This document shows positions 1 to 64,000 of a stretch of DNA of 64,000 nt, piece by piece. The DNA comes from a beta proteobacterium AAP51 (lineage in GTDB: Bacteria > Pseudomonadota > Gammaproteobacteria > Burkholderiales > Burkholderiaceae_C): assembly GCA_001295905.1 (NCBI GenBank), contig LJHT01000014.1:62001-126000 (forward strand), given 5' to 3'. The translations under genes were made by a program, and so were the position numbers. Each line of letters begins with the position of its first letter. Within the stretch, counting starts at the first letter, position 1. Below the pieces are notes generated by a model that made no database searches, was not told the origin of the DNA, and saw only the letters and a list, made by a program, of their open reading frames with translations.

Positions 1-35
1 GTTGGTCGCGTGTTCGAGTCACGCACGACCCACCA
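1..35 (+). tRNA. tRNA-Lys, 3' part (cut by window start)
   Basis: The first 35 bases contain a T arm (5-bp stem GCGTG/CACGC around TTCGAGT), the 3' acceptor strand ACGACCC, a discriminator A and an encoded CCA. The acceptor and variable-region sequence match the usual bacterial tRNA-Lys(TTT) pattern. The anticodon lies outside the window, so the isotype is inferred. A second tRNA-Lys gene follows 38 bases downstream. Confidence 0.7.
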
Positions 36-73
36 CCCGTGCCGCGACCCTGCGCGCACGGCATCAGTTTTCG

Positions 74-148
74 GGCTCCTAGCTCAGTTGGTAGAGCAGC
101 GGACTCTTAATCCGTTGGTCGACAGTTCGAATCTGTCGGGGCCCACCA
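74..148 (+). tRNA. tRNA-Lys (anticodon CTT)
   Basis: A full cloverleaf can be drawn. The acceptor GGGCTCC (74-80) pairs with GGGGCCC (138-144) with one G-U pair. The D arm reads AGCTCAGTTGGTAGAGC. The anticodon loop CTCTTAA carries CTT, which reads AAG lysine codons. The T arm is GACAG-TTCGAAT-CTGTC, and CCA is encoded at 146-148. It lies directly behind another lysine tRNA and before a terminator, so the pair is probably one transcript. It forms the left border of the photosynthesis cluster. Confidence 0.95.
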
Positions 149-156
149 AGAGATCA

Positions 157-192
157 CGGCCTGGATGGCGACATCCAGGCCGTTGTTCTTTT
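157..192 (+). terminator. Rho-independent terminator of the tRNA-Lys pair
   Basis: An 11-bp perfect stem (CGGCCTGGATG / CATCCAGGCCG) closes a GCGA tetraloop and is followed by the T-rich tail TTGTTCTTTT. It lies 9 bases after the CCA of the tRNA, as expected for the end of a tRNA transcript. Confidence 0.9.
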
Positions 193-268
193 CTGGGGCG
201 CGCCGCCTGCAGCGAAGCCCGAAGCGCCGGGTCCTACACTCGCCGCACTCCAGGAACCGAGGCGACGA

Positions 269-1267
269 ATGAATGCTGAAGCTGCTGCCCCCGCGCTGGG
301 CCTCACCCCCGCCAGCCGGCGCGCCCTGGGCCGTTCGGGCCTGCAGGTCTCGCCGCTGTGCTTCGGCTGCAATGTCTTCGGCTGGACGGTCGACGAGGCC
401 ACGAGCTTCAGCCTGCTCGACGCCTGGCTCGATGCCGGCTTCAACTTCATCGACACCGCCGACATCTATTCCACCTGGGTGCCCGGCCACGTGGGCGGCG
501 AAAGCGAAACCATCATCGGCAAGTGGCTGGCGCGCAGCGGGCGGCGCCAGCAGGTGGTGTTGGCCACGAAGGTGGGCAAACCCATGGGGCCCGGGCTGCA
601 GGGCCTGAAGCCGGCCTACATCCGCAGCGCGGTGGAAGCCTCGCTGCGCCGCCTGCAAACCGACCACATCGACCTCTACCAGACCCACGACGACGACGCC
701 GAGACGCCGCTGGCCGACACCCTGGGTGCCTTCGACGAACTCATCCGTGCGGGCAAGGTGCGCGCCATCGGCGCCTCGAACTACAGCGCACCGCGGCTGG
801 CCGAAGCCCTGCGCACCAGCGCCGAGCTGCAGCTGCCGCGTTTCGAAAGCCTGCAGCCGCTGTTCAACCTGATCGACCGCGCCGTGTTCGAAGACGCGCT
901 GCAGCCGCTGTGCGTGGCCGAAGGCGTGGGCGTCATCAACTACTACGGGCTGGCGGCGGGCTTCCTCACCGGCAAGTACCGCAGCGCCGAAGATGCTGGC
1001 AAGAGCGCGCGTGGGCCCAATGTGGTGAAGCGCTACCTGAACGAGCGCGGCCTGCGCGTGCTGGAGGCGCTGGACGTGGTGGCCGCGCGCCACGGCGCCA
1101 CGCCGGGCCAGGTGGCGCTGGCCTGGCAGCTGCAGCAGCCCGGCATCGCCGCGCCGATTGCCAGTGCCACCTCACTGGCGCAGCTGGCCGAACTGGCGGC
1201 CGCCACGCGCCTGCCGCTGGGGGCCGATGACCTTGCGGCCTTGAGCAGCGCCAGCGCCAGCCCCTGA
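269..1267 (+). CDS. Aldo/keto reductase
   Basis: 332 residues, a normal size for NADPH-dependent aldo/keto reductases, which reduce aldehydes and ketones in the cytoplasm. The catalytic tetrad pattern is visible: Asp in FIDTAD, Tyr in the following DIYSTW, Lys in LATKVGK and His in LYQTHDDD. The C-terminal NADPH-binding part includes GQVALAWQLQQPGIAAPI. It stands alone between the tRNA genes and the convergent ppsR-like gene. Nothing ties it to photosynthesis, and the substrate cannot be told. Confidence 0.9.
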   Translation: MNAEAAAPALGLTPASRRALGRSGLQVSPLCFGCNVFGWTVDEATSFSLLDAWLDAGFNFIDTADIYSTWVPGHVGGESETIIGKWLARSGRRQQVVLATKVGKPMGPGLQGLKPAYIRSAVEASLRRLQTDHIDLYQTHDDDAETPLADTLGAFDELIRAGKVRAIGASNYSAPRLAEALRTSAELQLPRFESLQPLFNLIDRAVFEDALQPLCVAEGVGVINYYGLAAGFLTGKYRSAEDAGKSARGPNVVKRYLNERGLRVLEALDVVAARHGATPGQVALAWQLQQPGIAAPIASATSLAQLAELAAATRLPLGADDLAALSSASASP

Positions 1268-1307
1268 AGGCGCCAGCAGCGCGGCAACCCTGCCCGCAGA
1301 GGCGCCG

Positions 1308-2714
1308 CTAATGCCGCGGCGGCACCAGCACGCTCAGGTGCGGCTGCTGGCGCAGCAGCGCCAGCTCCTCCAGCGTCACGCCCAGCATCTGCGCGGCCGC
1401 GGCCAGGTCGCCCTTGTGGCGGTCCAGCGCAGTGCGGATGAAGTGCTGCTGCGTCACGGCCTGGGCCTGGCGCAGCAGCGCGGGCAGCGGCGTGCTGCCC
1501 AGTTCGCCGGCCAGCGCGTCGATGGCGCGCAGCAGCGCGGCCGCACGCGCGTCGGCCGTGAGCACGTCGCTGCCGCAAGGCCGCAGCGTGATGCCGGCAT
1601 CGCCGCCTGCTACGTCGGCCAGCAGGGCGCCGGCCAGGTCCACGGCGAGGTCCAGCGATCCCGGGCGCAGCAGCATCACGCGCTGGCTGGGCGCCAGGCC
1701 CTGGGTGCGCAGGTGGCGCAGCAGCTTCTCGCTGTGGCCGGGCAGCCAGCGCGCCAGCGGCTGGCCGATCACGGCCTCGATGTCGGCTGCCTGCGCCATC
1801 TGGATAAAGGCGAGGTTGGCTTCGCGCACACGGCCTTCGCTGTCGGTGACGACGATGCCCTCGGGGGTGCCGTCGACGTGGCGCGCCAGGGCCGAGCCCA
1901 GCGCGAGCGGGTCGTCGGGGCTGGGGTCGGCCTGGCGCAGGCGCAGCAGCACGATGGGCAGGGTGGCGGCCGGCAGCCGTGTGGCCGTGAGCGCCAGGGA
2001 CAGGTGCGAACCGGCCAGCCTGGCCGGGGCGGCGGTGGCGGCGCCCTCGCTGGCCCGCGCCAGCAGCGCGGCCACCGAGGGCCGCGAGCGTGCGTCGAAG
2101 TGGCTGCCCAGCGCCCGGCCCTGGGCCGAGGCGGCATCCACCTGCAGCAGGCCCGCGGCAGCGGCGTTCACGGCCACCAGGCATTGGCGCTCGGTGTCCA
2201 CCGTGGCCACGGCATCGGTGGCCACCTGGTACAGCAGGCGGTAGCGCACCTCGTCGTGGCGCGCGCGCCAGTAGCTGCGTTCCAGCGCCTGCTGGGTGTC
2301 GAGAAAACGCTGCTGGATGGCGGCCAGGCTGCGCAGGTCGCGCCCCACGGCCAGCACCGGCCCATCTTCGCCCAGCCGCAGGGCCGTGTAGGCCACGGGC
2401 AGTTCGCCTTCAGCGCCGCCGTCGTGGTTCACCTCGCGCCGGCGGCCCTGGCCGTCGGTGCAGGCATCGGCCAGCAGGCTTTCGATCTTGCCGCGCGTGC
2501 CGTCGGTGACGGTCTGCGCCCAGGGGCGCCCGACCCAGGCTTCCGCGCCCGGGTTCATCGGTGCCTTTTCGTTCTGCGCCACGGCGGTGATGACGCCGGC
2601 CTGGTCGATGACCAGCGCGATGTCCGAAGACAGCGAGACGAAGGCGCGCGCCAGCCCCGCCGCGCAGCCCGAAAGCGCGCCCAGGTCGACCGTGGGGCGT
2701 GTGCTGCGGCTCAA
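1308..2714 (-). CDS. PpsR-like PAS-domain protein with degraded C-terminal HTH
   Basis: 468 residues from a TTG start (MSRSTRP). Its architecture parallels PpsR/CrtJ, the oxygen- and redox-responsive repressor of photosynthesis genes. It has an N-terminal PAS region (about 20-130), a linker with QQRFLDTQQALERSYWRARH matching the intact PpsR at 6491-7960, and further PAS regions (about 155-260 and 270-380). The C-terminal segment is unusual. The intact copy carries NRASAALLLGLSRQSLYVKL and a Cys just before it. This one reads DLAAAAQMLGVTLEELALLR followed by QQPHLSVLVPPRH, with no recognition-helix match, no basic tail and no equivalent Cys. It lies 91 bp after bchP, so it is probably co-transcribed with bchG-bchP. 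It may be a non-DNA-binding partner or a decaying duplicate. Confidence 0.8.
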   Translation of the reverse strand: MSRSTRPTVDLGALSGCAAGLARAFVSLSSDIALVIDQAGVITAVAQNEKAPMNPGAEAWVGRPWAQTVTDGTRGKIESLLADACTDGQGRRREVNHDGGAEGELPVAYTALRLGEDGPVLAVGRDLRSLAAIQQRFLDTQQALERSYWRARHDEVRYRLLYQVATDAVATVDTERQCLVAVNAAAAGLLQVDAASAQGRALGSHFDARSRPSVAALLARASEGAATAAPARLAGSHLSLALTATRLPAATLPIVLLRLRQADPSPDDPLALGSALARHVDGTPEGIVVTDSEGRVREANLAFIQMAQAADIEAVIGQPLARWLPGHSEKLLRHLRTQGLAPSQRVMLLRPGSLDLAVDLAGALLADVAGGDAGITLRPCGSDVLTADARAAALLRAIDALAGELGSTPLPALLRQAQAVTQQHFIRTALDRHKGDLAAAAQMLGVTLEELALLRQQPHLSVLVPPRH

Positions 2715-2805
2715 GGGTGCACGCTTTCAGGGCTGGCGGGGCAGCAGGTGCGGCAGGTAAGGAACAGACGCGGCCGGCCCGGCAGGACTGGGGCCGCGCT
2801 GCCGC

Positions 2806-4032
2806 TCAGACACGCGCCAGGCCGAGCAGGTGGGCCATGTCCTTGAAGAAGATGCGCACGTGGGCCATGGGCTTCTTGCGCACCAGCTCCTTGTTCATGT
2901 AGCTCTCGAAGGTGAGCTGCTGCACATCCTTGTCCATGCAGATCTTGACGAAGCTCTCGCGGCGCTTGTCGCTGCTGTACCAGAAGCGCTGCATGATGCC
3001 GAGCACCCAGAACACGCGGCCGTGCGCCTTCATGAAGCGCTTGCGCGCGCCGGCCAGCGCGCTGGCCTTGCCGGTGCGCAGGAACTCCTGCGCCGCTTCT
3101 GCCGCCAGCCGCCCGCCGTACATGGCGTAGTAGATGCCTTCGCCGGAAGAGGGCGCCACCACGCCGGCAGCGTCGCCGGCCAGCACGACGTTGCGGCCAT
3201 CGTCCCACTTCTTCAGCGGCTTCATGGGCAGCGGCGCGCCTTCGCGGCGCACGGTTTCGAAGTGCGCCATGCCCGCGGCTTCGCGCAGCGTGGCAGTGGC
3301 CGTGCGCAAGGAGAAGCCCTTGTCGGCGCTGCCGGTGCCGATGCTGAGGGTGTCGCCGTGCGGGAACACCCAGCCGTAAAAGTCGGGGCTGAGTTCGCCG
3401 CGGTAGTACACGTCGCAGCGCGTGCCGTCGTAGCCCGCGGGCTTTTCCGCCGGGGCGCGCACGATCTCGTGGTACGCGAAGACGTAGTCGGTGTCCTGCG
3501 CGCAGGGCACGCATTGCTGGGCCACCGCCGAGCGTGCGCCGTCGGCGCCAATGACACAGCGCGCGCGCACCGAAGCCGCGTGGCCGGCCGGGTTCTTGGA
3601 GGTCGCACCTTCGGGCGTGCGGGCGCGGAAATGCACCACGGCCATGCCGTCGTCGGTGTACTCCACGCGTTCGAAGCTGCCGGTGGCGCGCACCGCGCCG
3701 CTGCCGGCGGCACGCTGGCGCAGCCATTCGTCGAAGTGCTCGCGGTCGACCATGCCGACGTAGCCGTTTTCGATGGGGATGTCGACCTTGCGGTCGGCCG
3801 GCGAGATCATGCGGGCCGAGCGCGCCTTGGCCACCAGCAGGTGGTCGGGGATGGCGAAATCCTTGATGGCGCGGGGCGGTATGGCCCCGCCGCAGGGCTT
3901 GATGCGGCCGTCGCGGTCGAGCAGCAGCACGCTGCGGCCCTGGCCGGCGAGGTCGTGCGCGGCGGTGGCGCCGGCGGGGCCGCCGCCGATGACGACCACG
4001 TCATAAGCCTTGGTGGTGTCGTGTGCACTCAT
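2806..4032 (-). CDS. bchP: Geranylgeranyl (bacterio)chlorophyll reductase BchP
   Basis: 408 residues. BchP reduces three double bonds of the geranylgeranyl tail of bacteriochlorophyll a to phytyl, using NADPH. The N-terminal FAD-binding Rossmann motif VVVIGGGPAGATAAHDLA is at about residues 11-28, followed by the family signature KPCGGAIPPRAIKDF. The second FAD contact GDAAGVVAPSSGEGIYYAM is also present. The start at 4032 is chosen because its ATGA overlaps the stop of the upstream transporter gene, indicating translational coupling. Order bchG, transporter, bchP is the same as in Rhodobacter. Confidence 0.96.
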   Translation of the reverse strand: MSAHDTTKAYDVVVIGGGPAGATAAHDLAGQGRSVLLLDRDGRIKPCGGAIPPRAIKDFAIPDHLLVAKARSARMISPADRKVDIPIENGYVGMVDREHFDEWLRQRAAGSGAVRATGSFERVEYTDDGMAVVHFRARTPEGATSKNPAGHAASVRARCVIGADGARSAVAQQCVPCAQDTDYVFAYHEIVRAPAEKPAGYDGTRCDVYYRGELSPDFYGWVFPHGDTLSIGTGSADKGFSLRTATATLREAAGMAHFETVRREGAPLPMKPLKKWDDGRNVVLAGDAAGVVAPSSGEGIYYAMYGGRLAAEAAQEFLRTGKASALAGARKRFMKAHGRVFWVLGIMQRFWYSSDKRRESFVKICMDKDVQQLTFESYMNKELVRKKPMAHVRIFFKDMAHLLGLARV

Positions 4033-5471
4033 GAAGAACCTCCGGCCCGAAGGGCCTGGGCGTCGGCAGGGCCGACCAGGGGCGCGGCCAGGGCCGCAGA
4101 ACTTGAAACCGCGCCGGCGTTGCGCAGGGCTGGCGCGGCGATGCGCGCGGCCAGCCAGGCCGCAGCCACGAACATGCAGGCTTCCAGCGCAAACACCGCC
4201 GCATAGGCGCTGCCCTGGTGGCCGATGAGCCAGCGCGCCACGTCGCTGGCGGCGGCGCCGAAGAGGCCACCCACCGCAAAGCCGATGGCCTGCGCAGCGC
4301 CCCACAGGCCCATGCGCGTGCCTTCACGCGGCTGGCCCTCGGCGTTGTGGCCACCGGTGTTGTGACCACTCGCCAGGCTCATCATCGAACCGATGGCGGC
4401 GATGGAGAAGGCACCGTTGGCCACGCCCAGCAGGAAGACGTTGGCGCGCAGGGGCCAGTGCGGGGCCACCGAGCCCGCCACCACCATGCCCAGCAGCGCA
4501 ACGCCCGAGGCCAGGCAGCCACCCACCGTCCAGGCGCGCAAGGAGCCCAGGCGCGCACCGCCCACGCGCCGGCCCGCCAGCGCGGCGAGCAGCATGCCTG
4601 TCAGCGTGCCGCCGTGCTGCACGCCCGCCAGCTGCGTGGAAGCGCCCGGCGAATAGCCGAACACCGCGCCCGCGAAGGGCTCGAGGATGAGGTCTTGCGT
4701 GCTGTAGGCCAGCATCGACACGAAGACGAAGATGGTGAAGCGGCGGGCATCGGGCTCGCGCCACACCTCGCGCAGCGCGGCCATGAAGTCGGGCTTGGCA
4801 GCCTGGCCCGCTTGGGCTGGCGCAGGCGAGGCAACCAGGCGGCCCGGGCCTTCCACGCCCCACAGCGCCAGCAGCGTGACGCTCACGGCGATGAGCGACA
4901 CCACGCCCGAGACCGTCATCAGCCGCACGGCCGAGTAGGGGTCGAGGAAGCGCCCGGCCACGCCGGCCGTGACGGCAAAGCCCACGATCATCATCACCCA
5001 CACGAGCGCCGCCGCCGAGGCCCGGCGCGGGGCGTCCACGCGCTTGGCCAGCAGCACCAGCAGCGACGTGCCCCCGGCGCTGACGCCCAGGCCCACCAGC
5101 GCAAAGCTCAGCACCGCCAGGGCGATGCCCCAGCTGCGGTCGTCGGCCATCCAGGTGGTGGCCACGGCGGCACCGAAGCCGCCCAGCGCCAGCACGGCCA
5201 TGCCGCCCACGATCCACGGCGTGCGGCGCCCGCCCACGTCGCTGCCATAGCCCATGCGCGGGCGGCTGAGCTGCACCGCATAGTGCAACGCCACCAGCAG
5301 GCCCGGCAGCAGCGCCGGCAGGGCCAGCTCCACCACCATCACACGGTTCAGCGTGGAGGTGGTGAGCACCACCACCGCGCCCAGCATGGCCTGCACCAGG
5401 CCCAGGCGGGCGATGCCCAGCCAGCCCAGCGAAGGCAGCGCGGTGGTGCCGCCGTTCACGCCGCCGTTCAT
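4029..5471 (-). CDS. PucC/BCD-family transporter between bchG and bchP (ORF428-type)
   Basis: 480-residue, twelve-helix major facilitator protein of the bacteriochlorophyll-delivery (BCD) subfamily. The family marks STLNRVMVVEL (helix 1-2 region) and QDLILEPFAGAVFG (middle of the protein) are present. Homologues at this position (ORF428 of Rhodobacter capsulatus) are thought to deliver pigment or aid light-harvesting assembly in the membrane. It overlaps bchG by ATGA (start at 5471) and bchP by ATGA, so all three are translated as a unit. Two further family members, LhaA and PucC, occur in this window. Confidence 0.9.
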   Translation of the reverse strand: MNGGVNGGTTALPSLGWLGIARLGLVQAMLGAVVVLTTSTLNRVMVVELALPALLPGLLVALHYAVQLSRPRMGYGSDVGGRRTPWIVGGMAVLALGGFGAAVATTWMADDRSWGIALAVLSFALVGLGVSAGGTSLLVLLAKRVDAPRRASAAALVWVMMIVGFAVTAGVAGRFLDPYSAVRLMTVSGVVSLIAVSVTLLALWGVEGPGRLVASPAPAQAGQAAKPDFMAALREVWREPDARRFTIFVFVSMLAYSTQDLILEPFAGAVFGYSPGASTQLAGVQHGGTLTGMLLAALAGRRVGGARLGSLRAWTVGGCLASGVALLGMVVAGSVAPHWPLRANVFLLGVANGAFSIAAIGSMMSLASGHNTGGHNAEGQPREGTRMGLWGAAQAIGFAVGGLFGAAASDVARWLIGHQGSAYAAVFALEACMFVAAAWLAARIAAPALRNAGAVSSSAALAAPLVGPADAQALRAGGSS

Positions 5472-6400
5472 ACCGCCACCACCAGGGCCAGCCCGCGCAG
5501 CGCGAAGGCGCTGACCATCATGCCGCTGACGAAGAGCGGCACGCCGAAGCCGCTGTACCAGAGTGCGTGGCGCACGGGGTCGGCCAGGAAGCGCCGCATC
5601 ATCAGCGCCTGCCCCGTCAGCAGCGCGGCAATGGCCAGCGCATGCCAGGGCTGGCCCCAGGCCAGCAGCAGGCCGATGACCACCACCTGCGGCACCGCCA
5701 TGATCCAGCAGGCGGCGCGCGCCGCCCCCTTCACACCCAGGCGCACCGGGAGCGAGCCGATGCCCATCTGGCGGTCGCCCTCGATGGCCTTGAAATCGTT
5801 CAGCGTCATGATGCCGTGGGCGCCCAGGCTGTACAGCAGCGCCAGCGCCAGCGAGGCCGCCGCCGGCGCCTGGCCACCCGCCATCACCACGCCGCCGGTC
5901 ACCCAGGCCAGGCCTTCGTAGCACAGGCCGCAGGCCAGGCAGCCCCACCAGCCGTTGCGCTTCAGGCGCAGGGGCGGGGCGCTGTAGGCCCAGGCCAGCA
6001 GCAGGCCCAGCACCGTGGCGCCGAAGCCCCAGGGCCCCAGCAACGTGGCGACGGCCAGCGACAGCAGCGTCCAGACCAGGGCGATGTAAAGCCCCCATTG
6101 CCCCGGCATGCGGCCCGATGGAATGGGGCGCTGCGGTTCGTTGATGGCGTCGACATGGCGGTCGAACCAGTCGTTCACGGCCTGGCTGGTGGCGCAGACC
6201 AGCGGCCCCGTGAGCAGCAGCCCCACCAGGATGAGCGGCCAGTGCGCGGCCAGCGGCACGCCCGAGGCCACCACGCCGCAGCTGAAAGCCCACATCGGCG
6301 GAAACCACGTCACCGGTTTCAGCAACTCGGCAATGGCCGAAGGCGCGGGGAAAGTGGCGGGCGCAGCCCGGGCCGTGGAGGTCATGGGTGCATCTTGCAC
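5468..6400 (-). CDS. bchG: Bacteriochlorophyll synthase BchG
   Basis: About 305-310 residues. BchG is a membrane prenyltransferase that attaches geranylgeranyl diphosphate to bacteriochlorophyllide a. The UbiA-type motifs are visible: QAVNDWFDRHVDAINEPQRP near residue 90 and the second aspartate-rich stretch GIMTLNDFKAIEGDRQMGIG near 200. About nine hydrophobic helices follow. The start is uncertain: a GTG at 6400 or an ATG at 6385 (MTSTARA). It is the first gene of the bchG-transporter-bchP-ppsR-like unit, and a double PpsR-type operator lies just upstream. Confidence 0.96.
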   Translation of the reverse strand: MQDAPMTSTARAAPATFPAPSAIAELLKPVTWFPPMWAFSCGVVASGVPLAAHWPLILVGLLLTGPLVCATSQAVNDWFDRHVDAINEPQRPIPSGRMPGQWGLYIALVWTLLSLAVATLLGPWGFGATVLGLLLAWAYSAPPLRLKRNGWWGCLACGLCYEGLAWVTGGVVMAGGQAPAAASLALALLYSLGAHGIMTLNDFKAIEGDRQMGIGSLPVRLGVKGAARAACWIMAVPQVVVIGLLLAWGQPWHALAIAALLTGQALMMRRFLADPVRHALWYSGFGVPLFVSGMMVSAFALRGLALVVAV

Positions 6401-6414
6401 CTGACACCCCGTGG

Positions 6415-6458
6415 CGTCAATCTATGTTTACACCTGAATCTGTCAACCTGATCTGTCA
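6415..6458. promoter_or_regulatory. Double PpsR-type operator and promoter of bchG
   Basis: Two palindromes close to TGT-N12-ACA are seen: CGTCAATCTATGTTTACA (6415-6432) and TGTCAACCTGATCTGTCA (6441-6458), exactly 8 bp apart. On the minus strand TTGACA lies inside the second site, followed after 16 bp by TAGATT, a plausible sigma70 promoter buried in the operator. PpsR/CrtJ is known to bind such paired palindromes cooperatively. Binding here is inferred. Confidence 0.7.
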
Positions 6459-6490
6459 ATCAGGCAGACAGGCTGGCAGGGCCGTGCGGG

Positions 6491-7960
6491 CTACTCTTCG
6501 CCGCCCAGGCTGCCCAGGCCGTAACGCCGCAGCTTCACGTACAGGCTCTGGCGCGACAGGCCCAGCAGCAGCGCGGCCGAGGCGCGGTTGTCGTTCGACA
6601 TCTGCAGCGCGGTCTCGATGCACAGCTGCTCGATGAGGTCGGTGGTTTCGCTGACGATGTCCTTCAGCGGCGTGCGGCCCACCAGCTCGGTGAGCTCGTC
6701 GACCGAACGTGTCATCGCACGGCCGTTCTCGGCCTCGGGCTTGACGCGGCGTTCGATGTCGCGGATGGCGAAGGCCAGCACTGTGCTGGCGCCGGGCGAC
6801 AGCTGGGCGGCCGAGATCTCGACCTCCACCTCGGTGCCGTACTCGCCGCGCAGCGCAGTGACGAAGCGCCCCACGCTGCCGCGCTGGCGCAGGTTGGTGA
6901 TGAGCACGCCCAGTTCCACGCCGGTGCGGCCCAGCCAGCGGTCGAGGGCCTCGCCGCGGGCCTGGTCTTCCGTGCTCAGTTCGGCCAGCGTAAGGAAGGC
7001 GCGGTTGGCGGTGAGCACGCGGCCGGTTTCGTCGCAAAACACCAGCCCGTCGGGCGAGTTCTGCACGAAGGCGGCCAGCGTGGCTTCCCAGTCTTCACCC
7101 GGCGCGGGCAGGGTGCGTCGGCCGGTGCCACGCCGCGCTGCCGCGGGTGCGGCGGCCGCCACCGGGGCCAGGCGCACGAGCACCAGCACGGCGTCTTCCT
7201 GGCGAAAGACCGAGGCCGACACGGCCACTTCCCCGGCGCCTTCCAGCAGGCGGGCGCGCACGGCGTCCTTCTTGCCCACCGAGCGCGCTGCGGCCAGCAG
7301 GTCTTGCAGGCGTTCGCCGTCGGCCGCTTCGAACAGCGTGGACAGCGTCACACCCACCAGCTTGGCGCGGCTGCTGGCGCACAGCGTGCGTGCTGCGGGG
7401 TTGGCTTCCAGCACCTTCTGTGTGCCGCCGTCGACGATGAGCACGGCTTCCGAGGAGGTTTCCAGCAGGTGCCGGTAACGCGTTTCGGCTTCGCGGCTGC
7501 GCCAGTAATCGCGCTCCATCGCCTGCTGCGTGTCTATCAGGCGGCGCTGCAGCGCCACGGTGGCGCGCAGATCGCGGGCGAAAGCGATGATGCGGCCCCG
7601 GCCTTGCGGGGCATCGCCCAGGCTCACGGCTGAATACAGCAGCGGCAGTTCGTCGCCGTTCTCGGCGGGGTGGTTCACCTGGCGCCAGCGGCCCACTTCG
7701 GCGTCGGCGGCGGCCTGTGCGTCGCGCAGCAGCGCTTCCACCTTCTGCCGGCTGTCGGGCGCCACGGTCTGCACCCAGGGCTTGCCGCGCCAGGCACGCA
7801 CCCGCTGCGCGGCGGCGTCGTCGCCCTGCACCACCACTTCGAGAATGGTGCCCTCGTGGTCCAGCACCAGTGCCAGGTCGCTGGAAGCCTGCACCAGACG
7901 CGCAGCGCTCCGGGCGTCGAGGGCGCCTAGAACGAGCGGCTCACCGGGGGGTCGGGGCAT
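6491..7960 (-). CDS. ppsR: Transcriptional repressor PpsR (CrtJ)
   Basis: 489 residues. PpsR represses bacteriochlorophyll, carotenoid and LH2 genes under oxygen by binding TGT-N12-ACA palindromes. PAS regions lie at about 20-135, 155-265 and 290-405, with the Q-linker helix (QQAMERDYWRSREAETRYRH) between the first two. The C-terminal Fis-type helix-turn-helix NRASAALLLGLSRQSLYVKL (458-477) is canonical. Cys447 corresponds to the redox Cys known near the HTH in Rhodobacter CrtJ. Its own promoter has a double PpsR operator, so autoregulation is likely. aerR/ppaA lies upstream on the same strand. Confidence 0.96.
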   Translation of the reverse strand: MPRPPGEPLVLGALDARSAARLVQASSDLALVLDHEGTILEVVVQGDDAAAQRVRAWRGKPWVQTVAPDSRQKVEALLRDAQAAADAEVGRWRQVNHPAENGDELPLLYSAVSLGDAPQGRGRIIAFARDLRATVALQRRLIDTQQAMERDYWRSREAETRYRHLLETSSEAVLIVDGGTQKVLEANPAARTLCASSRAKLVGVTLSTLFEAADGERLQDLLAAARSVGKKDAVRARLLEGAGEVAVSASVFRQEDAVLVLVRLAPVAAAAPAAARRGTGRRTLPAPGEDWEATLAAFVQNSPDGLVFCDETGRVLTANRAFLTLAELSTEDQARGEALDRWLGRTGVELGVLITNLRQRGSVGRFVTALRGEYGTEVEVEISAAQLSPGASTVLAFAIRDIERRVKPEAENGRAMTRSVDELTELVGRTPLKDIVSETTDLIEQLCIETALQMSNDNRASAALLLGLSRQSLYVKLRRYGLGSLGGEE

Positions 7961-7970
7961 GGACCTGTGC

Positions 7971-8014
7971 CGTTAATTTTAGTTGACAGATTGGCTTGTC
8001 AAGCCAAGTTTACA
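7971..8014. promoter_or_regulatory. Double PpsR-type operator upstream of ppsR
   Basis: CGTTAATTTTAGTTGACA (7971-7988) and the perfect consensus TGTCAAGCCAAGTTTACA (7997-8014) are separated by exactly 8 bp. Minus-strand TTGACA lies in the second site, and an A/T-rich candidate -10 lies in the first. The pair sits 11-54 bp from the ppsR start codon, so the most direct reading is negative autoregulation. Confidence 0.8.
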
Positions 8015-8034
8015 GCACAAGCCCGTGACCTGGA

Positions 8035-8940
8035 TCAATTTTTTCGCAGGCGGCTGCTGCCGAGCAGGCGCTCGGCCACCAGGGGTGCTTCCTTGCCGTT
8101 GCGGGCCGTGCCGTCGGCGCCCACCTGCTGGGCCATCTCAGGGCGCGCCACGAAAGGCGGGCCGCCCACCAGCACGCCCAGCAGCGTGTTGCGCGAAGCA
8201 GCACGCACGGCGGCGATGGTTTCCTGCAGCCAGGGCAGGCGGCCGTCGCTGCCCACCGAGAAGCCGATGATGTCGACCCACTCGTCGCGCACCATCGCCA
8301 CCGGGCTGGCCACGGCACCGCCGACACCGCCGATGACGTCCCAGCCGTCGCGCCGGAAGAATTCGGCCACCATCGACAAGCCGAAGCTGTGCTGCTCGTC
8401 GCGCGGCTGCACGAAGAGCGCGCGGCGGCCGTTGGCCGGGTGCTCGATCTCCGTGCCGAAGGCCGGGCTCAGCTCGCGCAGCAGGCGCTGCAGGCGGCCC
8501 AGCGCCACGGTGACGGTGCTGAAGTCGCACACGTCGTCGGCCCACATCTCTCCCAGCCGGCGGGCGATGGGGCCGAAGAGGTCGAGGTAGAGCGACTCGA
8601 CCGACACCCCGCGCTCGCGCAGGCCCTCGACGAGGGCCAGCGTCTCGGGCTCGCTGCCGATGATGATCTGCTTGAGGAAGCCGTCGATGTCGGCCTGCAG
8701 CGGCACGGTGGAACCGGGCTGCGGGTTCGCCGCGCCCGGCCGGTGGGCTTGCACCAGGCGCGGAATCACGTCGGTTTCTATCGTGCGTGCCAGCCGGGCG
8801 AGCCGGTGCTTGGCCGCTTCGCGGTCGGAAAGCTCGCCGCGCCCGTCTTCGGCTTGCGAGGGGCGTTCTTCATTCGCCCACTCGCGGCTGGCGCTGTCGG
8901 GCTCGGGTTCCGCGGCGCCTCGGTTGGGGTCACCTTGCAT
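8035..8940 (-). CDS. ppaA: Cobalamin-type antirepressor AerR/PpaA
   Basis: 301 residues. AerR/PpaA proteins bind cobalamin in a SCHIC/B12-binding fold and antagonise PpsR in response to light or redox. A helical region (about 95-165) precedes the B12 domain. The conserved histidine pattern DEQHSFGLSMVAEFFRRDGW places a candidate axial ligand at His184, and later elements include DIIGFSVGSDGRLPWL and GVLVGGPPF. The start at 8940 is favoured by a perfect AGGAGG six bases upstream. It is adjacent to ppsR on the same strand. Its leader is unusually structured. The N-terminal 50 residues are charged and probably disordered. Confidence 0.92.
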   Translation of the reverse strand: MQGDPNRGAAEPEPDSASREWANEERPSQAEDGRGELSDREAAKHRLARLARTIETDVIPRLVQAHRPGAANPQPGSTVPLQADIDGFLKQIIIGSEPETLALVEGLRERGVSVESLYLDLFGPIARRLGEMWADDVCDFSTVTVALGRLQRLLRELSPAFGTEIEHPANGRRALFVQPRDEQHSFGLSMVAEFFRRDGWDVIGGVGGAVASPVAMVRDEWVDIIGFSVGSDGRLPWLQETIAAVRAASRNTLLGVLVGGPPFVARPEMAQQVGADGTARNGKEAPLVAERLLGSSRLRKN

Positions 8941-8945
8941 TGCAG

Positions 8946-9151
8946 CCTCCTGGCGCTGGGGCCCGGTCAAAGCGGGCCCGCAGCGCCGTGCCCAGCACCC
9001 CCGTGGGGGCACGAACCGGCGAAGCACCGGCGCGCGAAGGCGCCAGATGGAGGGCGGGGAGCGACGGCCTTGGGAACTGCTGGGGCGCGTCGGGATGGGG
9101 GTTTTTGCTCACGTCGCAGGGGGTTGTAAACCGCGATCGGTTCATCGTCAA
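8946..9151 (-). promoter_or_regulatory. aerR promoter and structured 5' leader
   Basis: A minus-strand promoter is visible: TTGACG (9146-9151 on the plus strand as CGTCAA), a 17-bp spacer and TACAAC (9123-9128). The spacer contains the inverted repeat AACCG-CGAT-CGGTT (9129-9142), placed where a regulator could act. The predicted leader of about 180 nt holds several hairpins. The strongest (8952-8987) is a roughly 14-bp stem with one bulge that ends directly against the AGGAGG ribosome-binding site (8946-8951). No known riboswitch was recognised. Confidence 0.5.
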
Positions 9152-9296
9152 AAAAATCCGCTCGGTGTTTCCACCAAGCGCACCCGGCTCGGGCGGGTGC
9201 TGGCTCGGGGGTCACCGCACGGGACGCACAGCCATGCCGCAGCTTCACCTTCGGCACGGCGGCGGACGGGCGGATGATGGGGAAGGCCCGGTGAGG

Positions 9297-9330
9297 TGTC
9301 AACTGTGATTTACGTCTATCTCGATTGACA
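9297..9330. promoter_or_regulatory. PpsR-type sites upstream of bchF
   Basis: TGTCAACTGTGATTTACG (9297-9314) and CGTCTATCTCGATTGACA (9313-9330) each match TGT-N12-ACA with one mismatch. They overlap by two bases instead of having the 8-bp gap seen elsewhere. TTGACA (9325-9330), a 17-bp gap and TAGGCT (9348-9353) may be the promoter. The last element is only 7 bp from the bchF ATG, and no ribosome-binding site is seen, so a leaderless transcript is possible. Confidence 0.5.
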
Positions 9331-9360
9331 GTCGCCCTTTCGCCCCCTAGGCTCTGCTTC

Positions 9361-11204
<1,844 letters not shown>

Positions 11205-11220
11205 AGGGACGACGAGCACC

Positions 11221-12880
11221 ATGCAGCTGACCCTCTGGACCTACGAAGGCCCGCCGCACATCGGCGCCATGCGCATCGCCACGGCCATGAAGGGCCTGCA
11301 CTACGTGCTGCACGCGCCCCAGGGCGACACCTACGCCGATCTGCTGTTCACGATGATCGAGCGGCGCGACGCGCGCCCGCCCGTCACCTACACCACCTTC
11401 CAGGCGCGCGACCTGGGCGGCGACACGGCGGAACTGTTCAAGAACGCCGCCCGCACCGCCTACGAGCGCTTCAAGCCGCAGGCCATGATCGTCGGCGCCT
11501 CGTGCACCGCCGAGCTGATTCAAGACGACCCGGGCGGCTTGGCCGCCGCGCTGAACCTGCCGGTGCCCGTGGTACCTCTGGAACTGCCGGCCTACCAGCG
11601 CAAGGAAAACTGGGGCGCCTCGGAAACCTTCTACCAGCTGGTGCGCGCGCTGTGCACGCCGCATGTGCCCTCGCGGGCCGCCGGCGAATCGCCAGGCGCC
11701 CGGCGCGATCGCGCCGCCGGCCAGAAGATCCGCTGCAACGTGCTGGGTCCCACGGCCCTGGGCTTCCGCCACAAGGACGACCTGCGCGAAGTGCTGGAAC
11801 TGCTGCGCCGGCTTGACGTGGACATCAATGTCGTGGCGCCGCTGGACGCCACGCCGCACGACCTGACGCGCCTGGGCGAGGCCGACTTCAACGTCGTGCT
11901 CTACCCGGAAGTGGCCATGCAGGCCGCGCAATGGCTGCTGCGCAACTTCGGCCAGGCGGTGGTGAAGACGGTGCCCATCGGCGTGGGCGCCACACGCGAC
12001 TTCATCCGCGAAGTGGCGGCCCTGAGCGGCGCCGACCCCGCGCCGCTGCTCAACGACCCGCGGGCACGTTCGCCGTGGTATTCGAAATCGGTCGATTCCA
12101 CCTACCTCACCGGCAAGCGCGTCTTCATCTTCGGCGATGCCACGCACGTCATCGCCGCGGCGCGCATCGCCTCGAAAGAGCTGGGTTTCGAAGTGGTGGG
12201 CCTGGGCACCTACAGCCGCGAGTTCGCACGCGATGTCCGCGACGCCGCGAAGCTCTACGGCGTCGAAGCCCTCATCACCGACGACTACCTCGAAGTGGAA
12301 GACCGCGTGGCCGAGCTGCACCCCGAACTGGTGCTGGGCACGCAGATGGAGCGCCACATCGCCAAGCGCCTGGGCGTGCCCTGCGCCGTGATCAGCGCGC
12401 CGATGCACGTGCAGGACTTCCCGGCGCGCCACGCGCCGCAGATGGGCTTCGAAGGCGCGAACGTGATGTTCGATGCCTGGGTGCACCCGCTGATGATGGG
12501 CCTGGAAGAGCACCTGCTGCACATGTTCCGCGGCGACTTCGAGTTCCACGACGGCGCAGCGCCTTCGCACCTGGGTTCGGCCGCGCGCCGGTCCGAAGGG
12601 CCGGCGATGGCCGAAGCCGTGCACGCGGAAGCGCTGCAGGTGGATTCGTCGCAAGCCGAAGTGGCCGTGCTGGAAGCGCCACCCGCGGCTGCGGCAGGCG
12701 CAGCGCCCGCCGTGCTGCCGACACCCCTGGCCTCGCCCCAGGCCCCCGCCACCTGGACGCCCGATGCCGAGAAAGAGCTGAAGAAGATTCCCTTCTTCGT
12801 GCGCGGCAAGGCCAAGCGCAACACCGAGGCCTATGCCGGCCAGCGCGGTTTGCCGCAGATCACCGTCGAGACCCTCTACG

Positions 12881-12906
<26 letters not shown>
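11221..12906 (+). CDS. bchB: Light-independent protochlorophyllide reductase subunit BchB
   Basis: 561 residues. This is the second subunit of the NB component. The N-terminus [20 protein letters not shown] is typical. Asp36 (HAPQGD) is the unusual aspartate ligand to the shared [4Fe-4S] cluster. A variable Ala/Pro-rich linker (about 455-515) leads to the small C-terminal domain ending in [14 protein letters not shown], which normally helps protochlorophyllide binding. It overlaps bchH by 26 nt. Confidence 0.97.
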
Positions 12907-17765
<4,859 letters not shown>

Positions 17766-17766
<1 letters not shown>

Positions 17767-18569
17767 TGAGCATGCCCCCAAGCTCGCTGCGCTCGCTACC
17801 CCCCGAGGGGGCCGCTCGCCTGCGGCCCGGCGAAGCCGGTTCCGCGGCTCAGGCTGGATCGGGTGCCGACGCGGCCTATGTGCAAAGGCGCGGCGAGATC
17901 GAAGACTACTTCGACCGCACCGCGCTGAAGGCCTGGGAACAGCTCACCAGCACCGCGCCGGTGGGCCGCATCCGCGCCACCGTGCGGGCCGGGCGTGAGC
18001 GCATGCGCAGCACGTTGATGGGCTGCCTGCCGCAAGACCTGCGCGGCGCCCGCGTGCTGGACGCCGGCTGCGGCACCGGGGCCCTGGCCCTGGATGCGGC
18101 AGCCCGCGGCGCCGAGGTGGTGGCCATCGACCTTTCGCCATCGCTCGTGAACGTGGCGCGCGAACGCGTGGCGCAGCTGCTGGCTTCGCACCCGGTGGCC
18201 GGGCGCATCGATTTCCGCAGCGGCGACATGCTCAGCCCGCAGCTGGGCGGCTTCGATTACGTGGTCGCGATGGACTCGCTCATCCACTACGACGAAGCCG
18301 ACATGGTGCGCGTGCTGGAAAGCTGGGCCCAGCGCACGCGCAGCGCGATGGTCTTCACCTTCGCCCCGCGCAACCCGGCGCTGGCCGCCATGCGCGCGGT
18401 GGGCCGGCTGTTCCCGCGCGCCAACCGCGCGCCGTGGATCGAGCCCGTGGCCGAGAAGTCGCTGCGCGCCCGCCTCACGCGCAGCGTGCCGCAGTTCGAG
18501 CTGGGCCGCACGCAGCGCATCAGCAGCGGCTTCTACACCTCGCAGGCCCTGGAACTGGTGCGCCCGTGA
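17766..18569 (+). CDS. bchM: Mg-protoporphyrin IX methyltransferase BchM
   Basis: 267 residues. BchM transfers a methyl group from S-adenosylmethionine to the C13 propionate of Mg-protoporphyrin. The SAM motif RVLDAGCGTGAL is at 96-107. The core family sequence begins at YVQRRGEIEDYFDRTA (38 onward). The first 37 or so residues are encoded by a palindromic repeat (see the repeat at 17772-17850). ATG 17766 overlaps the bchL stop as TGATG. An in-frame GTG at 17880 would give a normal-length protein. Confidence 0.95.
17772..17850. repeat. Palindromic GC-rich repeat inside the 5' end of bchM
   Basis: It contains a CCCCCCGAGGGGG palindrome and a 28-base segment (17822-17849) that is identical at 27 of 28 positions to the inverse strand of 37993-38020, inside the 5' end of bchZ. 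It looks like an interspersed REP-like element that has been read through in frame. The copy number in the genome is unknown. Confidence 0.7.
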
Positions 18570-20008
18570 TGGCTGGTTTCTCATCACGCCTGGCGCTCAA
18601 GTGGAAACACCTGAGCCCGCGTTACCTGCCTTTTGCCGATGCCGCCACGGCCGACCTCCCTCTGCCGCGCCTGCTTCGGCTGTCGCTGTTCCAGGTGTCG
18701 GTGGGCCTGTGCACGGCGTTGATGGTGGGCACGCTGAACCGCGTGATGATCGTCGAGCTGGGCATGGCCGCCTGGCTGGTGGCGCTGATGGTGGCGCTGC
18801 CCATCATGGCCGCGCCGTGGCGGGCCTTCATCGGCCACAAGAGCGACACCTACGCCTCGGTCATCGGCTGGCGCCGCGTGCCTTATGTCGGCCTGGGCAC
18901 CTTCCTGCAGTTCGCCGGCCTGGCCATGCTGCCGTTTTCGCTGCTGCTCATGACGGGCGACGGCCGCTTCGGCCTGGCCTGGGTGGGCCATGTGTTCGCC
19001 GCGCTGTCCTTCCTGCTGGTGGGTGCTGGCCTGCAGACCACGCAGACCGCCGGCCTCGCATTGGCCAGCGACCTTTCCACCGACGTCACCCGTCCCCGCG
19101 TGGTGGCGCTGATGTACGTGATGCTGCTCGTGGGCCTGGCCGGTGGCGGTGCCACCTTCGCCGTGCTGCTGGCCGACTTCAGCCCCACCCGCCTGGTGCA
19201 GGTGGTCCAGGGCGCCGGTGTGGTGGTGGCCATGCTGGGCATCGCCTCGGTGTGGAAGCAGGAAGCGCGTTGCCCGGGCCGCCGCCGCAGCAAGGCCGAG
19301 CCGGCACCGGCCTTCGCGCCGCGCTGGCAGAGCTTCATCGGCCAGCCCAAGGCGCGCCGCTTCCTGTGGACCGTGGGCCTGGGCACTGCCGCTTTCAGCA
19401 TGCAGGACGTGGTGCTGGAACCCTATGGCGGCGAGATCCTCGGCCTGAGCGTGGGCGCCACCAGCGCCCTCACGGCCTTGATGGCTGGCGGCGCACTGGC
19501 GGCCTTCGCCGTGGCCGCACGCTGGCTGGCGCGCGGTGGCGACCCCTACCGCGTGGCCGCGCTGGGCCTGGTGCTGGGCCTGCCGGCCTTTGCCGCGGTG
19601 ATCGTCTCGGCACCGGCCGACGCGCCCTGGATGTTCCGCTGCGGCACGGCCCTCATCGGCTTCGGCGGCGGCCTCTTTGCGGTGGGCATGCTCACCGCCG
19701 CGATGGCGCTGGAGCACCGCGACCACGTCGGCCTGGCTCTGGGCGCCTGGGGTGCGGTGCAGGCCACCTCGGCCGGCTTGGCCATCGCGCTGGGCGGGGC
19801 GCTGCGCGACGGCGTCTCCACGCTGGCCACCCACGGAGCCTTCGGCGAAGCGCTGGTGAGCAATGTCACCGGCTACAGCTTCGTCTACCACCTCGAGCTT
19901 TACCTGTTGTTTGCGGCGCTGATTGCCATCGGCCCGCTCGTACGTTCATTCGGGCCCGCCTCGCGCGAGCCCGGCGCCAAGTTTGGCCTGGCCGATCTGC
20001 CCGGCTGA
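18569..20008 (+). CDS. lhaA: LH1 assembly protein LhaA (PucC family)
   Basis: 479 residues, a twelve-helix BCD-family membrane protein. LhaA assists LH1 assembly, probably by handing over bacteriochlorophyll. The family marks GTLNRVMIVELGM and MQDVVLEPYGGEILGLSVGA are present. The start overlaps the bchM stop (TGATG). Position directly upstream of puhA is the conserved lhaA locus and separates it from the PucC copy (28023-29438) and the bchG-linked copy (4029-5471). Confidence 0.94.
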   Translation: MAGFSSRLALKWKHLSPRYLPFADAATADLPLPRLLRLSLFQVSVGLCTALMVGTLNRVMIVELGMAAWLVALMVALPIMAAPWRAFIGHKSDTYASVIGWRRVPYVGLGTFLQFAGLAMLPFSLLLMTGDGRFGLAWVGHVFAALSFLLVGAGLQTTQTAGLALASDLSTDVTRPRVVALMYVMLLVGLAGGGATFAVLLADFSPTRLVQVVQGAGVVVAMLGIASVWKQEARCPGRRRSKAEPAPAFAPRWQSFIGQPKARRFLWTVGLGTAAFSMQDVVLEPYGGEILGLSVGATSALTALMAGGALAAFAVAARWLARGGDPYRVAALGLVLGLPAFAAVIVSAPADAPWMFRCGTALIGFGGGLFAVGMLTAAMALEHRDHVGLALGAWGAVQATSAGLAIALGGALRDGVSTLATHGAFGEALVSNVTGYSFVYHLELYLLFAALIAIGPLVRSFGPASREPGAKFGLADLPG

Positions 20009-20030
20009 AAAACGAAAGAAGGAGATCCCC

Positions 20031-20789
20031 ATGGGAACCGGAGCCATCACGCAGTACGTCAACGTCGCACAACTCGTGCTCTATGCGTTCTGGATTTTCT
20101 TTGCCTTCCTCATCTACTACCTCTCGCGCGAGAACCACCGCGAGGGCTACCCGCTGGTCACCGAGGGCGGCATGAAGGTGACGGGCTTCCCCATCCCCGC
20201 GCCCAAGACCTACCTGCTGGCCGACGGCAGCACCTTCAGCGCCCCGAACGACTTCGTCTCGCCACAGGTGCTGGCGGCCGAGCCCACCCACCGCTGGGCC
20301 GGTGCACCGCTGGTGCCGACGGGCGCCAACCCCATGCTCGACGGCATCGGCCCGGGCGCCTGGGCCGACCGCGCCGACCACCCCGACCACGACTACCACG
20401 GCCACAACAAGGTGCAGCCGTTGCGCCTGGCCACCGACTACGACGTGCAGGCCGGCGACACCGACCCCCGCGGCCTGCCGGTGGTGGGTGCCGACGGCGT
20501 GGTGGGCGGCACGGTGGTCGAGATGTGGGTGGACGTGGCTGAAAGCCTGTTCCGCTACTACGAGCTGGAAGTGGCGAGCAACGGCCGCCGTGTCCTGCTG
20601 CCGATGAACTTCGCGCGCTGCAAGCGTGACAAGGTCACCGTGGGTGCCATCCTCGGCCACCAGTTCGCCGACGTGCCGGGCCAGCGCAGCATGGACCAGG
20701 TGACGATGCTGGAAGAAGAGAAGATCCAGGCCTATTACGGCGCCGGCACGCTGTACGCCGAGCCTTCACGTGCGGAGCCGCTGCTGTGA
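20031..20789 (+). CDS. puhA: Photosynthetic reaction centre H subunit PuhA
   Basis: 252 residues. The H subunit caps the L-M core on the cytoplasmic side and takes part in proton delivery to quinone QB. One N-terminal helix (about 10-30, VAQLVLYAFWIFFAFLIYYL) is followed by the family sequence YLSRENHREGYPL and a soluble beta-rich domain with AGTVVEMWVD-like PRC-barrel features. A strong AGAAGGAG (20017-20024) precedes the ATG. Overlaps puhB by GTGA. Confidence 0.98.
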   Translation: MGTGAITQYVNVAQLVLYAFWIFFAFLIYYLSRENHREGYPLVTEGGMKVTGFPIPAPKTYLLADGSTFSAPNDFVSPQVLAAEPTHRWAGAPLVPTGANPMLDGIGPGAWADRADHPDHDYHGHNKVQPLRLATDYDVQAGDTDPRGLPVVGADGVVGGTVVEMWVDVAESLFRYYELEVASNGRRVLLPMNFARCKRDKVTVGAILGHQFADVPGQRSMDQVTMLEEEKIQAYYGAGTLYAEPSRAEPLL

Positions 20790-21493
20790 AAGCCGTGCGC
20801 AAGTCTTCGCTGCCGCTGGACCCCAGCGCGCCGCTGGCCGAAGAGCACGAGTTCGAGGCCGCGCGCGGCCTGCCTGAACTGCTGCCTGCCGGCGAGCGTG
20901 TGCTGTGGCAGGGCAGCCCCGATTGGCGCGGCCTGGCGCGCGAGGCTTTCCACGTGCGCAAGCTGGTGGTGTACTTCGCCGCGCTGGTGCTGCTGCGCGT
21001 GGTGCTGATGGCGGCCGAAGGCGCCACGGCGGCCGCGATGTTCATCTCGGCCTTGTGGCTGGTGCTGCTGGCCTCTGCGGCCTTGGGCCTGCTTTCCTTC
21101 ACGGCCTGGCTGGCGGCGAAGTCGGCCATCTACACCATCACCAACCGGCGCGTGGTGCTGCGCATCGGCATCGTGCTGACGCTCACCTTCAACATCCCGT
21201 TCCGCCGCATTGCCGCCGCCGGCCTGCACCTGCGGGCCGATGGCACCGGAGACCTGCCGCTGCAGCTGGCCCCGGGCGACGTCATCGCCTTCCTGCACCT
21301 GTGGCCGCATGTGCGCCCCTGGCGTGCGGCGCGGCCTGAGCCCATGCTGAGGTGCGTGCCCCAGGCAGCCCAGGTGGCGCAGCTGCTGTCGCAGGCCTGG
21401 GCCCAGGAAACCGGCGTGGCGCTGGCGAACACCGCCGCCCAGGCCGAGGTCTCGGCCGCGCAATCTGGCCAGCACGCGCTGGCGGGTCGCTGA
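20786..21493 (+). CDS. puhB: Photosynthetic complex assembly protein PuhB
   Basis: 235 residues from a GTG start overlapping the puhA stop. PuhB is a membrane protein needed for efficient reaction centre assembly. The N-terminal motif LPELLPAGERVLWQGSPDW and three hydrophobic segments (about 65-125) are visible, with a PH-like domain (AIYTITNRRVVLRIG). It lies between puhA and puhC as in other purple bacteria. Confidence 0.93.
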   Translation: MKAVRKSSLPLDPSAPLAEEHEFEAARGLPELLPAGERVLWQGSPDWRGLAREAFHVRKLVVYFAALVLLRVVLMAAEGATAAAMFISALWLVLLASAALGLLSFTAWLAAKSAIYTITNRRVVLRIGIVLTLTFNIPFRRIAAAGLHLRADGTGDLPLQLAPGDVIAFLHLWPHVRPWRAARPEPMLRCVPQAAQVAQLLSQAWAQETGVALANTAAQAEVSAAQSGQHALAGR

Positions 21494-21535
21494 AGCCCTC
21501 TGAAGCACCCTCTGAAGCGCCCCCTGAAGCGAGCA
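21490..21535 (+). repeat. Four CTGAAGC units between puhB and puhC
   Basis: CTGAAGC is repeated four times with 10-12-bp spacing, starting at the puhB stop and ending 9 bp before the puhC start. It occupies nearly the whole intercistronic gap. Its role is unknown; it may be simple repeat slippage. Confidence 0.7.
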
Positions 21536-21543
21536 AGCCGACC

Positions 21544-22026
21544 ATGAACACCACCACCCAAACCCACCACGCCCACGCCAGCCCGCTGCCGCGCGGCTTG
21601 CTGCTGGCCATGGCCGCGCTGGTGCTGGTGGCGCTGCTGGGTGCAACGGCGGTGCGGCTGTCGGGCGTGTCCATTCGCGCTCCTGACGCCCAGCCGGTCG
21701 TCACGCGCAGTCTCCACTTCCTCGACCGCCCTGATGGCGGCATCAACGTCGTCGATGCCCAGACGAAAGCCACCGTGGAAACGGTGCAAGGCGAAGGCGG
21801 CTTCCTGCGCGGCGCGCTGCGCGTGATGGCGCGCGAACGCCGCATGCGCGGCCTGGGCCCCGAGGCGGCCTTCGAACTGGTGGGCCGCGCGGACGGCCGC
21901 CTGACGCTGGTAGACCCCGCCACCGGCGTGCGCATCGACATCGAATCTTTCGGCCCCACCAACGCCGGCGCCTTCGTGCGCCTGCTGCGTCCTGAAACCA
22001 CTGCTGCCCCAAGGAGCACCCCATGA
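21544..22026 (+). CDS. puhC: Photosynthetic complex assembly protein PuhC
   Basis: 160 residues, with one N-terminal membrane anchor (about 18-40) and a periplasmic domain carrying [18 protein letters not shown] and [15 protein letters not shown], both typical of PuhC. PuhC supports reaction centre and LH1 assembly. ATG 21544 is chosen for family length; upstream in-frame codons would only encode the CTGAAGC repeat. ATGA overlap with acsF. Confidence 0.93.
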
Positions 22027-23105
22027 GTGCCAGCCACGCCGTCGCCATCGACAGCCCCGAAGAAGCCGCCCGCAAGGCCAAGCAGGAGACCCTGCTCACG
22101 CCGCGCTTCTACACGACAGATTTCAAGGCCATGGACCGCCTGGACGTGAACCCCATCCGCCAGGAGTGGGACGCGATGATGGCCGAGTACGAAGGCGACA
22201 ACAACCACGACCACTTCCAGCGCACGCCCGAGTTCGCCGAGGAAGCGCGCCTGCAGATGGCGCAGATGACGCCCGAACTGCGCGCCGAGTTTCTGGACTT
22301 TCTCGTCAGCAGCGTGACCAGCGAATTCAGCGGCTGCATCCTCTACAACGAGATCCAGAAGAACGTCACCAACCCCGACATCAAGGCGCTGATGCGCTAC
22401 ATGGCGCGTGACGAATCGCGCCACGCCGGCTTCATCAACCAGAGCCTGAAGGACTTCGGCCTCGGCCTCGATCTGGGCGACCTGAAGCGCACCAAGGCCT
22501 ACACCTACTTCAAGCCGAAGTACATCTTCTACGCCACCTACCTCAGCGAGAAGATCGGCTACGCGCGCTACATCACCATCTTCCGCCAGCTCGAGCGCAA
22601 CCCCGACAAGCGCTTCCACCCCATCTTCAAGTGGTTCGAGCGCTGGTGCAACGACGAATTCCGCCATGGCGAAAGCTTCGCGCTGCTGATGCGCGCGCAG
22701 CCGCATCTGCTGCGCGGTGCCAACACGCTGTGGATCCGCTTTTTCCTGCTGGCCGTCTACGCCACCATGTACGTGCGCGACCATACGCGGCCCATGCTGA
22801 AGAACGCCATGGGCCTGGATGCCACCACCTACGACTACGAGGTGTTCCGCATCACCACCGAGATCAGCAAGCAGGTCTTCCCGATCTCGCTCGACCACGA
22901 CCTCCCTGCCTTCCGTGCCGGCATGACGCGGCTGTATGAGCTGTCGATGCGCATGGACGCCGCCAAGGCCCAGGGTGGTGTCATCGGCAAGCTCAAGCAG
23001 GCCGGCCTGGCGGTGCAGGGTTTCGCCACCTTCGCAGGCCTGTACTTCCTGCCCGTGAAGCGCCACGACCTGCCGGCGCAAGTGCGCGTGGTCCCCTCTT
23101 GGTAA
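22023..23105 (+). CDS. acsF: Oxygen-dependent Mg-protoporphyrin IX monomethyl ester cyclase AcsF
   Basis: 360 residues. AcsF is a di-iron monooxygenase that builds ring E using O2. The two carboxylate/histidine iron-binding motifs are [10 protein letters not shown] (about 127-136) and [10 protein letters not shown] (about 216-225). No bchE (anaerobic cyclase) is in the window. No Ycf54 or BciE partner is seen nearby, which agrees with Rubrivivax AcsF being active as a single subunit. Confidence 0.97.
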
Positions 23106-23111
23106 ACCTGC

Positions 23112-23957
23112 ATGTCTGAAGCGCTCTGGCCCATCCTCTTCGCGGTGTTCGTCTGGTGGTTCTCCACCGGGCTGGTGCTGCTGCTGGATGGCCTGCCGCG
23201 CACCACCTTCCGCTGGAGCCACCTGCTCAGTTCGGCGCTGGCGGTGATGGCCCTGGTAGGCCTGCAGCGCACGGCCGGGCAGGGCGACATGGCCTCGGCT
23301 TACTGCGCCTTCACCTGCGCGCTGCTGGTGTGGGGCTGGCACGAGCTGAGCTTCCTCACGGGCTGGGTCACCGGTCCGCGGCAGCAGCCGCTGGAAGCCG
23401 GCGTCACGGGCTGGCGCCGCTTCGTGCAGGCCACGCAGACGCTGATCTGGCACGAACTGGCCATCCTGGCCACGGGCGTGCTCATCGTCGCCCTCACCTG
23501 GGGCGGCACGAACCAGGTGGGTACCGCCACCTTTGCGGTGCTGTGGCTCATGCGCATCAGCGCCAAGCTCAATGTCTTCCTCGGGGTGCGCAACCTCAGC
23601 CTGCAGCTGCTGCCGCTGCACCTGCGCTACCTGGGCAGCTATTTCCGCCAGCGCGCGATGAACCTGCTGTTCCCCTTCGTGGTGACGGCAGCCACTGTGG
23701 TGGCCGTGTGGCTGGTGCGCAATGCCCTGGCCCAGCCCGCGGGCAGCGCGGCCGCCGTCGGCGGCTGGCTGGTGGCCACGCTGCTGGTGCTGGCCATCGT
23801 GGAGCACTGGTTGCTGGTGCTGCCGCTGGAAGCCACGGCGCTGTGGCGCTGGGCCATGCGTGATTCTTCAAGCCGAGCTGCTCCTGTCGTGGAGCCGGTG
23901 GCCCTTTCGCCAGAAATGGCCTTGGACAGCAATGACAAGCTTCTTCACGCCCGCTAG
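23112..23957 (+). CDS. puhE: Photosynthetic complex assembly protein PuhE
   Basis: 281 residues with about seven hydrophobic helices, matching the PuhE (DUF3623) family. PuhE modulates bacteriochlorophyll supply during reaction centre formation. Family stretches are FVWWFSTGLVLLLDGLPR and LRISAKLNVFLGVRN-like RISAKLNVFLGVRNLS. It lies 6 nt after acsF. Its last 26 nt overlap crtI in another frame. Confidence 0.93.
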   Translation: MSEALWPILFAVFVWWFSTGLVLLLDGLPRTTFRWSHLLSSALAVMALVGLQRTAGQGDMASAYCAFTCALLVWGWHELSFLTGWVTGPRQQPLEAGVTGWRRFVQATQTLIWHELAILATGVLIVALTWGGTNQVGTATFAVLWLMRISAKLNVFLGVRNLSLQLLPLHLRYLGSYFRQRAMNLLFPFVVTAATVVAVWLVRNALAQPAGSAAAVGGWLVATLLVLAIVEHWLLVLPLEATALWRWAMRDSSSRAAPVVEPVALSPEMALDSNDKLLHAR

Positions 23958-25515
23958 CGCCATCTCGGGCCCGCCGGCTGCCCGCGCCCCCGCGCAACCC
24001 ACGCCGCCGCAGGCGGCTGGGCCTTCGGCGCGCCGGCCCAAGGCCATCGTCATCGGCAGCGGCTTCGGCGGCCTGGCCGCCGCCGTGCGCATCAGCTGCA
24101 AGGGCTACGACGTCGAGGTCTTCGAGAAGCTCGACGCCCCCGGCGGCCGCGCCTACGTGTGGCGCGAAGGCGGCTACACCTGGGACGCCGGCCCCACCAT
24201 CATCACCGCGCCCTTCATGCTGGAAGAGCTGTGGGCGATGTGCGGCCGCAAGCTGGAAGACGACATCACGCTGAAGGCGCTCGACCCCTTCTACCGCATC
24301 CGTTTCGACGACGGCACGCACTTCGACTACAGCGGCGACGCCGACACGATGCGGGCCGAGGTGGCCCGCATCTGCCCCGAAGACCTGCCCGGCTACGAAC
24401 GTTTTCTCGTCGAGGCGGCGAGCTGCTACCGGCAGGGTTTCGAAGAACTAGGCCCGCAGGCTTTCGACGGCATCGGCAGCCTGTTGAAGGCGGTGCCGGC
24501 CCTGGCGCGCATGCGGGGTTGGCGCAGCCTGCACCACATGGTGGCCGGGCACATCAAGCACCCGAAGCTGCGCGTGGTGATGACCATCCACCCGCTGCTG
24601 ATTGGGGGCAACCCGTTCTCCGTCACTTGCATCTACAGCCTCATCAACACGCTGGAACGCCGCTATGGCGTGCACTGGGCCATGGGCGGCACCGGCATGC
24701 TGGTGCAGGGCCTGGTGAAGCTGCTGGCAGAGCGGGGTGCGCCAGTGCACCTGAATGCCGAGGTCAAGCGCATCACGGTGGAAAACGGCCGTGCCACCGG
24801 CATCGAGCTGGCCGACGGCACGCGCCACCGCGCCGACATCGTGGTCAGCAATGCCGACACCGCCTGGACCTACCGCCACCTCGTGGAGCCGCAGCACCGC
24901 CGCCACTGGACCGACGCGAAGATCGAGCGCGGCGACTATTCGATGAGCCTCTTCGTCTGGTACTTCGGCACCACGAAGCAGTTCCCCGAGGTGCCACACC
25001 ACATGATGGTGCTGGGCCCGCGCTACGAAGGGCTGCTGAAGGACATCTTCAAGCACCACAAGCTGTCGGAAGACTTCAGCCTCTACCTGCACCGCCCCAC
25101 CGCCACCGACCCCAGCATGGCGCCCGCCGGCTGCGACTGCTTCTACGTGCTGGCCCCGGTGCCCCACCTCGACAGCGGCACCGACTGGCCGGCCTTTGCC
25201 GAGACCTTCCGCCAGGCCGTGGAAAAGCGCCTCGAGGAAACCGTGATGCCGGGCTTCAGCGCCTTCGTGCAGCACTCGCGCGTGACCACGCCGCAAGACT
25301 TCCACGACCGCCTGCTGTCTTTCAAGGGTGCGGCCTTCGGGCTGGAACCGCTGCTGCTGCAAAGCGCCTGGTTCCGCCCGCACAACCGCAGCGAGGACGT
25401 GAAGAACCTCTTCATGGTGGGTGCCAGCACCCACCCTGGTGCCGGCGTGCCCGGCGTGTTGATGTCAGCCAAGGCGCTGGAAACGGTGGTGCCGCATGTC
25501 CACAACTTCGCTTGA
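23932..25515 (+). CDS. crtI: Phytoene desaturase CrtI
   Basis: 527 residues. CrtI converts phytoene to neurosporene and/or lycopene. The FAD motif VIGSGFGGLAAAVRISCKGY starts at about residue 41, followed by GGRAYVWREGGYTWDAGPT. The C-terminal carotene-desaturase signature GASTHPGAGVPGVLMSAKAL is complete. The start at 23932 (MTSFFTP) lies inside puhE. The overlap with crtB is 20 nt, so the pair is coupled. Confidence 0.97.
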   Translation: MTSFFTPASAISGPPAARAPAQPTPPQAAGPSARRPKAIVIGSGFGGLAAAVRISCKGYDVEVFEKLDAPGGRAYVWREGGYTWDAGPTIITAPFMLEELWAMCGRKLEDDITLKALDPFYRIRFDDGTHFDYSGDADTMRAEVARICPEDLPGYERFLVEAASCYRQGFEELGPQAFDGIGSLLKAVPALARMRGWRSLHHMVAGHIKHPKLRVVMTIHPLLIGGNPFSVTCIYSLINTLERRYGVHWAMGGTGMLVQGLVKLLAERGAPVHLNAEVKRITVENGRATGIELADGTRHRADIVVSNADTAWTYRHLVEPQHRRHWTDAKIERGDYSMSLFVWYFGTTKQFPEVPHHMMVLGPRYEGLLKDIFKHHKLSEDFSLYLHRPTATDPSMAPAGCDCFYVLAPVPHLDSGTDWPAFAETFRQAVEKRLEETVMPGFSAFVQHSRVTTPQDFHDRLLSFKGAAFGLEPLLLQSAWFRPHNRSEDVKNLFMVGASTHPGAGVPGVLMSAKALETVVPHVHNFA

Positions 25516-26572
25516 AAACACGGCGCCTGTCGCCGCCGAATCCCAGGCCGCAGGCGCTTCGGCGCCCAGCGCCGAGACCTGCCGCGAGCTGATGCGCGGC
25601 GGCTCCAAGACCTTCTTCGCCGCCTCGATGCTGTTGCCGGCGCGCGTGCGCGAACCGGCGCGGGCGCTCTACGCCTTCTGCCGCCTGGCCGACGACCAGA
25701 TCGACGAAGGCGAAGACCCGCAAGGCGCCGTGGGGGAACTGCAGCGCCGGCTGGACGCCATCTACGACGGCCGCCCGCAGAACGTGGGTGTCGATGCCGC
25801 GCTCGCGGCCGTGGTGCACCGCTTCCAGATGCCGCGCGAACTGCTGGATGCGCTGCTCGAAGGCTTCTACTGGGACACCACCGCGCGCCGCTACGAGACG
25901 CTGCACGACGTGCAGACCTATGGCGCGCGCGTGGCCGGCACCGTGGGCGCGATGATGGCCGTGGTGATGGGTGTGCGCAGCGAAGCGGCCCTGGCCCGCG
26001 CCTGCGACCTGGGCGTGGCCATGCAGCTGACCAACATCGCCCGCGACGTGGGCGAAGACGCCCGCAGGGGCCGGCTGTACCTGCCGCGGCAGTGGTTGCG
26101 CGAAGAAGGCATCGACCCCGAGGCCTGGCTGCAGCAGCCGGTGTTCGACAGCCGCATCGGCAGCATCGTGCAGCGCCTGCTGCGCGCCGCTGACGAGCTC
26201 TATGCCAAGGCCGACCACGGCATCGTCGAGCTGCCGCGCGATTGCCGCCCGGCCATCCACGCGGCGCGCCTGGTGTATGCAGAGATCGGCCGCCAGATCG
26301 AACGCCTGGGGCTGGACTCCGTCGCGCAGCGCGCGGTGGTGTCCAAGCAGCGCAAGCTGGCCCTGCTGGCGCGCGCCTCGGGAGCTGCCGTCATGGCGCC
26401 GGCGGCGCCGCGGCTTTCCTTGCCGGTGCTGCCGGCGGTGCAGTTCCTGGTGGACGCGGCCGCCATTGCCGCACCGGCCATCGGCCCGCATTCGCGCAGC
26501 CTCGACGACCGCATCGGCTGGGTGATTGCCTTGTCTGAACGCCAGGCCTTGCAGCAGAGCGTGGCGCGATGA
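25496..26572 (+). CDS. crtB: Phytoene synthase CrtB
   Basis: 358 residues. CrtB condenses two geranylgeranyl diphosphates to phytoene. The aspartate-rich motifs LADDQIDEGED (about 63-73) and LTNIARDVGEDARRGR (about 178-193) are present. It is the last gene of the bchF-to-crtB run. The next gene, pucB, has its own promoter. Confidence 0.97.
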   Translation: MSTTSLENTAPVAAESQAAGASAPSAETCRELMRGGSKTFFAASMLLPARVREPARALYAFCRLADDQIDEGEDPQGAVGELQRRLDAIYDGRPQNVGVDAALAAVVHRFQMPRELLDALLEGFYWDTTARRYETLHDVQTYGARVAGTVGAMMAVVMGVRSEAALARACDLGVAMQLTNIARDVGEDARRGRLYLPRQWLREEGIDPEAWLQQPVFDSRIGSIVQRLLRAADELYAKADHGIVELPRDCRPAIHAARLVYAEIGRQIERLGLDSVAQRAVVSKQRKLALLARASGAAVMAPAAPRLSLPVLPAVQFLVDAAAIAAPAIGPHSRSLDDRIGWVIALSERQALQQSVAR

Positions 26573-26614
26573 ATTTCTTGCCGCTAACGCGAGGCGCCTT
26601 TTTTTGCCCGAAAG

Positions 26615-26681
26615 TGTCACCTAAACGTGACAGCCCGGAACGTAAACGTCAATTGACGCATTACGCTCCGGGGCGTAGAGT
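26615..26681 (+). promoter_or_regulatory. pucBA promoter with double PpsR-type operator
   Basis: The perfect palindrome TGTCACCTAAACGTGACA (26615-26632) and the related CGTAAACGTCAATTGACG (26641-26658) are exactly 8 bp apart. The second site contains the -35-like TTGACG (26653-26658). After 17 bp comes TAGAGT (26676-26681), a candidate -10. A repressor on the second palindrome would cover the -35. A leader of about 90 nt precedes the pucB ATG. Confidence 0.8.
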
Positions 26682-26776
26682 TCCTCTGAAGTCTGGGGGA
26701 AGTCCGTGGCCAACGCAGCCACAAGAAGCCCTCGTGCGGGTTCAGCACGGTATGTCTGACTATTGGAGAGAACAAC

Positions 26777-26932
26777 ATGGCAGATGATCCGAACAGAGTT
26801 TGGCCGTCGGGGCTTACCACCCCGGAAGCTGAAGAATTGCAACAGGGCTTGGTCGAGGGCACCCGAATCTTCGGCCTCATCGCTCTGCTGGCGCATTTCT
26901 TCGCCTATGTCTATTCCCCGTGGCTTAAGTAA
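26777..26932 (+). CDS. pucB: LH2 (B800-850) antenna beta subunit PucB
   Basis: 51 residues with one membrane helix. His40 in ALLAHFFAY is the B850 bacteriochlorophyll ligand, and Arg30 (EGTR) is the residue near B800 in known LH2 structures. Where most LH beta chains carry a first histidine (EELH), this one has EELQ (Gln22). The LH2 rather than LH1 assignment comes from MADDPNRVWPSGLT, the following pucA and a separate puf set in the window. Confidence 0.95.
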   Translation: MADDPNRVWPSGLTTPEAEELQQGLVEGTRIFGLIALLAHFFAYVYSPWLK

Positions 26933-26941
26933 GGAACAACC

Positions 26942-27178
26942 ATGAACCAAGGCAAGATCTGGCGCGTGGTGAACCCCACCATCGGCGTACCCATTTTTCT
27001 GGGCACCGTGGTTGTCGCCTCGCTGTTTGTGCATTACCAACTGCTGACGAAGACGACGTGGGTTCCGACCTACCTTCAGGGCGGCACGAAGGCGGCGGCC
27101 CCCAAGGCCGCCGACGCCACCAGCATGGCGGCGCCCACCGTCACGGCGCAGACCCCTGCGCCAACGACCAAGCAGTAA
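26942..27178 (+). CDS. pucA: LH2 antenna alpha subunit PucA
   Basis: 78 residues. The N-terminus [12 protein letters not shown] is diagnostic of LH2 alpha chains; the N-terminal Met region holds B800. His31 is the B850 ligand. The residues equivalent to the tuning pair alpha-44/45 are Tyr44 and Leu45 (TYLQGG). A 27-30 residue C-terminal tail rich in Ala, Pro and Thr extends beyond the usual end, as known for Rubrivivax LH2. Co-transcribed with pucB (9-nt gap). Confidence 0.95.
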
Positions 27179-27234
27179 CTCGCTGCTGCACGTCGCTGCT
27201 GCCGTTGGGGCAGCGTCGGCATGCACCCCAGGCG

Positions 27235-27273
27235 GGGGCTGGCATCTTCGGATGCCGGCCCCTGTTTCTTTTT
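27235..27273 (+). terminator. Rho-independent terminator of pucBA
   Basis: A 12-bp stem (GGGGCTGGCATC / GATGCCGGCCCC, one G-U pair) closes a TTCG tetraloop and is followed by TGTTTCTTTTT. It lies 57 bp after the pucA stop and should isolate pucBA from the convergent superoperon. Confidence 0.92.
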
Positions 27274-27311
27274 GCGTTGCCCCACGGCGGTGGGGGTGCG
27301 CAGCGCCCATG

Positions 27312-27334
27312 AAAAACGGCGCCCGCAGGCGCCG
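27312..27334 (-). terminator. Rho-independent terminator of the pucC-orf175 side
   Basis: Read on the minus strand, a 7-bp perfect stem CGGCGCC/GGCGCCG with a 4-nt loop is followed by TTTTT. It lies about 105 bp beyond the orf175 stop and would end the long leftward transcript. The plus-strand tail is weak, so it serves mainly the minus strand. Confidence 0.75.
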
Positions 27335-27377
27335 CTTTAGGGTGGCCCGCGGTGCGGGCGCAGGCTGCTTCAGCCCA

Positions 27378-27433
27378 TCTGCATCAGCCGAATTGCATTA
27401 AGCGAATTGCATTAGGCGATTCGCATCAGCCGA
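27378..27433. repeat. Four 14-bp tandem repeats between orf175 and its terminator
   Basis: The units are TCTGCATCAGCCGA, ATTGCATTAAGCGA, ATTGCATTAGGCGA and TTCGCATCAGCCGA (27378, 27392, 27406, 27420). The array is flanked by the inverted repeat AGCCCATC / GATGGGCT. It is more A/T-rich than its surroundings and non-coding. No function is known. Confidence 0.75.
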
Positions 27434-27439
27434 TGGGCT

Positions 27440-27967
27440 TCAAACCATCTGCGACAGCGCCACCAGCGCCAGCACCGTCGCTGCAAAGCTGAACACCAGT
27501 GCGAAGGTGTAGCGCGCGGCACGCACCTTGTGCACGCCGATCAGCAGCAGGTAGGCCTCGCGCGGCTGGCGGGTGTGCCTGGCGGGGTCGGCGCCCCACA
27601 CCAGGGCCAGGTTGGGCAGCATCAGCACGCAGCTGAAGAGGGCCAGCACGAAGGCCCAGCGTGTCAGTTGCGAGAACAGCTCGGTCGCGCTGCCGCCCAC
27701 CTGGTAGGCCAGCAGCATCAGCACCACGGCCAGCAGGGCGTCGAACTGCAACAGGCCCACGCAGCGGCGGCTGATGCCTTCCAGCGCCTTTTCCACCGCG
27801 TGCACGGCAGCGAACTTGCCGGCGGCTTCGTCGGCGGCGCGTTCCACCATGGCGGCTTCGAAGGCGTTGACGTCGGTGTCGGTGTGCGGGGTGCCCCAGA
27901 ACATGCGGTTCTTCATGCGGCGGCCCCAGTTGATGGACGAACTGGCGTAGGTGGTGCTGGCTTTCAT
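27440..27967 (-). CDS. Unknown membrane protein downstream of pucC (orf175)
   Basis: 175 residues. I do not recognise the family. A soluble, charged N-terminal part (about 1-70, with the alpha-helical run AMVERAADEAAGKFAAVHAV) is followed by three predicted membrane helices at about 72-91, 102-124 and 153-173. The start MKASTTYASSS at 27967 gives a 55-bp gap from pucC. As the last gene of the puf-crt-pucC transcript it may act in light-harvesting assembly or membrane organisation. This is inferred only from position. Confidence 0.75.
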   Translation of the reverse strand: MKASTTYASSSINWGRRMKNRMFWGTPHTDTDVNAFEAAMVERAADEAAGKFAAVHAVEKALEGISRRCVGLLQFDALLAVVLMLLAYQVGGSATELFSQLTRWAFVLALFSCVLMLPNLALVWGADPARHTRQPREAYLLLIGVHKVRAARYTFALVFSFAATVLALVALSQMV

Positions 27968-28022
27968 GGCGTTCTCGCTTCCAGGGTGGGGCAGGGTTGG
28001 GCTGTCAGGCGTTGGGGGTTGT

Positions 28023-29438
28023 TCAGGTGGGCACGGGCTGCGCCTGGCGGCGCAGCAGCGGTGCCATGGCCACCACGGTGGCCAGCAGCAGCAGGATTTC
28101 CAGGCTGTAGACGGCAGTGTAGGCACTGGCCGGGCTGGTGAGCGCGGGGGTGGTGGCACTGCCATGGCCGAAGCCGGCCAGCACGTCGCGCATCACGCCA
28201 CCCAGGGCCACGGCCACGCCGGCAGCCGTGGCCTGCACCGCACCCCAGGCGCCCAGAGCCAGGCCGGCCTGCTGCGGCGGAGCCAGGTTCATGGTGGCGG
28301 TGAGCGTGCCGTGCGCGAAGAGGCCGCCGCCGAAGCCGATCATCCACACGCCCAGGCCGAAGAGCGCGGGCGTCTGCAGCGGCGCGGCGGCAATCACGGC
28401 CATGAAGGCGGGCACGCCGAAGAGCGCGCCCATGCTGGCCATGCGGAAGGGGTCGGCCCCGCGACCGAGCACGCGCGAGGCCAGCGCAAAGCCCATCAAC
28501 CCGCCCACGGCCAGCGTGGCGGTGAGCTGCGTGGTGGCGCCCACGCCCATGCCCAGCACCTGGCCGCCATAGGGTTCGAGCAGCACGTCCTGCATGCCGA
28601 AGCCCATGGTGCCCAGGCCCACGGCCACCAGGCGGCGGCGGGCGTGCGCGCCGCGCAGGAAGAGCTGCCACGCGGCCTTGAAGGAAGGCTCTTCGCGGCG
28701 CGGGGTGTTGAGCATGCCGCGCTGGCGCGTTTCCTGTTTCCACAGCGCCAGCAGGTTCAGCGCGATGGTGACCACGGCCGCGCCTTGAATCACCTGGATC
28801 AGGCGCGCCGGCGAAAAGTCTTGGAGCAGGGTGCCGAACACCAGCGCGCTGGCGATCATGCCCACCAGCTGCGCCACGTACATCAGGCCCACCACCTTGG
28901 GCTGCGCTTCGGGCGGGGCCAGGTCGGTGGCCAGTGCCAGCCCGGCAGTCTGCGTGATGTGCAGCCCCGCGCCCACCAGCAGGAAGGCCAGGCCCGCGCC
29001 GGCTTGGCCTATCCACACCGGCCATTGCTGGGCGTTGCCGCCGCCCGAAAGCACCAGCAGCGCAAACGGCATGATGGCCAGGCCGCCGAACTGCACCATG
29101 GTGCCCTTCCAGATGTAGGGCACGCGCCGCCACCCCAAAGCGCTGCGGTGGTTGTCGCTCTTGAATCCCACCAGCGCACGCATCGGCGCGAACAGCACCG
29201 GCAGCGAAATCATCACCGCCACCAGCGAAGCCGGCACGCCCAGCTCGACGATCATCACGCGGTTCAGCGTGCCCACCAGCAGCACCAGCGCCATGCCCAC
29301 GCTCACCTGGAAGAGGCTCAGGCGCAGCAGGCGCAGCAGCGGCAACTCGGCGCTGGCCGCGTCTGCAAACGGCAGGAAACGCGGGCCCAGCTGCGCCCAG
29401 CCGCGCATCGTGCCTTGAATGAGGTCGGGGATCTTCAC
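28023..29438 (-). CDS. pucC: LH2 assembly transporter PucC
   Basis: 471 residues, a twelve-helix BCD-family protein required for LH2 formation. Family marks: LVGTLNRVMIVELGVPASLV, then SDNHRSALGWRRVPYIW and MQDVLLEPYGGQVLGMGVGA. It begins with a GTG at 29438, 22 nt after crtC. In many species pucC follows pucBA. Here it is on the opposite strand from pucBA, at the end of the puf superoperon, so LH2 genes and their assembly factor are under separate promoters. Confidence 0.9.
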   Translation of the reverse strand: MKIPDLIQGTMRGWAQLGPRFLPFADAASAELPLLRLLRLSLFQVSVGMALVLLVGTLNRVMIVELGVPASLVAVMISLPVLFAPMRALVGFKSDNHRSALGWRRVPYIWKGTMVQFGGLAIMPFALLVLSGGGNAQQWPVWIGQAGAGLAFLLVGAGLHITQTAGLALATDLAPPEAQPKVVGLMYVAQLVGMIASALVFGTLLQDFSPARLIQVIQGAAVVTIALNLLALWKQETRQRGMLNTPRREEPSFKAAWQLFLRGAHARRRLVAVGLGTMGFGMQDVLLEPYGGQVLGMGVGATTQLTATLAVGGLMGFALASRVLGRGADPFRMASMGALFGVPAFMAVIAAAPLQTPALFGLGVWMIGFGGGLFAHGTLTATMNLAPPQQAGLALGAWGAVQATAAGVAVALGGVMRDVLAGFGHGSATTPALTSPASAYTAVYSLEILLLLATVVAMAPLLRRQAQPVPT

Positions 29439-29460
29439 GGCTGGCTTCCGGGCAGTGCCT

Positions 29461-30678
29461 TCAACGCACGCGCGGCATGCGCCAAGGCAGCATCAGCCGC
29501 GTGCTGCGTGCGACGACGCGCGGCACGTTCAGGGTTTCGTGCACCGAGGTCACGCGTTCGCCCAGCAGGCCCGACTGCAGCACGCTGCGCACGTAGAACG
29601 GCGTGTCTTCCAGCGTCTGTTCCACCACCGCGGGCTCGTAGACATCGGTGCGCATGGTGCGGTTCAGGCGCCAGGCGGTGCGCGGCAGCGCCTGGCGCTG
29701 CGGGGGCGAGAAGGCCTCGGAGCGGCCATCGGGCAGGAAACGCCGCGCGATCACGCGGTCGGCCCCCTGCTTCTGGCGCACGTCGTAGATCACGCCGGTG
29801 CTGCCGTCCCTCATGACCGCACGCGACCAGTCCCACTCGGTGAAGGGGCGGTCGATGGGTTCGTCGCCTTCGTTGCTGTCGAGGTAGGCCTGGCCGGACC
29901 ACTTCGCGCCGGGCTTGTCGAGCTCGACCTCGATGCGCGCGCAAGGCGCGATGGGCCCCCAGCGGTGGCGGCCGGCGTCGTCCAGCGGCGTGATGAAGTT
30001 CGCCAGCCCCTGCGGCCACACGCGCACGCGCCCGCGCACGCGCTGCGGCAGCGGCACGGCGATCTCGTCGATGTCGATGAGCAGGCTCTGCCCGTCCCAG
30101 TGCAGCCGGCTGGGGCCCAGCACCAGCTCGCTGGCGCTGCGGCGCAGGCTGGCCTGGCTGCGCTCGGTCATGGTCCAGCGCCGGCCTTGTTCGCCATACA
30201 GCGCCACGTTCAGTGCCACGTGGTCTTCGGCCGGGGTGGCCGGGTCGCGGGCCAGGGCCCAGGCGTAATAGGGGGAGAAGACACTGCCGACGAAGGCGAT
30301 GAGGCTCAGGGCATGGCGGCCGTCGTCGCTGATCGCGTCGACATACCACCAGAGGTAGCCACCGGGTGCCACCGGCTGGTCGAACCGAGGTGCGCCATCA
30401 GCGCTGCGGCCGCCAGCTGGCCGGACAAGGCCGCCATCGGCACCCCAGGCCCCGGGTGCACCCCGCCCCCCGCCAGGAAGAGGCCCGGTACCCGGCAGCT
30501 CGCGCCAGGCCGTTGGAACAGTGCCATCCAGCCGTGTGTGGCCTGGCCGTACAAGGCCCCCCCACTGGCCGGGAACAGCCGGTTGAAATCGGTCGGCGTC
30601 GTTCGCTGCATCTGGTGGGGCTGGGGGCTCAGCCGCAGGCCACAGCTGCCCAGTAGGGACAGGCTCCGTTGCTCGCAT
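29461..30678 (-). CDS. crtC: Acyclic carotenoid 1,2-hydratase CrtC
   Basis: CrtC adds water to the terminal C1-C2 double bond of neurosporene or lycopene derivatives. The family core starts at PGGYLWWYVDAISDDGRHAL and includes IAFVGSVFSPYYAWA and the conserved tryptophan-rich strands. The start is uncertain. ATG 30678 (405 residues) has AGGAG 8 nt upstream and agrees with the roughly 44-kDa size reported for Rubrivivax CrtC, but makes a 373-nt overlap with crtD. A GTG at 30372 would give 303 residues, near the Rhodobacter size. The N-terminal 95 residues are low-complexity. Confidence 0.88.
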   Translation of the reverse strand: MRATEPVPTGQLWPAAEPPAPPDAANDADRFQPAVPGQWGGLVRPGHTRLDGTVPTAWRELPGTGPLPGGGRGAPGAWGADGGLVRPAGGRSADGAPRFDQPVAPGGYLWWYVDAISDDGRHALSLIAFVGSVFSPYYAWALARDPATPAEDHVALNVALYGEQGRRWTMTERSQASLRRSASELVLGPSRLHWDGQSLLIDIDEIAVPLPQRVRGRVRVWPQGLANFITPLDDAGRHRWGPIAPCARIEVELDKPGAKWSGQAYLDSNEGDEPIDRPFTEWDWSRAVMRDGSTGVIYDVRQKQGADRVIARRFLPDGRSEAFSPPQRQALPRTAWRLNRTMRTDVYEPAVVEQTLEDTPFYVRSVLQSGLLGERVTSVHETLNVPRVVARSTRLMLPWRMPRVR

Positions 30679-31889
30679 GGGTCTGTCTCCTGGGCATCAA
30701 AGGGGCGTTGGTCGCCATCGGCCGGTGCGTTCACCAGGCACAACAGGCGCTCGGGCGCGCCGGACGGCCAGGGCTGTGCGCCCCCGCGGTCTTGCGCGCA
30801 CACATAGACGGTGCCGGCGCCGGGCAGGCGGCGGCGATGGAAGATGTCTTCGAATTCGCTGCGGTAGTCGTCGTCGAAGAAGACGTTGTGGCGTTCGAGC
30901 TCGAAGCCGGCCGTGGGCGCATTCACGGCCCAGGTGACGGCCGAGAGCGAACGCCGCTTCACCGGCTGCGAAGGCGCGGCATGCCGCACCGCGGGCCCGA
31001 GCAGGCCGTTCACCAGCGCCTGCGGGCTGCCGTTGAACACCACGGCGTCGGCCGGCAGCTCTTCGCCGCTGGCCAACTGCACGCCGCGCGTGTGGCCGGC
31101 CTGGTCCAGCAGGATGCGGCTGCAGGCGCTGCCGTAGCGCAGCGTGGCGCCATGCTGGCCGGCCAGGCGGGCGAAGCTTTGCGCCACGGCATGCATGCCG
31201 CCCTGCACGGCCCACACGCCGTCCAGTTCCACCTGCGCCACCAGCATCAGCGTGGCCGGGGCCTGCCAGGGCGAGGCCCCGCAGTAGGTGGCGTAGCGCG
31301 CAAACAGCTGGCGCAGCCGCGGGTTCTGGAAATGGCGGCCCAGGTAGCGCCACAGCGTGTTGAAAGGCCCCAGGCCCGTCAGGGTGGCCAGGCCGCGCGG
31401 GCCCAGGCTGGCAATCATGCCCGGCACGCTGGGTTTGGCCGAACGCATGTACGGGCCTTCCAGCGTGCGGTAGACCTTGCGCGCCTCGGCGCAGAAGGCG
31501 ACGAAGCGCCGTGCTTCGTCCGCGCCTGCAAAGGCGCCGATGGCCTCGGCCGAACGCCGGGCATCGGCAAAGAGGTCGAGCGTGGCGTCGTGCCCGCGCC
31601 AGGCGTGGCGCGCCAGTACGGGCAGCGGCGTCAGCGGCGGCAGGTCGGCCAGGCTGTGGCCCGCTTGTTCGAGGATCTGCTCTAACACCCAGCGCAGCGT
31701 GAACACGGTGGGCCCGGCGTCCATCGCCGCGCCATCCACCTGCTGCTGGCGCATCTTGCCGCCGGGGCCGCTGGCGCTGTCGAGCAGCGTCACCTGCACA
31801 CCCTGGCGCGCCAGCAGCAGGGCGCTCACCAGCCCGCCGATGCCGGCGCCGATGACGACCACGCGGCGTTCGCGGCGTGCTTCAGCCAT
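30306..31889 (-). CDS. crtD: Methoxyneurosporene/carotenoid 3,4-desaturase CrtD
   Basis: 527 residues. CrtD introduces the C3-C4 double bond into hydroxylated or methoxylated acyclic carotenoids. The FAD motif VVVIGAGIGGLVSALLLARQ lies at about residues 10-29, followed by SGPGGKMRQQQVDGAAMDAG. The C-terminal GLFLAGGGVHPGPGVPMAAL is typical of CrtI-like desaturases. ATG 31889 (MAEARRER) overlaps crtA by 8 nt. CrtI-related but distinct from the crtI at 23932. Confidence 0.95.
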   Translation of the reverse strand: MAEARRERRVVVIGAGIGGLVSALLLARQGVQVTLLDSASGPGGKMRQQQVDGAAMDAGPTVFTLRWVLEQILEQAGHSLADLPPLTPLPVLARHAWRGHDATLDLFADARRSAEAIGAFAGADEARRFVAFCAEARKVYRTLEGPYMRSAKPSVPGMIASLGPRGLATLTGLGPFNTLWRYLGRHFQNPRLRQLFARYATYCGASPWQAPATLMLVAQVELDGVWAVQGGMHAVAQSFARLAGQHGATLRYGSACSRILLDQAGHTRGVQLASGEELPADAVVFNGSPQALVNGLLGPAVRHAAPSQPVKRRSLSAVTWAVNAPTAGFELERHNVFFDDDYRSEFEDIFHRRRLPGAGTVYVCAQDRGGAQPWPSGAPERLLCLVNAPADGDQRPFDAQETDPCEQRSLSLLGSCGLRLSPQPHQMQRTTPTDFNRLFPASGGALYGQATHGWMALFQRPGASCRVPGLFLAGGGVHPGPGVPMAALSGQLAAAALMAHLGSTSRWHPVATSGGMSTRSATTAAMP

Positions 31890-32640
31890 GGTGCCGCCCC
31901 TGCCAGCTGCCCTGCAGCAGCAAAGGCACGAAACGCACGAACATCGATTCGCTGAAATAGCCGCCGCCATAGGCCGCGCGGATGGCCTGCTGGTGCGCGC
32001 CGCTGCGTGCGTAGGCGTCCATGGCGGCGGTGTTGCGCCACAGACTGAAAGTGCACTGGCGCAGCAGCGGCGCTTCGCCCAGGCCGGCTGCGAGCAGGCA
32101 GCCGTCGGCCTGCGCGAGCGAGGCTTCGGCCGGTGGTGAAAGGCGCCAGAAGCTGCGCACGTGGCGCGGCTTGATGGAGGCGCGCGTGATGGCGGCGATC
32201 GGGCCTTCGCCCAATGGGCCGGGCGCCGTCGCCGTGACCTGCAGCGCCGCGCCGGACCAGCTGCCCTTGCTGCTGCTGGCGCGCATCAGCACCACCAAGC
32301 ATTCACGGGCATGGGCACGCCAGGCGGCCAGCTGCGGCGCGCGGGCGATGAAGTCGCGGGCGTGGGTTTCGTCTTCGAAGCCCAGGAACAGGCCGCGGTG
32401 GGTGCCGCTGGGCACGAGGCCGAAGCCGCCGCCTTCGCCGCTGCCCATCACCTTGATGAAGCGCAGCCCCGGCACGCCGCGGAAGGGCCGGGCGCCCAGC
32501 ACCAGCCGGCCCCAGGCCCAGAGGCGGGCGCTGGCGGCCATGTCGGCCAGCACCAGCACGGCCACGGCCCCGGCACTGCGCGTGCCTGCCACCGCCGAAC
32601 TTGCTGCGGGCGCGGGGCCTGAGAGCGCGTTCGGCTTCAC
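31882..32640 (-). CDS. crtA: Spheroidene monooxygenase CrtA
   Basis: About 252 residues with a GTG start at 32640; the start is not certain. CrtA inserts oxygen at C2 of spheroidene to form spheroidenone under aerobic conditions. Family features are VLVLADMAASARLWAWGRLV, a central MGSGEGGGFGLVPS and the end GYFSESMFVRFVP. It follows pufC by about 40 nt and overlaps crtD, so ketocarotenoid synthesis appears to be read from the puf transcript. Confidence 0.92.
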   Translation of the reverse strand: MKPNALSGPAPAASSAVAGTRSAGAVAVLVLADMAASARLWAWGRLVLGARPFRGVPGLRFIKVMGSGEGGGFGLVPSGTHRGLFLGFEDETHARDFIARAPQLAAWRAHARECLVVLMRASSSKGSWSGAALQVTATAPGPLGEGPIAAITRASIKPRHVRSFWRLSPPAEASLAQADGCLLAAGLGEAPLLRQCTFSLWRNTAAMDAYARSGAHQQAIRAAYGGGYFSESMFVRFVPLLLQGSWQGRHHG

Positions 32641-32680
32641 GGTGGCGGGCGGCGGCGGTGCAGGGGGCTTCAGCCCACCT

Positions 32681-33736
32681 TCACTGCGGTGCGCTGGCAG
32701 GCGCCGCGGCAGCGGCCGCAGGCGTGGTCGCCAGGGTTTGCAAGCCCGGCCAGGTGGCAGCCATGGCCGCGCCATAGAGCGGCTTGTTGGCGCCCTGGTG
32801 GCAGGTCGCGCAAGCCACGAGCGGCGTGTCGCCGTTGGGGCCCAGCCGGTTGGCCGGCAGCACCTTGCCCAGGGGCAGGGTGTAGCCCGTGTTCAGGTCG
32901 CGAACCATGTTGATGCCGTGCCAGGCCGTTGTGCGCTGCGGCGGGCTCTGGTCCCAGCTGCCGAAGTGGCGGCTGTTGTGGCAGGCCGTGCAGTTCACAC
33001 CCAAAGCCGTGGAGAAGTGCACCATCAGCGCGTAGGTGCCCTCCGTGGCCTGGATGGAAGCCACGTGACCGGTCGGCAGCGGCGTGGTGCCGCCCACGCG
33101 GATGGTGGCGGGCTGCGTCAGGTAGGTGGTGATGGGGTCGGCCGGCAGCGAGGCCAGACCCACCGACGGCGAGGCCAGGTTCTGCCCGTTGCGGTTGCCG
33201 ATGAAGTTGGAGCGCAGGTCTTGCGCCACCGGCTGGTACCAGGTCTGCTCGGGCACGGGGTTGCCGCGGTGGCAGGTGTAGCAGGTGACCCCGGTGTTGG
33301 CGACGTGCTGCTTCCAGTTGGCGTTGACGTTCTGCGTCATCTGGATCATCTTGCGTGCCACCACCTTGGTGTAGACGCTGTCGTCGGCGAAGTTGCCGGC
33401 CACGTGGCAGTAGTTGCAGCCCTGCTCGGGCGACACCCACGCCGTGATGGCCACCATCTGCGCAGTAAACTGCGCCAGGCTCAGGTCGCCCAGCACCTGC
33501 ACGTTCTGCAGCACGTCCTTGGCTTTCGGGCCGTCGGGGCTGCCCGGGTCCAGCGCGGCCGGGGGCACGTTGGCGGCCTGCTTGGCGGCCACGATGCGCG
33601 GGTTGTCCACCTGCTCCATGGCGGTGCCGCGGTAGCCGATCTGCTTGGTATCCATCGGCGGCCGCTCGCAACCCGCCAGCAGCGCGGCGGCCGCCAGGGT
33701 GGAAAGCAGCACGCTGGTGCGTGTGATCAGGCTCAT
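32681..33736 (-). CDS. pufC: Reaction-centre tetraheme cytochrome c subunit PufC
   Basis: 351 residues. PufC feeds electrons to the photo-oxidised special pair from the periplasm. An N-terminal lipoprotein signal ends at the LAGC lipobox (Cys23). Four c-type heme motifs are seen: CNYCH (107-111), CYTCH (152-156), CTACH (249-253) and CATCH (309-313). An Ala/Pro-rich tail ends the protein. ATGA overlap with pufM. Confidence 0.97.
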
Positions 33737-34716
33737 GGCTTGGCTCCTTGCAGGGTGGCCGGGTCGACCATGTTGCCGAACACAGGCGGGTAGGGCGGGG
33801 CCACGCCATGCTGCACGGCCCAGAGGTACCAGTTGTCGACCACCGTGCCGGTGAGCAGGATGCCGATGCCGCCGGTCAGCGGGCACAGCACCGCGAACCA
33901 CCAGGCCCAGCGGTGGATGGACTCCATCGTCGCGTTCCAGCCCATCGTCCAGCGCCAGAAGAGCGCAGCGCGTTCGCTGGCCGTGCCGCGGTCGACGATC
34001 TGCTCCAGCTCGCGCTCACCGCCGAAGCGGCTGACCGCCAGGATGGTGCCGCCGTGCATCGCGAACAGCAGCGCGCTGCCGTAGAGGAAGGCGATGGAGA
34101 GCGCGTGGAAGGGGTTGTAGAACAGGTTGCCGTAGCGGATGCTGAAGGCGGCCGTCCAGTCGAGGTGGCTGAAGATGCCGAAGGGCACGGCCTCGCTCCA
34201 GCTGCCCATTAGCACCGGGCGGATGAAGCCCAGCACCAGGAAGAGCCAGATGGCCGCCGCAAAGGCCCAGGCGATGTGGGTGCCCAGGCCCAGCGCTCGC
34301 GCCCGGGTGTACATGCGGGTCCACCACAACAGGATGCTGGTGGTGAGAAAGCCGCCGGCGATGAGCCACCAGCCGCCGTCGTTCAAGGGCGGCAGGCTCA
34401 GGCCGTATTGCGGCGCTGGCGGGTCGAGCGACAGCCAGAACAGCTGGCGGATGAATTCCACCGGGTCCCAGTTCACCGAGGCCAGCATGTTGAAGCCGAT
34501 GGTGACGAAGGCCAGCGTGCCGAAGAAGAGCGAGGCCACGCCCAGCCCGCCGAGGTAGATGGGCCCGATCTGGGCCATGCCCAGGCGGCCGGCGAGCGGA
34601 AAGCGGATGGGTTTGCCGTCGCGCGCGAAATTGCCGGGCCCGAGCGGCACGCCGTCGTGCAGGTGGCCCGCAGCGCGCACGCTGGTGAACAGGTTCTGGT
34701 ATTCGATCTGGATCAT
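33733..34716 (-). CDS. pufM: Reaction-centre M subunit PufM
   Basis: 327 residues with five membrane helices. Family landmarks: [20 protein letters not shown] (helix A), [20 protein letters not shown] with the special-pair histidine region, [20 protein letters not shown] (helix D with the iron/BChl His) and the [19 protein letters not shown] quinone and iron site. AGGAG six bases upstream supports ATG 34716. Overlaps pufC, 27 nt after pufL. Confidence 0.98.
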
Positions 34717-34743
34717 GTCTGCTCCTGCTTCACTGCTGCGGTT

Positions 34744-35583
34744 TCACTTCAGGGGCCATTGCGACCAGATCGGCATGTTCAGCCACCAGCCCCACCACTC
34801 GGGCCAGCCGCGTGTCCAGAACGGGCCGCTGATGACGATGCACACCGCGCTGAAGAACACCGCCGCCAGCGCCAGGAAGAGGCCCAGGCGGTGGATGCCC
34901 AGCGAGCCGATGGAGTAGCCGATGGCGTCGCGGAAGAAGGTGTCTTCGTAATCGGTGGTGCGCACCACGTTGCCCTTCTTCGGGTTGCTGGCCGAGAGAA
35001 TCAGCCCGCCGTGCAGCGACAGTGCGAAGCAGCACGTGAAGAAGAACGTGATGGCCAGCATGTGCGCCGGGTTGTAGTGGAAGTGCAGGTACTGGTAGCC
35101 CACGTTCGACACCCAGTCGAGGTGGCTGAAGATGCCGTAGGGGAAGCCGTGCCCCCAGGCGCCCAGCAGCACCGGCCGTATCACCACCAGCGTGACGTAG
35201 GCGAAGATGGCCATGCCGAAGGCGATGGGCACGTGGTATTGCATGCCGAGTTTTCGGCAGATCTCCACCTCGCGCAGCATCCAGGAGACAAAAGCTCCGA
35301 TGGCACAGACGGTGATGATCTGCCAGAGCCCACCTTCCATCAGCGGGGCCATGCCCAGGCCGTATGAAAGATCGGGCGGTGCGATGTTGATCTGCCAGAG
35401 GTTCCACGTCGGGCCCTGTGAGGCGCCCCACAGGATCAACGCCGTTCCCAGGAAGGAGAAGAAGGCGGTCGTGACCCCGAAGAAGCCGACGTAGAACGGC
35501 CCCACCCAGAAGTCGAACAAATCGCCTCCGACCAGCGTGCCGCCGCGCACGCGGTACTTCTTCTCAAAACTCAACATGGCCAT
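34744..35583 (-). CDS. pufL: Reaction-centre L subunit PufL
   Basis: 279 residues. The N-terminus [20 protein letters not shown] is nearly invariant in PufL. Five helices follow. [20 protein letters not shown] carries bacteriochlorophyll and special-pair ligands, and [16 protein letters not shown] leads into the QB/iron region [20 protein letters not shown] lies 8 nt before the first ATG (35583), which is preferred over the second. Confidence 0.98.
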
Positions 35584-35634
35584 ATTCGTTCTCCGACCGC
35601 CGGGCTTGGGCCCTGAAGCGGCGAGTGTGTTGTT

Positions 35635-35672
35635 GCAGCAGGGAAGGCCGACGAGTCGGCCTCGCCTGCTGC
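35635..35672 (-). other. Intercistronic hairpin between pufA and pufL
   Basis: A 17-bp stem with two mismatches and a 4-nt CGAG loop fills the middle of the 106-bp pufA-pufL gap. Such hairpins protect the upstream pufBA mRNA and help give LH1 subunits in excess over the reaction centre in Rhodobacter. The same role is inferred here. It lacks a T-tract, so it is not a simple terminator. Confidence 0.75.
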
Positions 35673-35689
35673 TGCTGACGAGACGGGAA

Positions 35690-35899
35690 TTACTTCGTCG
35701 CCGACAGCTGTGCCACGACCGTGGTGGTCGCCGGCACGGTGGCCGAGGCCACAGCCTTCTTGACGACGGGGCCGTCCATCCAGTTGTACTTGTTCGTGCT
35801 GAGCAGGATGAGGTGAATCATCACTGCGATGCCGAACAGGAAAACGGCTTGCGCCACCAGGACCCGAAGGGGGTCGATCAAACGCCAGATTCTCCACAT
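35690..35899 (-). CDS. pufA: LH1 antenna alpha subunit PufA
   Basis: 69 residues with one membrane helix. [20 protein letters not shown] is the typical LH1 alpha start. His29 (MIHLILLS) is the bacteriochlorophyll ligand, and NKYNWMDG follows as in other LH1 alphas. A Val/Ala/Thr-rich C-terminal tail of about 25 residues is present. AGGAG precedes the ATG by 10 nt. Unusually, another ORF separates it from pufB. Confidence 0.96.
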
Positions 35900-35916
35900 G
35901 GTTCCGAGCTCCTAAT

Positions 35917-36138
35917 TCAAATTACATACGACATGAAGGTATAGACGGCGGCTTTGACACCCCCGAACAGACTCTCCACGCCTTCAGCACCGGGCAGCCA
36001 CGTCCGCCACGGCCGCCCCAGCAATGCGCCCGTGAGAGCGATCACCGAAAACACCACAAAGCTCAGAGCGAAGAGCAGCATCTCCTTGCGGTTTGCCATC
36101 GTCGGTACCGAATGAATTGCACTGTTTGTTGTAGCCAT
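35917..36138 (-). CDS. Small membrane protein ORF between pufB and pufA (orf73)
   Basis: 73 residues. One clear membrane helix (about 20-41, MLLFALSFVVFSVIALTGAL) follows a polar N-terminus and is followed by RPWRTWLPGAEGVESLFGG and an amphipathic end VKAAVYTFMSYVI. It has no histidine in the helix, so it is not an antenna chain. PufQ is about this size but lies upstream of pufB in other species. No clear match to its GP-RAW-EA-ITP-IF ending is seen, and PufX does not match either. It could be a divergent PufQ, an LH1-reaction-centre subunit or an assembly factor. It lies 17 nt from pufA and 38 nt from pufB. Confidence 0.75.
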   Translation of the reverse strand: MATTNSAIHSVPTMANRKEMLLFALSFVVFSVIALTGALLGRPWRTWLPGAEGVESLFGGVKAAVYTFMSYVI

Positions 36139-36176
36139 GACTTGTCGCTTCCTGTCAGGTGGGCTTGATCAGTCGA

Positions 36177-36323
36177 TCAGAGCCAGGGACGCCAGATCCA
36201 CACCAGCATGTGTGCAGCCAGGGCAACGGCGGTGAAGCCGACGAAACCCTGGATGTAATAGCGGTGGAATTCCTGCGCTTCGTCGTCAGACAGGCCCGAG
36301 ATCGAGCCCTTGTTGTCAGCCAT
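36177..36323 (-). CDS. pufB: LH1 antenna beta subunit PufB
   Basis: 48 residues. Both beta-chain histidines are present: His20 (EAQEFH) and His38 (ALAAHML), the latter the B870 ligand. The C-terminus VWIWRPWL is typical of LH1 beta. AAGGAG lies 8 nt before ATG 36323. First puf gene after bchZ. Confidence 0.97.
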
Positions 36324-36388
36324 AAGAAATCTCCTTTGGCTTGGCCTTGCGGCCAGTCGCGCGCCATGCCCGCGCGACAAGGGCAGCC

Positions 36389-36434
36389 GCGGCAGGGTGC
36401 CGCAACGTGAGGTGCAGCGTGTGCGGGCACACGC
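36389..36434 (-). other. Two hairpins between bchZ and pufB
   Basis: GCGGCA-GGG-TGCCGC (36389-36403) and GCGTGTGC-GG-GCACACGC (36417-36434) lie in the 138-bp bchZ-pufB gap. Neither has a T-tract. They could mark an mRNA processing or stability boundary between the low-abundance bch part and the high-abundance puf part of the superoperon. No clear puf promoter or PpsR site was found here. Confidence 0.5.
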
Positions 36435-36461
36435 GATGCAATGAGGGTGGGCGCTGCGTGT

Positions 36462-38072
36462 TCATGCAGCCACCGGTGAATGGACCTTGGGCAGTGCGCC
36501 AGTGCAGGCCAGCGAGGCGCGCTCCAGCGTGATGCGCTTTTCGCCCAGGCGCCGGGCATCGGCTTCGGCCTGGTCGCGCCAGCGCTTGGCGGCGGAGATG
36601 CGCACCAGCACCGGTTGCGCTTCCACGGCTTCGTCGAGCAGCGCATTGGCGTCTTCGTCCCAGGGCAGGGCGCCGAGGTAACGGGCCGGCGTGGCTTCGA
36701 CCTTGTCGAGATCGGTGCCCAAGGGAAGGATGTTGAACAGCGCGTCGAAGAGCGCGTTGCAGAACTCCTGCACGATGTAGGTGGCGCCGGCATAACCCAT
36801 GAAGGGCGTGCCGGTGGCGCGCCGGATGATGGCGCCCGGAAAACTCGCCGGGATGTAGGTCGGCCGTGGGCCGTGGCCGCCACCGGTCTCGGCCAGGTAC
36901 ATGCGTTCGTTGTAGCTGCCGAACATCACCAGCGGTGTTTTCTCGTGCACGAGGCGGCGTACCGTTTCGTTGTCGGTCTTGTTGCCGGCAGTGCGCGAAA
37001 CGGCGAAATTACAGGGCAGGCCCAATTCGTCTTCGAGGAAATGGCGGATGCCGCGCGCATAGGTCTCGCCAGCCACCACCGCGAAGCTGGCGGTGCCGAA
37101 GAAGTCTTGCGTGACGCTGCGCCAGAGGTCCCACACCGGCTTGATGGTGGTGTGCTTCTCGCGCTGGATGAAGGGCTCGGGGTCGAGGTTCAGCAGCTTG
37201 CCCAGTTCGCGCAGGAAGGCCGTGGTGCTGTGCAGGCCGATGGGCGCCTGCAGGTAGGGCCGCTCGAGCGCTTCACACAGCATGCGGCCGTATTCGCGGT
37301 ACATGCAGATGTTGACGTCGGCTTCCACCAGGCGCGATACATCGGCCAGGTGGCTGCCCAGCGGGAAGACCATGTTCACTTCGGCGCCGATGCCCTGCAC
37401 CAGGCGGCGAATCTCGGCCAGGTCGCTGGGCATGTTGAAGGTGCCGTAGCAGGGGCCGATGAGGTTCACGCGCGGCTTCTCGCCGGCGGGGCGCTCGGCG
37501 AAGGGCACACGTTGCGGCACCTTGCGCAGGCCGTACTGCGTCCACAGCCAGTACATCGCGCGGTTGGCGCATTGCCACTGGTCTTCGTCGATGGTGCGCG
37601 GCAGGAAGCGCTGGATCGTGGTGCCTTCTGGCGTGACGCCGCCGCCGATCATCTCGGCGATGCTGCCCGTCACCACCACGCTGGGCAGGTCGGGGTCGAG
37701 CGCGGCATGGGCGCGTTTCATCGCACCTTCGGTGCCTTCGCGGCCGAGCTGCTCCTCGGCCAGGCCCGTCACGACGATGGGCAACTCGTGCGGCGGCAGC
37801 GCATCGGTGTAATGCAGCACGCTGGTGACCGGCAGGTTCTCGCAGCCCACCGGGCCGTCGATGATGACCTGCAGGCCCTTGATGGCCGTGAACACGTAGA
37901 CGGCACCCCAGTAACCGCCTGCGCGGTCGTGGTCGATGACGTAATTGAGCTTTTGGCGTGCAGCGCCAGCTGCAACGCCGCCATCAAGTGGCAGCCGCGG
38001 AACCGGCTCCGCCGGGCCGCTGGGTGCGCCCCCCTGGGGGGGAGCGCCGAAGGCGCTTCGGGGGGGGGTCAT
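36462..38072 (-). CDS. bchZ: Chlorophyllide reductase subunit BchZ
   Basis: 536 residues. BchZ and BchY form the catalytic part of chlorophyllide a reductase, which reduces ring B. The family begins at [20 protein letters not shown] (about residue 44) with [16 protein letters not shown] near 74-89 (a cluster cysteine). The first 40 residues before this are low-complexity and are encoded by the same palindromic repeat seen in bchM. ATGA overlap with bchY fixes the start as the coupled one. Confidence 0.96.
37993..38072. repeat. Palindromic GC-rich repeat inside the 5' end of bchZ
   Basis: Read on the minus strand, this has a GAAGCGCC-TTC-GGCGCT hairpin, a CCCCCC-A-GGGGGG palindrome and then the 28-base segment shared (27 of 28) with 17822-17849 in bchM. 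The two copies are translated in different frames relative to the shared segment, so sequence identity is at the DNA and not the protein level. Confidence 0.7.
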
Positions 38073-39598
38073 ATCATCTCCTCGGCCTTGCGCTTCTTCA
38101 TCAGCTTGATGACCTGGCGTTTGGTCTCGGCGCGGAACTCGGGCCGCTCGACGGGCACACCTTCCCAGACGCCGGATTTGTCGCCGCCGCCCACGTCATC
38201 GAAGAACTCGCGCATCTGGTTGAAGCGCGCCTTGTTCTGGATGGCGGCGTTGATCACGTGCGCCAGGCTGCCGGCACCGGCCGGCCCCATCAGCGGCCGT
38301 GCCGAGATGAGGTTGGTGAAGTACAGCGAGGGGATGGCCGCCTGCTTGGCCGCTTGCACCACGGGCGTGGTGCCGATGGCCAGGTCGGGCCTGAACTCGC
38401 GCACGGCGGCGATGTCTTGCTCCAGCGTGGCGCGGTACTGCACGTGCACACCGCGGGCCTGCAGCCACTGCAGGTCGGGCTCGCTCCAGGGCGTGCGCGG
38501 GCAGGCGGTGCCCACGTAGGGCACCTGGGCGCCGCTTTCGATGAGCAGGCGCGCCACCAGCAGTTCGCTGCCTTCGTAGCCGCTGACGGTGATGCGGCCG
38601 TGGATGGGCGTCTTGGCGAGCACCGCTTTGATGACGGGCAGGAAGCGGTTCTTCGCGGCGTCGATCTGCGCCTGGCCCACGTTGCAGGCCTGCCCGATGG
38701 CCTGCAGCCAGGCTTCGGTGCCCTCGTGCCCCACGGGCGCCGAGGCCACGATGGGCCGGCCGGCGGTGACGAACTCGCGCACGCTGGCGGTGTAGAAGGG
38801 GTGGATGGCGGCCACGGCCGCGCAATCCAGCGCTGCATACAGCTCGCGCCATTCGCGCGTGGGCACCACCGGGCCGGCCGCCAGGCCCAGCGGCTCGAGC
38901 ATGGCGCCGATGATCACGGGGTCGGCCGGGAACATCTCGCCCAGCAGCGTGACGGTGGGCTTCTCGCTCACGCCGTTGCGCGGCGCGGTCACGGGGCCGG
39001 CTTCGGCCTCGGTGCGGGCGTACTTCAGCATCGCGCCGGCCAGCACGTCCTTCGCCTCGGCGTGCGTGGGCACGCCGAAACCGGGCACGTCGATGCCGAT
39101 GATGCGCACGCCGTTGATGGCCTTGGGCAGCAGCTGCAGCGGCACGCCGCTGGCCGTGGGCACGCAGAGGTTGATGATGACGATGCTGTCGTACTTGGCC
39201 GGGTCGGCCTCGGCGTGCACCGTCTCGCGGATGTCCTCGAACAGCTTGCCCGTGACCAGGCTCTCGCTGTTGAAGGGCACGTAGCCCACGCTGCGGCGCG
39301 CGCCGTAGAAGTGGCTGGTGAAGGTGAGGCCGTAGACGCAGCAGGCGCTGCCGGAGAGGATGGTGTGCGTGCGCCGCATGCGCAGGCCCACGCGCAGGCT
39401 GCCGAAGGCCGGGCACATGCTCTGCGGCTGTTCGTGCGGGCCGGCGTTGTCGGGCAACGGGTAGTCTTTCGCGTACTGCGCGAGCACCTCGCTCTTGCCG
39501 GCCGTCTTGGCGGCGTCGAGCATGGCTTCCTTGCCGGAATGACAGCCGTGGCCGTCACCCTCAAGGGCTGCGGGAACTGGCAGGTCGTTGGCGCCCAT
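38069..39598 (-). CDS. bchY: Chlorophyllide reductase subunit BchY
   Basis: 509 residues. Family stretches include [20 protein letters not shown] and [20 protein letters not shown] near residues 61-100, with the cysteines expected for the [4Fe-4S] cluster of the YZ component, and [20 protein letters not shown]. The lysine-rich end [15 protein letters not shown] overlaps bchZ by ATGA. 9 nt after bchX. Confidence 0.96.
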
Positions 39599-39607
39599 GG
39601 TGCTGGC

Positions 39608-40624
39608 TCAGGCGGCGTCGTAGACGACTTCGAGCGTGGGCTTCACGATCTCGTGCTTGCCCACCATGTCGAAGACCGTGGCCGGTTCCATCACGAAGTC
39701 ACGGCCCGTGACCTCGGCGCTGAACAGGCCCAGCAACTGGTCCTGCGTCTGCGGTTTCGGCCGCACCGGCGGCGCGATGGCGACGTTGGTGGCCAGTTCC
39801 TCAAACAGGGGCGCCCACTGCGTACCAGGCCTGCCGATGATTTCGTAGCTGGCGCTCTTGCGGCGGATGTCGTCGTTGGCCGGGATGGTGGCCAGCACCG
39901 GGATACCGGCCGCGCTGGCGAACTGTTTGGCTTCGCCGGTGCCGTCGTCGCGGTTGATCACCATGCCGGCCACGCCCACGTTGCCGCCGAGCTTGCGGAA
40001 GTACTCCACCGCGCTGCAGACGTTGTTGGCCACGTACAGCGACTGCAAGTCGTTGCTGGCCACGACGATGACCTTCTGGCACATGTCGCGCGCAATCGGC
40101 AGGCCGAAACCGCCGCAGACCACGTCGCCCAGGAAGTCGAGCAGCACGTAGTCGAAGCCCCAGTCGTGGAAGCCGAGCTTCTCCAGGGTTTCGAAGCCGT
40201 GGATGATCCCGCGCCCGCCGCAGCCGCGGCCGACCTCGGGCCCGCCGAGCTCCATCGCGTAGACGCCGTCGCGCTTGAAGCAGACGTCGCCGATGGCCAC
40301 CGCCTCGCCGGCCAGCTTCTTCTTGCTGCTGGTCTCGATGATGGTGGGGCAGGCCTTGCCGCCGAAGAGCAGGCTGGTGGTGTCGCTCTTGGGGTCGCAG
40401 CCGATGAGCAGCACCTTCTTGCCCTGCTGCGCCATCATGTAGCTCAGGTTGGCCAGCGTGAAGCTCTTGCCGATGCCGCCCTTGCCGTAGATGGCGATGA
40501 TCTGCGTCTCTTTGGTCACCGGGCCGGTGGCCACGGGATCGGGCTCGATGTTCGCTTCGGCGAGCAATTGCTCGCGCGCCATGAACTTGATGGTGGCCGT
40601 GGCCGGAATGGTGCCGCTGCTCAT
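39608..40624 (-). CDS. bchX: Chlorophyllide reductase iron protein BchX
   Basis: 338 residues. BchX is the NifH-like ATPase of chlorophyllide a reductase. The P-loop GKGGIGKSF is at 47-55, CDPKSDTTS near 76-84, and the cluster cysteines are Cys135 (GRGCGGRG) and Cys170 (DVVCGGFG). ATG 40624 overlaps the bchC stop as ATGA. Distinct from bchL by GKSF and the longer C-terminus. Confidence 0.97.
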   Translation of the reverse strand: MSSGTIPATATIKFMAREQLLAEANIEPDPVATGPVTKETQIIAIYGKGGIGKSFTLANLSYMMAQQGKKVLLIGCDPKSDTTSLLFGGKACPTIIETSSKKKLAGEAVAIGDVCFKRDGVYAMELGGPEVGRGCGGRGIIHGFETLEKLGFHDWGFDYVLLDFLGDVVCGGFGLPIARDMCQKVIVVASNDLQSLYVANNVCSAVEYFRKLGGNVGVAGMVINRDDGTGEAKQFASAAGIPVLATIPANDDIRRKSASYEIIGRPGTQWAPLFEELATNVAIAPPVRPKPQTQDQLLGLFSAEVTGRDFVMEPATVFDMVGKHEIVKPTLEVVYDAA

Positions 40625-41574
40625 TGCATGTGTCTCCAGTCGAGAAGCATCTTCAGACAGGCTGCATCGCCGAAGGCGGTGCGGTAAGCGCTGTCGGCAT
40701 GGGTTGCCTCGTCGTGATGCGTGATCAGGCCGGCCAGCGAAAGCCGCCCGGTCTCGGTGAGTTCCTTCACCGCCAGCATGTCGGCGCGCTGCCATTCGGC
40801 GGCGGTGCGGATGCTGGCTTCGCGCATGAAGGCCGGCGCGAAGTTGAAGCTGAGCGGCTCGCTGTAGAAGCCGGCCAGCACCACCTCGCCGCCATGGGCC
40901 AGGCGGGCGATGGCCTTGTCGAGAATGGCGCAGTCGCCGCTGACGTCGTAGATGGCGCGGTAGTTGCGCCGTGTGTCGTCGGCCGGTGACATGACGGTGT
41001 AGCCCTCGGCGCCACTGGCGCGTTCGGGGTTCAGTTCCCACACCGTGGGCGCCTCGAAACCGGCGGCCACCACCATGCGGGCCAGCAGGCGGCCCAGCAC
41101 GCCGTGACCGACGATGAGGTCGGGCGCCACGCAAGGCGCCTGTTTGCCACCGCGCGCCACCGTGTGGTACGCCGTGGCGGCCAGCGCCAGCAGCACGGCT
41201 TCGCGGCCCAGGGTTTCGCTGATGGGGATGACCTTGTCGTCGCCCACCACCACCTTGGAAGCGGCGCCGCCGAAGAGGCCCCGCACTTCGCCATAGCAGC
41301 GCGCGCCGGGCACGAACACCCGCTCGCCCACGCGGTGCCTGGCCAGCGAGCCCGCCGCCACGATGCGGCCCACCGATTCATAGCCGGGCACCAGCGGGTA
41401 GCCCATGCCCGGGAACATCGGCATGCGGCCGTTCCACAGCAGCCTCTCGGTGCCGGTGGAGATGCCGCTGAAGTCGATGTTCACCACGACATCGCCGTCA
41501 CCGGGGGCGGTGAGCGGCAGCGTGGTGAGCTTCAGGTGTTCGGGCTGTTCCAGAACGACGGCGGTGGTCTTCAT
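40621..41574 (-). CDS. bchC: 3-hydroxyethyl bacteriochlorophyllide a dehydrogenase BchC
   Basis: 317 residues. BchC oxidises the C3 hydroxyethyl group to acetyl using NAD+. It is a zinc-less medium-chain dehydrogenase relative: GYPLVPGYESVGRIVAAG near 58-75 and the nucleotide-binding DLIVGHGVLGRLLARMVVAA near 152-171 are visible. A strong AGGAGG lies 7 nt before ATG 41574. It opens the bchCXYZ-puf superoperon behind a double PpsR operator. Confidence 0.96.
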   Translation of the reverse strand: MKTTAVVLEQPEHLKLTTLPLTAPGDGDVVVNIDFSGISTGTERLLWNGRMPMFPGMGYPLVPGYESVGRIVAAGSLARHRVGERVFVPGARCYGEVRGLFGGAASKVVVGDDKVIPISETLGREAVLLALAATAYHTVARGGKQAPCVAPDLIVGHGVLGRLLARMVVAAGFEAPTVWELNPERASGAEGYTVMSPADDTRRNYRAIYDVSGDCAILDKAIARLAHGGEVVLAGFYSEPLSFNFAPAFMREASIRTAAEWQRADMLAVKELTETGRLSLAGLITHHDEATHADSAYRTAFGDAACLKMLLDWRHMQ

Positions 41575-41726
41575 GCAATGCCTCCTGGGCGGGCGCGGCG
41601 CTGCCAGGGGGCAGGGGTCGCACGGGTGGGCATGGGGTGGTGTGGCAAAGGGCTGGGGCCGTGAAGGGGTGAGGGAAGCGGGCGGGAAAGAGGGGCGACG
41701 AAGGTAGGGATGTCTTGCTGTCTGAA

Positions 41727-41770
41727 TGTCATCTTAGGCTGACGTTTCAGAGTGTCAAGCGGGATTTACG
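41727..41770. promoter_or_regulatory. Double PpsR-type operator and promoter of bchC
   Basis: TGTCATCTTAGGCTGACG (41727-41744) and TGTCAAGCGGGATTTACG (41753-41770) are 8 bp apart. Minus-strand TTGACA lies in the second site, and after 17 bp AAGATG falls in the first. Cooperative CrtJ binding to two palindromes 8 bp apart at bchC is known in Rhodobacter capsulatus, so this is the best-supported operator here. It lies about 150 bp upstream of the start codon. Confidence 0.8.
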
Positions 41771-41815
41771 CTTTTCGAAGGTTTCGGCATCGATGACACG
41801 CGGCCTTGACAGGGC

Positions 41816-43018
41816 TCAGGCCGACCGCGGCGCGGTGGCGTGCAAGGGCTTGCGCGCCACCAGCACGCTCACCTGCAGCGGAATGGGCGTGGCCAGCTCG
41901 CGCACCTGCTCGAAGCCGGCGGCCAGCACCAGGCGCGACAGGTCGGCGGCGCTGCGCGAGCGCCCGCCCTGCATGGCCAGCAGGTAGAAGTTGAAGTAGG
42001 CGTCGCCCATGCGGCGCGCGCCCGTGGCGCCGGCCATCGGTTCGGCCAGCAGCAGCGTGCCGCCCGGTGGCAGGGCGGCGTAGACGGCGGCCAGGATGGT
42101 GGCGGCGCGTTCGTCGGGGTGGTCGTAGATGACGCGGATGAGCGAGGCGATGTCGGCCCCGCGCGGCAGTGCGTCGCGCGCGAAATCGCCGCCGTGCACC
42201 TGGGCGCGGCCGGCCACGCCGGCGGCGGCGAAGGCGCGGCGCGCGGCCGGCACCACGCCGGGCAGGTCGAACAGCTGCAGCTGCAAGGTGGGCGAACGCC
42301 GCGCCGCTGCCAGCAGGAAGCGGCCCTGGCCGCCGCCCACGTCCAGCAGGCAGCGGTGGGCGCCGATGTCGTAGGCGTCCAGCACTTCGTCGGCCACCAG
42401 GGGCTGTGAAGCGCTCATCAGCGCCGAGTATTCGTTGACGGCCTCGGGCGGCAGCTCGCCCGGCGCCGCCGTGCTGGCATAGGCCCAGTAGCGGCTGAGC
42501 GCCGGGCTCACGCCGCCGCGCAGCAAGGCCACGGGGTCGGCCAGGTCGCCGTACAGCACGGCGTGGTGCTCCACCATGGCCGAGACGGCCTCGTTGGCCA
42601 CCATCGGTGCGCCCAGCCGGCCCAGGCCGTAGCGCACGCCCTGGTGGCCCTCGCGGCGTTCCACCAGCTCCAGAGCCACGGCGGCGGCCAGCAGGCGTTC
42701 GGTGCCTTCGGCCGGCAGGTCCAGTGCATGCTGCAGCTCGGCAGCAGTCATCGGGCCGCGGGCCAGCAGGTCGAAGAGGTGCAGGCGCACGCAGGCCAGC
42801 AGCACCTGCGAATAGACGAAGCCGGCCACCAGGTCGAAGAGCGAACGTGCGCGGCGCCTGGCGATGGGGCGCATCCACCAGGTGCGTGCGGCGCGGCGCT
42901 GGAAGCCGGGGCTGATGAGCACGCCGTCGCGCCACGCGCGCCAGGCGTCCAGCAGGCGTTCATGCCAGGGCGCAGGGCCGGGGTTGGTGGCGGGGGGCAG
43001 TTGGGCTTCGTGCAGCAT
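41816..43018 (-). CDS. crtF: Hydroxyneurosporene O-methyltransferase CrtF
   Basis: 400 residues. CrtF methylates the C1 hydroxyl of acyclic carotenoids with S-adenosylmethionine. The SAM motif CLLDVGGGQGRFLLAAARR (about 235-253) and the later DFARDALPRGADIASLIRVI are typical of plant-type O-methyltransferases. An N-terminal dimerisation helix region contains AGFVYSQVLLACVRLHLFDL. 16 nt after crtE; start MLHEAQ chosen at 43018. Confidence 0.94.
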   Translation of the reverse strand: MLHEAQLPPATNPGPAPWHERLLDAWRAWRDGVLISPGFQRRAARTWWMRPIARRRARSLFDLVAGFVYSQVLLACVRLHLFDLLARGPMTAAELQHALDLPAEGTERLLAAAVALELVERREGHQGVRYGLGRLGAPMVANEAVSAMVEHHAVLYGDLADPVALLRGGVSPALSRYWAYASTAAPGELPPEAVNEYSALMSASQPLVADEVLDAYDIGAHRCLLDVGGGQGRFLLAAARRSPTLQLQLFDLPGVVPAARRAFAAAGVAGRAQVHGGDFARDALPRGADIASLIRVIYDHPDERAATILAAVYAALPPGGTLLLAEPMAGATGARRMGDAYFNFYLLAMQGGRSRSAADLSRLVLAAGFEQVRELATPIPLQVSVLVARKPLHATAPRSA

Positions 43019-43034
43019 GGTGGGCGGGCTTTTT

Positions 43035-43913
43035 TCAGGCGGCCATGGCCAGCGTGCGCACCGTGGCTTCGGGCACCAGGCGTTCGGATTCGGCCCGCAC
43101 CAGCGCGCGCAGCGCCGGCGCGCCCTTGCAAGGCGGTATGGCGCCCACGGCGCGGGCCAGCAGGGCGTCGAAGTGCGCAATGGCACCTTGCAGGCCCAGT
43201 TCGGTGGCCGAACTGGGGCGCGAGAGCGCGATGTCCTGCCCCGCCGGCTTGCCGAGCAGCAGCGTGGACATCGCGGCATCGCGGATGTCGTCGGCCACCT
43301 GGTAGGCCTCGCCCAGGAAGAGGCCGAAGCTCTGCCAGCGCTCGGGGTTGGCGCCGGCGGCCAGCGCGCCGGCCTCGGTGCAGGCGGAGAACAGCGAGCC
43401 CGTCTTGGCGCGGTGGTAGGCCGCCAGGCCGACATAGGGTTCACATTCCCAGGCCTGGCCGGCGACGATGCCGGTGGGCGCACCCACGCGCTGCGCCACG
43501 ATGGACAGCAAGCCCGGCAGCCGCATCGGCGCGTGCCGCGCAGCCTGGGCCAGCGCCTGGAAGGCCAGCACGATGAGCGCGTCGCCCGTCAGCACCGCGA
43601 TGCGCTCGCCATAGGCCACGTGCACCGCCGGCACGCCGCGGCGCGTGGTGGCGTCGTCGAAACAGGGCAGGTCGTCGTGCACGAGCGAGGCGCAGTGCAG
43701 CAGCTCGATGGCCACCGCAGCGCCATCGGCCAGCACGGGGTCGCCATCGCCGCAGGCGCGCGCCACGGCCAGGCACAGCTGCGGGCGGATGCGCGCGCCG
43801 CCGGGAAACACGGCATGGCGGATGGCCGTGGCCAGCTTGGGCGGGCCGGCGGGGCCTTCGCCCAGGGCCAGGGCGGCGTGCAGGGCCTGCTCGATGCGGG
43901 TGGCGGTGTCCAT
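43035..43913 (-). CDS. crtE: Geranylgeranyl diphosphate synthase CrtE
   Basis: 292 residues. CrtE makes the C20 precursor for both carotenoids and the bacteriochlorophyll tail. The first aspartate-rich motif HDDLPCFDD lies at 79-87 and the second, QVADDIRD, near 215. GARIRPQLCLAVARA near 39-53 is also conserved. GAGAGGAAG precedes ATG 43913. It is divergent from hemA across a PpsR-type operator. Confidence 0.96.
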   Translation of the reverse strand: MDTATRIEQALHAALALGEGPAGPPKLATAIRHAVFPGGARIRPQLCLAVARACGDGDPVLADGAAVAIELLHCASLVHDDLPCFDDATTRRGVPAVHVAYGERIAVLTGDALIVLAFQALAQAARHAPMRLPGLLSIVAQRVGAPTGIVAGQAWECEPYVGLAAYHRAKTGSLFSACTEAGALAAGANPERWQSFGLFLGEAYQVADDIRDAAMSTLLLGKPAGQDIALSRPSSATELGLQGAIAHFDALLARAVGAIPPCKGAPALRALVRAESERLVPEATVRTLAMAA

Positions 43914-44008
43914 CGGTGTGCTTCCTCTCTGGGTGGGCGGTCGGTCGCGGGGCGGACCGGGGGCGTCTTGGGCGGGCGGGGCGGCGGGAACAGCCCATCA
44001 CCCTGAAT

Positions 44009-44062
44009 AGTCAACCTCGGTTGTCACCCTAAGTTGTCAATTGAACTAGACAGGTCTAGCAT
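44009..44062. promoter_or_regulatory. Shared crtE/hemA control region with PpsR-type sites
   Basis: The perfect palindrome TGTCAATTGAACTAGACA (44035-44052) is present, with a degenerate partner AGTCAACCTCGGTTGTCA (44009-44026) exactly 8 bp away and an overlapping TGT-N12-TCA (44022-44039). For hemA, TTGTCA (44034-44039), 17 bp and TAGCAT (44057-44062) form a candidate promoter. For crtE, TTGACA is read on the minus strand from 44035-44040. One repressor could control both directions. Confidence 0.65.
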
Positions 44063-44130
44063 AGGGACATGCACCAGAGCCGTCAACGCGCCATTGCCCA
44101 CCCCTCACCGCCAGGCGTGCGAGGTCGGCT

Positions 44131-45414
44131 GTGAGCGTTCTCGCCCTGGGCATCAACCACCACAGCGCGCCGCTGGACCTGCGCTCGCGCTTCGCCTTCC
44201 CTGCGCCGCAGCTGCCCGCCGCGCTGCACAGCCTGCGTGAGCATCTGGCGCGTGCAGCGCCTGAAGCCACGCTGCTGTCCACCTGCAACCGCACCGAGCT
44301 CTACGTGGCCGCGAACGACGCCGCCACCGCCGCCGAGCTGGCCCGCCCCACGCTGGAGTGGCTGGCGCAGCAGGGCGGCACCAGCGGCGCGCTGCTGGCC
44401 GACCACGCCTACGTGGTGGAAGACAGCGCCGCCGCGCGCCACGCCTTCCGCGTGGCCTCGGGCCTGGACAGCATGGTGCTGGGCGAGCCGCAGATCCTGG
44501 GCCAGATGAAGCTGGCCGTGCGTGAGGCCGGGCTGGCGGGCACGCTGGGCAGCACGCTGCACCAGCTGTTCCAGCGCGGCTTCTGCGTCGCCAAGGAAGT
44601 GCGCAGCGCAACGGAAATCGGCGCGCACAGCGTCAGCATGGCCGCGGCCACGGTGCGCCTGGCCGGCCAGCTGTTCGAAGACCTCAGCCAGGTGCGCGTG
44701 CTGCTGGTGGGCGCCGGCGAGATGATCGAGCTCGTGGCCGCGCACTTCGCCAGCCAGAAGCCGCTGAGCATGACGGTGGCCAACCGTACCGCCGAACGCG
44801 GCGAGGCCCTGGCCGCGCGCTTCGGTGCCCGTTCCATGCGCCTGGCCGACTTGCCCGACCACTTGCACGAGTTCGACGTCGTCGTCTCCTGCACCGCCAG
44901 TTCACTGCCCTTGATCGGCCTGGGTGCGGTGGAACGTGCGCTGAAGAAGCGCCGCCAGAGCCCCATGTTCATGGTCGACCTGGCCGTGCCGCGCGACATC
45001 GAGCCCGAAGTGGCGCGCCTGAACGACGTCTACCTCTACACCGTGGACGACCTCGCGGCGCTGGTGCAGAGCGCGGGCGAGAAGCGCCACGCCGCCGTGG
45101 CGCGGGCGGAAGAGATCGTCGAGCAGGGCGTGCGCGGTTTTGCGCAGTGGATGGAGCAGCGCGCCAGCGTGCCGCTCATCCGCGCCATCCACCAGCAGGC
45201 CGAGGACTGGCGCAGCGCCGAACTGAAGCGCGCCCGCCACCTGCTGGCGCGCGGCGCCAACGTCGATGAGGTGCTGGAGACTCTGACACGCGGCCTCACG
45301 GCCAAGCTGCTGCACGGCTCGATGGCCGAACTGCGCTGCGCCGACACCGAACACCGCGCGCAGACGGCGCAGACGGTGCAGCGGCTCTTCCTGCGCGCCG
45401 GGGCTCGTGGTTGA
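44131..45414 (+). CDS. hemA: Glutamyl-tRNA reductase HemA
   Basis: 427 residues from a GTG start. HemA makes glutamate-1-semialdehyde, the first committed step of C5-pathway tetrapyrrole synthesis. The N-terminal [20 protein letters not shown], the catalytic cysteine [10 protein letters not shown] (Cys52), [20 protein letters not shown] and the C-terminal dimerisation helices are complete. In many Burkholderiales hemA sits with prfA. Here it is within the photosynthesis cluster, divergent from crtE, with a PpsR site in its promoter. Whether it is the only hemA cannot be told. Confidence 0.96.
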
Positions 45415-45481
45415 AGTGCGGTTGAACTGCGCCTGAATCTCGGCTGCAGCGCGGCTGAAACCCGCGCCGCCGTGAAGCCTG

Positions 45482-46396
45482 TCAAGGCGCAGGCAGCAAC
45501 ACCTTCAGCAGCAAGGCGGCCACCTGGGCCGCGTCTTCCTCGTGCGCCAGGTGCCCCAGCGCGGGCACGCGGTGCAGTTGCGTGCCGGGCAGCAGGCGCC
45601 GTACGCGCTCGGCGTCGGCCGGCGGGATGGTGCGGTCGCCCTCGGCCACCACCAGGTGCAGCGGCGTGCGCAGGCGCGGCAGGTCGCGCGCCAGGGCGGG
45701 CAGGTCCCACTGCGCCATCATCGTCAGCGCGCCGGCCACGTGGGCCGGGTTCTCGATCAGGCGGCGGTAGAGCGCCGTGCCCTGGGCGTCCAGCGTCGAG
45801 CCGGTGCCGCGCAGCAGCTGCGCGAGCACGCGGTCTTGCGCGGCGTGCCAGCTGAAGAAGTGCGGCGCCAGCGGGTTCAGCGCCAGCAGCTTGGCCACGG
45901 GCGAAAAGAAGCGGCCGGCCACACCATGCAGCGGCAGCAGGGCGGCGTTCAGGCCCACCAGCGTGTGCGCGGCCGCCGGGCTCTGGCCGGTCGCGATGTT
46001 GGCATCTTCACGCAGGCGCATGCGCACCGCGATGGCGGCGCCGGCCGAGTGCCCGATGCTGAAGGCAGGTGCCACGCCCAGCTGGCGCAGCAGCATGCGC
46101 ACGGCCTGCGCCATGCCTTCCTGCCCGGCGCGGCCGATGGGCGCAGGGCCGCTGAAGCCGTGGCCCGGCAGGTCGGGCGCCACCAGGCCGATGTGCGGGG
46201 CCAGCAGCGGCGCCAGCGTGCGCCACGAGTGCGTGGCCGCGCCCGTGCCGTGCAGCAGCAGCGCGGTGGGTGCGCCGGGGTGGGGCGGCGCCCAGCGCTG
46301 CACATGCCAATGCTGGCCCGCCACTTCGAAGAATTCGCTGTGCGCGCGGTGCGGCCAATCGCGACCGTCGCTGCCCCAGTGCAGGCCCTGGGGCAT
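45482..46396 (-). CDS. bchO: Alpha/beta hydrolase BchO
   Basis: 304 residues. BchO is an alpha/beta-fold hydrolase linked to magnesium chelatase genes; its exact reaction is unsettled. The oxyanion region LLLHGTGAATHSWRTLAPLL, the nucleophile elbow SIGHSAGAA and the late histidine ALGHLAHEEDA match the fold. It starts 4 nt after the bchD stop, giving bchI-bchD-bchO. Convergent with hemA. Confidence 0.92.
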   Translation of the reverse strand: MPQGLHWGSDGRDWPHRAHSEFFEVAGQHWHVQRWAPPHPGAPTALLLHGTGAATHSWRTLAPLLAPHIGLVAPDLPGHGFSGPAPIGRAGQEGMAQAVRMLLRQLGVAPAFSIGHSAGAAIAVRMRLREDANIATGQSPAAAHTLVGLNAALLPLHGVAGRFFSPVAKLLALNPLAPHFFSWHAAQDRVLAQLLRGTGSTLDAQGTALYRRLIENPAHVAGALTMMAQWDLPALARDLPRLRTPLHLVVAEGDRTIPPADAERVRRLLPGTQLHRVPALGHLAHEEDAAQVAALLLKVLLPAP

Positions 46397-46400
46397 GGCG

Positions 46401-48230
46401 TCAGCCGCGTGGCGCCGGGGTTTGCGTGGGCAGCGCCCGCACGGCGGCCGAGAGCGCCGCGGCGCCGGCATAGGGCAGCGTGCGGTAGGTGGCCGCCATC
46501 TCGGCGGCCAGGCGCTGCGCCGCGATGGCCGGCTGCGGCGAGGTGTCCACCACCAGCGCGGTGAGCCTGGCGGCGCGGAGCTGGCGCGCCATCGCGATGG
46601 CATCGGCCTCGGCCTGCGCGCGCCCGGTTTCGCCGCTGCGCGTGATGTTGGCGCGGCCGTCGGTCAGCAGCACCACCACCGGCGTGGCGCCGCTGCGGCG
46701 CACCTGGTCGGCCAGGCGCAAGGCCGCTTCCAGGCCCAGCGCCAGCGGCGTGCCGCCACCGCCGGGCAGCGCCGCCAGGCTGCGCTTGGCGCGCACCAGC
46801 GAGCGCGTGGGCGGCAGCAGCAGTTCCGCGCTGCGGCCGCGGAAGGCGATGACGGCCACCTGGTCGCGGCGCACGTAGCAGTCGGCCAGCAGCAGGTTCA
46901 CCGCGCCCTTGGCTTCGCCCAGGCGGTGCAGGGCCGAAGAGCCCGAGGCATCGAGCACGAAGAGGGTGGCCGTGGCGGCGCGCTGCTGCAGGCGGCTGAT
47001 GCGCAGGTCGTCTGCGCTCACGTGGATGAGGCCGGCGCGGCGGCCTTGCGATTCGGCGGCGCGGCGGCGCAGCGGCTGCCAGGGCGCGGCCGCGCGCAGC
47101 GTTTCGATGAGGTTCAGGCGCGCACCGCCGCGCGGCGAGCCCGTGCGCGTGCCCACGGGCCGGCCGCTGCGCGGCGAGGCGCTGAGTGCGCCCACGCGCC
47201 CGGCCTGGCTGGCGGCCAGCTGGCTTTGCAGTGCGGCCAGCAGGCCTGCGGGCAGCGCGGCCACGGTGGCTTCGACGATGCGGTCTTCCAGCGTCTGCGG
47301 CTCGGGGGTGTTCTCGGGCTCGTCGGCGGGCGGCGGCGGGGTTTCGTCTTTGGGGGGTTCAGGCGGTTCGGGCGGTTCAGGCGGCGGTGGCTCGGGAGGC
47401 TCGGCGCTGTCGTCCTCGGCCGGCGGCAGGCGCGTGGCCAGCGGGGCCAGCACCAGGCGGGCGGCGAGCTGGGCGTCTTCTTCGGTGGCCGTCTCGCGCC
47501 CGGCCAGGGCCGCGGCGGCGCGCGTGGCGCGCAGCGCGTGCTGGCTGGCGCGCAGCGAAACCACGCCCAGCTGCAGCGCGGTGCCGCACAAGGCCTGCAG
47601 CAGGCGGTCTTCCACCTGCACCTGGGGCAGGTGCGCACGCGCGGCGCGCACCTGGGCGGCGCTGGTGTCGCACGGCGCCAGGTCGCGCAGGCTGCAGCCG
47701 CGCAAGTCGGCATGCAGCGCCAGGCGGTCGCGCAGGGCGGCGGGCAGGGGGTGGTCGTCCTCGCCGCCTTCGTCCATCGCCACCACGCCCAGGCGCGCCG
47801 GCCAGCGCGAGCTGAGGCCGTCGCGCTCGAAGCCGACTTCGGCGCTGTCCAGCACGGCCGCCAGGCGCGCGGCGTGGGCGGCGCCCAGGCGTTCGGCCAT
47901 CGGCACCAGCACCACGCCGCCGTGCGCTTCGGCCAGCAGGCCGCGTTGCGCCACGGGCTTGCCGCTGGCCAGCGTGGCCGAGAGGTCCAGGCCGCCCAGC
48001 AGCCGGTCGTCGGCAATGTGGCCGGGCAGGCGGCGCAGGGGCTCGTCGGCCGGCAGCAGCGCCTTCAGGTCCGCCAGCCAGCGGTCGCGCACGCCGCCGG
48101 CGCCGGCCTGCAGGTGCAGGCCGCCCAGGCCGTGGGGGTCGACGGCGAAGAGCGCCAGCGCCGCTGCCGCGTTCAGCCACGCCGCTTCACCGGCGCTGGG
48201 GCCGAGGGCGGCCGTCGCGGGCGTGTTCAC
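46401..48230 (-). CDS. bchD: Magnesium chelatase subunit BchD
   Basis: 609 residues from a GTG start that overlaps the bchI stop (GTGA). BchD links BchI and BchH. The N-terminal AAA+ half is degenerate. A strikingly regular Pro/Glu linker (PPEPPPPEPPEPPEPP) follows at about residues 280-315. The C-terminal von Willebrand A domain has the MIDAS start FVLDASGSSALHR and LLTDGRANITRSG. Confidence 0.95.
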   Translation of the reverse strand: MNTPATAALGPSAGEAAWLNAAAALALFAVDPHGLGGLHLQAGAGGVRDRWLADLKALLPADEPLRRLPGHIADDRLLGGLDLSATLASGKPVAQRGLLAEAHGGVVLVPMAERLGAAHAARLAAVLDSAEVGFERDGLSSRWPARLGVVAMDEGGEDDHPLPAALRDRLALHADLRGCSLRDLAPCDTSAAQVRAARAHLPQVQVEDRLLQALCGTALQLGVVSLRASQHALRATRAAAALAGRETATEEDAQLAARLVLAPLATRLPPAEDDSAEPPEPPPPEPPEPPEPPKDETPPPPADEPENTPEPQTLEDRIVEATVAALPAGLLAALQSQLAASQAGRVGALSASPRSGRPVGTRTGSPRGGARLNLIETLRAAAPWQPLRRRAAESQGRRAGLIHVSADDLRISRLQQRAATATLFVLDASGSSALHRLGEAKGAVNLLLADCYVRRDQVAVIAFRGRSAELLLPPTRSLVRAKRSLAALPGGGGTPLALGLEAALRLADQVRRSGATPVVVLLTDGRANITRSGETGRAQAEADAIAMARQLRAARLTALVVDTSPQPAIAAQRLAAEMAATYRTLPYAGAAALSAAVRALPTQTPAPRG

Positions 48231-49261
48231 GCGCCGAAGATCTCCGCGCAGACGCGCTCGACGCGCGCGCTGGCATCGGTGTCGTCCAGCGGGTCGCGGC
48301 GCAGGCGGTGGCGCAGCGCGGGCTTGGCCACGCGGCGGATCTGGCTGTCGCCGACCTCGGGCGCGCCGTCCAGCGCGGCCAGCGCGCGCGCGGCGCGGAT
48401 CACCGTCAGCTCGCCGCGCAGGCCGTCGGTGCCCAGGCCCATGCACAGCTGCGCCGCGCGCTCCAGCGCGCTGTCGGGCACCTGCACCTCGGGCAGGCGC
48501 TTGCGCGCGGCGACGATGCGCGCACGCACCTTGTCGTCTTCCTTCTGCCAGCGTGCGATGAAGGCTTCGGCGCCCCGTTCGAAGTCGTCACGCCGGCGCA
48601 CCACCTCCACGCGCGAGGCGATGTCCTGCGGCGTGCGCACTTCCACCGCCAGGCCGAAACGGTCGAGCAGCTGCGGGCGCAGCTCGCCTTCTTCCGGGTT
48701 GCCACTGCCCACGAGCACGAAGCGCGCGGGGTGGCGCACGCTCAGGCCTTCACGTTCCACGACGTTTTCGCCCGAAGCGGCCACGTCGATGAGCAGATCG
48801 ACCAGGTGGTCTTCGAGCAGGTTCACTTCGTCGATGTAGAGAAAGCCGCGGTGCGCGCGCGCCAGCAGGCCGGGCTCGAAGGCCTTCACGCCGGCGGTGA
48901 GGGCCTTCTCGAGATCGAGCGCGCCCACCACGCGGTCTTCGGTGGCGCCCAGCGGCAGGTCGACCACGGGCACGGGCACGAGGTGGGTCTTCACCTTGCC
49001 GGCCTTGGCAGCTTTCAGCTCAGGGCACTGTTCGCACGATGAAGAAGCATCGGCCGGGTCGCAGGCGTAGCGGCAGCCCACCACGGCCTTCATCTTGGGC
49101 AGCAGCGCGGCCAGGGCCCGCACGGCGGTGCTCTTGCCGGTGCCACGGTCGCCGAAGACCAGCACGCCGCCGATGCGGGCATCGACCGCGGCGCACAGGA
49201 TGGCCAGCTTCATTTCGTCCTGGCCGACGATCGCGGAAAACGGGAAGTACGACGTGCTCAT
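48227..49261 (-). CDS. bchI: Magnesium chelatase ATPase subunit BchI
   Basis: 344 residues. BchI is the AAA+ motor of Mg chelatase. FSAIVGQDEMKLAILCAAVD, Walker A GDRGTGKST (37-45), Walker B GFLYIDEVNLLEDHLVDLLI and the arginine-containing VGSGNPEEGELRPQLLDRFG are intact. The gap upstream holds 13-bp tandem repeats and no clear promoter, so it is probably read from the DUF3422 gene. Confidence 0.97.
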   Translation of the reverse strand: MSTSYFPFSAIVGQDEMKLAILCAAVDARIGGVLVFGDRGTGKSTAVRALAALLPKMKAVVGCRYACDPADASSSCEQCPELKAAKAGKVKTHLVPVPVVDLPLGATEDRVVGALDLEKALTAGVKAFEPGLLARAHRGFLYIDEVNLLEDHLVDLLIDVAASGENVVEREGLSVRHPARFVLVGSGNPEEGELRPQLLDRFGLAVEVRTPQDIASRVEVVRRRDDFERGAEAFIARWQKEDDKVRARIVAARKRLPEVQVPDSALERAAQLCMGLGTDGLRGELTVIRAARALAALDGAPEVGDSQIRRVAKPALRHRLRRDPLDDTDASARVERVCAEIFGA

Positions 49262-49274
49262 GCGGTGCGGGTGG

Positions 49275-49352
49275 TGCTTCAGAACGATGCTTCAGGGCGA
49301 TGCTTCAAGGCGAGGCTTCAAGGCGAGGCTTCAGGGCGATGTTTCGCGGCGG
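49275..49352 (+). repeat. Five to six 13-bp tandem repeats upstream of bchI
   Basis: Units of (T/G)GCTTCA(A/G)GGCGA start at 49275 (first unit with AGAACGA), 49288, 49301, 49314 and 49327. A degenerate sixth unit runs 49340-49352. They fill half of the 155-bp DUF3422-bchI gap and end 13 bp from the bchI start codon. The units are 13 bp, so not coding in frame. Role unknown. Confidence 0.8.
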
Positions 49353-49416
49353 GTCGGTACGGGGCGTGTTCAGGCCGGCGGCGGGGGCAGACGGCGGCGC
49401 GGCCTGGCGCGCAGCG

Positions 49417-50715
49417 TCAATGGCCGCCTTCGGCCGCGGCCACGCGCTTGCGGGCGCGGCGCACGGCCAGCATCACCGACACGGCCACCACGGGAATGCT
49501 GAGGCCCACCAGCAGGTCGGCATCCAGCGGCAGGCCGCCGGCCTTCAGGGCCTTGGCGCCATAACCCACCAGCCCGGCCGCGTAGTAGCAGATGGCCGCC
49601 ACCGAGAGGCCTTCCACCGTCTGCTGCAGGCGCAGCTGCAGCTTGGCGCGGCGGTCCATGCTGGCCAGCAGGGCCTGGTTCTGGCGTTCACGGGCGATGT
49701 CCACCCGTGTGCTCAGCAGCGCGCTGGCCTGGGCCACGCGTTCAGAGAGGTCGTGCAGGCGCTGCGACACCGTGCCGCAGGTGGCCACCGCCGGGCGGAA
49801 ACGGCGCGCCATGAATTCGTCGATGGTGGGCACGCCGGGCAGGCGCTGTTCGCGCAGCTCGCCGATGCGGCGCATCACCAGTTCTTCGTAGGCGCGGCAG
49901 GCGCCGAAGCGGAACTGGCTGGCGGCCAGGCCGCTTTCCACCTCGGCCGCCAGCCGCGTGAGTTCCTGCAGCAGGCTTTCGTCGTCGCCCTGGCCGCGCG
50001 CGATGCCGTCGGTCAGCTGCGCGAGCGAATTCTCGATCTGCACGATGCGCGGGCTTTGCCGCCTGGCGATGGGCAGCGCCAGCAAGGCCAGCATGCGGTA
50101 GGCCTCGATCTCGAACAGGCGCTGCAGCGTGCGGCCGGTCTGGCGCGCGGTGAGGCGGCGGTCGAGCAGCACGAAGCGCGTGCAGCCGTCGTGCAGCTGG
50201 AAATCGGTGTACACGCGGGCGGCGCCGTCGGCGATGTCGGCGCCGGCCACCGTCTGGCCGGCGAAGGCCTGCTCCAGCAGGCCGGCCAGGCGTTCTTCGT
50301 CCGGCGCCGCCAGCAACTTGGCGTGCGCGGCGGCGATGGTGGCGCCGGGCAGGGCGGCCAGCCAGCCTTCGGGCAGCAGTGCGGCGGCGGGGTTCTGGAA
50401 CGGCCGGTCGCCCACGCCTTCGGCGATGACGGTGTAGCCCGAGAACTCGCCATGCCTTTCCCATTTCAGGCGGAAGCGCCCGCGCGGGCCGTCGAAGTGG
50501 GCGCGGAAGTGCGAAGCGCCGGCCACCGGGGGCTCCACCGCCAGCGCTTCGCAAAGACCCTGCAGGTGGGCCAGTTCACGCGCGCGCTGTTCGGGTTCGA
50601 TGAGCACCGCCACGTAGCTGGCGCGGGCCGGGGACTGCACCGCCTCGGGCGGCCGGGCGTGTATTTCTTCGGCCAGCGGGGTGCGCAGCGCGTGATCCGG
50701 CGGAAACATCGACAT
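49417..50715 (-). CDS. DUF3422 family membrane protein
   Basis: 432 residues. The long soluble N-terminal part has the family start DHALRTPLAEEIHARPPEAV and central FVLLDRRLTARQTGRTLQRL. Coiled-coil-like helices (about 290-360) precede two membrane helices near the C-terminus (about 367-388 and 400-418). The family has no established function. It lies upstream of and in line with bchI-bchD-bchO and has a PpsR-type site in its promoter. The architecture suggests a membrane-anchored cytoplasmic protein. Confidence 0.88.
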   Translation of the reverse strand: MSMFPPDHALRTPLAEEIHARPPEAVQSPARASYVAVLIEPEQRARELAHLQGLCEALAVEPPVAGASHFRAHFDGPRGRFRLKWERHGEFSGYTVIAEGVGDRPFQNPAAALLPEGWLAALPGATIAAAHAKLLAAPDEERLAGLLEQAFAGQTVAGADIADGAARVYTDFQLHDGCTRFVLLDRRLTARQTGRTLQRLFEIEAYRMLALLALPIARRQSPRIVQIENSLAQLTDGIARGQGDDESLLQELTRLAAEVESGLAASQFRFGACRAYEELVMRRIGELREQRLPGVPTIDEFMARRFRPAVATCGTVSQRLHDLSERVAQASALLSTRVDIARERQNQALLASMDRRAKLQLRLQQTVEGLSVAAICYYAAGLVGYGAKALKAGGLPLDADLLVGLSIPVVAVSVMLAVRRARKRVAAAEGGH

Positions 50716-50761
50716 CGGGTTGCGGCTGTGGCGTGGCCTTCGCGCGGCGGGGTTCTCAGTA

Positions 50762-50779
50762 TGTCACGCCAACTGGACG
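50762..50779. promoter_or_regulatory. PpsR-type site upstream of the DUF3422-bchIDO unit
   Basis: TGTCACGCCAACTGGACG matches TGT-N12-ACA with one mismatch and lies 47 bp upstream of the start codon. No partner at 8-bp spacing is visible; a TGT-N13-TCA element follows 3 bp away. Support is moderate because a single degenerate site can occur by chance. Confidence 0.45.
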
Positions 50780-50857
50780 TTTTGTCAGCTGAAAAGTGTC
50801 ATGTGGGCGTGGCGGTGCACGTGCTGGCCGGGCCTGCAGGCCGCTACCGCCGGCCCC

Positions 50858-52297
50858 TCAGCGGCTGGCGGCCAGCAGGCGTTGCGCACTGGCTGCGGCC
50901 GTGCCCAGGTGCTGGCGCAGTTCGGCCAGCACGGCCATCTTGGCGCTGTCGTTGCGGTCGACCAGGCTGGTGAGCTGGCCGAAACCGTCCAGCCGTGTCT
51001 GGCGCATCCAGTTGCGCAGCGTCTTGTCTTCGTTCCATCGCTGCTGGTTGGCCTGGCTCACCAGCGTGGCGGTGATGTAGCCGGCCAGCCGGCGCGGGAA
51101 GGGCACGGGCTGGCACAGTGCGTTCTTCTCGGCGTCGCTGCCGTAGTGTGCTTCGACATAGGCGCACACCGCCGCGCTGAAGCTCACCAGCGGCGCGCGC
51201 ACCAGCTGCGGCGTGATGCGGCCGGGCTCGAAGATGGGGCGGTTGGCGCGCGGCGCCACGGCCGAGGCGGTGCAGTGGATGTAGGCCGTGCCCGGTGCCA
51301 TGGCCACGCGGCCCTGCTGCAGCACCAAGGCCTCGGGCTCGATGGCCTGCACGCGGCCCAGGCGCACACACTGCGTGATCTGCCGCAGCGCCTGCACCTC
51401 GGCCTCGGACAGCGTGGCGTAATGGAACATGCGGGGCATGTGCTGGCGGTCGATGCGCAGCATCTGGCCGCAGGCCTCCAGGCGCAGGAAGAGGTCGTCC
51501 ACGCTCTGCGCCTCACTGAGTGCACGCATCTGCTGCGCCATGCCGCCGATGGACTGCATGAAGAACTCTTCGCCGGGCTGCGTGCCCAGGCGGTTCACCA
51601 CCCAGGCGTCGCGCGGCACCACCCAGTGCAGGGCGGCCGGTGGCACACCCTGGCCCAGCAGCCACAGGGCCACGTCCATCGCGGTCTTGCCGGCACCCAG
51701 GATGCAATAGCCGGGCGGGGTGGGCAGCTCACCGGCCCGGCCCACCCCGGCCTGCGCCAGCTGCGTGGGCGTGAGCAGCCGCACCCCCGGGGCCACGGCG
51801 AAGGCCGGCGGCGTGGTGGCCGGCACCTCGGGCGAGAAGTGGCTGGCGTCCACCCACTTGCGCCGCACGCGCACGGCCGTGGTGGCCCCGCTCAGCAGCG
51901 ACACCACCTCGGCGCTGCCGCCTTCGGCCGTGGTGGCCACGGCCTGGCAGCGGCTCATCGGCAGGTAGCGCACGCGGCCGCTGGGCAGCAGCTGCTGTTG
52001 CATCACCTGCTGGAAGTAGCTGCACACCTCGGCGCCCGTGGCCAGTTCGTAGAGGCCGGCGTTGAGGCCGTGGGTGTCCTTGCGGCCGCGGCCCAGCGGC
52101 AGCGAGTTCACGCCGTAGAAAGCCGAAGGCTGGTGCAGCGTGACGAAGGGGTAGGCCTCGTTCCAGTGGCCGCCGGGCAGCGCGTGGCTGTCCACCAGCG
52201 TGATGTGGGCGCTGGTTTCCTGCAGCAGCGTGTCGGCGAAGGCCAGGCCGGTGGCACCGGCGCCGGTGATGAGGTAGTCGGTTTCGAAGGCGGACAT
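50858..52297 (-). CDS. FAD/NAD(P)-dependent monooxygenase-like oxidoreductase
   Basis: About 479 residues (ATG 52297; a GTG at 52339 overlapping the upstream stop is the alternative). The N-terminal FAD motif YLITGAGATGLAFADTLLQE is followed by ALPGGHWNEAYPFVTLHQPS, like flavin-containing monooxygenases. A second nucleotide motif GYCILGAGKTAMDVALWLLG is near residue 205. Substrate unknown. It forms a run with the AlkD-like and P450 genes. Confidence 0.8.
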   Translation of the reverse strand: MSAFETDYLITGAGATGLAFADTLLQETSAHITLVDSHALPGGHWNEAYPFVTLHQPSAFYGVNSLPLGRGRKDTHGLNAGLYELATGAEVCSYFQQVMQQQLLPSGRVRYLPMSRCQAVATTAEGGSAEVVSLLSGATTAVRVRRKWVDASHFSPEVPATTPPAFAVAPGVRLLTPTQLAQAGVGRAGELPTPPGYCILGAGKTAMDVALWLLGQGVPPAALHWVVPRDAWVVNRLGTQPGEEFFMQSIGGMAQQMRALSEAQSVDDLFLRLEACGQMLRIDRQHMPRMFHYATLSEAEVQALRQITQCVRLGRVQAIEPEALVLQQGRVAMAPGTAYIHCTASAVAPRANRPIFEPGRITPQLVRAPLVSFSAAVCAYVEAHYGSDAEKNALCQPVPFPRRLAGYITATLVSQANQQRWNEDKTLRNWMRQTRLDGFGQLTSLVDRNDSAKMAVLAELRQHLGTAAASAQRLLAASR

Positions 52298-52331
52298 GGG
52301 TAGGGGTGGGGTGGGAAGTGAGGCGCGGGGT

Positions 52332-53471
52332 TCAGTCACCGTCCAGCAGCACGAAGGAAGCCGCGGCCACCTCGCGCCCGTTCACCTGCACGGTGATGGC
52401 ATGCCGGCCCGGGTGGTAGCGGCGCGTGGTGACGGGCCGCATCGAGTGCTGCTTCTGCAGGGTGATGCTGCCGCCCGCTGGCAACTGCAGCTGCCAGCCC
52501 TTGAAGACCTTGGGCCGCGTGCTGCCGTCGGCCTTCACGTGGTGCACGGCGTAATCCACCACCAGCGGCTGCGCGTCGCCCTGGCCCGAAGCGGCGCACT
52601 GCAGTTGCAGCGTGAGCTGCACCGCCTGCCCCAGCCGCACCCGGGCCGGTGCCAGCTTCAGCGTGGCCTGGCCGTCGAAACCCAGGCCCAGCCCCCAGGC
52701 CTGCAGCGTGGGCGCGTGGCCTTGTTTCACCAGCGTGCGGCTGGCATGTTTCAGCAGCGCGCGGCGGGGCGCCGGGGCCGCGGGCAGGTGCTGCTGCAGC
52801 CAGCCCACCACCACGGCCGGGTGGTCCTTGGCGATGTCGTTCAGGTGGTTGGCCACGCTGCGGCGCACGTATTCGCTGTGGTCGTCTTGCAAGGCCTGCA
52901 ACAGCGGCAGCGTGGGGCTGGGGTCCTGCACCAGCGCCTGCAGCCGCAGGCCCCAGGGCAGGCGCGGCCGGCTGCCTTCGCTGACGAGCCGGCGCACGTG
53001 CGCGCTGGGGTCGGCCGTCCAGCGCTGCAGCGTGGCCCAGCACAGCGCCGGGTGCTGCACGATGAAGGGCCGGATGGCGAACTCGGCCGTGAAGCGTTGC
53101 GTCAGTGCGTGCAGCGCCGCCAGCGCGCGCTCGGGCTGCGCCTGGCCGTGGCGGGCGATGTACTCGCCCACCGGCCACAGCACCCAGCCCCGCAGTCCCT
53201 GCTGCAGGTCGCTAGTGCCCGCCACCTCGTCGTTGAGCATCGGCGCCAGGGCGCTCTCCAGCAGGCCGGCGGCGCGGTCGAAGTCGGCCGGCAGCGTGGC
53301 TTCCAGCGCGCTGCAGATCTGCATCGCGCGCGCCTTCATCTCCAGGGCTTCCAGGCCGTCGCAGGCCAAGGCGGTGAAGGCAGCGGCGTCGAAGCCGCGC
53401 CAGTGCCGGCGCAGCTGCGCCGCGCTGGCCGCCACCAGCGCCGGGTTCAACAGGTTCTTGAAGGGTTCCAA
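52332..53471 (-). CDS. AlkD-like HEAT-repeat protein (possible DNA alkylation repair)
   Basis: 379 residues. The HEAT-like helical repeats around HVRRLVSEGSRPRLPWGLRL and SEYVRRSVANHLNDIAKDHP are the signature of the AlkD/AlkC DNA glycosylase superfamily. The C-terminal 100 residues are beta-rich (PARVRLGQAVQLTLQLQCAA), as in AlkC-type proteins with an Ig-like domain. A role in repair of alkylated bases is inferred from family. It is 9 nt after the P450 gene. Confidence 0.8.
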   Translation of the reverse strand: MEPFKNLLNPALVAASAAQLRRHWRGFDAAAFTALACDGLEALEMKARAMQICSALEATLPADFDRAAGLLESALAPMLNDEVAGTSDLQQGLRGWVLWPVGEYIARHGQAQPERALAALHALTQRFTAEFAIRPFIVQHPALCWATLQRWTADPSAHVRRLVSEGSRPRLPWGLRLQALVQDPSPTLPLLQALQDDHSEYVRRSVANHLNDIAKDHPAVVVGWLQQHLPAAPAPRRALLKHASRTLVKQGHAPTLQAWGLGLGFDGQATLKLAPARVRLGQAVQLTLQLQCAASGQGDAQPLVVDYAVHHVKADGSTRPKVFKGWQLQLPAGGSITLQKQHSMRPVTTRRYHPGRHAITVQVNGREVAAASFVLLDGD

Positions 53472-53480
53472 GGCTTGTCT

Positions 53481-54683
53481 TCAGGCCAGCACCACGGGCA
53501 GGCGCCTGAAGCCGCGGAAGCGCACGCGCGGGTCGCGCTCGGGCGTGCCGGCGAAGCGGATGTGCGGGTAGCGCGCCAGCAGCCGGCCGATGGCGATGCG
53601 CCCTTCCAGCCGCGCCACGTTCATGCCCGAGCAGGCGTGCATGCCCTGGCCGAAGGCGAGGTGGCCGTTGGGTTTGCGCGCGAGGTCGAGCACATCGGGC
53701 TGCGCGAACTCGGCCGGGTCGCGGTTGGCCGCGCCGATGGCCACGGTGATGAAGTCGCCGGGTTCGATCTCGCGCGTGCTCAGCGCGATGCGCGCCGTGG
53801 CCACGCGGTTGTTCAGCTGGATGGGGCTTTCGAAGCGCAGCAGCTCTTCCACCGCCGGGTTGATGAGGCCGGGCTCGGCGCGCAGCTGCTCGAAGGCGGC
53901 GCGGTGGGTCATCAGCGCATGCAGGCCGTTGCCGATGAGGTTGGTGGTGGTCTCGTGCCCGGCATTCAGCAGGAAGATGCAGTTGTGCAGCAGTTCGGTC
54001 TCGCTCAGGCGGCCCTCGGCGTCGCCGCGCAGCAGGCGCGTCAGCACGTCGGCTTCGGGGTCGCCGGGGTGGGCGGTGCGGGCGGCCACCAGCGTCTTCA
54101 GGTAGGCCAGGAACTCGCTCACCGCCTGCTGGCCGCGCGCCACCATCTCGGCGCTGGGCGCGGGCTCCAGCGCCGAAAGGATGGCCAGGCTCCAGCCGCG
54201 CAGCGGGCCGCGGTCGGCGTGCGGCACGTCGAGCAGGTTGCCTATCACTTCCACGGGAATCTGCGCCGCGTAGTGTTCGATGAGGTCGGGCGCCGGCTCA
54301 TCCGCCAGGCGGTCGAGCAGCCCTTCCACCAGCGTGTGCAGCCCTGCTTCCATGCGCGCGATGGCGCGCTGGTTCAGCGCGCCCATCAAGATGCGGCGCA
54401 GCCGCGTGTGCAGGGGCGGGTCGCTGAACACCTGGCTGGTGGTGTGGTGCTCGAACAGCGGCGTGCCGATGCCGAACTTGGGCCCAAACTCGCGTTTCTT
54501 GTCAGAGCTGACGTGCGGGCTGCGGTAGACGGCCAGCACGTCGTCGTAGCGCGTCAGCAGCCAGCTGCGCGGGCCGATGGCGTGCACCGGGCTGTGCTGG
54601 CGCAGTGCGGCCAGCACGGGGTAGGGGTTCTCTGCAAAGCCCGGGGGCGGGGCCAGCAGGCTGAAGTGGTCGAGCTCGTGCAT
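53481..54683 (-). CDS. Cytochrome P450
   Basis: 400 residues, a soluble bacterial-type P450. The I-helix oxygen-activation motif AGHETT is near residue 245, the ExxR motif EELLR near 283 and the heme-ligand loop FGQGMHACSG with the Cys thiolate near 350. No redox partner gene is adjacent. Substrate cannot be told. It is divergent from the riboflavin synthase gene with only 39 nt between. Confidence 0.93.
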   Translation of the reverse strand: MHELDHFSLLAPPPGFAENPYPVLAALRQHSPVHAIGPRSWLLTRYDDVLAVYRSPHVSSDKKREFGPKFGIGTPLFEHHTTSQVFSDPPLHTRLRRILMGALNQRAIARMEAGLHTLVEGLLDRLADEPAPDLIEHYAAQIPVEVIGNLLDVPHADRGPLRGWSLAILSALEPAPSAEMVARGQQAVSEFLAYLKTLVAARTAHPGDPEADVLTRLLRGDAEGRLSETELLHNCIFLLNAGHETTTNLIGNGLHALMTHRAAFEQLRAEPGLINPAVEELLRFESPIQLNNRVATARIALSTREIEPGDFITVAIGAANRDPAEFAQPDVLDLARKPNGHLAFGQGMHACSGMNVARLEGRIAIGRLLARYPHIRFAGTPERDPRVRFRGFRRLPVVLA

Positions 54684-54722
54684 GCCGGCGCAGTGTAGGC
54701 AGCGCTGATAAGCTGCCTATCC

Positions 54723-55451
54723 ATGTTTACCGGCATCGTTCAAGGCATCGCCACCGTTCGCAGCATCACCGACCGCCCGGGGCTGCGCAGTTTCACCCTG
54801 GCCCTGCCGCCAGGCTTTGGCGAGGGCCTGGCCACAGGCGCCAGCGTGGCGGTGGATGGCGTGTGCCTCACCGCGACGCGGCTGCATGGCGAAGGCGGCG
54901 CGCCCACCGCGGCCGATTTCGACGTGATGCAGCAAAGCCTCTCGCTCACCACGCTGGGCGGCCTGCAAGAGGGCAGCCGCATCAACGTGGAACGTGCGGC
55001 CAAGGACGGCGCCGAGATCGGTGGCCACCCGCTGTCGGGCCACGTCGACTTCATGGCCACCGTGGCCGAGGTGCGCCGCCCCGAGAACAACCATGTGCTG
55101 AAGATCGCCGTGCCCGCGCCGTGGATGCGCTACGTGTTCGCCAAGGGCTACATCGCCGTGAACGGCGCCAGCCTAACCGTGGCCGAGGCCCAGCGCCAGC
55201 CCGACGGCAGCGGCAGCTTCGAGGTCTGGCTGATTCCCGAGACCCTGCGCATGACCACCTTCGGCGAGAAGACCGAAGGCGCGCGCGTGCACATCGAGAT
55301 CGAACGCCAGACGCAGGTGTTCGTCGACACCGTGCGCGCCGCCATCGAAGAACGCCTGGGCCCGCTGCTGCCGGCGCTGGAACAGCTGCTGCAGCAGCAG
55401 GGCGGCAGCCTGGCCGAGTTGGCGCGGCCGGCGGCGTTGCCGCGCCAGTGA
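54723..55451 (+). CDS. ribE: Riboflavin synthase alpha chain
   Basis: 242 residues. The enzyme dismutates two 6,7-dimethyl-8-ribityllumazines to riboflavin. The N-terminus MFTGIVQGIATV and two internally related barrel domains (about 1-100 and 101-200, with GVCLTAT and NGASLTVAE) are typical. A 30-residue helical extension follows. No FMN riboswitch fits in the short upstream gap. It stands alone and is not with other rib genes. Confidence 0.94.
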   Translation: MFTGIVQGIATVRSITDRPGLRSFTLALPPGFGEGLATGASVAVDGVCLTATRLHGEGGAPTAADFDVMQQSLSLTTLGGLQEGSRINVERAAKDGAEIGGHPLSGHVDFMATVAEVRRPENNHVLKIAVPAPWMRYVFAKGYIAVNGASLTVAEAQRQPDGSGSFEVWLIPETLRMTTFGEKTEGARVHIEIERQTQVFVDTVRAAIEERLGPLLPALEQLLQQQGGSLAELARPAALPRQ

Positions 55452-55514
55452 AGCGCGGGAGAACGGAGGGAGAAGTGCCGGCGAAGGCGGGACACCGCAA
55501 CGCGGGCGGCCCGT

Positions 55515-56477
55515 CTAGAACACCGCATGCTCGCCGCTGTCGTGCCGCAAGGCGCCGCTGATGAGCGCGCGGTAGTGGTCTTGCAGCGTCTGCGTGCCGT
55601 GCGAGGGCGTGACCGTGGCGTCGTAGCGGCCGGCTTCTGCGTCCCACACCAGCATCGATTCGGTGGCGTAGTAGCGGCCGATGCGCGCCAGCTCGGCCTT
55701 GGCCGCCAGCGGTGGCAGCACGCGGCCCAGCGAGCCCAGCACGCCGACGATGCCATCCAGCAGCCCCACCGGCACGCGCTTGAAGCGCGGCGCGCGGCCC
55801 AGCAGCGCGAACAGCATCTCGCCCTGTTCCAGCGGGCTGAGCGCCGGCCCCGGGCCGCCGATGGGCAGGATGCGGCGGTGCCGGCGCGTGTCGTGCAGGC
55901 AGCCGGCCAGGAAATCAGCCAGGTCGTCGTCGCTGATGGGCTTGCAGGCCGTGAGGCGGCCGTCACCGAACATCAGGTAGGGCTTTCCGGCCTGCACCCG
56001 CGCGACCTGGCCCGAGAGCGACTTGAAGAAGGCCGTGGCGCGCACGATGCTGTAGTTCAGCCCGCTGTTCACCAGCTCTTTTTCGAAGGCCAGCTTGGCC
56101 TGCTGGAAGGCCAGCAGCGGCTTCTGCACGCAGATGGCAGACAGCAGCACCACCTGCCGCACGCCCGCGCCGCGTGCGGCGTTCAGCACGTGCAGCTGGG
56201 CCTGGTGGTCCACGGCCCAGGCGTCGCGCGGCGCGCCCGTGCGTGAGGCCAGGCAGGACACCAGCGCGTCGAAGTTTTCGCCGCACAGGCCGGCCTTCTC
56301 GATGGACCGCGCATCGGCCACATGGCCGCCGCGCACGGTGGCGCCCGGAAACAGCGCCGCCGCTTCCGCGGCCTTGCCTGGCCGCACGAAACACACCACC
56401 TCGTGGCCGTGGCGCAGCAGCGCACGCACCGTGGCGCGGCCGATGGTGCCGGTGGCACCGACCATGAAGACGCGCAT
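55515..56477 (-). CDS. bciA: Divinyl (proto)chlorophyllide 8-vinyl reductase BciA
   Basis: 320 residues. BciA is an NADPH-dependent SDR-type enzyme that reduces the C8 vinyl group. The Rossmann motif GATGTIG is at 7-13. VVLLSAICVQKPLLAFQQAK and LAFEKELVNSGLNYSIVRAT are strongly BciA-like. ATG 56477 chosen; an alternative ATG lies four codons on. It is about 5 kb outside the bch/puf core. No bciB or bchJ was seen, so this is the likely 8-vinyl reductase of the strain. Confidence 0.88.
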   Translation of the reverse strand: MRVFMVGATGTIGRATVRALLRHGHEVVCFVRPGKAAEAAALFPGATVRGGHVADARSIEKAGLCGENFDALVSCLASRTGAPRDAWAVDHQAQLHVLNAARGAGVRQVVLLSAICVQKPLLAFQQAKLAFEKELVNSGLNYSIVRATAFFKSLSGQVARVQAGKPYLMFGDGRLTACKPISDDDLADFLAGCLHDTRRHRRILPIGGPGPALSPLEQGEMLFALLGRAPRFKRVPVGLLDGIVGVLGSLGRVLPPLAAKAELARIGRYYATESMLVWDAEAGRYDATVTPSHGTQTLQDHYRALISGALRHDSGEHAVF

Positions 56478-56515
56478 CGCCGGGGCCCTCAGTGCCGGGC
56501 TCGCCTCGAGAAGAC

Positions 56516-58471
56516 TCAAGGCGCCTCGCACAGGCAATGCACCACCGCGCGCTGCGGCCCGTAGCCGGCCTGCGCACCCGGGGCGGGGTTCAGCGCCTCG
56601 AGCACCCAGCCCAGGTCGTGCACCACGCCGTGCACCAGGCCCTGCCCCATGGCGGCAGCGCCCGGGGGCAGGCCGGCGGCCACCGCCGCGGCGGCGCCAG
56701 CGGCCGCCTGCTGCAAGCCCAGGGCCGCGCGTGCATCGGCCAGCAGCCGCTGCAGCGACGCTGCAGCGGCCGAGAGACCGAATCGCTCCAGCCACACGTC
56801 CAGCCGCCCTGGCGGCGCTTCCACGTACACCACGCGGTGGCCTTCGGGCAGCTTGGCGCGCGTGGCGGCGGCCTTCACCGCATCGCCCAGGCCGCCCAGC
56901 CCATCGACGAGGCCATGGCCCAGCGCAGCCTGGCCGTCCCACACACGGCCCTGGGCCACGGCGTCGATCTTCTCGGGCGTGGTCTTGCGTGCCGTGGCCA
57001 CGCGGGTGATGAAGTCCTGATAGATGTGGTCCACGCTGGCCTGCACCAGGGTGCGGAAGCGCGGGTCCATGCCGCGGCGCGGGTCGTAGGCGGCGCCCAG
57101 CCAGGTGGTGGTGGTGCCGCCGGTGCGCACGCCGGCTTTGTCGAAAGCGCCTTCGCCCGTGGGCAGCAGGGCCACCACGCCGATGCTGCCTGTGATGGTG
57201 GCGGGGTCGGCCAGCAGTTCGTCGGCGGCGGTGCTGATCCAGTAGCCGCCCGAGGCCGCCACGTCGCCCATGCTCACCACCACGGGCTTGCCGGCGGCGC
57301 GTGTGAGCTCCAGCTCGCGCCGCACCAGTTCGCTGCCGAAGGCACTGCCGCCGGGCGAGTTCACGCGCAGCACCAGGGCCTTGATCTTCTCGTCTTCACG
57401 CGCCTGGCGGATGAGCTCGGCCGTGCTCGCCCCACCGATGCGCCCCGGCCCGGCCTGGCCGTCGCTGATGCTGCCTTCGGCCACCACGATGCCCAGCGCG
57501 TCGCCGCCCTGCGCCGGCTTGATGCGGCCCAGGTACTCGGTCCAATGCACCTGGCGGAAGGTGGGTGCGCCGCGGCCGGTGTCGTCGGCCTTGGCGCCGC
57601 TTTCGATGAGCGCGGCCCGCATCTCGTCGCGTGTCTTCAGCGCGGTGACGAACTTGCGCTCCAGCGCCCACTGCGCGGCGTTGCCCTTGGCGGCCACCAG
57701 GCTGTCGGGCAGGCTGTCGATGGCCTGCATCACGCTGCCCGCGGGCAAGGCACGCGCCTTCTCCACGCCGCCGGTCCAGGTGCCCCAGAGCGCGCCGTAG
57801 AGCGCGGCGTCGCTCTCCAGGGTTTGAGCCGAGGGGCCGCTGGCCGAATACGGCTCGGCGAAGTTCTTGAACTGCCCGGCGCGGATGACGTGGGCCGTGA
57901 CGCCCACCTTGTCGAACAGGTCCTTGTAGTAGCTGCGCAGGCGGCCGTAGCCCTGCGCCTCCAGGCCGCCCATGGGGTGCAGCCACACCTCGTTGGCGTG
58001 CGCGGCCAAGTAGTAGCTGCGCTGGTCGTAACCGGCGCCCCAGGCCATCACGGGCTTGCCGGCGGCCTTGAAGCGTTCCAGCGCGGCGGCCATCTCGCGC
58101 AGCGTGGGCAGGCCGGCGCCGGCCAGCTGGTCGGTGAGCAGCAGGGCCTGGGTGATGTTGGGGTCTTTCGCGGCGGCGTCCAGCACGGCCAGCACGTCGC
58201 GCAGGCGGGTCTGGTCGTCGTCTTCGCCCTGCAGGCGCTTCAGCGCGCTGCTGCGGTCGCTGCTGGCGCGCTGTTCGCTCACCACGCCTTTCAGGTCCAG
58301 CACCAGCGTGGTCTTGGGCTGCAGCTCGGGCGGGCCGCCGCGCAGCAGGCCCCACACCAGCGCAGCCAGCAAGAGCAGCAGCAGCAGGTTCATCAGCGTG
58401 CGCCGGGTGATGTCCAGCGCCCACCACGCACCCACCAGGCCCCGGCCCAGGATCGAGAAGAAAGAAGACAT
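56516..58471 (-). CDS. sppA: Signal peptide peptidase SppA (67-kDa type)
   Basis: 651 residues. SppA degrades cleaved signal peptides in the membrane. One N-terminal membrane helix (about 28-45, LMNLLLLLLLAALVWGLL) is followed by two S49 peptidase halves. The catalytic lysine region is RAGQFKNFAEPYSASG and the serine region SMGDVAASGGYWIS. An Ala-rich C-terminal extension of about 80 residues is unusual. Start MSSFFSILG at 58471. Confidence 0.92.
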   Translation of the reverse strand: MSSFFSILGRGLVGAWWALDITRRTLMNLLLLLLLAALVWGLLRGGPPELQPKTTLVLDLKGVVSEQRASSDRSSALKRLQGEDDDQTRLRDVLAVLDAAAKDPNITQALLLTDQLAGAGLPTLREMAAALERFKAAGKPVMAWGAGYDQRSYYLAAHANEVWLHPMGGLEAQGYGRLRSYYKDLFDKVGVTAHVIRAGQFKNFAEPYSASGPSAQTLESDAALYGALWGTWTGGVEKARALPAGSVMQAIDSLPDSLVAAKGNAAQWALERKFVTALKTRDEMRAALIESGAKADDTGRGAPTFRQVHWTEYLGRIKPAQGGDALGIVVAEGSISDGQAGPGRIGGASTAELIRQAREDEKIKALVLRVNSPGGSAFGSELVRRELELTRAAGKPVVVSMGDVAASGGYWISTAADELLADPATITGSIGVVALLPTGEGAFDKAGVRTGGTTTTWLGAAYDPRRGMDPRFRTLVQASVDHIYQDFITRVATARKTTPEKIDAVAQGRVWDGQAALGHGLVDGLGGLGDAVKAAATRAKLPEGHRVVYVEAPPGRLDVWLERFGLSAAAASLQRLLADARAALGLQQAAAGAAAAVAAGLPPGAAAMGQGLVHGVVHDLGWVLEALNPAPGAQAGYGPQRAVVHCLCEAP

Positions 58472-58626
58472 CGACAGCCCATTTCCAGGCGGCAACCCTG
58501 CCGCAACAGGGCAGAGCTTACGCAGCCCGGCCGTGCACCGCCCCGACGAGGGGACGAAACCCTCGTTTCGCCCGACGGCTGGCCGGCCGCAGGGCCTGAG
58601 ATTGGGGTTGCGATACTCGCGGCCGC

Positions 58627-59592
58627 ATGAATTCCATCCTGGCCGTCACCGTTCCCTTCTTTGCGCTGGTGCTGTGCGGCTACCTGGCCGCGCGTCGGCA
58701 CGTGCTGCCGGAGAGCGCCATTCCCGGCCTCAATGCCTACGTGCTGTATTTCGCGCTGCCCTGCATGCTGTTCCGCTTCGGCGCCAGCACGCCGGTGTTC
58801 GAGCTGCTGAACCCGGTGGTGCTGGCGGTCTACCTCGCGGCCGGGCTGCTGATCGTGGGCTTCACCATCGCGGTGACCTTGAGCGAACGTGTGCAGCTGA
58901 AGGACGCTGCCTTCGGCGCGCTGGTGGCGGCCTTTCCCAACACCGGCTTCATGGGCGTGCCGCTGCTGGTGGCGCTGATGGGCACGGGCGCGGCCGGGCC
59001 GGTGATCTGTTCCATCCTGGCCGACCTTTTCGTCACCAGCAGCCTGTGCATCGCGCTGGCGCAGGCCCATGGCGCGGCGGGCCAGGGGCCGCGGCAGGCG
59101 GCGCTGCGGGCCTTGCGCGGGGCGCTGTCGAACCCGCTGCCCTGGGCCATTGCGCTGGGCGCGGTGTCCTCGGTCACCGGCCTGAAGCTGCCGGGGCCGG
59201 TGGACAAGGGGGTGGAGATGCTCGCCGCCTCGGCCTCGCCGGTGGCGCTGTTCACCATCGGCGCGGTGCTGTGGCGTTCCAGCCAGCAGGCGCACACGCG
59301 CACGCCGGTGGGCGAGTTCCTGCCGGTGGCCTTGATCAAGCTCTTCGTGCACCCCTTGCTGGTGTTCCTGCTGGCGGGCTCTGCCTACGCGCTGGGCGCG
59401 CCGCTGACGCAGTTCCAGCTCGTCGTGCTGACGCTGGCGGCGGCGCTGCCCAGCGCCAGCAACGTCAGCCTGCTGGCCGAGCGCTACGGCGCCGACAACG
59501 GCCGCGTCGCCCGCATCATCATGAGCAGCACGGTGCTGGCCTTCGTCACCTTCTCGGCCCTGGCCTGGCTGTTCGGGGTGCAGCCGGCCTGA
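58627..59592 (+). CDS. AEC family transporter (auxin efflux carrier-like permease)
   Basis: 321 residues with about ten hydrophobic helices. NAYVLYFALPCMLFRFGAST and AFPNTGFMGVPLLVALMGTG are typical of the AEC/membrane-transport family. Bacterial members move small organic acids such as malate; the substrate here is unknown. It is divergent from sppA. Confidence 0.88.
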   Translation: MNSILAVTVPFFALVLCGYLAARRHVLPESAIPGLNAYVLYFALPCMLFRFGASTPVFELLNPVVLAVYLAAGLLIVGFTIAVTLSERVQLKDAAFGALVAAFPNTGFMGVPLLVALMGTGAAGPVICSILADLFVTSSLCIALAQAHGAAGQGPRQAALRALRGALSNPLPWAIALGAVSSVTGLKLPGPVDKGVEMLAASASPVALFTIGAVLWRSSQQAHTRTPVGEFLPVALIKLFVHPLLVFLLAGSAYALGAPLTQFQLVVLTLAAALPSASNVSLLAERYGADNGRVARIIMSSTVLAFVTFSALAWLFGVQPA

Positions 59593-59708
59593 GGCCGGGC
59601 CGGCCCCGAAAGCGCAGCCAGCGCGCCCCCGCCACCGGGCGAAACAGCCTGGCAAACCACCCTGTACTCGGCCGATCGGCGGGCTACAGCGCGGCCGACA
59701 CTGTGCCG

Positions 59709-61073
59709 ATGACGCCCCGCCTGACGATTGCGCTGCTGTGTGCCGCCCTGGCAGGCCCCGCTGCGGCCCGCTGCCTGGATGAAGACCTGCCCGAAACCCC
59801 GGCGGCCGACACACCGGCCGCCAACGGCGCCGCCCAGGCCCTGCCGCTGGCCCCGGTGGAGCCGCGCAGTGCACTGGCCGGCCTGGTGAAAGAAGCGCTC
59901 GAGCGCAGCCATGCCGTGGGCGCCGCGCGCCTGCTGGCCGAAGCGGCGGTGCAAGACATCGACGAAGCTCGCGCCGCCAAGGGCATCCAGGCCAGCGTGG
60001 GCGCGGGCGTGGGGCCGGGCGGTTCACGCTCGGCCGGCGTCACCGAAACCGCCACGCTGCAGCTGCGCGCCAACCTCAGCGTGAGCCAGCTGCTCTACGA
60101 CGGCGGGCGCAGCGACCGCCTGGTGGACTGGCGCGCGCAGCTGGCTGAGTCGGCCCGCTGGGGGCACCTGTCGCAGCAGGAGCAGCTGGCCCTCACCGCC
60201 GTGGCGCTGCAACTGGAGCGCAGCCGCAACCGCATGACGGCGCAGGTGTGGCGCCACCACGTGCGCAAGACCAGCTGCCTGGTGGAAGCGCTGGAAACCA
60301 TCGTGCGCAACGACCGCGGCCGTGCCAGCGAGCTGGTGCAGGCGCAGAAGACGCTGCAGCAGGCCGAGCTGCAGCTGGTGCAGACGCAGAGCGCGGTGCG
60401 CCAGATCGAGGTGCGCCTGCGCCGCCTGGTGGGCGACGGCCTGCCCGGCACCGAAGGCCTGAGCACGGTGTTCCTGGGCGTGCCCGAGCTGCCGCAGCTG
60501 GTGGCCGACGTGGAGCGTTCGAACGAGATTCACCAGCTGGAAGCCCAGGAAAGGGCCGCCCGCCGCTACGCCGAGGCCGTGGCCGCCGGCGGCAAGCCGC
60601 AGCTGAGCTGGAACGTCAGCGGCAATGCCGCCGCCGGCAACAACAGCGGGGCCAGCGGGCCCACGCGCAGCGGTTCGTACTCGGTGGGCCTGGCCGTGAA
60701 CGTGCCGCTGATGAACCCGGCGCTGGAACCCGCCACCGGCGCCGCCCGCAAGCGCGCCGAAGCCGCCCGGCTGCAGCGCGCCGAGGCGCTGGAGTCGCGG
60801 CGCTTCCGCGTGGCCGAGGTGCACGAACAGGCCGCTGCCGCCGCCGAACGCGCGCGCCGCCTGGCCGAGGTGCTGAAGAACAGCGAGCAGGTGCGCAACT
60901 TCACGCTGCAGCAGTGGCAGCAGCTGGGCCGCCGCAGCCTCTTCGACGTGATGGCCGCCGAAGCCGACCACTACAACATGCGCGTGGCCTACGTGAACGC
61001 GCTGCACGACGTGCAGCAGCTCAACGCCAACCTGCTGACGCTGGGCCGCGGCGTCATCGACTGGCTGCGCTGA
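59709..61073 (+). CDS. TolC-like outer membrane efflux protein
   Basis: 454 residues with a signal peptide (about 1-20, ending PAAA-RC). Two related helical halves contain the outer-membrane efflux pattern, for example LRANLSVSQLLYDGGRSDRL and a second barrel strand region SYSVGLAVNVPLMNPALEPA. It may be the outer membrane part of a type I secretion or polysaccharide-linked system. No inner membrane partner is adjacent. Confidence 0.85.
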   Translation: MTPRLTIALLCAALAGPAAARCLDEDLPETPAADTPAANGAAQALPLAPVEPRSALAGLVKEALERSHAVGAARLLAEAAVQDIDEARAAKGIQASVGAGVGPGGSRSAGVTETATLQLRANLSVSQLLYDGGRSDRLVDWRAQLAESARWGHLSQQEQLALTAVALQLERSRNRMTAQVWRHHVRKTSCLVEALETIVRNDRGRASELVQAQKTLQQAELQLVQTQSAVRQIEVRLRRLVGDGLPGTEGLSTVFLGVPELPQLVADVERSNEIHQLEAQERAARRYAEAVAAGGKPQLSWNVSGNAAAGNNSGASGPTRSGSYSVGLAVNVPLMNPALEPATGAARKRAEAARLQRAEALESRRFRVAEVHEQAAAAAERARRLAEVLKNSEQVRNFTLQQWQQLGRRSLFDVMAAEADHYNMRVAYVNALHDVQQLNANLLTLGRGVIDWLR

Positions 61074-61102
61074 ACGCTGCCGCCCTGCACGAAGGAAGCC
61101 CC

Positions 61103-62011
61103 TTGAAGCCTCTGGTCAGCATCGTCATCCCCACGCACGAACGGCCCGATTACCTGGCGCTGGCGCTGAAGAGCGTGCAGCACCAGACCTACGAGAACCT
61201 GCAGATCATCATCGCCGACAACAGCATCAAGCACGACGTGCGTGCGATGCTGGCCGAGCAGCTGCAAGGCGACCCGCGCATCACCTTCCTCAGCAAGCCC
61301 ACGAAGGGCCTGATCGAGAACTGGCGCAACGGCCTCGTGCACGCCACCGGCGAGTACGTGAACCTGCTGATGGACGACGACCTCTTCCACCCGCGCAAGG
61401 TGGAACGCATGGTGCAGGCCTTTGCCGAGGTGCCGAGCGCGGGCGTGGTCACCTCCTACCGTGAGCTGATAGACACCGCCGGCCAGCCGCTGCCGCCCAT
61501 GCAGGGCACGCAGCGCCTGTTCGAGAAGGACACCGTGCTCAGCGGCACCGAGTTCGGCAACTTCCTGCTGAAGAACGGCCAGAACCTGGTGGGCGAACCC
61601 ACCACGGCCATGTACCGCCGCACCGACCTGGTGGACGGCTTCGGCCGCTTCGGCGAACGCCAGTACATGGTGCTGACCGACCTGGCCACCTGGCTGAAGC
61701 TGATGCACGGCCGCCATTGCGTCTACCTCAGCGAGGCGCTGAGCTACTTCCGCATCCACGAAGGGCAGGACCAGCGCCAGGTGCGCACCGCGCTGCACGC
61801 GCAGCTGGAATGGCTGGAGCTGCTGCTGGAAGCGCACCGCCAGGGCCTGTACATGACCGACAAGCAGGAGCTGCGCGCCCACGTGGCAGCCAAGCTGCCG
61901 CGCCTGGTGGCCTTCCTGGCCGAGCGTGCCGAGACCATCCGCGAAGGCGACTACGACGTGCAGCGCATCCAGCAGCTGGTGAAGGCCGGCTTCGACGCCA
62001 TCCTGCACTGA
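61103..62011 (+). CDS. Glycosyltransferase family 2
   Basis: 302 residues from a TTG start (61103) with AAGGAAG just upstream. The GT-A nucleotide-sugar fold begins at VSIVIPTHERPDYLALALKS, and the metal-binding DXD is in NLLMDDDLFHP near residue 95. The C-terminal third is helical. It precedes CDP-sugar genes, so a role in O-antigen or exopolysaccharide assembly is likely. Confidence 0.9.
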   Translation: MKPLVSIVIPTHERPDYLALALKSVQHQTYENLQIIIADNSIKHDVRAMLAEQLQGDPRITFLSKPTKGLIENWRNGLVHATGEYVNLLMDDDLFHPRKVERMVQAFAEVPSAGVVTSYRELIDTAGQPLPPMQGTQRLFEKDTVLSGTEFGNFLLKNGQNLVGEPTTAMYRRTDLVDGFGRFGERQYMVLTDLATWLKLMHGRHCVYLSEALSYFRIHEGQDQRQVRTALHAQLEWLELLLEAHRQGLYMTDKQELRAHVAAKLPRLVAFLAERAETIREGDYDVQRIQQLVKAGFDAILH

Positions 62012-62055
62012 AACCCGGTCATCCAGCCCTGCGCGACCTTCAAGCCCCACGACCC

Positions 62056-63093
62056 ATGGCCACCATCACGCTCAGCAGCGGCCGCAGCTTCGAGGCCGCC
62101 GAAGGCGTCTCGCTGCTGGAAGCCGCGCTGCAGGCGCAGGTGCCGTTGCCCTACAGCTGCCGCACCGGCCGCTGCAGCAGCTGCAAGTGCCGCGTGCTCA
62201 GCGGTGACAGCGTGGCGCTGCAGCCCGAGCTGGGCCTGAGCAGCCAGGAAAAGGAAGCCGGCTGGGTGCTGGGCTGCGTGCGCGCCGCGCAGGGCCCGAT
62301 GACGCTGCAGGTGGAAGACCTGGGCGGTATGGTGTTGCCACCTGCCAGGACGCTGCCCTGCCGCATCCAGGCCCTGCAGCGCCTGGCGCCCGACGTGATG
62401 CAGGTGCAGCTGCGCCTGCCGCCGACTGCCGACTTCAGCTTCCTGCCAGGGCAATACATCGACGTCATCGCTCCCGGCGGCGAGCGCCGCAGTTATTCAC
62501 TGGCCTCAGCCAGCACGGCCGACAAGACGCTGCTGCTGCAGGTGCGTGCCGTGCCCGGTGGTGCGATGAGCCGCTACTGGTTCGAGCAGGCCCGGCCCAA
62601 CGACCTGCTGCGCTTGAACGGCCCGCTGGGCACCTTCTTCCTGCGTCCGCTGGCGGGCCTGGACCTCGTGTTCCTGGCCACCGGCACCGGCATCGCGCCA
62701 GTGAAGGCCATGCTCGAAGGGCTGGCCGCCGCGGCAACGGCCCGCGGGCCCGCCGAAGCGCCGCGCAGCATCACCACCTACTGGGGCGGACGCACGCCGG
62801 CCGACCTGTACTGGGACGCCGCGAGCCTGGCTGCCTGCGGCGAGGTGACGCACCGCTTCGTGCCGGTGCTCTCGCGTGCCGATGCCACCTGGGCCGGTGC
62901 GCGCGGCCATGTGCAAGACGTGTTCATGGCCGAAGACCCGCGCCTGTCGCGCAGCGTGGTCTACGCCTGCGGCTCGCCCGCGATGATCGAAACGGCCCGC
63001 GCCCAGCTGCTGCGCGCCGGGCTGCCCGAACACCGTTTCCATGCCGACGCCTTTGTCTGTTCCGCGTCGGTGCCCCAGGCCAACAAAGGCTGA
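62056..63093 (+). CDS. CDP-6-deoxy-hexulose reductase-type ferredoxin:flavin protein (DdhD/AscD-like)
   Basis: 345 residues. The N-terminal plant-type [2Fe-2S] domain has Cys35, Cys40, Cys43 and Cys74 ([11 protein letters not shown] ... GCV). The FAD-binding RSYSLAS and the NAD(P)-binding [15 protein letters not shown] follow. Homologues pass electrons to the E1 dehydratase making 3,6-dideoxyhexoses. Its position just upstream of rfbF and rfbG mirrors the ddhD-ddhA-ddhB order of Yersinia O-antigen clusters. Confidence 0.9.
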
Positions 63094-63095
63094 CT

Positions 63096-63869
63096 ATGAA
63101 AGCTGTGATTCTGGCGGGCGGCCTCGGCACCCGGCTGAGCGAAGAAACCTCCACGCGGCCCAAGCCCATGGTGGAGATCGGGGGCAAGCCCATCCTCTGG
63201 CACATCATGAAGACGTACTCGCAGCACGGCATCAACGACTTCGTCATCTGCTGCGGCTACAAGGGCTATGTCATCAAGGAGTACTTCGCCAACTACTGCC
63301 TGCACATGTCGGACGTCACCTTCGACATGCGCAGCGGCAGCATGAACGTGCACGAGAAGCGCGCCGACCCCTGGAAGGTGACGCTGGTGGACACAGGCGA
63401 TGAGTCGATGACCGGCGGCCGCCTGCGCCGCGTGGCCAAGTACGTGCGCGACGAAGAAGCCTTCTGCTTCACCTACGGCGACGGCGTGGGCGACATCGAC
63501 ATCAGCGCCAGCATCGCCTTCCACCGCAGCCACGGCAAGGCCGCCACGCTGACGGCCACCTACCCGCCGGGCCGCTTCGGCGCGCTGGACATCCACCAGC
63601 GCCAGGTGGTGAATTTCAAGGAAAAGCCCAAGGGCGACGGCGGCATGATCAACGGCGGCTTCTTCGTGCTGAAGCCCGAGGTGCTGAAGTACATCAAGGA
63701 CGACAGCAGCATCTGGGAACAGGCGCCGCTGAACCGCCTGGCCGAAGACGGGCAGCTGATGGCCTGGGAACACCACGGCTTCTGGCAGCCCATGGACACG
63801 CTGCGCGACAAGCAGCTGCTGGAAGAGCTGTGGGCTTCGGGCAAGGCGCCCTGGAAGAATTGGGACTGA
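63096..63869 (+). CDS. rfbF: Glucose-1-phosphate cytidylyltransferase RfbF
   Basis: 257 residues. It forms CDP-glucose from CTP and glucose-1-phosphate. The nucleotidyltransferase motif [20 protein letters not shown] is at residues 5-24, followed by [29 protein letters not shown] carries a metal-binding aspartate. 2 nt after the ddhD-like stop. Confidence 0.95.
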
Positions 63870-63873
63870 AGCG

Positions 63874-64000
63874 ATGCACCGCATTGGTAGCAACCCTGCC
63901 GTCAGCCCCACCTTCTGGCGCGGCAAAAAAGTGCTGCTCACCGGCCACACCGGCTTCAAGGGCAGCTGGCTCAGCCTGTGGCTGCAGCAGCTGGGCGCCG
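63874..64000 (+). CDS. rfbG: CDP-glucose 4,6-dehydratase RfbG, 5' part (cut by window end)
   Basis: The first 42 codons are visible. After a short lead, FWRGKKVLLTGHTGFKGSWL is the Rossmann NAD-binding start typical of RfbG. It starts 4 nt after rfbF. The enzyme makes CDP-4-keto-6-deoxyglucose, the first step toward CDP-dideoxy sugars. The rest lies outside the window. Confidence 0.92.
   Translation, partial: MHRIGSNPAVSPTFWRGKKVLLTGHTGFKGSWLSLWLQQLGA

Follow-up and report, generated by a model that had tools for sequence, protein, structure and literature searches.

The puf operon of strain AAP51

The window analysed here is a 64,000-nucleotide stretch of contig LJHT01000014.1 from the beta proteobacterium AAP51, and it carries a puf operon in which, according to Pfam and NCBIfam models, pufB is followed by a small open reading frame, by pufA, and then by pufL, pufM and pufC. 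The small frame, here termed pseudo-beta G (or G), spans 35917..36138 (-), starts with ATG, and encodes a protein of 73 amino acids that is read below as an LH1 beta paralogue lacking the bacteriochlorophyll (BChl)-ligating His. Upstream lies pufB (36177..36323, -), whose product is a short LH1 beta of 48 amino acids that retains this His but is without a C-terminal arm, and downstream lies pufA (35690..35899, -), encoding an LH1 alpha of 69 amino acids; both were recognized by PF00556 and by the corresponding NCBIfam models (pufB and pufA). An earlier sequence-only reading, which had placed a 73-residue frame between pufB and pufA with short gaps, was exact on this point, the gaps being 38 nt (pufB to G) and 17 nt (G to pufA). 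The operon continues with pufL (34744..35583, -), pufM (33733..34716, -) and a pufC frame listed with a GTG start (32681..33901, -), the true start of which is probably further in, and it is preceded by bchZ (36462..38072, -). The frames upstream of the puf genes were read, from domains and order, as bchZ, bchY, bchX, bchC and crtF, and no protein was found in the window at the PufQ place, between bchZ and pufB. An LH2-like pucBA pair was also observed at 26778-27178 (+); these are the only antenna genes above the Pfam cut-off in the AAP51 genome besides pufB and pufA.

The G protein was modeled with AlphaFold2 at modest confidence (mean pLDDT 69), with helices at residues 17-40, 44-47 and 57-72. 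Residues 17-40 (36019..36090, -) form the predicted transmembrane helix; residues 44-53, WRTWLPGAEG (35980..36009, -), are the collar common to LH1 beta (Trp+6, Arg+7, Trp+9, Pro+11 and Gly+12, counted from the place of the BChl-ligating His); and residues 57-72 (35923..35970, -) form a predicted C-terminal helix, or arm, that holds the best conserved stretch of the family. By alignment and position tables, the ligand place itself corresponds to codon 38 (36025..36027, -), which encodes Ala. The distinctive end AVYTFMSYVI, the single helix and the lack of an antenna His, all remarked upon in the sequence-only reading, were borne out, the only His of the protein being residue 9 and none lying in the helix.

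Relationship to the LH1 beta subunit

The window protein matched none of the Pfam and none of the NCBIfam families, and it had been taken at first to resemble nothing known, a view overturned by sequence and profile comparisons. A phmmer search of PDB sequences with the window protein picked out LH1 beta chains, the best at 3e-7 and with WRxWLPGAEG in the alignment, and a profile built from 29 G relatives returned LH1 beta chains at 5e-16. The NCBIfam pufB model (NF040862) matched 15 of these 29 sequences (E up to 1), the best at 1.9e-10. In hhalign comparisons G aligned with 12 long PufBs of Burkholderiales at 99.7% over 72 columns, with a score of 124 against a highest value of 24 among 60 column shuffles, none of which reached it. 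The corresponding value was 97.5% for short PufBs and 3.5% for PufA, which served as control, and the possibility that G is an alpha paralogue was rejected on the latter result. The Pfam LHC family PF00556 (cut-off 23 bits) was listed at E up to 10 for six of the 29 members and its cut-off was passed by one (L009, 27.2 bits), with no match in the window protein; unrelated Pfam models scored members as weakly (DUF2567, best 6.5e-5; DMT_YdcZ, 24.0 bits in one member at a cut-off of 24). Neither PufX (PF11511) nor PufQ (PF05398) was matched by the window protein or appeared among the families listed for the 29 members (E up to 10). The profile search suggested as a check on the sequence-only reading thus agreed with it in giving no Pfam match to PufX or PufQ, and went against it in giving a strong profile match to LH1 beta.

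Taken together, these sequence comparisons make it near certain that G is homologous to PufB, as a paralogue without the BChl-ligating His. Foldseek searches with structure models for G and for one long PufB returned nothing at E 0.001 or better, and a plasmid tblastn search gave no match. No description of a His-less PufB paralogue was found in open-access titles and abstract beginnings, which does not prove its absence in print.

In 137 aligned G rows (135 distinct, and not independent, many being from Limnohabitans), the ligand place is occupied by Gln in 83, Lys in 21, Ser in 13, Thr in 8, Ala in 4, Glu in 2, Leu in 2, with one row each for Gly, Cys, Arg and His; the His is thus gone in 136. 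The single row with the His (L122, G092) comes from a divergent group ending in YTVISQL. Among PufB rows the ligand was kept in 67 of 67 and 84 of 84, and no PufB row was dropped for lacking it.

Much of the beta-type pattern around the lost ligand is retained. The collar is kept at Trp+6 (99% of the 137 rows), Arg+7 (97%), Pro+11 (97%) and Gly+12 (100%), and at Trp+9 in 100 of the 137, and the beta-type residues Phe-15 (86%), Phe-11 (93%) and Ala-4 (85%) are largely kept, while the pigment-side signature of beta (EAxEFH, His-18, His0, Pro+8) is lost. The best conserved part is the arm (Val+23 98%, Val+27 98%, Tyr+28 99%, Met+31 94%, Ser+32 99%), in contrast to the arm of 26 long PufBs, which is loosely conserved. 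For the Rsp. rubrum LH1, PMC8454704 describes beta-Arg46 and beta-Gly51, at +7 and +12 from the ligand His39, as bonding neighbouring subunits, and beta-Trp48 (+9) as a hydrogen-bond donor to BChl. The LH1 beta of Rps. palustris (ligand His36) is described in PMC7806223 as a mature chain of Ser2-Ala53 (+17) from which the last 12 of 65 residues have been cleaved off, and the end of the beta tail is therefore outside the mature ring in that species; by position, the cleaved end starts at +18 and the tail ends near +29. The G family profile aligns the Rps. palustris beta chain (6z5s_2) only to profile position 54, about +15.

Distribution, selection and origin

Survey of related Burkholderiales, also suggested as a check, revealed a conserved frame at this place. 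Of 112 loci examined, 109 could be measured, and in every one of these the G homologue lies between pufB and pufA. The three left out are L002, which does not belong to a puf operon, and L055 and L090, where pufB or pufA is missing from the available sequence; the 109 represent 103 different gene sequences, with the window counted twice and some genomes taken from two collections. Spacing over the 109 loci is uniform, with median gaps of 36 and 11 nt, and an odd gap of -19 in L016 reflects the choice of start codon. In the best 80 of 91 loci the gene was seen in, among others, Rubrivivax gelatinosus, R. benzoatilyticus, R. rivuli, Piscinibacter aquaticus and Limnohabitans planktonicus. The locus of P. 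aquaticus KACC 15278 (L038) has bchZ split over two frames, an odd pufB end and no multi-haem pufC frame within reach, from decay or sequencing errors, and Burkholderiales-type puf operons were observed in assemblies titled Candidatus Fonsibacter lacus (L061) and Akkermansia muciniphila (L109), which are probably mislabelled or contaminated MAGs.

Three operon states were distinguished in 92 sampled Burkholderiales phototrophs: a short PufB with G (71), one long PufB having both the His and a C-terminal arm (12), and a short PufB with a PufQ-place protein (4), with 5 unresolved. No mixture of these states was seen among the 87 resolved genomes, four of which (L148, L151, L153 and L163, all G-bearing) are represented by under 600 nt of sequence ahead of pufB and could hold a PufQ-place protein there. 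In the family sample, pufL/M were found in 48 of 299 genomes, and 46 of these matched the G query (39 with G, 7 with a long PufB); of the other two, G115 has a short PufB and a PufQ-place protein and G209 stops at a contig edge. The order sample gave 48 phototrophs in 399 genomes, 4 of them already counted, and the 44 new ones comprise 32 with G, 5 with a long PufB alone, 3 with a short PufB and a PufQ-place protein, and 4 unresolved (G349 ends before pufB; G442, G475 and G591 have pufL cut or missing on the contig). The phylum sample gave 31 phototrophs in 398 genomes, 4 already counted, and G was found in none of the 27 others, which lie outside Burkholderiales and include two near copies. 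These 27 loci have a PufQ-place protein with a long PufB (10) or with a short PufB (10), a long PufB without it (4), or a short PufB with neither G nor a PufQ-place protein (3).

A coding signature is evident in close relatives, the dN/dS of G being at most 0.36 in all 20 hand-chosen pairs (median 0.18), as compared with medians for pufA and pufB of 0.18 (18 pairs) and 0.08 (15 pairs), respectively, after pairs with dS missing or outside 0.05-3 were dropped. A chance frame was rejected because of the conserved slot and this selection. Ribosome site medians for G (-6.5) are near those for pufB (-8.0) and pufA (-7.3). In the window the site of G (-4.3) is weaker than those of pufB (-8.7) and pufA (-6.5), and the suggestion in the sequence-only reading that the product may be stoichiometric goes further than these data; co-transcription would be insufficient for it, because a common message does not set protein amounts.

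Such a message has been reported. In Roseateles depolymerans, ORF74 (RD2015_RS05155) is numbered between pufB (RS05150) and pufA (RS05160), is co-transcribed with pufBA as a 1-kb message, and with pufA and pufB makes up the three strongest responders, ranked first among the genes that the SP70 mutant has lost (PMC10037100). From its locus place and its size, ORF74 appears to be the G gene, and the earlier description of the protein as undescribed was accordingly too strong.

A tree of the family (173 rows, 75 columns, unrooted) placed all 75 G rows on one side of a branch (97/86), with the 14 rows of the PufQ-place group branching between G and PufB, and with the long PufBs L142 and L146/L152 as the first rows on the PufB side. 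The finer branching order is unsure, because the columns are few and the bootstrap had not settled. Long PufBs with the His and a G-like arm occur in Burkholderiales (L141, L142, L146, L150, L152). Judged from the sequences, G probably had one origin, in or near Burkholderiales, from duplication of a long PufB. The simplest reading is a tandem duplication followed by division of labour, in which one copy would have become the present-day short PufB, keeping the pigment, and the other, G, would have lost the BChl ligand and EAxEFH while retaining helix, arm and WRxWLPG collar.

Candidate roles and known relatives

The proposal that G is a candidate LH1-reaction center (RC) subunit or assembly factor was supported, and of the two the second is placed first here. 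In the preferred interpretation, held with a little less than even confidence, G is a dedicated LH1-RC biogenesis factor, a pigment-free beta paralogue derived from long PufB with a role rather like that of PufQ. G would be made from the pufBA message and would insert as beta does, with its arm in the periplasm, and during formation of LH1 around the reaction center it would provide in trans the function that a long PufB performs in cis with its arm. Through the retained collar, which favours a capacity to reside in the ring or next to it, it would pair transiently with alpha or with the growing ring end, and the conserved VKAAVYTFMS arm would contact a partner such as the RC, the cytochrome, or an assembly or pigment-supply protein. 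A biogenesis role is favoured in that the best conserved stretch of G begins, by position only, in the tail that is absent from mature Rps. palustris LH1. Counting against it, the cleavage of the beta tail comes from a single alphaproteobacterium, Rps. palustris, and the kept Arg+7 and Gly+12 equally fit a lasting ring subunit. Moreover, the mutual exclusion of the operon states could simply reflect lineages of operons that were spread by transfer, because outside Burkholderiales a long PufB and a PufQ-place protein co-occur in 10 of the 27 loci and a short PufB with neither in 3.

A lasting place in the ring is the second, somewhat less probable interpretation, in which G is a minor structural subunit, one or a few copies of which replace beta in the LH1 ring, omit BChl, and open or mark a quinone gate, with an effect like that of PufX or protein W. 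The kept ring-contact residues make this possible, as the inter-subunit bond places described in PMC8454704 (Arg+7 and Gly+12) are those retained in 97% and 100% of the 137 rows, and the beta-type Phe-15, Phe-11 and Ala-4 are largely kept as well; the presence of ORF74 on the pufBA message (PMC10037100) is also consistent with it. However, conservation peaks in the arm and not in the helix. When searched against the PDB copy, the G family profile returned antenna beta chains, and unrelated proteins above E 0.4, with no G-family chain, though no Rubrivivax-like LH1-RC is evident there either. A search for PufX in the 48 family phototrophs, all 48 of which have pufC, gave no match, which fits a substitution for PufX but is a weak negative, because the one query sequence, the PufX of L055, matched no genome and there was no positive control. 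L055 itself, a MAG contig of 3258 bp (JAKQLM010000509.1, possibly a chimeric assembly), has G together with a true PufX (PF11511, 4.1e-22) directly after pufM, in the place of pufC, and G is hence no simple PufX substitute. That G is PufX was rejected, given this co-occurrence and the lack of a Pfam PufX match; G also lies between pufB and pufA, and not after pufM as PufX does.

It is improbable, though the pattern of occurrence suggests it, that G is a PufQ-type regulator that replaced PufQ in Burkholderiales and steers tetrapyrrole flow (ferrochelatase or BChl supply), not ring assembly. G and PufQ-place proteins were not observed together in any Burkholderiales locus, and PufQ is described in PMC5725709 as a single helix with a conserved helix and C-terminus that acts on ferrochelatase. 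PufQ-place proteins that are LH1-beta-like without the His were observed between bchZ and pufB in L129, L133, L140, L143, L177-L182, L185, L187, L192 and L202. By hhalign, G matched 14 PufQ-place proteins at 97.0%, and these matched long PufB at 96.9%, with none of 60 shuffles as high in either case. Against Rhodobacter-type PufQs, G gave 33% (4 sequences, above all 60 shuffles) and 42% (10 sequences), the PufQ-place proteins 36% (4 sequences, no shuffle of 60 as high) and 14% (10), and long PufB 0.4% (4 sequences, 14 of 60 shuffles as high) and 0.3% (10); from the last values, the idea that PufQ itself is an LH1 beta homologue was considered and not adopted. The Pfam PufQ cut-off was passed by none of seven PufQ-place proteins outside the Rhodobacter type, with L177 weakly listed (0.061), as against 4.1e-39 for the Rhodobacter-type protein of L195. 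With no PF05398 match and only this weak profile link to true PufQ, G was rejected as a PufQ ortholog as such. The operon place also differs, G following pufB and not lying between bchZ and pufB, and 12 of 92 Burkholderiales genomes have neither G nor a PufQ-place protein; further, the C-terminus of PufQ is predicted in PMC5725709 to be cytoplasmic, whereas a beta-like arm would be periplasmic.

Finally, it is very doubtful that G is a modified antenna, a second, spectrally different beta in which Gln still binds BChl, for although Gln is commonest at the ligand place (83 of 137 rows, with His in L122) and Trp+9, which in Rsp. rubrum donates a hydrogen bond to BChl (PMC8454704), is kept in 100 of 137, the window has Ala, other rows have Lys (21), Ser (13), Thr (8) and further residues, and His-18 and EAxEFH are lost.

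A broader, and rather unlikely, generalization is that antenna subunits repeatedly became pigment-free biogenesis factors in purple bacteria, the removable LH1 beta arm being an ancestral assembly device and G, the beta-like PufQ-place proteins and perhaps PufQ being its freed carriers. Of the 92 sampled phototrophic Burkholderiales, 71 carry G within the most thoroughly studied part of the puf operon, Rubrivivax gelatinosus being among the carriers. Should G act in building or gating the ring, it would offer a genetic handle on LH1 assembly and quinone exit, and it provides a testable route to the origin of the PufQ-place proteins, which are themselves alignable with LH1 beta.

Among known systems, ORF74 of R. 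depolymerans resembles G in that it is numbered between the two antenna genes, bears a name that points to 74 codons, and is co-transcribed with both neighbours; the likeness is one of place and size, and the passages of PMC10037100 on ORF74 state no function or relationship for it. PufX (PF11511), protein W, and the gamma and gamma-like subunits are, as G may be, extra LH1-RC membrane proteins, and none is called a beta paralogue in the relevant passages of PMC7806223, PMC10214105 and PMC9640540. PufQ (PF05398) and the PufQ-place proteins share with G a small size, one helix, a conserved C-terminus (PMC5725709) and a place in the puf operon, but the PufQ-place proteins are without the WRxWLPG collar. 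With LH1 beta itself (PufB; PF00556, NF040862) G shares the helix pattern, the WRxWLPG collar, the operon, and sequence and profile matches, and it differs from LH1 beta in having neither the ligand His (136 of 137 rows) nor EAxEFH, and in an arm that is far more conserved.
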